Source: an uncultured Alphaproteobacteria bacterium (GTDB lineage Bacteria > Pseudomonadota > Alphaproteobacteria > Caulobacterales > Aquidulcibacteraceae). From it: a DNA stretch of 37,147 nucleotides. This document shows positions 1 through 37,147 of this stretch, in pieces (within the stretch, counting starts at the first letter, position 1; each line of letters opens with the position of its first letter). The translations under genes were made by a program, and so were the position numbers. The DNA lies in assembly GCA_902826035.1 (NCBI GenBank), contig CADEDG010000016.1:1-37147 (forward strand), in the 5' to 3' direction. A model generated the notes under the pieces. That model was not told the DNA's origin. It made no database searches and saw only the letters and a list, made by a program, of their open reading frames with translations.

Positions 1-536
1 TCAACGACATCCTCGATATGGCCAAGATCGAGGCCAACAAGCTGACGCTAACCCCGAGGCCGCTGGATCCCATGGTGGCGATCGAGCAAGCGGTGCGCCT
101 CACCAAGCGCAAGGCCGAGGAGAAGGGCCTGTCCATCGTCGTTGACGCCGAGGACTTGCCCGAGATCGAGGCCGACCATCGCGCCGTGAAACAAATCCTG
201 CTCAACTTGCTCTCGAACGCAGTGAAGTTCACGGACCAGGGCGCGATCATGGTCTATGCACGCGGCGGGCCCACCTCGCTCACACTGCGCGTTGTCGACA
301 CCGGTTGCGGCATTCCCGCAGATCACCTACCGCGCTTGGCCCGCCCGTTCGAGCAGGTCGAGGAAGAGCTCACCCGCAACCATCACGGCACCGGCCTTGG
401 CCTTGCCTTGACCAAATCGCTGACGGAAATGCACGGTGGGAAGCTCGCCATCCAAAGCGAAGTGGGACGCGGCACGATCGTGACCGTGACGTTGCCGCGC
501 CAGTTCAGCGGACCGACCGCGCCACCCTTAGCGTGA
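1..536 (+). CDS. Sensor histidine kinase, C-terminal part (5' end outside window)
   Basis: The reading frame is open from the first base, so this is the 3' end of a larger gene; the first full codons read NDILDMAKIEA, the end of a HisKA dimerisation helix. The phospho-accepting histidine lies upstream of the window. What remains is a complete HATPase_c domain: N-box QILLNLLSNAVKFT, G1 box VVDTGCGI, an F-box-like RPFEQVE and G2 box GTGLGLAL, followed by a short proline-rich tail. By family knowledge it autophosphorylates and signals to a response regulator not seen here. The style of the boxes recalls PAS-type or PleC/DivJ-like alphaproteobacterial kinases, but the sensor part is missing so the signal cannot be named. 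Its stop codon lies inside the 3' end of the convergent glnE (9-nt overlap). Confidence 0.88.
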   Translation, partial: NDILDMAKIEANKLTLTPRPLDPMVAIEQAVRLTKRKAEEKGLSIVVDAEDLPEIEADHRAVKQILLNLLSNAVKFTDQGAIMVYARGGPTSLTLRVVDTGCGIPADHLPRLARPFEQVEEELTRNHHGTGLGLALTKSLTEMHGGKLAIQSEVGRGTIVTVTLPRQFSGPTAPPLA

Positions 537-3359
537 TATCCTGCCTTCGCCGCCGCCGAGCGGCCCCACGACCGTCACGAATGTCTCGCGCACGGCGGCT
601 CGCGCCTCCCGCACGCGTATTTCCAACTCGGCGAGATCGCTCGCGCCACAAAGTTTCGCCACGTGCGCGCCGACCGGCGAGCCCGCCTCGGGCGTAGCTG
701 CCCCGAGGCAGATTGCGGCAACCTGCCGGATGCAGGTGAAGAGACGCCAAGCGGGGACCAGCGCATTATGTGCCTGCGCGGACAGCGCCCCGGCCTGATG
801 CAACAAGTCCAGCGACTGGCCCGTATTCGCAGCAAGCACCGCATGCGCACGCTCCGCCCACGTCAATTGCAGCGCTTGTGCGATAAACTCTAGATCGACC
901 AAACCACCGGGCGCGAGTTTCATGTCCCACTCGCTTTTGGCGGGCCGTTCACGCTCCATGCGCGTCCGCATCTCCGCAACCTGCGACAAGGTCTCAGCTT
1001 GGTCCCGGGCACGCGATAGCGCAGCGCGAACGGTCTCCAAGACCCGGGCGCCCAGAACAGGGTCGCCCGCAATTGGGCGCAATCGCGTAAGAGCCTGCAA
1101 TTCCCAAGTCCACGCGTCATGCTCGTAGTAGTGCTGCAGCGAACTCAACCTCACCGCCACCGGCCCTACTGATCCCGATGGTCGCAATTTTGTATCGACC
1201 TCGTAGAGTTCGCCCTCTTCGGTTGGCGCCGACAAGGCGCTGATTAGTCGTTGCGTGAGACGCGCATAGTAAGCGCCGCCGAGCTCATCGGGGGTTTCAT
1301 AGACGAGCATGATGTCGAGGTCGGAGCGTGCGGACAGCTCAGCGCCGCCGAGTTTTCCCAGGCCCAGCACGACGAAAGCGCCCGGTTGCGGACCCACCTC
1401 CTGCAACGCCGCCGCCGCCATCTCCGTGACGCAGGCTTCGGCGAGGTCAGTGAAGGCGGCGCCCGCATCGAACGGCGCGGCGACTGCCTCCACCACCTGA
1501 GCCGCGACGCGAAACGCCTCTTCGCGATGAAATCGACGCGCCGCGTTGAGCTTACTTTCGAACGAACCGGAAGCCGCTATGCGCGAGTTCAGCTCACGCG
1601 TGCGCGCGCCGGGCTCGTCATCCGAAAGCGGCGCGGCGAAACGCGGCTCGATCAGCGCGTCCATGAGCTGGGGACGCCGCGCCAATCGCTCTGAAAGAGC
1701 CGGCGCGCGCGTGAGCAGCCGCGAGAGCAGGTCCAACAGTGCCGGCCGCGCATCCAGCAGCGCCAAAAACTGCACTCCGGCCGAAAGCTCGCCAAAGAAC
1801 GACGCGAAGCGCGCAAACGCATGGTCGCCATCGCCCGCGCTGGCGAGCGCACGCAGCAGGCGCGGCGTGAGCAGGGTCAACAATTCGCGCGCGCGCTCCG
1901 ATCGCATCGCCCTCACCCGGCCGTGATGCCATCCTCGGATGGTCTGGCTGACAAACGCCGCGTTCTTGTAACCAAGGCGCTCGATGGTCAGCAGCGTGTC
2001 GGGATTATCCTCGACGCCGGTAAAGCTAAGGCTTCCCGATGGATCGGCGAGGCTCTGTTCTCGTCCGAACAACTGCCGATCGATCTCCGCGACGGCCGCT
2101 CGCGCGTCCACCAGCGCGGCGTCGAACTGCTCCAAGCTCTCAAAGCCCGCCAACATCCCCACCCGCGCCCGCGTCTCTTCGTCGGCGGGCACGCGGTGGG
2201 AATGCGCATCTTCGAGCATCTGTATGCGGTGTTCGACACCGCGATAAAAGATGTAGGCGACACGAAGCGTCGTACGAACGCTGCCCGCAATGATTCCCGC
2301 CGCCGCCAGCGCGTCGAGCGCCTCAAGCGTGCTCGGAGAACGCAGTTTCGCGTTGCGTCCGCCCAGGATTAGTTGCTGCGTCTGCGCGAACAATTCAATG
2401 TCGCGGATACCGCCGCGGCCGAGCTTGACATCAAACACAGGCGCGCCGAGGTCAGCGCTTTTGTGCGCCGAGAGGATTTGTCGTTTTATAGAGTGGACGT
2501 CCTCGACCGCGGCGAAATCGAGATGTTTGCGCCAGATGAAGGGGGTAAGCGAGTTCAGGAAACGCTGTCCAGCAACGCGATCGCCGGCGGCCGCACGCGC
2601 TTTGATGAAGGCGGCGCGCTCCCAGTTTTGTCCCAGCGTCTGATAATAATGCTCAGCCGACGCCATCGAAACCGCAACGGGCGTCGCGCCGGGATCGGGG
2701 CGCAGGCGCAGGTCGGTGCGAAACACGTAACCGTCAGCGGTCACCTCTTCGAGCGCGCGCACCAGCGGCGCCACGAGACGAACCGCGGCCACCCTGGGCT
2801 CGCGCACGCCGGCGGCTGCGAGGGTCTGATCGTCGAAGAAAACGGAGAAATCGATGTCGCTCGAATAATTGAGTTCGCCCGCGCCCAGTTTTCCCATAGC
2901 GATAAGCGCAAAGCCGGCGATCGGACCAAATTCGTCGTCACAGATTGCGCCGGTGAGCCGCCCCTGTTCGCGCGCCGCCAGCGCAAGAGCCGCGCGCATA
3001 ACAGCGTCCGCGAAATCGCTGAGCCCGGCCGTCACCTGCACAAGCGGCCATGCGCCCGCGAGATCGGCGATCGCAGCGGCAAGGTGGACGGCGTCCTTCG
3101 CTCGACGCAAGACTCGCATGCCCTCGTCGATCGGGGGGGGGGCCACCGCAATCGCGTTCGCGTGCGAAATCGCCTCCTCGATCAGTCGCTCGGGCCAAGC
3201 CGCGTCGATGTCGCGGCAGATATCCTCGCGGCGCGCAAGCAGTCTTCCCAGATAGGGCGCATGTGCAGCGGCGGCGCTTGCCGCACCCTCCCATATCGTG
3301 CTCGCAAAAGCGCGCGGCGCGGGACCTCTCGGGCACGCTGGCGACACTACGGCGATCAA
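528..3359 (-). CDS. glnE: Bifunctional glutamine synthetase adenylyltransferase/deadenylyltransferase
   Basis: GlnE adds AMP to, and removes it from, glutamine synthetase, tuning ammonium assimilation under control of PII and glutamine. The 943-residue length fits the family. Two nucleotidyltransferase halves are visible: GKLGAGELNYSSDID around residues 156-170 (deadenylylating half) and GKLGGAELSARSDLD around 665-682 (adenylylating half). The proposed start is TTG, overlapping the upstream kinase stop as TTGA; GTG four codons further in is an alternative, and the first ATG (about residue 81) is too late. It is the last gene of the regulator-kinase-glnE unit. A ten-C tract lies in codons 73-76. 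The 3' end overlaps the convergent kinase gene by 9 nt. Function is certain; the exact start is not. Confidence 0.95.
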   Translation of the reverse strand: MIAVVSPACPRGPAPRAFASTIWEGAASAAAAHAPYLGRLLARREDICRDIDAAWPERLIEEAISHANAIAVAPPPIDEGMRVLRRAKDAVHLAAAIADLAGAWPLVQVTAGLSDFADAVMRAALALAAREQGRLTGAICDDEFGPIAGFALIAMGKLGAGELNYSSDIDFSVFFDDQTLAAAGVREPRVAAVRLVAPLVRALEEVTADGYVFRTDLRLRPDPGATPVAVSMASAEHYYQTLGQNWERAAFIKARAAAGDRVAGQRFLNSLTPFIWRKHLDFAAVEDVHSIKRQILSAHKSADLGAPVFDVKLGRGGIRDIELFAQTQQLILGGRNAKLRSPSTLEALDALAAAGIIAGSVRTTLRVAYIFYRGVEHRIQMLEDAHSHRVPADEETRARVGMLAGFESLEQFDAALVDARAAVAEIDRQLFGREQSLADPSGSLSFTGVEDNPDTLLTIERLGYKNAAFVSQTIRGWHHGRVRAMRSERARELLTLLTPRLLRALASAGDGDHAFARFASFFGELSAGVQFLALLDARPALLDLLSRLLTRAPALSERLARRPQLMDALIEPRFAAPLSDDEPGARTRELNSRIAASGSFESKLNAARRFHREEAFRVAAQVVEAVAAPFDAGAAFTDLAEACVTEMAAAALQEVGPQPGAFVVLGLGKLGGAELSARSDLDIMLVYETPDELGGAYYARLTQRLISALSAPTEEGELYEVDTKLRPSGSVGPVAVRLSSLQHYYEHDAWTWELQALTRLRPIAGDPVLGARVLETVRAALSRARDQAETLSQVAEMRTRMERERPAKSEWDMKLAPGGLVDLEFIAQALQLTWAERAHAVLAANTGQSLDLLHQAGALSAQAHNALVPAWRLFTCIRQVAAICLGAATPEAGSPVGAHVAKLCGASDLAELEIRVREARAAVRETFVTVVGPLGGGEGRISR
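3133..3142 (-). repeat. Homopolymer tract (10 C on the coding strand) inside glnE
   Basis: Ten consecutive G on the plus strand, read as C10 in glnE, encoding alanine-proline-proline-proline near residues 73-76. The tract is in frame in this copy. Runs this long are prone to slippage, and any change not a multiple of three would end GlnE early. Confidence 0.9.
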
Positions 3360-4813
3360 GGTCGCATCTCTGCAGGGAGGACTAACGCCGCGCCGAGGCC
3401 GCGCCGCCCGCCGACTGCCAAACCGTCGCGGAGGTGCAATCCGCCCCGGTGCAGCCGCGCCACTGCCGCGACTAGGCTCAGCCCCAACCCCGCCCCCGGG
3501 CTGGACCGCGCGCTTTCCAACCGCACGAAGCGCTCAAGCACACGATCGCGCTCTCCCGGTGCAATGCCAGGGCCATCGTCAAGGACGTTGAATTCCATGC
3601 GTCCGTCAGGGCGTAGCCACGCCCGCAGTTCGATGCGCCCGCCATCGGGGGTGTACTTGATCGCATTTTCGATCAAATTCGATGCAGCTTGGGCAAACAA
3701 TCCTGCCTCCCCGCTCAGCGCCAAGCCGTCCTCGACTGAACTCTGGAACCTAAGACCACGCTCCTCGGCAGCCGGTTCATAAAACTCAGCCAGATCGCGC
3801 AAAATTGCGGTGGCGTCTATGCGCTGCAGCGTCCAATTGCCGCTTGCCTCTACGCGCGCAAGCCTCAGCACGCCCGCAAACATCTCGAGCAAACGATCTG
3901 CCTCGTCCGCCGCCTTACGCAAGGCCTCGCGGTCAGCTTCAGCGTCCGGCGGCGCTTCGAGCGCGGTTTCGAGCCGCTGGCGAAAACGGGTGAGCGGCGA
4001 GCGTAGATCATGCGCAATCGCGTCGCCGGCTGATCGCGTCGCCTGGATCAATTGCTCAATTCGGTCGAGCATGGCGTTGAACGCCTCGGCGAGGCCGTCA
4101 AACTCATCGCCGTCGCTGCGAACCGGCGCGCGCCTCGCCAGATCGCCTGCCATAACATCGAGCGCGGCGCTTGCGATCGTCTCCACTCGGCGCGACGCCA
4201 GCCAGGATGCGATGAGGCCGCTCGCCACGGACAGCAGCAGGCCAAGAACCGCAACCGTCCATAAGGCGCGCGTAATGCGATTGGTGATGGCTTCGTCGTC
4301 GCTCATGTCGCGAGCGACCAGCAGAATCGGGCCACCCAGAAGTCGGCCCAGGCGCCCGCGCGCGCGCCCACGCGTAACGCGACCGTCCTGGTCTGGCCGC
4401 TCAAAGCGAAAATCGACGCGCTCGGCGGAATCCCCAGGCTGACTCGGGAGTTGTTGGAAGTCGCCGGCGATCACTGCGCCGCTGCCCTCGGCCAGCACGT
4501 AAAGCATTGACCCTGCACGCGCGGCCCGGACTGTCGCCTGCTGACTCAATTCGCGCATGCCGCCTTCGGAATAGACGCGCTCGAGCGAAGCGAACTCACC
4601 GTCAGCGGCGGCGTCGGACTCAGCCTCCAACTGGCCGACTGTGGTGAAATAGATCGACAACAGCAGCGCTGCCACGAAAGCGAGCACCACCCCCGCTTGC
4701 GCCAGCGCCAAACGGAAGGTCGTGGTGCGAAAAAGCGCAAACCTGCTCTGACGGACTCGAAATCCTCCCTCGGAGGGAGATCGTTGCAGACGCTTCGAAT
4801 CCATAAGCCACAC
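3356..4813 (-). CDS. Two-component sensor histidine kinase (HAMP, HisKA, HATPase_c)
   Basis: A 485-residue inner-membrane kinase. The N-terminus has a transmembrane helix (around residues 34-54), a periplasmic segment of about 120 residues, a second helix (GLLLSVASGLIASWLA, near 190-205), a HAMP linker, the H-box AHDLRSPLTRF with the phospho-histidine near residue 267, N-box NLIENAIKYTPDGG and G2 box GAGLGLSLV. It follows its OmpR-type regulator by 22 nt and overlaps glnE, so the three genes probably form one transcript. The order degP-regulator-kinase-glnE is, to my recollection, shared with rhizobia. The start is unsure: GTG at 4813 or ATG at 4804, neither with a strong ribosome binding site. 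The sensed signal is unknown; proximity to degP suggests envelope state, which is inference. Confidence 0.9.
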   Translation of the reverse strand: MWLMDSKRLQRSPSEGGFRVRQSRFALFRTTTFRLALAQAGVVLAFVAALLLSIYFTTVGQLEAESDAAADGEFASLERVYSEGGMRELSQQATVRAARAGSMLYVLAEGSGAVIAGDFQQLPSQPGDSAERVDFRFERPDQDGRVTRGRARGRLGRLLGGPILLVARDMSDDEAITNRITRALWTVAVLGLLLSVASGLIASWLASRRVETIASAALDVMAGDLARRAPVRSDGDEFDGLAEAFNAMLDRIEQLIQATRSAGDAIAHDLRSPLTRFRQRLETALEAPPDAEADREALRKAADEADRLLEMFAGVLRLARVEASGNWTLQRIDATAILRDLAEFYEPAAEERGLRFQSSVEDGLALSGEAGLFAQAASNLIENAIKYTPDGGRIELRAWLRPDGRMEFNVLDDGPGIAPGERDRVLERFVRLESARSSPGAGLGLSLVAAVARLHRGGLHLRDGLAVGGRRGLGAALVLPAEMRP

Positions 4814-4835
4814 GTTTCAGCGCTACCGCGCGCCC

Positions 4836-5504
4836 TCACACCTCCAGGCGATACCCCGAACCTCGGACCGTATGCAAAAGTGATTGCGAGAAATCGCGGT
4901 CGATCTTGGATCGCAGCCTGGAAATATGCACGTCGATCACGTTCGTTTGCGGGTCGAAATGATAATCCCAGACATTCTCGAGCAACATCTTTCGCGTCAC
5001 CGTCTGCCCGGCGTGACGCATGAGATACTCCAGCAGGCGGAATTCGCGCGGTTGTAGATCGAGTTTCTTGCCGCCGCGTTTGACGATGCGTGTCAGCAAA
5101 TCCATTTCCAGATCGCCGACCTGGAGCCGGGTTTGCGGCTCGCGCCCGCGCCCGTGCCAGAGCGCCCGCACCCGAGCCAGCAATTCACGAGTGGAGAACG
5201 GCTTGCCTAGATAATCGTTGGCGCCCGCGTTCAGGCCTTCGACGCGATGGTCCTCGTCATGGAGCGCTGATAGAATAAGAACAGGCGTCGATACGCCCTG
5301 CTGGCGCAAATCGCGCACTACGGACACGCCAAGTTTCTTCGGCAGCATGCGATCGAGCACGATCACGTCATAGGCGCCGTTCAGAGCCATGCTCTCGCCC
5401 AGTTCACCGTCAACCGCGAGATCGACCTCGTGTTCGTCGGCGGCGAGCGAGGCCTTCAAAGTCGCCGCTACATCGGCGTCGTCCTCGACAATCAATACCC
5501 GCAT
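4836..5504 (-). CDS. OmpR/PhoB-family response regulator
   Basis: 222 residues: an N-terminal receiver beginning MRVLIVEDDAD, with acidic pair D8-D9, phospho-acceptor D51 (VIVLDRMLP) and switch lysine in GKPF, then a winged-helix DNA-binding domain ending HTVRGSGYRLEV. The frame is open further upstream, but the start at 5504 is chosen because the receiver begins there and a good ribosome binding site (GAAGGGAA) sits about 8 nt before it. The gene lies 16 nt after the degP stop and directly before its likely partner kinase. It probably acts as a phosphorylation-controlled transcription factor; its targets are not visible, though the adjacent protease gene is a natural candidate (inference). 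Confidence 0.93.
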   Translation of the reverse strand: MRVLIVEDDADVAATLKASLAADEHEVDLAVDGELGESMALNGAYDVIVLDRMLPKKLGVSVVRDLRQQGVSTPVLILSALHDEDHRVEGLNAGANDYLGKPFSTRELLARVRALWHGRGREPQTRLQVGDLEMDLLTRIVKRGGKKLDLQPREFRLLEYLMRHAGQTVTRKMLLENVWDYHFDPQTNVIDVHISRLRSKIDRDFSQSLLHTVRGSGYRLEV

Positions 5505-5520
5505 CGCGAATTCCCTTCGT

Positions 5521-7026
5521 TCAGCGTGCGCCCAAATTGGCGGCGACAAAGCGGCGACCGGCACGGCCGTCAATTTGCAGCAGCAAGGGACGACTGGCGC
5601 GGCGCGCCGCATCGACCGCTGCGTTCAACTCTTGCATGGTCCGCACGGCGCGCCCGCCTGCCTGCAAAATGATGTCGCCAGCCCGCACGCCGTCCTCCGC
5701 CAAATCGCTGGTCGGCTCCACATTGGTGATCACCAATCCAGACTCATTGGCGGTCAGATTGTAGCGCCCACGATCCTCTGCGGTGAGCGTCCGCAGCGAA
5801 AGGCCAAGCGCAGCCTGAGCGACGCCATCGTTCTGACCATCCGGCGTCGCGTTCGGCGCCGGCGTAGCGCTTGCGAGTTCTTGTTCAGACGGCCGTTGGC
5901 CAAGGCGAAGCGTAAGATTGCGGCGGGCGCCGTTGCGCAACACTTCGAGGCGCGCTGTTTCGCCTACGCGCGTGGCGCCGACGCGTTGGGTGAGATCGCG
6001 GCTATCCTCGATGCGTTGGCCGTTATAGCTCAAAATCACGTCGCCCTGCTGGAGACCGGCGCGCGCTGCGGGCCCGTCCGGCACCATACTTCCAACTAGT
6101 GCGCCGCGAGGTTCGTCGAGCCCGAGGCTTCTCGCGAGATCTTCATCTAGCCCTTGGATAGAGACCCCAATCCAGCCGCGGGTCACGCGACCATCGCGCA
6201 GTAATTGCTGCACCACGCTATTGGCCTGGCCTGCGGGGATCGCGAAGCCAATGCCGACGCTGCCCCCCGTCGGAGAGAGAATCTGGCTGTTCACGCCAAT
6301 GACATTGCCAGCGAGATCGAAAGTCGGGCCGCCGGAATTGCCGCGATTGATTGGCGCATCGATCTGCAGGAAATCGACATACGAACTGCCCGCGTCGCGG
6401 CGACCGATGGCTGAAACGATGCCAGCGGTTGCGGTTCCGTCGAGGCCGAATGGGTTGCCCACTGCTACCACCCAATCGCCGACGCGCACATGGCTGGCGT
6501 CCTCGAAGCTGACAAACCTGAAGCGGCCGCCGTTGCGAATGCGTAATACGGCGATATCGGTCGGTTCGTCGGACCCAACAATGTCGGCGGGGTGATCTTC
6601 GCCATCGCTGGTCCGAATGGTGATCTCTTCGGCGCCCGCGACGACGTGATGATTGGTCACCACGACGCCGCTCTGGTCAATGATGAAGCCAGAGCCCAAA
6701 GCTGTCGGCGCGGGACCTGGACGGCCAGGTTGGCCACGGAAAAATTCCTCGAAGCCGGGCGGCAGACCCTCGACCGCGGGTCCGCGCTCAGCATCCGGGC
6801 GCTGACGAACGGAAATCGACACCACCGCAGGGCGCACTCGCTCGATCAGGTCGGCAAAGCTCATGGGCGCGCCTGCCGGGGCTGCGATCGGGGCCGGCGC
6901 AATCTCCTGGGCGTTGGCGCCCGATAGCATCGACGGCGCGACGGCGAGGCCGGCGCAAAGCGCGGCCACCGCCGCCCCTGCGATCAGCGTGCGACGGAGA
7001 AACTGGACGGAAAAGACATCGCGCAT
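5521..7026 (-). CDS. degP: DegP/HtrA-type periplasmic serine protease (Do family)
   Basis: 501 residues. An N-terminal signal peptide (basic RR at 11-12, hydrophobic stretch, ending near ANA-QE at 37-41) sends it to the periplasm. The trypsin-like domain carries the triad His127 (TNHHVV), Asp157 (TDIAVL) and Ser231 (GNSGGP). PDZ1 spans roughly residues 285-378 and PDZ2 about 400-495. By family it degrades or refolds misfolded envelope proteins. It sits between the cytochrome c maturation genes and a two-component system, with 190 nt upstream that could hold its own promoter and only 16 nt to the following regulator, so cotranscription with the regulator is likely. The H doublet in TNHHVV replaces the NNHVV common in enterics but keeps the catalytic position. 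Confidence 0.95.
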   Translation of the reverse strand: MRDVFSVQFLRRTLIAGAAVAALCAGLAVAPSMLSGANAQEIAPAPIAAPAGAPMSFADLIERVRPAVVSISVRQRPDAERGPAVEGLPPGFEEFFRGQPGRPGPAPTALGSGFIIDQSGVVVTNHHVVAGAEEITIRTSDGEDHPADIVGSDEPTDIAVLRIRNGGRFRFVSFEDASHVRVGDWVVAVGNPFGLDGTATAGIVSAIGRRDAGSSYVDFLQIDAPINRGNSGGPTFDLAGNVIGVNSQILSPTGGSVGIGFAIPAGQANSVVQQLLRDGRVTRGWIGVSIQGLDEDLARSLGLDEPRGALVGSMVPDGPAARAGLQQGDVILSYNGQRIEDSRDLTQRVGATRVGETARLEVLRNGARRNLTLRLGQRPSEQELASATPAPNATPDGQNDGVAQAALGLSLRTLTAEDRGRYNLTANESGLVITNVEPTSDLAEDGVRAGDIILQAGGRAVRTMQELNAAVDAARRASRPLLLQIDGRAGRRFVAANLGAR

Positions 7027-7216
7027 GGAAATCCTCGGATAGCCCCGCCACAGGCTGGGATCAGGTGACGTGCGGACCCAACATAGGCCCTCGGATCGAT
7101 CAGGTAAGGTTCATTTTGGGCGAAGTTGCGTTCAAAGTCCCCGCAAGCCTCCTGGCGCGGGAAATTCCATCCTATCAGAACAGCCTTTACGACCAGTGGC
7201 TTAACCAACGCGACGA
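7027..7216 (-). promoter_or_regulatory. Intergenic region between ccmH and degP, probable degP promoter
   Basis: A 190-bp gap in an otherwise tightly packed series. It contains no convincing gene and no hairpin followed by a T-run. It is the natural place for a promoter for degP and the following regulator-kinase-glnE unit. I could not assign -35/-10 boxes or a stress-sigma motif with confidence. Confidence 0.35.
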
Positions 7217-7606
7217 TCAGCGTTCACCTTGTTCTGGCTGCAAATCCGACCCTCGCCCCCGCCTTTGGGCGCTCCACACCACGCCCGCGCCCGCCGCCAG
7301 CAGCGCCAGCGGCGCCGCCCAGAGCGCCCAGGTGCGAGGGTCGAACGGCGGGCGGAACAGGACAAAGTCGCCATAGCGGTCGCGGAAATAGGCCCGCACC
7401 TCGTCGTCGCTATCGCCGACGGCGAGGCGTTCACGAACCGCAATACGCATGGAGGCGGCGATGTTGGACGTGGATTGCGCGATCGGCTCGCTTTGGCATT
7501 GCACACAGCGGATTTCCTGGTCCAGCGCCAGTGCGCGCGCTTCGAGCGCAGGATCGCCCAACGTCGCGGCCGCGAGCGCGCTCACCAAGGCCGCCAGTAC
7601 GTTCAT
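7217..7606 (-). CDS. ccmH: Cytochrome c maturation protein CcmH (CycL)
   Basis: A 129-residue membrane-anchored thiol-disulfide protein that acts on the CXXCH haem site of apocytochrome c in the periplasm with CcmF and CcmI. The signature RCVQCQ places the redox pair at Cys34 and Cys37 after a short N-terminal signal-like segment; a C-terminal transmembrane helix (WALWAAPLALLAAGAGVVW) anchors it. The ATG overlaps the ccmF stop as ATGA, so the two are translationally coupled. This is the short CycL form: the C-terminal TPR part found fused in E. coli CcmH is here the separate CcmI. It is the last gene of the ccm series. Confidence 0.94.
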   Translation of the reverse strand: MNVLAALVSALAAATLGDPALEARALALDQEIRCVQCQSEPIAQSTSNIAASMRIAVRERLAVGDSDDEVRAYFRDRYGDFVLFRPPFDPRTWALWAAPLALLAAGAGVVWSAQRRGRGSDLQPEQGER

Positions 7607-9531
7607 GCCTCGCCCCTCCGACGCAGCAGCGCGAGCAAGCTCAGCGCGCCCCCCAGCGTCATCAGCAGAACGCCGTAGAAGATAAACTGAACAAGCGGGT
7701 TATAATAAAGGCGCACGATCCAAGCCGCACTTCCGCGCTCGGCTGGCTCGCCAAGCGCGAGGTAGAGATCGCCGTCAAGATCGCTGAGGATTCCCACTTC
7801 GGTCGTGGGCGCGGCCGCAGTCGGATAGAAGCGCCGCTCCGCCGACACCGTGCGCACCTCGCCGCCGCGTTCGACGCGAAAATCGGCGCGTGTGGCGGAA
7901 TAATTCGGGCCTTCCGAAGCGCCGATCTCGAGCAAGGTGACGCGACGACCGGCGAACTCGACGCTCTCGCCAGCGGCCAGCGCCGCCGCGCGCTCGGAGC
8001 GAAACCCGGTTTCGCCGACCGCGCCGATCGTCAACACCCCGGCGCCGATATGGGCCGCGCTCATCGACCAGACCGCGAGCGGAAGCAGCGCGAGCTTACG
8101 CAACAATCCGCCCTCTCCGCGCCGAAGCCGCGCCCAAAGATAAATCAGCCCGCCAACAACGAGCCAAACGCCGATGGCGAGCCCGATCGCCGGCGCCGCT
8201 CGCCATTGCGATACGATCAACGTCACCACAAGCGTAACCAACGCGGCCGCCAGCGCCGGCCAGAGCACGCGCGCCGCGGCGGCGAGATCGCCCACGCGCC
8301 ACGTCAGCATCGGTCCAAACGGCAACACCAAGAACAACGCCGCCAACAATGGCGCCACGGTGGCGTTGAAGAAAGGCGGTCCCACCGAGATCAACCCTCC
8401 GCCGAAAGCCTCCACTAGCATCGGATAGAGCGTACCGATCAGAACAATCCCGGCAGCCACTGCAAGCCCGTAATTGTTCCAGAGCAGCATGCTCTCGCGG
8501 CTCACCGCGGCAAATCCCGATGCGCGCCCCAATGTGCGCGCGCGCCAGCCATAGAGTCCAAATCCTGCGCCCAGCGCGAGCGCGAGCAGCACCAGCACCG
8601 CGATCCCGCGGCGCGGATCGACCGCGAACGCATGCACCGAGGTCAACACGCCAGAGCGCACAAGGAACGTTCCCAGCAGGGCAAGACCAAAGCCGATAAT
8701 GGCAAGCAGCACCGTCCAGCCCGCGAACGAACCGCGCCGTTCGGTGACAATCGCGGAATGCACCAGCGCACATGCCGCCAGCCACGGCATGAAGCTCGCG
8801 TTCTCGACCGGATCCCAAAACCACCAGCCGCCCCAGCCAAGTTCGTAATAGGCCCAATAGGAACCAAGCCCGATGCCAAGCGTGAGGCAGGTCCAGGCGG
8901 CCAACGTCCATGGCCGCAGCGCCTTGGCCCAATTCTGGTCGGCGCGTCCCTCGATCAAGGCCGCGAGCGCCAGTGAAAACGGCACACTCAAGCCGACATA
9001 GCCGAGATAAAGCATCGGTGGATGCGCCGCGAGTGCAGGGTCCTGCAAAAGCGGATTAAGCCCCGCGCCCTGCATTGGCGCGGGATCGAGCCGCGCAAAC
9101 GGGTTCGAGAGAAAGAGCGTGTAGATCAGCGCTCCAGCGGTGACGAAACCCTGCACGCCGACAGCGCGCCGCCACAAGCCCTCATCCTGCGCGCCTCTTC
9201 TCCACGCAAGCGCAGCAGCGAACAGCGCCGACACCAAGCACCAGAGCAGCATGGAGCCCTCGTGATTGCCCCAGGCGCCGGCGATTTTGTACATGAGCGG
9301 CTTGTCGGTGTGCGAATGCGCCGCCACGACCGCCAGGGAAAAATCCGAGCGCACGAACGCGACAATCAGCGCCGCAAACGCAATCGCGACCAGCAACGCT
9401 CCTGCAAGCGAGGCCACGCGGATCACCGCGCTATTGGCGTCGCTGCGCGGCGCTGCAATTCCCAGCACGCCCTGCAACAAGCTCAGCGCGAGCGCCAAGG
9501 CGGCGGCGAATGCGCCGATTTCGGTGATCAT
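7603..9531 (-). CDS. ccmF: Haem lyase / cytochrome c maturation protein CcmF (CycK)
   Basis: 642-residue multi-spanning inner-membrane protein that takes haem from CcmE and attaches it to apocytochrome c. The WWD haem-handling motif is visible as GWGGWWFWDPVEN near residues 230-242, within many hydrophobic helices, and a large periplasmic segment lies near the C-terminus before the last helix. The start at 9531 (MITEIGAF) is preferred over an upstream in-frame start because it overlaps the ccmE stop as ATGA and begins where the family does. It overlaps ccmH in the same way. No ccmG/dsbE lies between ccmF and ccmH, unlike the enteric layout. Confidence 0.96.
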   Translation of the reverse strand: MITEIGAFAAALALALSLLQGVLGIAAPRSDANSAVIRVASLAGALLVAIAFAALIVAFVRSDFSLAVVAAHSHTDKPLMYKIAGAWGNHEGSMLLWCLVSALFAAALAWRRGAQDEGLWRRAVGVQGFVTAGALIYTLFLSNPFARLDPAPMQGAGLNPLLQDPALAAHPPMLYLGYVGLSVPFSLALAALIEGRADQNWAKALRPWTLAAWTCLTLGIGLGSYWAYYELGWGGWWFWDPVENASFMPWLAACALVHSAIVTERRGSFAGWTVLLAIIGFGLALLGTFLVRSGVLTSVHAFAVDPRRGIAVLVLLALALGAGFGLYGWRARTLGRASGFAAVSRESMLLWNNYGLAVAAGIVLIGTLYPMLVEAFGGGLISVGPPFFNATVAPLLAALFLVLPFGPMLTWRVGDLAAAARVLWPALAAALVTLVVTLIVSQWRAAPAIGLAIGVWLVVGGLIYLWARLRRGEGGLLRKLALLPLAVWSMSAAHIGAGVLTIGAVGETGFRSERAAALAAGESVEFAGRRVTLLEIGASEGPNYSATRADFRVERGGEVRTVSAERRFYPTAAAPTTEVGILSDLDGDLYLALGEPAERGSAAWIVRLYYNPLVQFIFYGVLLMTLGGALSLLALLRRRGEA

Positions 9532-9965
9532 GGCGGGCGCCCGCCTCGCCACTCGCCGTCCTGTTTCAGCGCCTCGGTGACCTCGCGCGGCATGTAATTC
9601 TCGTCGTGCTTGGCGAGCACGCGTTCGGCGGCAAACGCCTCCCCCGGCGCCCAGGTTCCTTCGGCGACGACGCCTTGGCCCTCGCGAAACAGGTCCGGCA
9701 GCAGACCATCATAGCGAACCTGGACGATCGTCGCGCCATCGGTGACGCTGAATTGCGCAACGGTTCCTGTCCGCTGCAGCGTGCCCTCGACCACCAAGCC
9801 GCCGAGCCGAATGCGGCGGCCGGCTTGCGCCTTCTCCGCCAAGTCCGAAGGCTTGACGAAATAGACGACGCTGCTGCGCAGTCCGACCAGAGTCAGCGAT
9901 ATCGCCGCCACAAGCACCGCCGCGGCGATGGCGATCATGATCAGGCGCTGGTTGCGTCTACGCAT
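9528..9965 (-). CDS. ccmE: Cytochrome c maturation haem chaperone CcmE (CycJ)
   Basis: 145 residues. A single N-terminal transmembrane helix (about residues 8-28) anchors a periplasmic OB-fold domain that covalently binds haem and passes it to CcmF. The haem-binding motif HDENY is present, with the reactive His120 and Tyr124. The gene starts 4 nt after the ccmI stop and its own stop overlaps the ccmF start, fixing it in the ccmIEFH operon. Length and motifs are those of a normal CcmE. Confidence 0.96.
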   Translation of the reverse strand: MRRRNQRLIMIAIAAAVLVAAISLTLVGLRSSVVYFVKPSDLAEKAQAGRRIRLGGLVVEGTLQRTGTVAQFSVTDGATIVQVRYDGLLPDLFREGQGVVAEGTWAPGEAFAAERVLAKHDENYMPREVTEALKQDGEWRGGRPP

Positions 9966-9969
9966 CGCC

Positions 9970-10620
9970 TTAATTTCCGACCTGTCGCTGCGCCATGGCG
10001 CGGCGCGGATCGTCGGCGCTCATGCGCGCAAGCGCGCCGCGCCAAAACGGGCGCGCATCGCGCCCCTCCTGCATCGCCGCCATAGCCTGATAAAGCCACG
10101 GCGCGGGATCGGAGGAACGCTCGCCTGCGCGCTCGAAATATCCCAGGGCTTCCGGCGTCACGCGGCCCTCAATTTCGAAAATCGCGCGGCCCATGCCGAG
10201 CATGGCCTCGACCGATTCTGGCTCGCGCCGCAGCGCTTGATCGAACTCGGCGGCCGCCTCGCGCGCGCGGCCAAGCTCCAACAAGACTTTCCCTGCTTCA
10301 GCGCGCGGAATCGCATCGCGCGGATGCTGGCGCGCAATGTGGTCCCAGAGCGCCAATTGCTCCTCACGCGTCACCGCTGGGGGCACCCCGGATTCAAACG
10401 CGTTGACCAGCGCATCAATTCGCGGCTGGAACGGGCGATCCGCAAGCGCCGGGCGGCCAACGAGTGCGTACGCGCAGAGTGCGACGAGCATGGTTGCGGC
10501 AAACCCTGACAATGCCAGCAAGGGGCGGCCACCAGCGCGCCGGTAAGCTGCGAAAGCCCACCAAGCGAGACCCGCAGTCAATACCGCCGCACCAAGCGCG
10601 AACATGAGTCCGGAAGCCAT
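9970..10620 (-). CDS. ccmI: Cytochrome c maturation TPR protein CcmI (CycH)
   Basis: 216 residues. Two N-terminal transmembrane helices (roughly 4-25 and 35-55) are followed by a periplasmic region with TPR-like helices, clearest in AEAGKVLLELGRAREAAAEF and the repeats around it. CcmI holds the C-terminus of apocytochrome c and delivers it to the CcmF-CcmH lyase. It is shorter than many CcmI proteins, consistent with the compact alphaproteobacterial form lacking a long C-terminal domain. It opens the ccmIEFH operon, 69 nt after the FeuQ-like kinase gene, so a promoter or continued transcription from the two-component genes are both possible. Confidence 0.87.
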   Translation of the reverse strand: MASGLMFALGAAVLTAGLAWWAFAAYRRAGGRPLLALSGFAATMLVALCAYALVGRPALADRPFQPRIDALVNAFESGVPPAVTREEQLALWDHIARQHPRDAIPRAEAGKVLLELGRAREAAAEFDQALRREPESVEAMLGMGRAIFEIEGRVTPEALGYFERAGERSSDPAPWLYQAMAAMQEGRDARPFWRGALARMSADDPRRAMAQRQVGN

Positions 10621-10689
10621 GCCCGCGCTCTAGCGCGGTTCGCACCGCAGCGAAACCGGGCTCGGCGCCGCATGGCGACCCGAAGCGCG

Positions 10690-12141
10690 CTAGTCCGTCG
10701 CCGGCAAACGCAAGCGCGCTTCCAATCCGCCGAGCGCGCTGCGGCCGAAACTTATTTCGCCCGCATAGAGCTCAACCGTCTCCAGCAATATCGAAAGCCC
10801 GAGCCCCTGCCCCGGCGCGGCCTCGTCCAGGCGCGCGCCGCGTGCTTTGGCGCGGGCGATATCGGCCTCGGAGAGCCCCGGGCCGTCATCCTCCACCACA
10901 ATATCAAGAACGCCTTTGACGTCGGCGGGCGCACGCACGCGCACCAGGACGTGGTTCTTGCCGTATTTGCAGGCGTTGTCGATCAGATTGGCGGCCATCT
11001 CCAGGAGATCCTCGCGCTCGCCGCGAAAGGTGAGATCGCCTTCCACCTCGAGTGAAATGTCCATCGCTTTGGCGTGATCGTATTTCTGCTCCATCATGAA
11101 AACGAGGTCGCTGAGATTTTGGTTGACCGGTGTGCGATAGGCGATGGTCGCCGCTTGCGGACCTGCGCGAGCCTCGGCGCGGGCGGCTACACGCGCGCGG
11201 CGCAATTGGCGCTCGACGAAGCTCTCCATCTCCTCGACCGATTGCTTAAGCACGGAATCACCCGCGCGGCCCTCGGCGGCGGCGTTCTTCAACACCGCGA
11301 TCGGCGTCTTGAGCGCATGCGCCAGATTGCCGACATGGCGGCGGGCGCGCTCCACCACTTCGCGATTGTGATCGATCAGCGCGTTGAGTTCGCCCGCGAC
11401 CGGCAGGAGTTCGGCTGGGTATTCCCCGTTCAGGCGCTCGGAATCCCCGCGCCGGACCGCTGCAATATCGTTGGTGAAATCGCGCAGCGGACGCAAACCC
11501 ACCCACACTTGGAGCGCCGCCAACCCAGCGATGACGATAGCGCAAAACAGCATGAACAGCGCAATCGCCGGCGCCAGTAAAGTATTGGTGTCGGCCAGGA
11601 TCGCACCCGAGGCCACGCCAACCACAAAGAGATAATCGCCCTCCAGCCCCGGAATGCGCGCCACCCGGGCGATGACCCGCAGCGATTCCCGGTCCGGACC
11701 TGGAAGGTTCAGGAAATGCGGCTGGGCCGATGTGGCGGACGCCGTCAGCCGCCGCGCCGTGGGGGCGTCGATGTCGATCGCGACGTCAACCAGCGAGGGC
11801 GAAATGTAACGTACGAGAAGGCGCCCATCGGGCTCGATTCTGGCGATCTGAAAATAGCGGCCGCTCAGACCGCGCATGTATCTTGGGTCGTACGGCAGAT
11901 CGCGCAGCGCGATGTCGCCCTCGCTCAATCCAGGAATGGCGTTCGAGATCAGATCTTCGGCCACGCTTTCGATCTGCGGATCGATCAACAGTCGCATGAG
12001 TTCGCGGTTGAATTGCGCGAAAGAAATCCACGCCACCAAAGCGAGGCCGGCGACGCTGAGAATAGCGATCGTGAGCAGGCGCGCGGCCAGCGACCGCTTG
12101 ATCAAAGTGACGAAGTCGCGCAGCGCCGATTGCGGCGTCAA
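10690..12141 (-). CDS. FeuQ/PhoQ-like sensor histidine kinase
   Basis: 483-residue inner-membrane kinase: transmembrane helix at about residues 20-40, a large periplasmic sensor domain (about 45-175), a second helix (LAPAIALFMLFCAIVIAGLA, near 190-210), HAMP, H-box NLAHALKTP with His near 276, N-box NLIDNACKYG, G1 DDGPGL and G2 GQGLGLSI. The HALKTP box is typical of PhoQ/FeuQ-type kinases. Translation appears to start at TTG overlapping the regulator stop (TTGA); no nearby ATG fits. Placement upstream of ccmIEFH resembles feuPQ next to cycHJKL in rhizobia (from memory). FeuQ in Sinorhizobium meliloti controls osmo-adaptive glucan export; whether this one does is unknown. Confidence 0.9.
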   Translation of the reverse strand: MTPQSALRDFVTLIKRSLAARLLTIAILSVAGLALVAWISFAQFNRELMRLLIDPQIESVAEDLISNAIPGLSEGDIALRDLPYDPRYMRGLSGRYFQIARIEPDGRLLVRYISPSLVDVAIDIDAPTARRLTASATSAQPHFLNLPGPDRESLRVIARVARIPGLEGDYLFVVGVASGAILADTNTLLAPAIALFMLFCAIVIAGLAALQVWVGLRPLRDFTNDIAAVRRGDSERLNGEYPAELLPVAGELNALIDHNREVVERARRHVGNLAHALKTPIAVLKNAAAEGRAGDSVLKQSVEEMESFVERQLRRARVAARAEARAGPQAATIAYRTPVNQNLSDLVFMMEQKYDHAKAMDISLEVEGDLTFRGEREDLLEMAANLIDNACKYGKNHVLVRVRAPADVKGVLDIVVEDDGPGLSEADIARAKARGARLDEAAPGQGLGLSILLETVELYAGEISFGRSALGGLEARLRLPATD

Positions 12142-12809
12142 GGCTGCTCGGCAGGGTTGACCAAGCGGTAGCCCAAGCCCTTCTCGGTGATGATGCGCTC
12201 AGAACCGATCTTGCGCCGCAGGATGCCGATGAACACCTCGATCGTGTTCGAATCGCGTTCGTGATCCTGGGCGTAAATTTTTTCGGTGAGTTCGGTGCGC
12301 GAGACGATGCGCCCGGCGTGGTGCATCAGATAGTCGAGCACCTTGTATTGATAGGCCGTCAGCTTGATCGGCACGCCATTGACCGTCACTTGGCCGGTTG
12401 CGGAATTGAGGCTGAGATCGCCCACGTCGAGCACCGATGATTTGTGATCGGTCTGCCGGCGCACATTGGAGCGCACCCGCGCCAACAATTCGGCCATATG
12501 AAATGGCTTGGTGACGTAATCGTTGGCGCCGAGGTCCAGCCCTTCGACCTTTTCGCTCCAGCGATCGCGCGCTGAGAGGATCAGCACCGGATGGGTGCGG
12601 CCCTCCTTGCGCCATGCCTTGAGCACGGTGAGTCCGTCTACCTTCGGTAGCCCGAGATCGAGGATGGCGATGTCGTAAGGCTCGGTCTCGCCGAGGAATT
12701 GCCCGTCCTCGCCATTGTCGGCGGTATCGACGGTGTAGCCAGCATCGGTAAGCGCGGAGGCGAGTTGCTCCCGGAGGTTTTTGTCGTCCTCAACCACCAG
12801 AACCCGCAT
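12138..12809 (-). CDS. FeuP/PhoP-like OmpR-family response regulator
   Basis: 223 residues: receiver domain with acidic pair D8-D9, phospho-acceptor D51 (AILDLGLP) and the KPF switch lysine, then a winged helix ending GLGYRLV. The stretch LSARDRWSEKVEGLDLGANDYV is of the FeuP/PhoP subgroup. A strong ribosome binding site (GGGGAGA) precedes the ATG. It lies 22 nt after a secreted PepSY protein gene and overlaps its partner kinase, forming a three-gene signalling unit. The role is DNA-binding transcription control by phosphorylation; targets are not visible. Confidence 0.92.
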   Translation of the reverse strand: MRVLVVEDDKNLREQLASALTDAGYTVDTADNGEDGQFLGETEPYDIAILDLGLPKVDGLTVLKAWRKEGRTHPVLILSARDRWSEKVEGLDLGANDYVTKPFHMAELLARVRSNVRRQTDHKSSVLDVGDLSLNSATGQVTVNGVPIKLTAYQYKVLDYLMHHAGRIVSRTELTEKIYAQDHERDSNTIEVFIGILRRKIGSERIITEKGLGYRLVNPAEQP

Positions 12810-12831
12810 GCGATCTCCCCAAAGGCGCGTC

Positions 12832-13134
12832 TTAGTGCAGACGCCCGCTTACGGCGTCGACGCGGAATTCCTCGATGGTGACCCCATCGGGCATCCGCCA
12901 GCGGATGACATAGACAGGGCGCTCCCCATCCTCAAGCCGGTGGCCGACATAGGCGCCACCGAAACGAGCGCGAAGCATGTCCGACACCTCGCGGATCGGC
13001 CGCATGGCCTGACGCTCCTGCCCGCGCTCCTGCGCAGGCATGATCAGGTTGGGCTGAATCGTTTGCGCCGCCGCTCCGGAGGCGCCAAGGGCGCCGATCA
13101 GGGCGAACGCTGCGAGGAGAGGGGCTTTAGCCAT
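12832..13134 (-). CDS. Small secreted PepSY-domain protein
   Basis: 100 residues. A signal peptide (MAKAPLLAAFALIGALG, cleavage near GAAAQ at about 21-25) precedes a short Q/R-rich linker and a single PepSY-like module: a helix (REVSDMLRARFGG), a strand with YVIRWRMPDG, and VDAVSGRL at the C-terminus. PepSY domains often modulate partner proteins in the periplasm. The gene is 22 nt upstream of the FeuP-like regulator, in the same orientation. In S. meliloti a small periplasmic protein, FeuN, restrains FeuQ; this gene is a positional candidate for the same job (inference). The domain call is fairly secure, the function is not. Confidence 0.75.
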   Translation of the reverse strand: MAKAPLLAAFALIGALGASGAAAQTIQPNLIMPAQERGQERQAMRPIREVSDMLRARFGGAYVGHRLEDGERPVYVIRWRMPDGVTIEEFRVDAVSGRLH

Positions 13135-13177
13135 GGGAAATGATCTACCAAGTCCGCTCTGAACGGGTCCTGAATGT

Positions 13178-14080
13178 TCAATTCGGCGGCCGTTGCGGCT
13201 GATAATCGCGTTTCGGCCATCTTTTCACGAACTTGCGCAGATCATCGTCGAGAACCTCCGGCAGCATGATTTGCAGCCGCACCAATTGGTCGCCCTGCCC
13301 GGCCACGCCTTTTCCCTTCAGCCGCAGCATCACCCCCGAATTCGCTCCTGCGGGCACAGTTAACGCCACCTTGCCGGTGGGCGTTGGGGCCTCGATCCGC
13401 GCCCCCTCCACCGCCTCAGTCAGCGAGATATTGAGGTCCATGTGGATATCTTGGCCCTCACGGCGGAACAGCGGATGGGGGCGAATGTTGAGTTCCACGA
13501 GTGCATCGCCGGCAGGCCCGCCTTGGGTTCCCGCGCCTCCCTGGCCCTTCAGTCGCAGCACCTGACCACTCTCGACCCCCGCCGGGATGTTGATGTCGAG
13601 CGTGCGCCCCTCGGTCAAAGAGATACGGCGCTTCGCCCCTACCACCGCATCGAGGAAATCGACGTCGAGCGTGAACCGCACGTCGCGGCCGCGCATGCGG
13701 GCATAGGTGCGTGCACCGCCGCCGCCACCGAAACCGGGGCCAAAGAGGTCGGAGAATATGTCGCCGAGATCAAAGGCATCGCCGCCTGGCCCTGGGCCGG
13801 CGCCGGCGTGGGCGCGCGCGCCCTGCCTGGATCGAGGCCCGTACGCCATGCGTTCATTGCCGTCGGCGTCGATCTCGCCACGGTCGAAGCGGGCTTTCTG
13901 GGCGGGATCGGAGAGCAGATTGAAAGCCGCGGTCGCGCGCTTGAAGCGTTCTTCGGCGGCTTTGTCGTTCGGGCGAATGTCGGGATGCAGCTCTTTGGCG
14001 AGCTTGCGATACGCGCGACGAGTGTCGTCCGCGGTGGCGGTGCGGCCGAGGCCGAGTACGGCGTAAGGATCCCAGCTCAA
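13178..14080 (-). CDS. DnaJ/CbpA-type J-domain co-chaperone
   Basis: 300 residues. The N-terminal J-domain (about 3-68) carries HPD at residues 32-34, which stimulates DnaK ATPase. A Gly/Phe-rich linker follows (FSDLFGPGFGGGGG, near 110-125), then two C-terminal substrate-binding beta domains (about 135-285). The four CXXCXGXG zinc repeats of classical DnaJ are absent, so this is the type II (CbpA) form. It lies 93 nt downstream of the GTA cluster in the same orientation and before the PepSY gene, so read-through from the GTA operon cannot be excluded. Length and domains are normal. Confidence 0.93.
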   Translation of the reverse strand: MSWDPYAVLGLGRTATADDTRRAYRKLAKELHPDIRPNDKAAEERFKRATAAFNLLSDPAQKARFDRGEIDADGNERMAYGPRSRQGARAHAGAGPGPGGDAFDLGDIFSDLFGPGFGGGGGARTYARMRGRDVRFTLDVDFLDAVVGAKRRISLTEGRTLDINIPAGVESGQVLRLKGQGGAGTQGGPAGDALVELNIRPHPLFRREGQDIHMDLNISLTEAVEGARIEAPTPTGKVALTVPAGANSGVMLRLKGKGVAGQGDQLVRLQIMLPEVLDDDLRKFVKRWPKRDYQPQRPPN

Positions 14081-14155
14081 TGTCGACGGCGCTCCAGCCT
14101 AGTCCTGCCTCTATACCCTGCACATCCTGTTCCGCGAGCCCGGAATCAGCGGCGA

Positions 14156-14174
14156 GGGGCCAAACACGAGCCCC
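14156..14174 (-). terminator. Possible weak hairpin at the end of the GTA cluster
   Basis: GGGGC/GCCCC arms (5 bp) with a 9-nt loop begin at the last base of the gp15 stop codon. No U-run follows, so at most this is a weak or Rho-assisted terminator. The remaining bases to dnaJ (14081-14155) show nothing recognisable. Confidence 0.25.
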
Positions 14175-17100
14175 TATAATGTTATGGTTAACTGCTTCTT
14201 CAAGCCTGTGGCGCCGTCCTGGCCAAGTTGCGAGACCCGTATCTGCAATGAGGCGGGCAAAAAGCCGAAATCCGTAGTCTGATCGCTCGCCGTATAGACA
14301 TAAGTCGGCTGAGACAGGTTTAGGCTGCGTTTGACGACTACGCCGTCGAGTATGTCCAACACGTAAGCTTCCGTCGTCGCGCCTAGTGGCGGTTCCAAGG
14401 GCCCCCAGGCATCTCCGCCGGCGTGGGCGCAGCGAATCCAGGTCAAGGCGACATCATTGCTTGCCGCCCGCTTTCCGCGAACATGCGCCGGCGCCCAGGG
14501 CCGCAGCGCCGCGTGCGGCAAGATCGCGGTCAGCGTCGCCGCACGCACGTCGCTTGCGAGCGCTCCCGGCGGCGGCGCGCGAAACGCCAACGCTTCGTTC
14601 CACTCGTGTGCGCCGACGTCGACACGCGCCAGCTTCTCGTCAAGCTTCACGATCCGCGCGCCGATCGGGTGTGGCGCCGCCATCGCATGCGCCGAACCTA
14701 ATTGACCGCGCAGGAAGCCGGAGAGTTCGTACTCGCTGTCGCCCACCAGCACGCAATCGCGCGCCTGCACGATTTCCCATTCGCCTCCTGATTCAATCGC
14801 AAACAAATTGGCGCCGTCGAGCAAAGCCGCCTTGGTCGCGCTCGAGAGCGTTCCGCCATACAGTTTGATGCGTGTACGGTTGCCATCATCCCAAACCCCA
14901 ACCGGGCCGGGCCACAACGCCCACAATAATTCCCCCATGATCGCCGGCTGATTTGCGCTCGCGCGCAGGCTTGGGACTGTCCCTGCATGCACTTCGTGCG
15001 ACCCGAGCCACGGCGCGGCGAAAACAGCAGCGAGGGGACGTCCCTCAGTTTCCGCGCCGGGCAGCGGCGGCAGATCCAGAATCGAAAACGCCGGCGTCGG
15101 CGCGATCGGCTGGGGCGCCGGCGCGCTCGGTTCGGCAAGCCGCACTTGCGCCGGGAACGCCGAACGCGCGCGCCGCAGGTCCAGCCGGGTCGATTCAGCT
15201 TCCTCGATGCGCGCGATCTCAAACACATCCCCGCCATCGCCAAGCACAATGCGGTCGCCGGGTTCCAACGCCAAATGCGCCGGCCCCAAGCCAACCTTCA
15301 GCGCCTCGGCATGCGCGCGCGCATCCGCGAGCACGCGTTGAGCTATACTCTCCGCTGCTTCGGCTTCGAGCACCAAAGGCGCGTCCAGCGAGAAAGCGCC
15401 GCCTTCGGCGCTATCGAGTCGGCGGGCGCTGACAGTGCCGATGAGGTAGTCCTGGGTCGGGTCGAGAAAGCGCACCCGCGCTTCGACCGGGGTATCGGCG
15501 CCATCGGCGCGTTCAGCGTAAAGTTCCCCGGCGGAATCCTCGGTAAGATCGTCCAGCGCGACCACGAGCGCTGTTTCGGTCGCGCGGTGGCGGAAACGGA
15601 TGACGCCCGCCGTCTCCGCGGCGCTGAAATCGTAGGCCGCCATCAAGGGCTCTAGCGCATCGCGTGCGCTTGCCGGCGCATCGACGATGTACCCGCTGAC
15701 CGCGCCCTGCAACGCAGCGGCATCGACATCGGTCACGTCAGCGCGAGCGCACAAATGCGTCACCACCTCGCCCAGATCGGATAGCCCCGCGCGCCCGTTG
15801 AGCCAGTGGCCCAGCCGCCACGAGCCGCCATCGGCCCAAACGTCGCCGCGCGCTGGGAACGCCGGATGCGGACGCGCATCATAGCACCAGAGCGCCATTT
15901 CTTCGATCATCGGCTTGCCGTTGACGCTCGAGGTCGGATTGTTGGCGCCGCCGATTTCCCAATAAGAGAGATAGGCCTGGAGCATCCGCCTCTGGATCAG
16001 ATCGTCGCGCGCGCCGGTGGAGAAAGGCGGCAGCGCGCTTTCGTCGCTCTTGACGTCTATGAAGAGATTGGGCGCGTTGGCGCCTTTATCGAGCGCGGGG
16101 CAACCCAGTTCGATGAACCAGATCGGTTTCGACTGCGCCACCCAAGCGGTCGGCGATCCCGCACGCACGCCGCCGGGGCGATTATAGTGCGCGCGCGCCC
16201 AGAAATTGCGCACATCCTTGGCGCGAAACACCCACGGTTCGCTATAGGCGCCATCGCTGATGGTCGTGCGTGTTTGCGTCGTGCGTGCGACATCGTTGGC
16301 GTAGAAGAAATCGTAATTCTCGCCCGCCTCGATGCGGCCGGCGAGATAACCTGGTTCATGGATGCTCGGCGAGAGCGAAGCGTCCGCGTGGGTTGAGCCT
16401 GAGCGCCAATCGGTGAGCGGCGGATACCAGTCGACGCCAACGACATCGATGTTGGCGTCGGACCAGAGCGGATCGAGGTGAAAGAACACATCGCCTGTGC
16501 CGTCTTGCGGCTGGTGGCCGCCATACTCGCTCCAGTCGGCCGCGTAAGTGATCTTGGCCGTGACGCCCAGCATCGTGCGTACGTCTGCGGCCAAGGCCTT
16601 CAACGCCGTCACCGCGGGATAGTTCGAAGCGCTGTCGCGCGCATTGGTGAGCCCGCGCATTTCCGAGCCAATGAGGAACGCATCGACGCCGCCCGCCAGT
16701 GCCGCGAGTTTGGCGTGGTGCAGGATGAAGCGGCGGTACGACCACTCGCTCGGCCCGGAATATGTCGGCGCCCCGCCGCTGGCGCCAAAGTGCGCTGGCG
16801 TTGCGGTCCCGAAAAACGCCGACACTTGCGATGTCGTAATGCTGGTTTTGTCAGGCGATCCTGGCTGACCTGCAGCGGGATGCAGGGTAACGCGCCCGCG
16901 CCAGGGATACGCCGCCTGCGCAGCGCCGCCATAGGGATCCGGCAGCGCATTGCCCTGCGCCACATCCATCAGCACAAAGGGGTATAGTCCAACCTTGTAT
17001 CCACGCGCCTTCAGTTCGGCGATCGCCTGAAACACGCAATCGTCGCTCGGCGTGCCGCCATAGGCTGGCGCGCCGTCGACCTGGCTGACGACATGTGCGC

Positions 17101-18055
17101 CCGCGCGCGTCACCGCGCCTGCGCGCCAGTTGAGCGGTACAGTTTCCTTGGCGGAGATCTCCACTCCCGGTTTGATCAGGCAATTGCCGCAACGCAGATC
17201 GTCGCCAAACCATGCGACCACCAACAGAACCGTCTCGCAATTGGGAAAATCAGCCTTGAGCTGATCGAGCGAGACCAGCAGATTGGCTCGTCCGCGTTCG
17301 GCGTGAACATTCTCCGCGATCTCCTGCCCAGGCCCGTTGCGGCGCAGCACTGGCGCCGTCGCGTACACGAACTCCCCCGAGCCAGGGATCAAGCATACGC
17401 TCTTGACCATTTCCTCAAAGCGCGGCCCCGCGCCAACGCCCGGCGTGGCGCGCATCACCTCGAACGAAAGTTGGGGGATCATATTGCCGAAGCGCTCGAG
17501 CGGCATGTCCTCGAACACCACATAGGCAAGCCCGCGATAGGCAGGCGCATTGTCGGCGCCTTCGATGGCTTCGATCAGAGCATCAGGTGTTTGCGCTTCG
17601 GAGCCTGGATGTAAGCGCCAGGAGAATTCCGAGAGATCGAGTTCTTCGCCATTGGCCCACACTCTTCCGATGCGCGCGATCTCGCCTTCGCAAAGCCCGA
17701 CCGCGAAGGACGATGTGTAAGAGTAGGTGCGATTGGTGACGCGCGGTCCGCCTTTGCCGCCGACTTCCTGGGTATGCGTGTGCTCTTTGAAGCGCGCCGC
17801 CCAGATCACCTGTCCGGCAAGGCGTACGCGGCCGTAGATCGCCGGGATCGAGGCGCCTTCGGTGGACGCTTGCAAGTGCAGATCGGTGAGCCGCGCGCCT
17901 TCGTGGCGCAGTTTCGGCCCAAACAATTGCTGATCGATGCTGCGCCCGAGCGCCGCCCCGCCTGCCTGCAGCAATGCAGCGCCAATAGAGCTCAACGCGC
18001 CCGGCAAGCGCGAGCCGATGGTTTTGCCAATCGTGGAGAGAACTAACTCGGCCAT
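14174..18055 (-). CDS. GTA host-specificity / tail tip protein (gp15, megatron)
   Basis: 1293 residues, the largest gene of the window. The start at 18055 (MAELVLSTIGK) is chosen over an upstream in-frame start because it matches the family beginning and overlaps the preceding peptidase gene by only 13 nt. Layout: an N-terminal tail-hub region; the GTA TIM-barrel-like domain at about residues 330-730 (with VFFHLDPLWSD, VGVDWYPPL and IWFIELGCPA); a phage tail domain at about 790-1000; and a C-terminal baseplate/receptor region. In RcGTA this protein forms the tail tip and takes part in contact with, and DNA delivery into, the recipient. It is the last gene of the cluster. Confidence 0.94.
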   Translation of the reverse strand: MAELVLSTIGKTIGSRLPGALSSIGAALLQAGGAALGRSIDQQLFGPKLRHEGARLTDLHLQASTEGASIPAIYGRVRLAGQVIWAARFKEHTHTQEVGGKGGPRVTNRTYSYTSSFAVGLCEGEIARIGRVWANGEELDLSEFSWRLHPGSEAQTPDALIEAIEGADNAPAYRGLAYVVFEDMPLERFGNMIPQLSFEVMRATPGVGAGPRFEEMVKSVCLIPGSGEFVYATAPVLRRNGPGQEIAENVHAERGRANLLVSLDQLKADFPNCETVLLVVAWFGDDLRCGNCLIKPGVEISAKETVPLNWRAGAVTRAGAHVVSQVDGAPAYGGTPSDDCVFQAIAELKARGYKVGLYPFVLMDVAQGNALPDPYGGAAQAAYPWRGRVTLHPAAGQPGSPDKTSITTSQVSAFFGTATPAHFGASGGAPTYSGPSEWSYRRFILHHAKLAALAGGVDAFLIGSEMRGLTNARDSASNYPAVTALKALAADVRTMLGVTAKITYAADWSEYGGHQPQDGTGDVFFHLDPLWSDANIDVVGVDWYPPLTDWRSGSTHADASLSPSIHEPGYLAGRIEAGENYDFFYANDVARTTQTRTTISDGAYSEPWVFRAKDVRNFWARAHYNRPGGVRAGSPTAWVAQSKPIWFIELGCPALDKGANAPNLFIDVKSDESALPPFSTGARDDLIQRRMLQAYLSYWEIGGANNPTSSVNGKPMIEEMALWCYDARPHPAFPARGDVWADGGSWRLGHWLNGRAGLSDLGEVVTHLCARADVTDVDAAALQGAVSGYIVDAPASARDALEPLMAAYDFSAAETAGVIRFRHRATETALVVALDDLTEDSAGELYAERADGADTPVEARVRFLDPTQDYLIGTVSARRLDSAEGGAFSLDAPLVLEAEAAESIAQRVLADARAHAEALKVGLGPAHLALEPGDRIVLGDGGDVFEIARIEEAESTRLDLRRARSAFPAQVRLAEPSAPAPQPIAPTPAFSILDLPPLPGAETEGRPLAAVFAAPWLGSHEVHAGTVPSLRASANQPAIMGELLWALWPGPVGVWDDGNRTRIKLYGGTLSSATKAALLDGANLFAIESGGEWEIVQARDCVLVGDSEYELSGFLRGQLGSAHAMAAPHPIGARIVKLDEKLARVDVGAHEWNEALAFRAPPPGALASDVRAATLTAILPHAALRPWAPAHVRGKRAASNDVALTWIRCAHAGGDAWGPLEPPLGATTEAYVLDILDGVVVKRSLNLSQPTYVYTASDQTTDFGFLPASLQIRVSQLGQDGATGLKKQLTITL

Positions 18056-18486
18056 AGGCTCACACCGGGAAAAGAAAACGCAGCCGCGCGTCGCGCGCGC
18101 CACCAGGGAGCAAAGCGCGAGCGCACCACCGCGCGGCCCCAATAGGCGTGGATGAGGCGTTGGTCTTCATCGAGAATTGCGGCGTGTTTTGCGGGAGAAT
18201 TTGCTTCCATGCGAAACAGCAGCACATCGCCCGGCCTCGCGTGCTCGATGCCGCCCTCGACGAGATGCCGCCGCGCCGCCTCAAGCAGCGTCTCCGCACC
18301 TTGCGCTTCGGCCCAATCGGGCGTGTAGGCAGGAGCCATCTCAGGCTCGTCGCCATAGACAGCGCGCCAGACGCCGCGGATCAGCCCAAGGCAATCGCAG
18401 CCGGCGCCTTTTGCACTGGCCTGATGGCGATAAGGCGTGCCGATCCACTCGCGCGCTTCAGCGAGGATCGCGTGACGGGAGGTCAT
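18043..18486 (-). CDS. GTA NlpC/P60 family peptidase (gp14)
   Basis: 147 residues. The NlpC/P60 fold is shown by the catalytic cysteine in GCDCLGLIRG (Cys32) and histidine in AKHAAIL (His101). It is thought to cut peptidoglycan cross-links so the GTA tail can pass the recipient's wall. The ATG overlaps the gp13 stop as ATGA, and its 3' end overlaps gp15 by 13 nt. Length and position are those of the GTA and phage tail-associated peptidases. Confidence 0.93.
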   Translation of the reverse strand: MTSRHAILAEAREWIGTPYRHQASAKGAGCDCLGLIRGVWRAVYGDEPEMAPAYTPDWAEAQGAETLLEAARRHLVEGGIEHARPGDVLLFRMEANSPAKHAAILDEDQRLIHAYWGRAVVRSRFAPWWRARRAAAFSFPGVSLWPS

Positions 18487-19361
18487 AAAATGCGCGAGGA
18501 GCCGTCGAGAACCTTTCCCACCGCCGGGCGCGCCTGGATCGCGTCATTGCCCGGCATGTGTGGAAAGCCGCGGAAATTGTCGGTATTTGCGAACTTGGCT
18601 TTGCATGTTGAAAAACGCTTGTCGCAGCCGGCATAGATCGTGAACGCCGCTCCGACGCTGAGCGTTATCGCGGGCACGTCCAGCAATTCGACGATCGCGT
18701 CGGCGCCTTCGATGTGGTGGGCAAGCTCCTCGCTCTCCCCGCCTGCGCTCCATGCCAAACGCCCACGGGCAAAAAAGTCCGCGGCGTAGGCGCTCATGCC
18801 GCCAGCGCTGAACGAGCTTGAACTGAGGACCGCCGCCACAGCGGAACTAGCGCGGAACGACGCGTTCTCGATGTCCTTGCCGCAACGCACGTCGCCCAAA
18901 TCGGCGTCGCAAAAGCGCGAGAACACACGCCCCACCGGGGTGTTCAGCGCCGCTTGCACGCCCCGCAACTCCGCCTCGAACGCCTGCGAACCGCGCCTCA
19001 CCTCGCCGATGCGGCCAGCAAACAAATGCACACGCTGCGCGGGATCGCTCCAATCCACGCGGTAGAGTTCTACTCGCGCGCCATCCCAGAGCCCGCGGGC
19101 GAGATCGTCCTCGGTAATCGCGGAGGAAGAAAGCACGCCGGTCACGCTCGCGGTATCCACGTTGAGGCCCAGGCTCTTGTCGATAGCGCCACCGCGCAGG
19201 CCGTCTAGCGGTTCGCAGGCGAGTGCATCGAACAAGATCGGGCGGTCATGATCGGTAAAGGCGAACGCTTGCGAATCGCGGCGTGTGAGCACCCAGACAT
19301 GGGCGAACGTGGTGACGCCGGAGGTGAGCGCGTTCGTTATTGCGCTTGGAAGGGTTCTCAT
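18483..19361 (-). CDS. GTA baseplate hub protein (gp13, DUF2163)
   Basis: 292 residues, with a DUF2163 N-terminal part and the C-terminal hub module. Four cysteines stand in two pairs, Cys151/Cys160 (FCDADLGDVRC) and Cys246/Cys253 (GCDKRFSTC), followed by the conserved FANTDNFRGFPHMPG. In lambda gpL-type and GTA hubs such cysteines coordinate an iron-sulfur cluster; all four are kept here. The protein connects the tail tube to the tip. The ATG lies 5 nt after the gp12 stop; the 3' end overlaps gp14 as ATGA. Confidence 0.93.
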   Translation of the reverse strand: MRTLPSAITNALTSGVTTFAHVWVLTRRDSQAFAFTDHDRPILFDALACEPLDGLRGGAIDKSLGLNVDTASVTGVLSSSAITEDDLARGLWDGARVELYRVDWSDPAQRVHLFAGRIGEVRRGSQAFEAELRGVQAALNTPVGRVFSRFCDADLGDVRCGKDIENASFRASSAVAAVLSSSSFSAGGMSAYAADFFARGRLAWSAGGESEELAHHIEGADAIVELLDVPAITLSVGAAFTIYAGCDKRFSTCKAKFANTDNFRGFPHMPGNDAIQARPAVGKVLDGSSRIL

Positions 19362-19366
19362 GGTGA

Positions 19367-19999
19367 CTACGCCAATATCTCCACCAACGGTGCGCTGATC
19401 GCGCGCCCGGCGCCAAATGCATCGATGGACAAGTCAAGCCGCTCGACGTCGAAGCGCACCGGCGTGTCGAACTGAAACCCCGCCGTGACCGCCGCGCCGT
19501 TTGCCGGCGGTGTGCTCAATGTCACCTGCCCCGTCACAGTGTTCACACTGAAGCCGGCCGGCGCGAGCGCCGCGCCATTGACCGCAACGCTTACGCTGCC
19601 GGCGACCGGTTTCGTGATTGGGCGCAGATACGCCTCGCCGCCCGAGCCATAGCTCTTCTGCAATTGAAATACTGTGTGCACGCCATTGCCCACGCCAAGC
19701 GACTGGTTGGCCGCCGCCGGCGTCTGCGATGGTACACATGATTTGCTGTCGAACGGATCGCGGAAGCGGAAGCCGTGCAAGCGCCCGCGTCGCGCCTCGA
19801 AGAACGCGATCAAATCGTGCAAGTGGTCGAGCGTGCGCACGGCGCCGCCAATGTCATACCGCCGCCGCCCGTGCGCCCAGGGCGTGTTGCGGTTTTCGCG
19901 GCCCGAGCCAAGCGTGACAATATCGACGCGCCGTTCCGGCCCGCCGCTGGCGCCGAGCGCAAACGGCAACGGCAGCAGCACTTCATGAAACGCAGTCAA
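19367..19999 (-). CDS. GTA distal tail protein (gp12, DUF2460)
   Basis: 210 residues, DUF2460 family. The N-terminus MTAFHEVLLP and the following GGPERRVDIVTLGSGRE are typical of GTA gp12, as is the RWRYDIG-like GRRRYDIGGAVRTL segment. It forms the ring joining the tail tube to the hub. Translation appears to start at TTG, overlapping the gp11 stop as TTGA; there is no better start and the family N-terminus is matched exactly here. Confidence 0.92.
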   Translation of the reverse strand: MTAFHEVLLPLPFALGASGGPERRVDIVTLGSGRENRNTPWAHGRRRYDIGGAVRTLDHLHDLIAFFEARRGRLHGFRFRDPFDSKSCVPSQTPAAANQSLGVGNGVHTVFQLQKSYGSGGEAYLRPITKPVAGSVSVAVNGAALAPAGFSVNTVTGQVTLSTPPANGAAVTAGFQFDTPVRFDVERLDLSIDAFGAGRAISAPLVEILA

Positions 20000-20415
20000 A
20001 GATTTCGTCCTCCATAGGCTACCGCCCGTGCGATCGCCGCTGCGATCTGCCCTTGGTTGCGGGCGATGGCGTTGGGATCGCCGCCCGCGCCCATGTGGAA
20101 GTGCACCGCCACTGGGTTGAGGCTTTGCGAGGCGTAGGACTGCCCACCCAAGAGCGAACCGCCGCTTCCTTTCAGGATGCGGTCGAGCGCTATCTTGGCG
20201 AGTTCTTCAAGAATGGTTTTGGCCATGCGCTTGAACGATGCTTCCCCGCCCCCTGCCGCCGAGCCAAGCGCGCGCGCTATGCGTTCGCCGGCGCGCTCGA
20301 ACGAGTTGGCCACCTCATCGGCTGCCCGGCGCGCGGGACCCTGCGCGAACGCGGTCAATGCTGCAGACGCGGCGCCGAGTTCGGATTCGACGCCGGAGAT
20401 GTCAGGAATTGTCAT
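19996..20415 (-). CDS. GTA tail tape measure protein (gp11), short form
   Basis: 139 residues. Alanine-rich helical N-terminus (about 8-75), a segment FKRMAKTILEELAKIALDRI (61-80) typical of the family, then a glycine-rich C-terminus with VHFHMGAGGDPNAI. It sits between the tail chaperones and distal tail protein, the tape-measure position. As far as I recall the R. capsulatus protein is over 200 residues, so this one is clearly short, which would predict a short tail if length scales. The start overlaps gp10.1 by 14 nt. No lost upstream part is evident, since the upstream sequence codes for gp10.1 in another frame. Confidence 0.8.
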   Translation of the reverse strand: MTIPDISGVESELGAASAALTAFAQGPARRAADEVANSFERAGERIARALGSAAGGGEASFKRMAKTILEELAKIALDRILKGSGGSLLGGQSYASQSLNPVAVHFHMGAGGDPNAIARNQGQIAAAIARAVAYGGRNL

Positions 20416-20602
20416 GCGGAAGGTCCGGGAATTGCGCGCTCAGGAAATCAAAGTCACTGCGAGCGAGGTGGCCAGCCTGCGCGGAAGGGGCCGAAAGAGC
20501 CCGCCACTCCCTGAGGCTCAGCCGCCAGAATTCTCGCGGCGGTACGCCCAGTTCGCGCGCTACCGCAATCAATGCGCGCCACGGCGTCGGTTCAGGCTTC
20601 AT
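20402..20602 (-). CDS. GTA tail assembly chaperone-like protein (gp10.1, DUF2376)
   Basis: 66 residues starting MKPEPTPWRALIAVARELGVPP, followed by REFWRLSLREW, the core of this small family found between gp10 and the tape measure gene of GTAs. An upstream in-frame start exists but lies deep inside gp10, so 20602 is preferred (11-nt overlap with gp10). By position it is the second tail-assembly chaperone. Small size and one short motif keep confidence moderate. Confidence 0.75.
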   Translation of the reverse strand: MKPEPTPWRALIAVARELGVPPREFWRLSLREWRALSAPSAQAGHLARSDFDFLSAQFPDLPHDNS

Positions 20603-20900
20603 CGAAAGCAACCTGAAACGCCATCGCAACTGCGCTCGCGGCGGCACGCGGTTCGATTTGCGCTCCCGCCAATTGCGCCGTCGTCATCGGCTCGCCGCCG
20701 CCGGCCGTAAGCGCACTCAGGACGACGATAAGGTCCGCCGCGCTCAATTGGGCGAGGCGTTCACCCAGATCCGCGAACGAGACCGCATCGAAAGCCGCTT
20801 CCAGTTCCGCGAGCGCCCCCAAGCTCACGCAGAGCCTGCGCTCGCGCCCATCGATCGCCAGCAGCACTTCGCCGCGGGCGCGATTGTGAGGTTCACGCAT
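20592..20900 (-). CDS. GTA gp10 family tail assembly chaperone
   Basis: 102 residues. The pattern ANRARGEVLLAIDG-like NRARGEVLLAIDGRE followed by LCVSLGALAELEAAF and FADLGERLAQLSAADL is the recognisable GTA gp10 family profile. It follows the tail tube gene by 11 nt and overlaps gp10.1. It is believed to chaperone tape measure and tube assembly. No frameshift site linking gp10 to gp10.1 was recognised; they overlap in different frames by 11 nt. Confidence 0.82.
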   Translation of the reverse strand: MREPHNRARGEVLLAIDGRERRLCVSLGALAELEAAFDAVSFADLGERLAQLSAADLIVVLSALTAGGGEPMTTAQLAGAQIEPRAAASAVAMAFQVAFDEA

Positions 20901-20911
20901 GTGTGCTTGCC

Positions 20912-21328
20912 TTAGGTGGCGGTGAAGCTGATGACGCCCGCCGAGACGAGCGAGATAGAGAACGCGGCCTCGCCGTCGTGGTCGCCAGAATATTCCAGCG
21001 CCTCGATCAGGAACGGCCCCTGCAGAACGCCGAAGGACGGGATCACCAGCTGAAAGGTCCGCGAGCTCTGCGCGAAGAACACAGACTGTAGCGTGGCATC
21101 GGAAGCCGCATCTTTGAAAACGCCCGCGCCCGATACCGACGCCGACTTAACGCCCGCGCCCGCGATCAACTCGCGCCAGGCGCTGGTGCTTTCTCCGGAT
21201 GTGCCGTCGACGCTTTTCGCGTTGAGCGCGATAGTCTTGGCGCGAATGCCTGCGACGGTTGTGAACACCTCCGGCCCGCCCCCGTCGCCGATCTTAATCA
21301 GGACGTCGCGGCCTTTCTGACCTGCCAT
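20912..21328 (-). CDS. GTA major tail tube protein (gp9, TP901-1 family)
   Basis: 138 residues. Begins MAGQKGRDVLIKIGDGG, with VAGIRAKTIALNAKSVD and a beta-rich C-terminus (FLIEALEYSGDHDGEAAFSI), matching phage major tail proteins of the TP901-1 type. It polymerises into the tail tube. A strong ribosome binding site (AAGGAG, 6 nt before the ATG) agrees with a highly made structural protein. It stands 9 nt after gp8. Confidence 0.92.
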   Translation of the reverse strand: MAGQKGRDVLIKIGDGGGPEVFTTVAGIRAKTIALNAKSVDGTSGESTSAWRELIAGAGVKSASVSGAGVFKDAASDATLQSVFFAQSSRTFQLVIPSFGVLQGPFLIEALEYSGDHDGEAAFSISLVSAGVISFTAT

Positions 21329-21337
21329 GATAGCTCC

Positions 21338-21736
21338 TTACTCTGTGATCGCCCGCAACCGGAGCACGCCATGGGTCGTGCGCCCATCGCCGGAGCGGAA
21401 AACATCCGCAAACTGGGCGAGCAAAAGCACGAGCGTACGCCCGGCTACGGCAAGCGGTGCGTTATGAAGCGCGGCGCGCAGCGCTGCGATGATATCGAGC
21501 GTCTCGGCGCGGCCGCCATAGCGCGACCAGACGTGCAGCGTCAGCGCATGTTCGATCGCGCTCACGCCAGCAACGTCAGCGCTTCGGCTTTCCACGCGCC
21601 CCAACGAAACATAGGGAAACACAGGATCGGGAGGCGGATCGTCGTAGATGCGCGCGGGATCGCCGAGCAGCGCCTTGACACCGGCATCGGCCATAGCGCC
21701 GGCGCGGATCGCGGCGGCAAGGGCGCGGTCGCTCAC
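21338..21736 (-). CDS. GTA tail terminator protein (gp8, DUF3168)
   Basis: 132 residues of the DUF3168 family: LLGDPARIYDDPPPDPVFPYVSLG and HVWSRYGGRAE are typical. It caps the tail and joins it to the head-completion proteins. The start is GTG, overlapping the gp7 stop as GTGA, with GAGGAGG upstream. Length is normal. Confidence 0.9.
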   Translation of the reverse strand: MSDRALAAAIRAGAMADAGVKALLGDPARIYDDPPPDPVFPYVSLGRVESRSADVAGVSAIEHALTLHVWSRYGGRAETLDIIAALRAALHNAPLAVAGRTLVLLLAQFADVFRSGDGRTTHGVLRLRAITE

Positions 21737-22053
21737 AATTTTTCCTCCTCAGTCACAAGCTCTATGCGCGCGCCGCCCTCGTCCCGCACCGCCAGGATTG
21801 GGAACACGCGCGCGCCCCAGACCACACGCCAGCCAGCGCGCGCATCGGTGCGGCGGTTGATTGCAAACGAGTAGGCGGCGACCGAGGGGGCGGTATCGAA
21901 GGCCGCGCTCTGGCCGGCGCCCCCGGCGTCGATCTCGGCCCAGACATCGCCCTGGTTGCTCCAGGTGATCGCCGCGCCACCGATATTGTCAGACACGCGC
22001 AGCGGGCTCTCCAGCCGCACGCGCGCGCGCATAGCGCCGATCGCTTCGCTCAT
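21733..22053 (-). CDS. GTA head closure protein (gp7)
   Basis: 106 residues, a phage head-tail joining protein: an N-terminal MRARVRLESPLR strand, then DVWAEIDAGG and the C-terminal RAGWRVVWGARVFPILAV. It closes the portal channel after DNA filling. It starts 10 nt after gp6 and its stop overlaps gp8. Length is typical of this family. Confidence 0.88.
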   Translation of the reverse strand: MSEAIGAMRARVRLESPLRVSDNIGGAAITWSNQGDVWAEIDAGGAGQSAAFDTAPSVAAYSFAINRRTDARAGWRVVWGARVFPILAVRDEGGARIELVTEEEKL

Positions 22054-22063
22054 CGTCGCCCCC

Positions 22064-22624
22064 TCACAGCCGCATCGGCGCGAATGGGGCCATCAACGCG
22101 CGCGCCGCCTCCGGGATTTGCGTTGCGCCCTGGCGCGTCTCGTAGAGTGCGGCGACGATCTGCATCGTCGCGATCCGCAGCGCCACCGGCAACGACGCGG
22201 CGCTCGCCGCATAACCAGCGTCGTATTCGATTTCGATCCCGCCCGCGGAACGCAGCGTCGCCGGCACACCGGCTTCGAACACCAGCCGCGGCCGATCACC
22301 CGCGCCTTCGAGACGATAGCGCGCAGGATCGATGACGCTCTGCGCGCCATTGTCGGCGATGAGGCGAACCGCGACGATGCTGGTGACGGGCCCGAGCCCC
22401 AGCACCGCACCGCCAACGGAATCGCGGCGCCAGATATCGAGGCTCTCGCGCACGCGCCTGGTGATCAGAGCGCGCCCGCACCCGACCTCCACAGCTTCGC
22501 GAGCGGCGCCGATTAACGTGGTGATGAGAGTGTCCTCGGCGGTCTGGTCGATGCGCAGAAACAGCTTCGCTTCGGCAAGCGTGATCGGTTCGCTCGCCGG
22601 AGATGTAAGTATGGTGATGGTCAT
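22064..22624 (-). CDS. GTA head-tail connector/adaptor (gp6)
   Basis: 186 residues. LTSPASEPITLAEAKLFLRID at the start and EIEYDAGYAASAASLPVALR in the middle are the signature of the phage gp6-like connector (phiE125 gp8 family). It binds under the portal. It is separated from the capsid gene by 102 nt, the only sizeable gap in the cluster. A long palindrome fills that gap and its end lies 8 nt before the gp6 ATG, so its ribosome binding site is next to, or inside, a strong RNA fold. Confidence 0.92.
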   Translation of the reverse strand: MTITILTSPASEPITLAEAKLFLRIDQTAEDTLITTLIGAAREAVEVGCGRALITRRVRESLDIWRRDSVGGAVLGLGPVTSIVAVRLIADNGAQSVIDPARYRLEGAGDRPRLVFEAGVPATLRSAGGIEIEYDAGYAASAASLPVALRIATMQIVAALYETRQGATQIPEAARALMAPFAPMRL

Positions 22625-22632
22625 TTCGAACT

Positions 22633-22721
22633 CGGCAGTCGACAGTCGGCGATAGGCAGTCGCTAGTCAGCGGCAACAGCTGGGAATGACCCGACTGCCG
22701 ACCGCCGACTGACGACTGCCG
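22633..22721. repeat. Long imperfect inverted repeat between capsid and connector genes
   Basis: The arms are 22633-22669 and 22687-22721 with a 17-nt loop. After reverse-complementing one arm, about 31 positions match, with four mismatches and a 2-nt gap. Each arm itself contains GGCAGTCG twice and CAGTCG three times. It does not code and is unlike the surrounding sequence. It could be an RNA hairpin acting after the capsid message, or a REP-like dispersed palindrome inserted in the only free gap of the cluster. Confidence 0.85.
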
Positions 22722-22726
22722 CGAGA

Positions 22727-23929
22727 TCAGCTCACTGCGAAGCGCAGCACCTTGATGGCGTCGAAATTCTGCACGCCGCCGCCTACGCGCTTGGTGACGT
22801 AGAACATCACGTAGGGCTTGTTGGAGTACGGATCGCGCAGCACGCGCACGCCGGCGCGATCGACGATGAGATAGCCGCGCTGGAAATCGCCGAACGCGAT
22901 CGAGTTCGAACTCGCCGCGATATCGGGCATGTCTTCCAATTCGGTGACTGGGTAACCCAGCAAGGTGGCGCCGCCGCGATCGTTCGGCTCCCAGATGTAT
23001 TGGCCCGACGCGTCTTTCAACTTGCGCACCGCGGAGACGGTTTTTCGGTTCATGACGAAGCGACCGTTTTGCCGGAACTGCGCCTTCGGCGCATACACCA
23101 AATCGATGATCTTATCGACCGGCGAACTGGCGGCGAACGCGCCGGCCACACCCGTCGCGATGTAGCCGATCTGTCCCCAAACATGGCTCGCGTCGGCGAT
23201 CATGGTGTAGTTCAAGAATCCCTTGGGCTTGTTCACGCCATCGCCATTGACGAACACGGCGCGCTCCTGGCCAGCGAACGCATCTTCAACTTCCGTGGCG
23301 ATCCATTCCTCGAGATTGACGAAGGCGTCGTCGAGCAGCGCCTGGGTCGCGGCGAGGTTGGCGTAAAGTTCGGCGGTGGGGAAATCGAGCAGCGCCAAAG
23401 TCGGCGATGTCGTTTCCGTGCGCGCTCCGGTTTCCGCCGCCCAGCCGGAACCGGAGGCGGTGAGACTGATCGGCTTGCGGAACAAATTGGCGCTTGTGGT
23501 GCGAATGCCGGAAATCTCGCGCATCGGCGAAGCAGCGCGCAGGCGGCTCTCGATCAGCCGGTCAAGTTCGGCCGGCGCAAGGTGGCCTCCGTCGGCGGCG
23601 ACGCCGACCGAAAGCGCCTTGGCTTCGAACTGCCCGAGTTGGGAGATGTCACCCCGGCGCACATAGGCGCTCCATGCCGATTTGTGTTCGGACTCCGCGG
23701 GCTCGGCCGCCAACGCGGGGCGGCGGCCAGCAAGGGCCGCACGTTCGAGCAGCGATTTCTGCTCTGTCAGCGCACGGTCGATACGCTCGACCTTCTCTTC
23801 CAGCAGGACATCGCCGCGCCTTTTCTCGATCGCGTCGAGGCGCGCATCGTTCGCCGCTTTGAATTCCTCGAATGCATGCATCAACGCATCCTGGCCGCCC
23901 GATGGCGCGGCCTTGGTTTCTTTTCTCAC
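22727..23929 (-). CDS. GTA major capsid protein (gp5, HK97 fold)
   Basis: 400 residues. The N-terminal part (about 5-75) is a charged coiled coil (HAFEEFKAANDARLDAIEKR), the scaffold-like delta region removed by the prohead protease; the HK97 core follows (SAYVRRGDISQLG, then ISGIRTTSANLFRKPI, and C-terminal FGDFQRGYLIVDRAG). The start is set at GTG 23929 because GAGGAG lies 6 nt upstream and the gp4 stop lies just before it; an in-frame ATG at 23959 would overlap gp4. It forms the head shell. The 3' end is followed by a long palindrome. Confidence 0.94.
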   Translation of the reverse strand: MRKETKAAPSGGQDALMHAFEEFKAANDARLDAIEKRRGDVLLEEKVERIDRALTEQKSLLERAALAGRRPALAAEPAESEHKSAWSAYVRRGDISQLGQFEAKALSVGVAADGGHLAPAELDRLIESRLRAASPMREISGIRTTSANLFRKPISLTASGSGWAAETGARTETTSPTLALLDFPTAELYANLAATQALLDDAFVNLEEWIATEVEDAFAGQERAVFVNGDGVNKPKGFLNYTMIADASHVWGQIGYIATGVAGAFAASSPVDKIIDLVYAPKAQFRQNGRFVMNRKTVSAVRKLKDASGQYIWEPNDRGGATLLGYPVTELEDMPDIAASSNSIAFGDFQRGYLIVDRAGVRVLRDPYSNKPYVMFYVTKRVGGGVQNFDAIKVLRFAVS

Positions 23930-23935
23930 GATAAT

Positions 23936-23941
23936 CTCCTC
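23936..23941 (-). promoter_or_regulatory. Ribosome binding site deciding the capsid start
   Basis: GAGGAG, 6 nt before GTG 23929, overlapping the region just upstream of the gp4 stop. It favours the GTG start over an ATG ten codons further upstream. Confidence 0.75.
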
Positions 23942-23942
23942 T

Positions 23943-24356
23943 TCAAGCAGCGCGGCCAAGCCCTCGCGCCAGGGCCAGCCGCGCCTGCGGCTGCATCGGT
24001 TGCGTCACGATCGACACTTCCAGAAGCTCAATTTCCTCGATCACGCGCCCAAGCGCGTGCTTGTGCGCGACCAGCGGCACAAACCCGATCGACAGTCCGT
24101 CGCCGCCGCGCGCGAGCAAGCGCCGCGCCCGCGATGCGCCAGGCTGGTCGTCGCTGATGGCGCCGCGCACATAGAGCCCGCGTCCGTCCTCGCGCGCGAA
24201 ATCCCAGTATCCCGCCAGCAGACGCCGTTCGTGCTCGACCAGCATGGGCAGCTTTTCACGGCGTCGCTTCAGGCTGACCCCAAAGGCGCCGGCGCGCACC
24301 ACGTCGCCCATCTGATCGGCGATGCCGAACAGGGAAGCGTAGCCCTCGATCATCAT
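23943..24356 (-). CDS. GTA prohead protease (gp4)
   Basis: 137 residues, HK97-type S78 prohead protease. Starts MMIEGYASLFGIADQMGDVV, with catalytic His42 (VEHER) and Ser89 (GDGLSIGF), and the LLEVSIVTQP segment near the end. It trims capsid N-termini during head maturation. The start at 24356 overlaps the gp3.5 stop as ATGA; a longer upstream frame exists but would run over gp3.5. It is compact for the family but keeps the core and active residues. Confidence 0.92.
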   Translation of the reverse strand: MMIEGYASLFGIADQMGDVVRAGAFGVSLKRRREKLPMLVEHERRLLAGYWDFAREDGRGLYVRGAISDDQPGASRARRLLARGGDGLSIGFVPLVAHKHALGRVIEEIELLEVSIVTQPMQPQARLALARGLGRAA

Positions 24357-24577
24357 TGCCGATCGAGCCTCTGCTCGATGCGGGCAAGCGCGCGGCGCGC
24401 TTCGCCAACCTGTTCTTCCAGACGCGCGAGCCGATCGGCGATCTCGCGCTGGGCGACGACCGCATGCTCGACCTCGTCCAACCGCGCCGCCGCGCGCCCA
24501 GCCCAGATCAAGCCGCCGGCGCTTTCCAGAAACAGCGCAAGGATGAGCGCATACGTCACGCGCGGGTCGAACTTCAT
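24353..24577 (-). CDS. GTA small membrane/coiled-coil protein (gp3.5 position), unknown function
   Basis: 74 residues between portal and protease genes, coupled to both by ATGA overlaps, which fixes its start and frame. It has one predicted transmembrane helix (about residues 9-29, ALILALFLESAGGLIWAG) followed by a heptad-rich helix (33-72, with EIADRLARLEEQVGEARRAL). This matches the position of the gp3.5 gene of RcGTA, whose function is not established to my knowledge. Helix-plus-coil proteins can anchor assembly to the membrane or act in envelope disruption; both are only possibilities here. Confidence 0.8.
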   Translation of the reverse strand: MKFDPRVTYALILALFLESAGGLIWAGRAAARLDEVEHAVVAQREIADRLARLEEQVGEARRALARIEQRLDRQ

Positions 24578-25722
24578 GGCTCGTTCGCTCCCGGCGCAAC
24601 GCCGACCAGCGCACGCTTCTCTTCCGTGCTCAGGAAGTCGGCGCTGGCCACGCGCGCCCACAGCGCCTCGCGCTCCACTGCAAGCGCCGGCACCGAATCC
24701 AAGTCAATCCTTATGGAGGCGGGCTCATCCCAACGCCTGCCGAGCCAAGCTTCGAACGCACGCGCGGCTTTCTGCGCCAGCGGCAGCGCGGTGTGGCGCC
24801 AGAAGGCGAGATTGGCTTCGCGGTAGTTCGAGTAAGTGTTGTCGCCTGGAATGCCGAGCAACATCGGCGGTACGCCGAAGGCCAGCGCGATATCGCGAGC
24901 GGCGGCATGGCGCGCCTCGATGAAGTCCATGTCCGACGGCGACAACGACATCGGCCGCCAATCGAGCCCGCCCTCAAGCAGCATGGGCCGCCCAGCATTC
25001 GCGGCCCCGACATGCATTTCGTCCAATTCCTGCTTGATGCGGCGGTATTGCTCTTCGCTCAAGCGATCGCCGCCGCCGGCGCCCGCAAACACCAGCGCGC
25101 CCGAGGGCCGCGCGGCGTTGTCGATCAGCGCCTTGTTCCAGGCGCCTCCAGCATTGTGAATATCGACCGCATAAGCGGCCGCCTCCATCGGCGAGAGGCC
25201 ATACCAATCGTCAGAGGGGTGGAAGAGCTTCAAATGCAGGATCGGCGCGTCGCCGGAAAGCGGATCGCGCTCGAAGCGGCGCACGTTCGGCCCGACCCGA
25301 TGCTCCCAGCCGATCGGCCACCCATCAGGACCGGGCAAAACCTTCATGCGGTCAGGACGCAGCACGTAAAGTTCCGACGGACCGCTCTCCTCGACGCTTG
25401 CAGCTTCGAGGTACGCATTACCGCTGACTTGCAAATGGCCGTAGAAATTTTCCAGTAATTCGATGCCGGTTTGCTCGGGATTGGGTCGCGCCAGCAGCTT
25501 CGCCAGCGGGTGGCTCTCTGGCCCGACCACAAGCGGCGCACTCGCGGCGGTCTCGGCGATGAAGCGCACGCAACGATAAGCGATGGCGTTGCGCTGGTAG
25601 CCCTCGCGCGCGAACGCGGCAGGATCGCGCGCCGACCAGATCGGCGCAGCGAGATCGTGCCAGGACAAGAATTTTCGCTCTACGCGCTGCGAGGCGCGGA
25701 GTTTGCGTAGCCAGTCGAACAT
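24574..25722 (-). CDS. GTA portal protein (gp3, HK97 family)
   Basis: 382 residues. Typical HK97-family portal motifs: AIAYRCVRFIAETAASAPL, LLARPNPEQTG, GNAYLE, and the helix region FGVPPMLLGIPGDNTYSNY. It forms the DNA entry ring of the head. The start at 25722 (MFDWLRKLR) is preferred over a longer frame because it has GGGAAAA upstream, matches the family and leaves an 11-nt gap to the terminase gene. Its stop overlaps gp3.5. Confidence 0.94.
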   Translation of the reverse strand: MFDWLRKLRASQRVERKFLSWHDLAAPIWSARDPAAFAREGYQRNAIAYRCVRFIAETAASAPLVVGPESHPLAKLLARPNPEQTGIELLENFYGHLQVSGNAYLEAASVEESGPSELYVLRPDRMKVLPGPDGWPIGWEHRVGPNVRRFERDPLSGDAPILHLKLFHPSDDWYGLSPMEAAAYAVDIHNAGGAWNKALIDNAARPSGALVFAGAGGGDRLSEEQYRRIKQELDEMHVGAANAGRPMLLEGGLDWRPMSLSPSDMDFIEARHAAARDIALAFGVPPMLLGIPGDNTYSNYREANLAFWRHTALPLAQKAARAFEAWLGRRWDEPASIRIDLDSVPALAVEREALWARVASADFLSTEEKRALVGVAPGANEP

Positions 25723-25733
25723 GATTTTTCCCG

Positions 25734-27047
25734 TTACAACAATCTGAGTCGCGGCTGTGCGCCGCCCATCAGCAAATCCGTCAACGCCCAGACCAGCGCG
25801 TCGAGCCGGTCGGGGCTGTGGCTGAAGCCTTCTGCGCCAAAGGAGCACATCTCGTCTTCCAAGGCGGGGAACGCGGCAGCGTGTTTAACCCTGCCCTGCG
25901 CGTAGAACGCCGCGATCGGTTCAGCGCGGGCACGCTTGCCTTCACTGGCACGCACCAGCCGCACGTAAATGTCGGGCGCGGCCGCCTGCAGCACCGCGCG
26001 CACCATCTCCCCGCCATTATTGGCTTCCGCCACGATCGCGTGAGCGCCGAGCGAACGCGCCAGCGAGGCAGCCTGCTGCGCCCACGCATGCGGGGTCGCG
26101 CCATGCAGACTAGCATCCGCCAGCACAATGGCGCTGCGGCGCCAACCCTCGCCCCAGGCGCCGGCGGCGACGATCCCGCACTGGTCTGCTTTTTCACCCA
26201 CGCTTGCCGGCGGATCGACCGCGACGACAATACGATCGAACTCGACAGGCTCGCGCGTACGAGCGGCCTCGATTTCGGCGCGCCGCCACAAAGCGCCTTC
26301 GACATCCTCAACCAGTTCCCCAAGTAATTCCTGGCGCTGGCGCGCCGAACCCGTCCAGCGCTGACGCAGCGCGGCGACGAAATCCGGGGCCAGATTGGCT
26401 GCATTGGTCCAGGTGGCTGCACGCGTGACCACGGTGTCGAACTGGGCCAGCAGCTGCTTCAGCGCGCGGATTGGACGCGGCGTGGTCGTGACCGCCAATT
26501 TCGGCGCCTCGCCGAGGCGCAATCCATGCGCGAGCGCCGACAGCGTTTCGTCGGGATAGGCCCAATAACAAAGCTCATCGGCCCAAGCGGCGTCAAATTG
26601 CGGCCCGCGCAAGCTGTCTGGGTCTTCCGCGGAGAATCCAAACGCCTGCACGCCATTGGCCCATACGAGCCGGCGCCGGCTGGCTTCGAAGTCCGGGCGT
26701 TCGTAGGGCAGTGAACGAATCCCCGACTGCCCTTCGATCATGACTTCGCGCATGTCGTGAAGGGTCGGTCCGATGAGAGCGATGCGGCGCGCGCGCCCGG
26801 TGCGCCCGAGCGCCGACACCCACTCAGCCCCGGCGCGCGACTTACCCGCGCCGCGCCCACCCAGAAACAGCCAGGTGCGCCAGGCGCCATCCGGCGCTCG
26901 CTGCGCGAACTGGGACCAGAAATTCCAATCATTGCTCAGCAGCGCCAGTTCCGATTTGCTGAAGCACGTCAACAGGTGCTCCTGCAGCTGCGGCGGCAAC
27001 GTAGCGGCCAATGCGGCGTCTAAGTTCGGCGCGTAATTGTTCTTCAT
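25734..27047 (-). CDS. GTA terminase large subunit (gp2)
   Basis: 437 residues. ATPase domain: Walker A GGRGAGKS at 63-70, Walker B with Asp157-Glu158 (AWADELC). Nuclease domain acidic residues: Asp278 (VAVDPP), Glu341 (AEANNGG) and Asp414/Asp417 (PDRLDAL). It pumps and cuts DNA during headful packaging. The start at 27047 has GGAG 8 nt upstream and gives the family N-terminus leading to LLSNDWNFW; it lies 119 nt inside the TerS gene. The full set of catalytic residues is present. Confidence 0.95.
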   Translation of the reverse strand: MKNNYAPNLDAALAATLPPQLQEHLLTCFSKSELALLSNDWNFWSQFAQRAPDGAWRTWLFLGGRGAGKSRAGAEWVSALGRTGRARRIALIGPTLHDMREVMIEGQSGIRSLPYERPDFEASRRRLVWANGVQAFGFSAEDPDSLRGPQFDAAWADELCYWAYPDETLSALAHGLRLGEAPKLAVTTTPRPIRALKQLLAQFDTVVTRAATWTNAANLAPDFVAALRQRWTGSARQRQELLGELVEDVEGALWRRAEIEAARTREPVEFDRIVVAVDPPASVGEKADQCGIVAAGAWGEGWRRSAIVLADASLHGATPHAWAQQAASLARSLGAHAIVAEANNGGEMVRAVLQAAAPDIYVRLVRASEGKRARAEPIAAFYAQGRVKHAAAFPALEDEMCSFGAEGFSHSPDRLDALVWALTDLLMGGAQPRLRLL

Positions 27048-27225
27048 CTTGCTCCGGCGCGTTTGCTCGCTCGTCCGCCAGAAACTCCGCCACATCGCGT
27101 TCAGCGCGCACCAGCGCGACAACCGCCTTGGCGCGGCGCTCGGCCTCAACCGCCTCGCCCGCGTTCAAAACGCTTGCCGCCTCATCCAACATTGCACGCA
27201 GACGCTCGCCCAAATCCTTGGCCAT
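26929..27225 (-). CDS. GTA terminase small subunit (gp1, TerS)
   Basis: 98 residues, the first gene of the cluster. Starts MAKDLGERLRAMLDEAASVL, then a helix rich in A/E/R (AVEAERRAKAVVALVRAERDVAEF) and a C-terminal R-rich part. This agrees with the divergent GTA TerS family, which binds TerL and in RcGTA packages DNA without strong sequence preference. The last 119 nt overlap terL in another frame. The ribosome binding site is weak (GGAACAG before the ATG). Confidence 0.82.
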   Translation of the reverse strand: MAKDLGERLRAMLDEAASVLNAGEAVEAERRAKAVVALVRAERDVAEFLADERANAPEQDEEQLRAELRRRIGRYVAAAAAGAPVDVLQQIGTGAAEQ

Positions 27226-27448
27226 TCGTATCGCTGTTCCAAACCCAATTTCTCGACCGTGCCTGAAACATACGCGGTCGCCGGTTCGGTCGGATTGATT
27301 TTGCTACGACCGAGGGTTTTCAAGGCTCGCAGGGGCGTCAGAGCATGGATAGAGGTTCCTAAACCCCGCAATTCGGCTTGGTCTCGATGCAGGCCACTAG
27401 CCAGAATTCGGCCATACCCTTATTGGACACCACGCTTCGGAGACTTTT
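27226..27448. promoter_or_regulatory. Divergent intergenic region between the GTA cluster and PBP1A
   Basis: 223 bp separating divergently transcribed terS and the penicillin-binding protein gene; it must hold the promoter of the GTA cluster and probably that of the PBP. No clear -35/-10 pair was recognised on either strand. A short minus-strand frame here overlaps terS and is not credible as a gene. Confidence 0.6.
27254..27312. repeat. Four copies of CGACCG/CGGTCG upstream of terS
   Basis: CGACCG at 27254 and 27307, CGGTCG at 27275 and 27287. They form two inverted pairs (spacing 15 and 14 nt) placed back to back. The cluster lies 29-87 nt upstream of the terS start and looks like a possible operator. 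Confidence 0.45.
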
Positions 27449-29467
27449 GTGAAGGATATCCGTCCAGGCCTGCAGCGCGGCATCGATTGGGCGAAGGTGC
27501 GCGCCGCCGCCGCGCGCCAGCAAATGGAGCAATTGCTGCGCGAGCGCGCCCGCCTCACCTGGCGGCGGGTCGCCAGCATCTGCGCAGGGGCGGTGCTGCT
27601 TGTCGTGGTGTCGCTTTGGGTCTGGATCTATTGGGGACTGCCCCGGGTCCCCAATGCCGACGCCTTGTGGGCGCTCAACCGCCTGCCCTCGATCATGTTT
27701 GTTGACCGCGACGGCGACATTTTGGGTGTGCGCGGGCCTTATTATGGCCGGCGCGCCCGTCTAGAGGAATTGCCCGATTACGTGCCCCAGGCGTTCCTCG
27801 CCATAGAGGATCGGCGCTTTTATCAGCACGGAGGCGTCGATCGCATGGCGGTGTTGCGCGCGCTGCTGGCGAACCTGCGCGCGGGAGAAACCGTGCAAGG
27901 CGCATCGACCATCTCCCAGCAGCTCGCCCGTAATTTGTTCTTGACCCCGCGCCAGACGCTGAATCGCAAGCTGCGCGAAATGGTGCTGGCCTCGCGTATC
28001 GAGCGCGTGTTGACCAAGGATGAAATCTTAGAACTTTACCTGAACCGCGTGTACCTCGGCGATCAGGCCTACGGCGTCGACGCCGCCGCGCGCCGGTTCT
28101 TCGGCAAGACTGCGCAGCAATTGACGCTCGCGGAGGCGGCGATGCTAGCGGGCCTGCCGAAGGCGCCGTCGCGCTCGGCGCCCACGGAGAACCTCGAACG
28201 CGCCACCGCGCGTCAACGCCTGGTGCTGGACGCAATGGTCAGCGCTGGATTCATCACAGCTGAACAGCGCGACCAAGCACGAGGCGAGACTATCAAAGTT
28301 GCCACGCGCCCCAGTTCCGAACGCTCGCTCGGCTACGCTTTCGATCTCGCGGTCGAGGAGGCGCGTGCAGCAATCGGCCCTGAGGCGCCGGATTTGGTTA
28401 TCCAGATGACGATCGACGTCGAGGTGCAGCAGGCGGCCGCTAATTCGATCCGGCGTCGGCTTGGCAATCGCGCATTTGGCCGTCGCCCGCTGCAAGCTTC
28501 CTTTATGGCGGTCGATCGCGCTGGAGGCGTGCGTGCGCTGGTCGGGGGCACGGATTACAACACCTCCAAGCTCAATCGCGTCACCCAGGCCAACCGCCAG
28601 CCAGGCTCGGCGTTCAAAACCTTCCTTTATACAGCAGCGCTCGAAGCAGGCCTTGAGACCGAGGACGTGCGTTATGACGAACCTGTCGTCATCGATGGCT
28701 GGCGCCCGCGCAATTATGACGAAGGCTATCGCGGCGCCGTGACCTTACGCACCGCGTTCGCGCTTTCCATCAACACCGTTGCAGCCGAGGTGTGCGCGGA
28801 AATCGGGCCCAAGCGCGTCGCCGACGTCGCCCGGCGCCTTGGCGTTCGCAACATGCCTGCCCGCGACGCCTTCGTGCCGCCATCGATATCGCTCGGTTCG
28901 ATCGAGACGACGCTTTGGGACATGACCGGCGCATTCGGCGCTTACATGAACAACGGCCGGCCGGTTGAATCTCACATCGTCGAGCGCGTGACCAATTCCG
29001 CCGGCCAGGAACTCTACCGGCGCCAGATGCGCGAGGTGCAGCCGGTGCTGGACGAGGAAGTGGTGCGACGAATGAACTCGATGATGGGCGCGGTAGTGCT
29101 GCGCGGCACCGGCTCCGGCGCTCAGTTGGAGGGACGCGATGTCGCCGGCAAAACCGGCACCAGCTCCGATTGGCGCGACGCCTGGTTTGTGGGGTACACG
29201 GCAGACTTCACCGCCGGCGCATGGGTCGGCTACGACAACAACACCTCAATGGACCACACAACCGGAGGCTCGATTCCGACGCAAATTTGGGCCGACACGA
29301 TGCGGGTCGCCCACCGCGACGTAGAAACCCATCCACTGCCGGGCATCGAGCAACCGGCGCGCTCGCCGCGTGAGGTTGAAATGGCGAGTTTCTTCGACGA
29401 GCTGGCTGATGCATTCAACGAGTCCGGGGTCGAGTTTCCCGACGAGATGCCGCAGATTTTTCAGTAG
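27449..29467 (+). CDS. Class A penicillin-binding protein (PBP1A-type transglycosylase/transpeptidase)
   Basis: 672 residues. A cytoplasmic N-terminus and one transmembrane helix (about 40-62) precede a glycosyltransferase 51 domain with catalytic Glu120 (AIEDRRFYQHGG) and GASTISQQLARN, then a transpeptidase domain with Ser387-x-x-Lys390 (SAFK), Ser440-x-Asn442 (SIN) and KTG from Lys568. It polymerises and cross-links peptidoglycan. It starts at GTG with GGAG 8 nt upstream. It is divergent from the GTA cluster and followed after 2 nt by the ABC-F gene. Shorter than E. coli PBP1a because the OB-like insert is reduced, as in many compact alphaproteobacterial class A PBPs. Confidence 0.93.
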   Translation: MKDIRPGLQRGIDWAKVRAAAARQQMEQLLRERARLTWRRVASICAGAVLLVVVSLWVWIYWGLPRVPNADALWALNRLPSIMFVDRDGDILGVRGPYYGRRARLEELPDYVPQAFLAIEDRRFYQHGGVDRMAVLRALLANLRAGETVQGASTISQQLARNLFLTPRQTLNRKLREMVLASRIERVLTKDEILELYLNRVYLGDQAYGVDAAARRFFGKTAQQLTLAEAAMLAGLPKAPSRSAPTENLERATARQRLVLDAMVSAGFITAEQRDQARGETIKVATRPSSERSLGYAFDLAVEEARAAIGPEAPDLVIQMTIDVEVQQAAANSIRRRLGNRAFGRRPLQASFMAVDRAGGVRALVGGTDYNTSKLNRVTQANRQPGSAFKTFLYTAALEAGLETEDVRYDEPVVIDGWRPRNYDEGYRGAVTLRTAFALSINTVAAEVCAEIGPKRVADVARRLGVRNMPARDAFVPPSISLGSIETTLWDMTGAFGAYMNNGRPVESHIVERVTNSAGQELYRRQMREVQPVLDEEVVRRMNSMMGAVVLRGTGSGAQLEGRDVAGKTGTSSDWRDAWFVGYTADFTAGAWVGYDNNTSMDHTTGGSIPTQIWADTMRVAHRDVETHPLPGIEQPARSPREVEMASFFDELADAFNESGVEFPDEMPQIFQ

Positions 29468-29469
29468 CG

Positions 29470-31293
29470 ATGGCGTTACGGCCTGCACTTGCGAGCGCGA
29501 AGGGCTTGCGCCTGTCTTTGGGGCAGGCGCCACTGTTTCGCGACGCGGAATTGTCGCTGCACCGCGGCGAACGGGTCGCGCTGATCGGCGCAAACGGCGC
29601 GGGCAAGACCACGTTGATGCGGATGTTGGCGGGGCTGGTTGAACCAGACACGGGGGAGATCGCGATAGCAAGCGGCGCAACGATTGCATTTGCGCCGCAG
29701 GAATCGGATTTCGTGGGATTCTCCACCTTACGCGACTACGTCTGTAGCCAAAGCGCGGTGCGCAACGGGGTTGGAGCGCCAACGCACGCCGGAGAGGCGG
29801 CGCTCGACAGCTTCAGCTTGACTCCAAACCAGGCGACATCGCCACTCTCTGGAGGCGAAGCGAGACGAGCTGCGCTGGCGCGCGCCTTCGCCGCCGATCC
29901 CGACATTTTGCTCCTGGACGAACCTACAAATCACCTCGACATCGCCTCGATTGAAGATCTGGAGGAGCGGCTGCAGGCGTATCGCGGCGCCTGTCTCATC
30001 ATCTCCCACGACCGCCGCTTTCTTGAGCGCGTATCGACATCGACGCTCTGGTTGCGGCAACAGAAATTGATCAAGCTCGATCGCGGTTTCGTCCATTTCG
30101 AAGAATGGGCAGAGAGCGTCGAGATAGAGGAAACGCGCGAATTCTCGCGCCTCACCACCCAATTGAAAGCCGAAGAGCATTGGCTGCGCCGCGGCGTGAC
30201 CGCGCGTCGCGCCCGCAACGAGGGGCGCAGGCGCAAGCTCCTGGCGCTGCGAACCGAACGCGGCGAGCGGGCGCGGCTCATGAGCAACGCAAGCGCGGCG
30301 CTGACCGTCGAGCGTGGGGGCGAATCTGGCAAGCTTGTCCTGGAAGCGCGTCGGATCGCCAAGTCTTACGGAGAGCGCACCCTCATCGCCGACTTCTCCT
30401 TGCGCGTCATGCGTGGCGACCGCGTTGGCATTGTCGGCCCCAACGGCGCAGGAAAGACAACCCTGCTTGAACTTCTGCTAAAATCGCGCGAGCCCGACGC
30501 AGGCGACGTGCGCCACGGCGAAAATCTCACTATCGCCTACGTGGATCAGGCGCGCGCCACCATCGAGCCGCAGCTGACCCTCTGGGAAACGCTGGCGCCC
30601 GGGGGCGGCGACCAAGTCGTCGTGCGCGGACGCCCGCGCCATGTTGCGGCCTATGCGCAAGACTTTCTCTTTAGCCCCGCGCAATTGCGCCAGCCGATTT
30701 CGGCGTTGTCGGGCGGCGAACGAAACCGACTGGCGCTAGCGCGGGCGTTGGCGCAACCGGCGAACCTCCTTGTTCTGGATGAGCCCACGAACGATCTGGA
30801 CATGGACACGTTAGATGCGCTTGAGGCGATGCTGGAGAATTACGACGGCACGGTGCTGCTGATCAGCCACGATCGCGCGTTCCTGGACGGCGTGGTGACG
30901 CAAATCATTGGCCCGATCGGCAGGGGCAATTGGGCGGAGACGCCCGGCGGCTGGAGCGATTTCGAACGTGAGCATGGTGGATTCGGTCAGCCCCCTTCTG
31001 CGCGCAAAGCATCGCCACAACTGGGAGTTCAAGTTCCGCCGGCAAAGAAATCGTCCAAGCTGAGCTACAAGGATGAACGCCGCGCCGCCGAACTTGAGAC
31101 CGCGTTGCCGAGGCGCCAGGACGAAATCGCACTCCTCGAACGTGCGCTCTCTGACCCCGAAATTTACGGGCAAGGAGTTGAAATTTACGAGAAAACCGCC
31201 AGCAAACTCGCCGCCGCGCGCGCCCAGCTTGAGGCGGAGGAAGCCGAATGGCTCGTGATCGAACTCAAGCGCGAGCAACTGACCCGCGATTAG
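29470..31293 (+). CDS. uup: ABC-F family ATPase, Uup-like
   Basis: 607 residues with two ATP-binding cassettes and no transmembrane segments. First cassette: Walker A GANGAGKTT, signature LSGGEARRA, Walker B ILLLDEPTNHLD. Second: GPNGAGKTT, LSGGERNRLALAR, LLVLDEPTNDLD. A C-terminal coiled-coil region (KLSYKDERRAAELE onward, last 85 residues or so) is the Uup-type DNA-binding domain. ABC-F proteins act on ribosomes, and Uup is linked to ribosome assembly and transposon excision. It starts 2 nt after the PBP stop, so both are likely cotranscribed. Confidence 0.92.
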   Translation: MALRPALASAKGLRLSLGQAPLFRDAELSLHRGERVALIGANGAGKTTLMRMLAGLVEPDTGEIAIASGATIAFAPQESDFVGFSTLRDYVCSQSAVRNGVGAPTHAGEAALDSFSLTPNQATSPLSGGEARRAALARAFAADPDILLLDEPTNHLDIASIEDLEERLQAYRGACLIISHDRRFLERVSTSTLWLRQQKLIKLDRGFVHFEEWAESVEIEETREFSRLTTQLKAEEHWLRRGVTARRARNEGRRRKLLALRTERGERARLMSNASAALTVERGGESGKLVLEARRIAKSYGERTLIADFSLRVMRGDRVGIVGPNGAGKTTLLELLLKSREPDAGDVRHGENLTIAYVDQARATIEPQLTLWETLAPGGGDQVVVRGRPRHVAAYAQDFLFSPAQLRQPISALSGGERNRLALARALAQPANLLVLDEPTNDLDMDTLDALEAMLENYDGTVLLISHDRAFLDGVVTQIIGPIGRGNWAETPGGWSDFEREHGGFGQPPSARKASPQLGVQVPPAKKSSKLSYKDERRAAELETALPRRQDEIALLERALSDPEIYGQGVEIYEKTASKLAAARAQLEAEEAEWLVIELKREQLTRD

Positions 31294-31395
31294 TAGGTTT
31301 TTGTTAACTTTTGCTGCGTGCAGTCAGAGTTCGGAAACCTTTGTTTACGCCCTCGTCGTATGTAGTGACGGTTATCCGGAGCTGAGCCGCCCCCC

Positions 31396-32478
31396 ATGTC
31401 GCAATCGCGTTTCGCCAAACTGGTCGATCTGGCCAAGTCCACCGACGGGGAACAACGGCGCGAGTTGCTGCGGCAAGTTACCGATCTTTTCTTCCAGAGC
31501 GCGGGTTCGCGCAACGAGCGGGAATCGGCCCTTATTGGCGACGTGCTGCAAATGGTGGCTGTCGAAATGCAGGACAACGTGCTGGCTGAACTTGCGAACA
31601 GGTTCGCCGATGCGCCCGACGCGCCGGTTGGGCTGATGCGCGACCTTGCCAGCCATTCGTTCGAAGTCGCCGCCCCGGTGTTGAGACGCAGCGTCGCGCT
31701 CGACGAATCCACCCTGCTCAGAATCGTCAATTTTCAAAGCCAAGAGCACGTGAAAGCGGTGGCGCAGCGCCCGGTCGTGCCTGAAGCAGTGTCTGACGCG
31801 ATCGTACGCGTTGGCGACGACCACGCACTCGACGCGCTGATCCGCAACGACGGCGCCAAGATATCGCGCCCCAGCATGGAGGCGGCTGTCGATCGGGCTC
31901 AGAACAGCGCCTTCCTTCACGAGGCGATGGTCAAACGGCGGGACGTTCCGCTCGATCTTCTCAACGAGATGTACTTCGTGGTCGAGGCTCGCCTGCGCGA
32001 GCAGATCATGGGGCGCAACGCCGCCGTCGATCCCGTGACGCTCGAAGCAGCCTTGACCAAGGCGCGCAACCGCATGCGTAAATCGGCGCTGGAAATGAAC
32101 GCCGAGACCCGCAACGCCAAAGCTTTCATCACGGCCAAGAAGAACAGCGGCGAATTGAGCGCCCGGCTTCTGGTATCGCTCTACCGCGAAGCCAAGCAGG
32201 CGCATTTCCTGTTCGGCCTGGCTGAAATCACTGGCGTTGACTACGACACCGCCGCCGATCTGTTGGAGCGCCAGGATATCGATGGCCTCGCCATGATCTG
32301 CCGCGCCGCCAACATCGAACGCCCGCTCTTCGTCACGCTCGCGGTCATGACCTGCGGCGGCGACGACGCCATGGCCAAGGCGGAAGAATTCGGACGCATG
32401 TACAATTCCGTGCCGGTAGAAGCCGCCCAGCGCGCCATCCGCTTCTTCAAAGTACGCAAGGCGGCTGAGGCGGCTTAG
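31396..32478 (+). CDS. DUF2336 family protein
   Basis: 360 residues, no signal peptide or membrane segment. Helical throughout: MSQSRFAKLVDLAKSTDGEQRRELLRQVTD at the N-terminus, PVLRRSVALDE in the middle and ALTKARNRMRKSALEM later, matching the DUF2336 (HEAT-like) family that is common in alphaproteobacteria. The function of the family is not established. It has about 100 nt upstream, enough for its own promoter; a GGAG lies about 14 nt before the ATG, which is far. The stop overlaps that of prfC by 4 nt. Confidence 0.85.
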   Translation: MSQSRFAKLVDLAKSTDGEQRRELLRQVTDLFFQSAGSRNERESALIGDVLQMVAVEMQDNVLAELANRFADAPDAPVGLMRDLASHSFEVAAPVLRRSVALDESTLLRIVNFQSQEHVKAVAQRPVVPEAVSDAIVRVGDDHALDALIRNDGAKISRPSMEAAVDRAQNSAFLHEAMVKRRDVPLDLLNEMYFVVEARLREQIMGRNAAVDPVTLEAALTKARNRMRKSALEMNAETRNAKAFITAKKNSGELSARLLVSLYREAKQAHFLFGLAEITGVDYDTAADLLERQDIDGLAMICRAANIERPLFVTLAVMTCGGDDAMAKAEEFGRMYNSVPVEAAQRAIRFFKVRKAAEAA

Positions 32479-34079
32479 GCCGCCCGCTCCTTCGCCGCCG
32501 AGAACCGCACTTTCGGGTTCTTCTCCTGCACGTAGCCGATCTCCCAGGCGCTTTTGCCGAGGTACACCGGCGCGTTATCGACATCCTCGGCCATTTGCAT
32601 CTTGGATTTTTCCGCGAACGCTTCGAGGTCGGCGCGGGCGTCGGCGCTGATCCAGCGGGCGGCCTGATAGGGCGAGGTTTCGAAAATCACTTCGAGGCCG
32701 TATTCGGCTTTCATGCGCTCGTCGAGCACGTCGAATTGCAGCGCGCCGACGGCGCCGACGACGAGATCGCCGCCCGTCACCGGTTTGAACACTTGCGTCA
32801 CGCCCTCCTCGCCCAAGGCTTCGAGCGCCTTGCGCAAATGCTTCTGCTTCAGCGGATCGCGCACGCGCACGCGTTTGAGAATTTCCGGTGCGAAGTTTGG
32901 GATGCCGGAAAACACGATCTCGCCGCTTTCGGAAAGCGAGTCACCAACGCGCAAGCCGCCGTGACTTGGAATGCCGATCACGTCGCCAGGAAACGCTTCA
33001 TCGGCGATCTCGCGTTCCTGCGCCAGAAACATCAGCGGGTTGTGCACGTTGAAGCCTTTGCCTGCCGCCGTTTTCAGCGTCATGCCGCGCTGAAAACGGC
33101 CTGAGCAAATGCGATAGAAGCCGACGCGGTCGCGGTGCTTGGGATCCATGTTGGCTTGGATCTTGAACACAAAACCGCTCACCTCCTCGCGGCTCGGCGC
33201 GATCTCGGTGGCCGCGCCCTTGATGCGCGCCGATTGCTCGCGCGGGTGTGGCGCATGGGCGGCCAGCCCCGCCAGCAATTCGAGCACGCCAAAGCGCCGC
33301 AGCGCAGAGCCGAAATAGACCGGCGTCAAATGCCCTTCGCGAAACGCTTTCAGCTCGAACTTGGGCAGGCCCTCGCGCGCAAGCTCAGCAGTTTCTTCCA
33401 ACTCAGCGCGAACGTCGTCGTTCACGCCGATCAGGAAACCCTGGCCGCCGCGCCTCTGGCGCTCTTCGCTAGCGAACCCCTGCTCGCCGGCTTCGAGGCG
33501 ACGGAACGGCACGAACTCGTCCGTCGTCAAATCCAACATGCCGGCAAAGCGTTGCCCGGACGCGGCCGGCCAATACATCGGCGCTGTATCCATCGCCAGC
33601 TTGGAGTGGACTTCATCCAGCAACGCGAACGGGTCCTGCGCCTCGCGGTCCATCTTGTTGATGAAAGTGGTGATCGGAATGTCGCGCAGGCGGCAGACTT
33701 CAAACAGTTTCAAAGTTTGCGGCTCGATGCCCTTAGCGGCATCGAGCACCATCACGGCGGAGTCCGCAGCCGTGAGCGTCCTGTACGTATCTTCCGAAAA
33801 ATCCTCGTGCCCGGGTGTGTCGAGCAGGTTGAACACGAGGCGCTCATGCTCAAACGTCATCACCGACGCCGAGACCGAAATCCCGCGCTCGCGCTCGATC
33901 TTCATCCAGTCCGACTTGGTGCGCCGTGCGGCCCCACGCGCGGCGACCACGCCGGCCAAATGGATTGCCCCGCCCGCGAGCAGCAACGATTCCGTTAGCG
34001 TGGTCTTGCCGGCGTCCGGGTGCGAGATGATCGCGAACGTGCGGCGGCGTTGCGCTTCGGAGGCGGGGGTGGAGGACAT
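32475..34079 (-). CDS. prfC: Peptide chain release factor 3 (GTPase)
   Basis: 534 residues. GTPase domain with P-loop SHPDAGKTT at 19-27, G3 DTPGHEDF near residue 89-96 and G4 NKMD; domains II and III follow (GDVIGIPSHGGLRVGD, VGALQFDVLDERM). RF3 recycles RF1/RF2 after peptide release. Length and order are normal. It converges with the DUF2336 gene, overlapping stops by 4 nt. Upstream is a 126-bp spacer before the next minus-strand gene. Confidence 0.96.
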   Translation of the reverse strand: MSSTPASEAQRRRTFAIISHPDAGKTTLTESLLLAGGAIHLAGVVAARGAARRTKSDWMKIERERGISVSASVMTFEHERLVFNLLDTPGHEDFSEDTYRTLTAADSAVMVLDAAKGIEPQTLKLFEVCRLRDIPITTFINKMDREAQDPFALLDEVHSKLAMDTAPMYWPAASGQRFAGMLDLTTDEFVPFRRLEAGEQGFASEERQRRGGQGFLIGVNDDVRAELEETAELAREGLPKFELKAFREGHLTPVYFGSALRRFGVLELLAGLAAHAPHPREQSARIKGAATEIAPSREEVSGFVFKIQANMDPKHRDRVGFYRICSGRFQRGMTLKTAAGKGFNVHNPLMFLAQEREIADEAFPGDVIGIPSHGGLRVGDSLSESGEIVFSGIPNFAPEILKRVRVRDPLKQKHLRKALEALGEEGVTQVFKPVTGGDLVVGAVGALQFDVLDERMKAEYGLEVIFETSPYQAARWISADARADLEAFAEKSKMQMAEDVDNAPVYLGKSAWEIGYVQEKNPKVRFSAAKERAA

Positions 34080-34205
34080 GGGGAAGCGGGCGTTTACGCT
34101 GGGCAGGTGCAGGTGGCAACAGCCCCTGCTGCGACAGCGTCGAAACCGCCAGGTCGGGAAACGCGAACCCCAGATCAGTCGATGCAGGTGCTCACGCCTG
34201 CAAGT
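34080..34205. other. Intergenic spacer upstream of prfC
   Basis: 126 bp between a secreted-protein gene and prfC, both on the minus strand. It contains the hairpin at 34183-34202 and would also hold any prfC promoter. Several GC-rich partial repeats of GCAGG/CCTGC are present; no gene is seen. Confidence 0.4.
34183..34202 (-). terminator. Hairpin 3 nt after a stop codon, possible terminator
   Basis: TGCAGG and CCTGCA arms (6 perfect pairs) around an 8-nt loop, beginning 3 nt downstream of the stop of the gene ending at 34206. No U-run follows, so it is at best a non-canonical terminator or mRNA 3' end. Confidence 0.35.
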
Positions 34206-34595
34206 TCACTCCCCGTAGAGCCGCACAGTGGCGCCGACGCCGCGGCGGCGGGTGTTGGCCTCGTACACCATGCCCACGGAGGCGATGTTGCGATCGTCGC
34301 CTTCAAGGTCGATGGCGCGCGTGCACTGGCCCGCTTGGATGCGCGCCCGCACCGGGACATCTTGATGACCGCCATTGGCGAAGTGCACATCGACATCGAT
34401 GAAGTGCACAGGCCGTTCGTAGACGCAGAGTCGGATGCGTTCGAACCGACGACCGCCTTCCACAACGATGGTGTCCCGGTCGACAGCGTCGCGCACGTCG
34501 CGCGTGCCCAGCAGCTCCCAATCCCAAGCGAAGGCCGGCGCCGTCAGCGTGACCATGGCGATGGCCGCGACAGTGCAGAGCGTCCTGATTTTCAT
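34206..34595 (-). CDS. Secreted DUF2541-like protein of unknown function
   Basis: 129 residues. The signal peptide (KIRTLCTVAAIAMVTLTAPAFA, cleavage near residue 23) directs it out of the cytoplasm. The mature part is beta-rich: WELLGTRDVRDAVDRDTI, then FERIRLCVYERPVHFIDV, and near the end DLEGDDRNIASVGMVYEA. This pattern resembles the DUF2541 (YaaI-like) family, from memory. Two cysteines remain in the mature chain and might pair. Function is unknown. A hairpin follows the stop. It lies alone between prfC and the DUF1491 gene, with 81 nt of upstream spacer. Confidence 0.75.
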   Translation of the reverse strand: MKIRTLCTVAAIAMVTLTAPAFAWDWELLGTRDVRDAVDRDTIVVEGGRRFERIRLCVYERPVHFIDVDVHFANGGHQDVPVRARIQAGQCTRAIDLEGDDRNIASVGMVYEANTRRRGVGATVRLYGE

Positions 34596-34676
34596 ATGCG
34601 ATACCCCTTAGCTCGTCCCTCGCGCTGCCTTAGGAAGCACAAACGGGCCGATTTGAATAGTCAATAGCAGGCGTCC

Positions 34677-35012
34677 CTACTCCACCCGCTCCATCAAGAA
34701 ATGCCGCCCCTGCTTGTCCTCCACCTCCACCACCCAGAGGTCGGGATCGTTAGCGCTGCGTTTACGAATGGCGTCGTCCACGTCCGCCTCGACATCCCCC
34801 AGCGTCCCAGACGAGAGATCGAGCCACACGCGCTCCCCGTCGCCCCCACGCGCCGGCGCATAAAGCCGCGCTCGCCCATCCATCGTCGCGACCTTGACCA
34901 GCACCGCGCCGGCGTCCGCATCGCCCCGGCGCACGATTCCCGCAAACGCGCCGGCGTCCGAAGCGCGGCGGATCAGCGCGCTCGCCCAAAAATCTGTCTT
35001 CAGTTCAGCCAT
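34677..35012 (-). CDS. DUF1491 family protein
   Basis: 111 residues starting MAELKTDFWASALIRRA, followed by GAFAGIVRRGDADAGAVLVKV and the ending DLWVVEVEDKQGRHFLMER, which closely follow the DUF1491 family of alphaproteobacteria. No signal peptide or membrane segment; probably cytoplasmic. Function is unknown. The start at 35012 fits the family; the frame is open much further upstream but that part is antisense to the divergent secreted-protein gene and is rejected. Confidence 0.88.
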   Translation of the reverse strand: MAELKTDFWASALIRRASDAGAFAGIVRRGDADAGAVLVKVATMDGRARLYAPARGGDGERVWLDLSSGTLGDVEADVDDAIRKRSANDPDLWVVEVEDKQGRHFLMERVE

Positions 35013-35067
35013 GGCCTCTGCCCGTTCACCAGAACGCAACCAGCTTCCTTTAACTAATTTCGCTCCC

Positions 35068-35922
35068 ATGCGCGCCTTTTTCCTTGCCGCCGCCCTGGCG
35101 CTGACCACGACCGCCGCAGCTGCGAGCGAGCCGCCAAACGCGCGCGCGGCTTTCGTCGAGCGGCGCGGCTTGATCGAATCCGACGCCCAATGCCGCCTCT
35201 TCACCCGCGACATGCGCGCAGCTCTCGAAGCCGGCGCTGGCCAGGCCCGCGGGGCCCTGTTGCGGGCTGGCTGGTCGCGCGCACAGCTGGGCGAGTTAGA
35301 GCAAGCCGTAGTCGCGGCCGCGCGCACCCGCCGCTGCGACGACCAGCGCACGCTCACCGCCGCCGCCGAGGCACGCACCGGCTTCACCACCTGGATGCGC
35401 TCCAACCGCGTCGATTTCGAAGGCTGGGCGCGAACCTGGTCCACACGCCGCGTTGCCGCCTCCGATGGCTGGCGGCTGCGCCAAGATATCGACGCGCCAG
35501 CGCGCGCGACGTTTGGCATTCGCGAAGCTGGCGGCGTGCGCCGTCTTGTGCTGATGCTGCCGCTGGCGCGCGGCGAAGCGCCGCCGGCTTCCGCGCGACT
35601 GGCCATGCGCGACCCCTCCCGGACGAATGCGCCAGAAATCGCGCTGCAACAACGCATCTCGTTTGGCCTGAATGCTGGCGCGCCCTCGCCAAGCCAAGCG
35701 GTGCTGAGCTATCCCTCGACCCGCACCAGCGAAAACGCACCGCGCGGCGCTTCCTTCGCGGTCTTCGCGTTTCCGGATGCGGCATTTGTCAGCTTGCTTG
35801 CACTCGATCCACGCGAAAGCGCGGAAATAACGCTTCAAGGCGCACGCGGAGCGCGCCGCCTGCTGGTGGAGGTTGGCGATGTGGCCGCAGCGCGCGCGTT
35901 CCTGCTGATTGGCGCCAGCTAG
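35068..35922 (+). CDS. Secreted protein of unknown function
   Basis: 284 residues. The start at 35068 gives a clear signal peptide (MRAFFLAAALALTTTAAAASE, cleavage near residue 20); the frame is open upstream but that would hide it. The mature N-terminal half is helical with two cysteines (AQCRLF and RRCDDQ); the C-terminal half looks beta-rich (GVRRLVLMLPLARGE, ASFAVFAFPDAAF, RRLLVEVGDVAAA). I do not recognise the family. It is divergent from the DUF1491 gene (55 nt between starts) and converges on the right-hand kinase with a 4-nt stop overlap. Periplasmic location is likely. Confidence 0.75.
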   Translation: MRAFFLAAALALTTTAAAASEPPNARAAFVERRGLIESDAQCRLFTRDMRAALEAGAGQARGALLRAGWSRAQLGELEQAVVAAARTRRCDDQRTLTAAAEARTGFTTWMRSNRVDFEGWARTWSTRRVAASDGWRLRQDIDAPARATFGIREAGGVRRLVLMLPLARGEAPPASARLAMRDPSRTNAPEIALQQRISFGLNAGAPSPSQAVLSYPSTRTSENAPRGASFAVFAFPDAAFVSLLALDPRESAEITLQGARGARRLLVEVGDVAAARAFLLIGAS

Positions 35923-37112
35923 GTCGCCACGAGCACCGGCAGGCTTACTCGTATCAATGCGCCGCCGCCGGGCGCTTCGAGCAAAGAGAGTTCGCCGCCA
36001 TGCAGCACAGCCAACGCCCTCACCAGCGACAAGCCTAAGCCCGCGCCCTCCTCACCCCCGGCGCCGCGTTCATAGGGCGCCGCCATTCGCTCGCGTTCGT
36101 GCGCGGGAATACCCGGTCCGGAATCGGCCACCTCCAGCACCAGTGTGCGCCCGGCACTAACGGCGCTGACACTAACCCGCGCGCCTTCCGGGCTGAATTT
36201 CAGCGCATTACCGACGAGGTTGATGATAATACGACGAAGCGCTGTTGCATCGGCGCTGACCATGATCGGCGCTTCCGGCGTGATCATGGCAAGCGCAATC
36301 GCCCTACGCTGCGCCGCGTCAGTGGACAACCGCACCACTTCTTCAACCAGCGAACGCGCATCGAAAATCTCGCGCTCGATCGGATATCGCCCTGCCTCAA
36401 TCCGGGAGATGTCGAGCAGATCGTTGACCAAGCCCAGCAAATGGTTGCCGCTCTTGCGGATGAGGCCAGCGTATTCGGAATAGCGCTCGTTGAGGTCGCC
36501 GAACAGGCGCCGCTCGATCATCTCGGCGAAGCCCAGAATGTGCGTCAACGGCGTGCGCAATTCATGCGACACCTCCGCAATGCGTGCGCCCGCAACGGCG
36601 ACGACATTGGCGTTTGAACGCTGACCGAGCACGGTCAATCCTGCGGCAAAGGCAATTGCGGCTGCCGCGAGCAGCGCCGCAAAAAGCGCAACCGGGCCGT
36701 CCACGCCGCCCCTGCTTGCCCAAGCCGCGATCACGAACCCAAGCGCTCCGGCCGCGCCCGCCACAACCCGCCACGGACGCCCAAGCGCCGATGTGAGAGC
36801 GAGCGGAATTGCAAACAACACCGCCAATGGCGAAGACGCCCCGCCCGTGCTGGAAACCAGCGCGATGGCGCTCAGCATCCAGACTAGTATCCACCCGGCG
36901 TCCGCGATCCTTCGTCCAAGGTGGACGACCAGGGCGAACCCCGCCAAAGCCGGCGCCAAAGCGAGAGCCGCCGCCGCTGAAACCTCCGGCGACGCACCCG
37001 CACCCCAGCCGGTAACCCCTGCTGCGACGGCGACAAGCAGCAGCCAAACCCAGCACGCCAGAGCAAACGCAACTGCGTTTAGGCCTCTTGTTACTGCCTG
37101 TTGTGTTGACAC
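35919..37112 (-). CDS. Membrane sensor histidine kinase, DivJ/PleC-like
   Basis: 397 residues. The N-terminal half (about 10-165) is hydrophobic with around six transmembrane helices and almost no periplasmic domain. Then comes HisKA with SHELRTPLTHILGFAEMI (phospho-His near 184), including the insertion RRLFGDL and the segment LLGLVNDLLDISRIEAGRY, and HATPase_c with NLVGNALKFSPEG, DSGPGI and GAGLGLSLV. This architecture recalls DivJ of the Caulobacter cell-cycle network, though orthology cannot be shown here. It starts at GTG (no better start seen, weak ribosome binding site). A near-consensus CtrA-type site lies 18 nt upstream. Confidence 0.88.
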   Translation of the reverse strand: MSTQQAVTRGLNAVAFALACWVWLLLVAVAAGVTGWGAGASPEVSAAAALALAPALAGFALVVHLGRRIADAGWILVWMLSAIALVSSTGGASSPLAVLFAIPLALTSALGRPWRVVAGAAGALGFVIAAWASRGGVDGPVALFAALLAAAAIAFAAGLTVLGQRSNANVVAVAGARIAEVSHELRTPLTHILGFAEMIERRLFGDLNERYSEYAGLIRKSGNHLLGLVNDLLDISRIEAGRYPIEREIFDARSLVEEVVRLSTDAAQRRAIALAMITPEAPIMVSADATALRRIIINLVGNALKFSPEGARVSVSAVSAGRTLVLEVADSGPGIPAHERERMAAPYERGAGGEEGAGLGLSLVRALAVLHGGELSLLEAPGGGALIRVSLPVLVAT

Positions 37113-37130
37113 GGAAAGGCGGCCCGCGAG

Positions 37131-37145
37131 TAAAAGACTTCTTAA
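37131..37145 (-). promoter_or_regulatory. CtrA-like box (TTAA-N7-TTTA) upstream of the kinase gene
   Basis: On the minus strand the sequence reads TTAAGAAGTCTTTTA, one mismatch from the CtrA consensus TTAA-N7-TTAA. It ends 18 nt before the GTG start at 37112. One site of this length can occur by chance, but TTAA is rare in this GC-rich window. Confidence 0.4.
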
Positions 37146-37147
37146 CG

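Follow-up and report, generated by a model that had tools for sequence, protein, structure and literature searches.

A dispersed heptamer-repeat palindrome in the gp5-gp6 gap of an alphaproteobacterial gene transfer agent cluster, and recurrent hairpins at the same position in relatives

In phage T7 the sole terminator for the phage polymerase, Tphi, lies directly after capsid gene 10, and partial read-through of it lowers the expression of the head and tail genes that follow (PMC5592923). The intercistronic hairpin of the puf operon in Rhodobacter stabilises the upstream mRNA and sets the RC:LHI ratio (PMC10253847). Within the gene transfer agent (GTA) cluster of C. crescentus, terGTA consists of three GC-rich repeats of 150 bp, which contain inverted repeats and terminate strongly, and GafZ permits partial read-through of them (PMC11150451). 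As to dispersed elements, Bradyrhizobium REP and Br-REP sequences are intergenic palindromes that form stem-loops in transcripts (PMC5082802).

The palindrome considered here shares one or more properties with each of these. Like Tphi it comes after the gene for the most abundant capsid protein, but Tphi is a phage-polymerase terminator, whereas the present hairpin is a dispersed host repeat without a T-run. It is, as the puf hairpin is, an alphaproteobacterial hairpin separating cistrons of a single operon; the puf hairpin is not presented in that work as a dispersed repeat, however, and a comparable effect of the present hairpin is putative. Like terGTA it is GC-rich inverted-repeat DNA inside a GTA cluster; terGTA, however, is found after the first gene, gtaT, and not after the capsid gene, is made of 150-bp direct repeats, and has no shown relation to the family described below.

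The palindrome and its setting

The window (the whole stretch of 37,147 nucleotides that was analysed) carries an HK97-type GTA cluster on its minus strand, with Pfam matches for the terminase, portal, protease, capsid, connector, head completion, tail tube and GTA_TIM tail proteins; relevant coordinates are collected in Table 1. The gp5-gp6 gap (22625-22726) is 102 nt long and is nearly all taken up by the palindrome, while the remaining measured junctions of the cluster are of 11 nt or less and mostly overlap, so that its description in the initial annotation as the only free gap is borne out for the window. Lying between the capsid and head-tail connector genes, the palindrome occupies the position that a Tphi-like post-capsid attenuator would have. 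A second HK97-type capsid gene, 42% identical, is present in the same genome (L079; G000:C23:25866-26834) and perhaps belongs to another prophage.

Table 1 Features of the GTA cluster in the window that bear on the gp5-gp6 gap.
Feature	Position	Strand	Basis
GTA major capsid gene gp5, HK97 fold	22727..23959	-	ORF; PF05065, Pfam E 5.6e-84
Capsid gp5 stop codon	22727-22729	-	ORF
Spacer, 5 nt, capsid stop to hairpin	22722..22726	-	sequence and fold
Heptamer-repeat palindrome; long hairpin in gp5-gp6 mRNA	22633..22721	-	MFE, z, period 7, dispersed copies
Spacer, 8 nt, hairpin to gp6 ATG	22625..22632	-	sequence
gp6 ATG	22622-22624	-	
gp6 head-tail connector	22064..22624	-	ORF; PF05135 (Phage_connect_1), Pfam E 7.3e-12
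gp9 tail tube; its borders also collect hairpins in relatives	20912..21328	-	PF06199; junction counts

Folded as RNA, the palindrome has an MFE of -70.5 kcal/mol, compared with -43.9 +/- 3.95 kcal/mol for dinucleotide shuffles (z -6.7), and none of 200 shuffles was as stable. Pairing runs from 22633 outwards to about 22721, in stems of 9, 9 and 8 bp together with a smaller 4+4 bp inner stem. The long palindrome that the initial annotation had read from the letters is therefore real, as is its placing directly after the capsid stop and 8 nt before the gp6 ATG; its long pairing also stands, although by our own count there are 34 pairs rather than about 31. The repeated units it had noted in each arm are likewise present, GGCAGTCG being found twice per arm. 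The arm unit is the 7-nt GGCAGTC, with GGCAATC variants, and autocorrelation shows a peak at 7; in an alignment of three orthologous heptamer copies, which is to say of few sequences, the arms can slip by one heptamer.

Although this GC-rich stem-loop is what an intrinsic terminator would have, a T-run is absent directly 3' of the stem, where AGTTCGAA-ATG follows, and the window copy was for this reason rejected as a consensus intrinsic terminator. No clear Shine-Dalgarno sequence was seen in the 8-nt spacer AGTTCGAA before the gp6 ATG. A search of Rfam gave no match at the gathering score, the only hits being sub-threshold matches to microRNAs and sRNAs, and inspection of the element by eye showed none of the CcrM sites (GANTC) that are familiar from Caulobacter intergenic repeats.

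A dispersed family with seven-nucleotide repeat arms

In the window genome (G000) there are 11 BLAST matches to the palindrome and 27 exact GGCARTCGGCARTCGG sites, corresponding to about ten loci, while the reversed pattern, used as a control, gave 0. The genome search for repeat-rich palindromes proposed in the initial annotation thus yields the multiple copies in one genome that are expected of a dispersed repeat family. The same GGCARTCGGCARTCGG is present in 13 of 30 congeneric genomes and in 0 of 30 genomes from elsewhere in the family. One copy lies between mraY and murD (L011:1455-1534, on G000:C32) and another between fliO and fliP (L002:1505-1587, on G000:C125), all four being genes that we take to be such from inspection of their translations by eye. 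Copies between mraY and murD were found in G000, G029, G009 and (at contig ends) G020; in G018, G012 and G014 that gap is short and element-free. It is accordingly well supported that the palindrome in the GTA cluster is one copy of a dispersed hairpin-forming family with 7-nt repeat arms, which lies between genes inside operons.

Chance or an assembly artefact might be suggested instead, as the window assembly is MAG-like (208 contigs) and several heptamer arrays are at contig ends. Against this, the gp5-gp6 gap of G029 is occupied by another member of the family, with 88% identity over 93 nt, and in view also of the result with the shuffles such an origin is scarcely credible.

The designation “REP-like dispersed element”, given in the initial annotation as one of two alternatives, holds in respect of dispersal, both in the genome and in the genus, but not in the strict sense of REP. 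A REP-associated tyrosine transposase (RAYT) is present in G000 (one) and G029 (two) but was not found in the heptamer carriers G003, G008, G009 and G028, the assemblies of G008 and G009 being incomplete; RAYT as mobiliser was rejected on the ground that it was not found in several carriers. In the copies inspected by eye, the feet of the palindrome showed no GTAG/CGTC tag. The likeness to the Bradyrhizobium elements is that of dispersed intergenic palindromes forming stem-loops (and, in the case of the element in the gp5-gp6 gap of G027, a resemblance by eye to Br-REP2), whereas the arms of the present family consist of 7-nt repeats in variable number, in addition to the difference as regards RAYT. 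Cyanobacteria have heptanucleotide repeats of the STRR type, in which 7-nt units stand in tandem in intergenic DNA; these are alike in unit length and location, but differ in unit sequences and hosts, and are mentioned only as a lead.

Period-7 palindromes built of other units, among them GAGTGGC, GGGCTTA, GTGACTG and GCGAATA, recur in several lineages, and one occurs in an unrelated control gap (L325), so that the architecture is broader than the genus; heptad palindromes are possibly a general class across several alphaproteobacterial lineages. In the literature searched, which took in few subscription papers, no description of heptamer palindromes in Alphaproteobacteria was found.

Some further repeats may be recorded here. 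Period-7 arms of other 7-nt units were seen in the L325 control gap, in L295 and in gaps of genus g16 (e.g. G144, G333). Three near-identical longer repeats of about 150 bp or more (L008, L009 and L010, on G000:C181, C166 and C25) carry GGCAGTC heptamers in one arm and resemble a MITE or an IS-derived repeat. In G003, a partial capsid match with in-frame TGA and TAG (L078; G003:C1:2358813-2359607) marks a decayed GTA cluster, and that genome holds many heptamer palindromes.

Hairpins at the capsid junction in relatives

Within the genus, heptamer palindromes occupy the gp5-gp6 gap in G000, G029 and G009, and other palindromes occupy it in G018, G020, G027, G004 and G024, those of G018 and G027 each being a multicopy repeat in the genome that bears it; the 45-nt gap of G014 holds no palindrome, and G026, G028, G012, G010 and G017 have no gap. 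The capsids of G018, G020 and G029 are 91-93% identical to that of the window and each is followed by a palindrome, yet the palindromes of G018 and G020 are unrelated in sequence to the window's, from which it follows that the sequence turns over while the hairpin stays. G018 keeps GCAATCGGCAGTC beside its other palindrome, probably as a remnant of a heptamer element.

When gp5-gp6 gaps of 40-250 nt were folded across the order, 47 of 65 had z<-3. Random co-directional gaps in that range of lengths, drawn from 20 arbitrary 20-kb regions of genomes belonging to the order, reached this in 13 of 91 cases (odds ratio 15.7, p 1e-13; by the Mann-Whitney test, p 8e-14); the p-values here and below treat genomes as independent and are for that reason too small. 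A fold preference in relatives, the lack of which the initial annotation had named among the points against regulation, is thus found. It should be added that the z<-3 cut-off was chosen after part of the data had been seen, as was the division of junctions used below, that the z-scores come from 50-200 shuffles and many of the genomes are MAGs, and that the gap sets are approximate, start codons having been placed by homology or at the nearest ATG and control genes called from ORFs and GC3 by a simple rule. The gp5-gp6 gap sequences fall into 33 clusters, comprising many unrelated families, of which 17 have a median z<-3.

When genes were placed by profile, strong hairpins were found at gp5-gp6 in 54 of 102 genomes, at gp8-gp9 in 15/93, at gp9-gp10 in 12/93 and at gp4-gp5 in 5/80, and at none of the gp3-gp4 (0/51, where gaps are inflated since gp3.5 lies there), gp6-gp7 (0/54) and gp7-gp8 (0/54) junctions; apparent gp10-gp11 gaps were discarded as being the gp10.1 gene. 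Junctions touching the capsid or tail-tube gene thus have 86 hairpins in 368, the others 0 in 159 (p 1e-15), and with gp5-gp6 left out the figures are 32/266 and 0/159 (p 1.5e-7). Counted by genus, which gives the fair figure, they occur at gp5-gp6 in 10 of 26, at gp8-gp9 in 6 of 23, at gp9-gp10 in 3 of 22, at gp4-gp5 in 1 of 27 and at the rest in 0.

In three genomes of one genus (G048, G050 and G051; L131, L128 and L127) the tail-tube gene is preceded, at gp8-gp9, by large palindromes or hairpins, and the gp5-gp6 gap is of <10 nt. In G147, G173 and G359 (L204, L222 and L182) and in genus g35 (L154, L155, L158 and L171) the gp5-gp6 gap holds an extra 0.5-2 kb, and in g35 the capsid gene is followed by an ORF of about 124 aa that often starts MGSPSPE-.

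The same spot is structured in other clusters. Hairpins lie between gp5 and gp6 in Caulobacter sp. AP07 (L259, z -13.0) and Brevundimonas pishanensis (L248, z -6.9), both of the same order, and in Rhizobium sp. Leaf306 (L310, z -5.5), apparently outside it; in L295, an alphaproteobacterial MAG also apparently from outside the order, a period-7 palindrome of another unit is followed by seven T (z -9.0), and G165 likewise has a hairpin with a T-run there. Among HK97-type phages with related capsids, the capsid gene is followed in nine of nine by a gap of 41-157 nt that holds a stem-loop, those of Bcep176 and PARCL1pr having T-rich tails, although as whole-gap folds the stem-loops are mostly modest (z -1.1 to -5.1). 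Matches among viral contigs were left out of the comparison, most of these contigs having the look of GTA clusters from bacteria. In the literature searched, again with subscription papers largely outside the search, hairpins at the GTA gp5-gp6 junction were not found described. One further GTA capsid, 61% identical to the window's, is in a cyanobacterial assembly (L251, the Pseudanabaena biceps O153 record) and is probably contamination from an alphaproteobacterium.

The main rival to a functional explanation is that the gap is a neutral landing site, dispersed palindromes entering junctions where spacing is irrelevant, the capsid and connector genes needing no translational coupling. That several unrelated families occupy the gap, that it also takes the larger insertions, and that the heptamer family is found at mraY-murD (with element-free gaps there in some relatives) and at fliO-fliP would all be natural on such an account, as would the absence of a gap from some relatives. 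However, gp6-gp7 and gp7-gp8 (54 genomes for each) are free of hairpins, which are instead concentrated at the borders of the two high-copy genes, and in phages and other GTAs this position is taken by compact stem-loops or terminator-like hairpins; we consider neutral landing rather unlikely, if still to be taken seriously.

What the hairpin may do

Recurrent hairpins of unrelated sequence, far more frequent than in random gaps or at other GTA junctions, are what would be expected if a hairpin at this position were useful, or at least specially tolerated, and they suggest that the spot may set the amount of capsid relative to the proteins encoded next. The reading that we favour, and regard as somewhat probable, is that the palindrome is a dispersed element sitting in a position-conserved, sequence-free hairpin slot, where it would act as an intercistronic boundary or attenuator on the GTA late transcript. 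The hairpin could guard the capsid message against exonucleases at its 3' end, stop or pause part of the RNA polymerases, or both, and it would separate translation of gp6 from that of the capsid, so that far more capsid would be made than gp6 and the products after it. The lack of a T-run in the window copy makes classical intrinsic termination less likely than lost translational coupling combined with stabilisation, pausing or partial termination. Of the two alternatives put forward in the initial annotation, therefore, dispersal is supported and regulation gains support from recurrence at the site, while any effect on transcript level, stability or translation, and through these on the capsid:connector ratio, is something that we infer.

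There are points on the other side. The heptamer family's presence at mraY-murD and fliO-fliP, two sites at which a ratio of this kind is not evident, tells against an attenuator, and the gp5-gp6 gap is <30 nt and has no hairpin in about a quarter of the measured genomes (five of them in the window's genus); as several relatives are without a gap, the slot is not essential for the persistence of a GTA cluster. It could also be that the hairpin is a transcription barrier rather than a ratio device, silencing the cluster unless an anti-terminator of the GafZ type is present. The terminating repeats of the C. crescentus cluster, partly bypassed by GafZ, offer a precedent (PMC11150451), but their position after gtaT is a different one, and a block placed only after the capsid gene would leave capsid expressed, so that we think a barrier of this kind improbable.

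If the attenuator reading is extended, the late operons of GTAs and HK97-type phages may have hairpin slots bordering the high-copy capsid and tail-tube genes, in which selection acts on structure and position but not on sequence and which are refilled time and again by whatever palindromic repeats are active in the host, selfish repeats being in this way co-opted as regulators of stoichiometry; this we put forward tentatively, as a possibility short of an even chance. From a single transcript a GTA operon must yield hundreds of capsid subunits for every dozen connectors, and in the literature searched no description was found of how that stoichiometry is reached. A structure that is conserved in position and free in sequence is easily missed by alignment. 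If the hairpins are functional, a domesticated phage would have taken dispersed palindromic repeats into use to set levels of expression.
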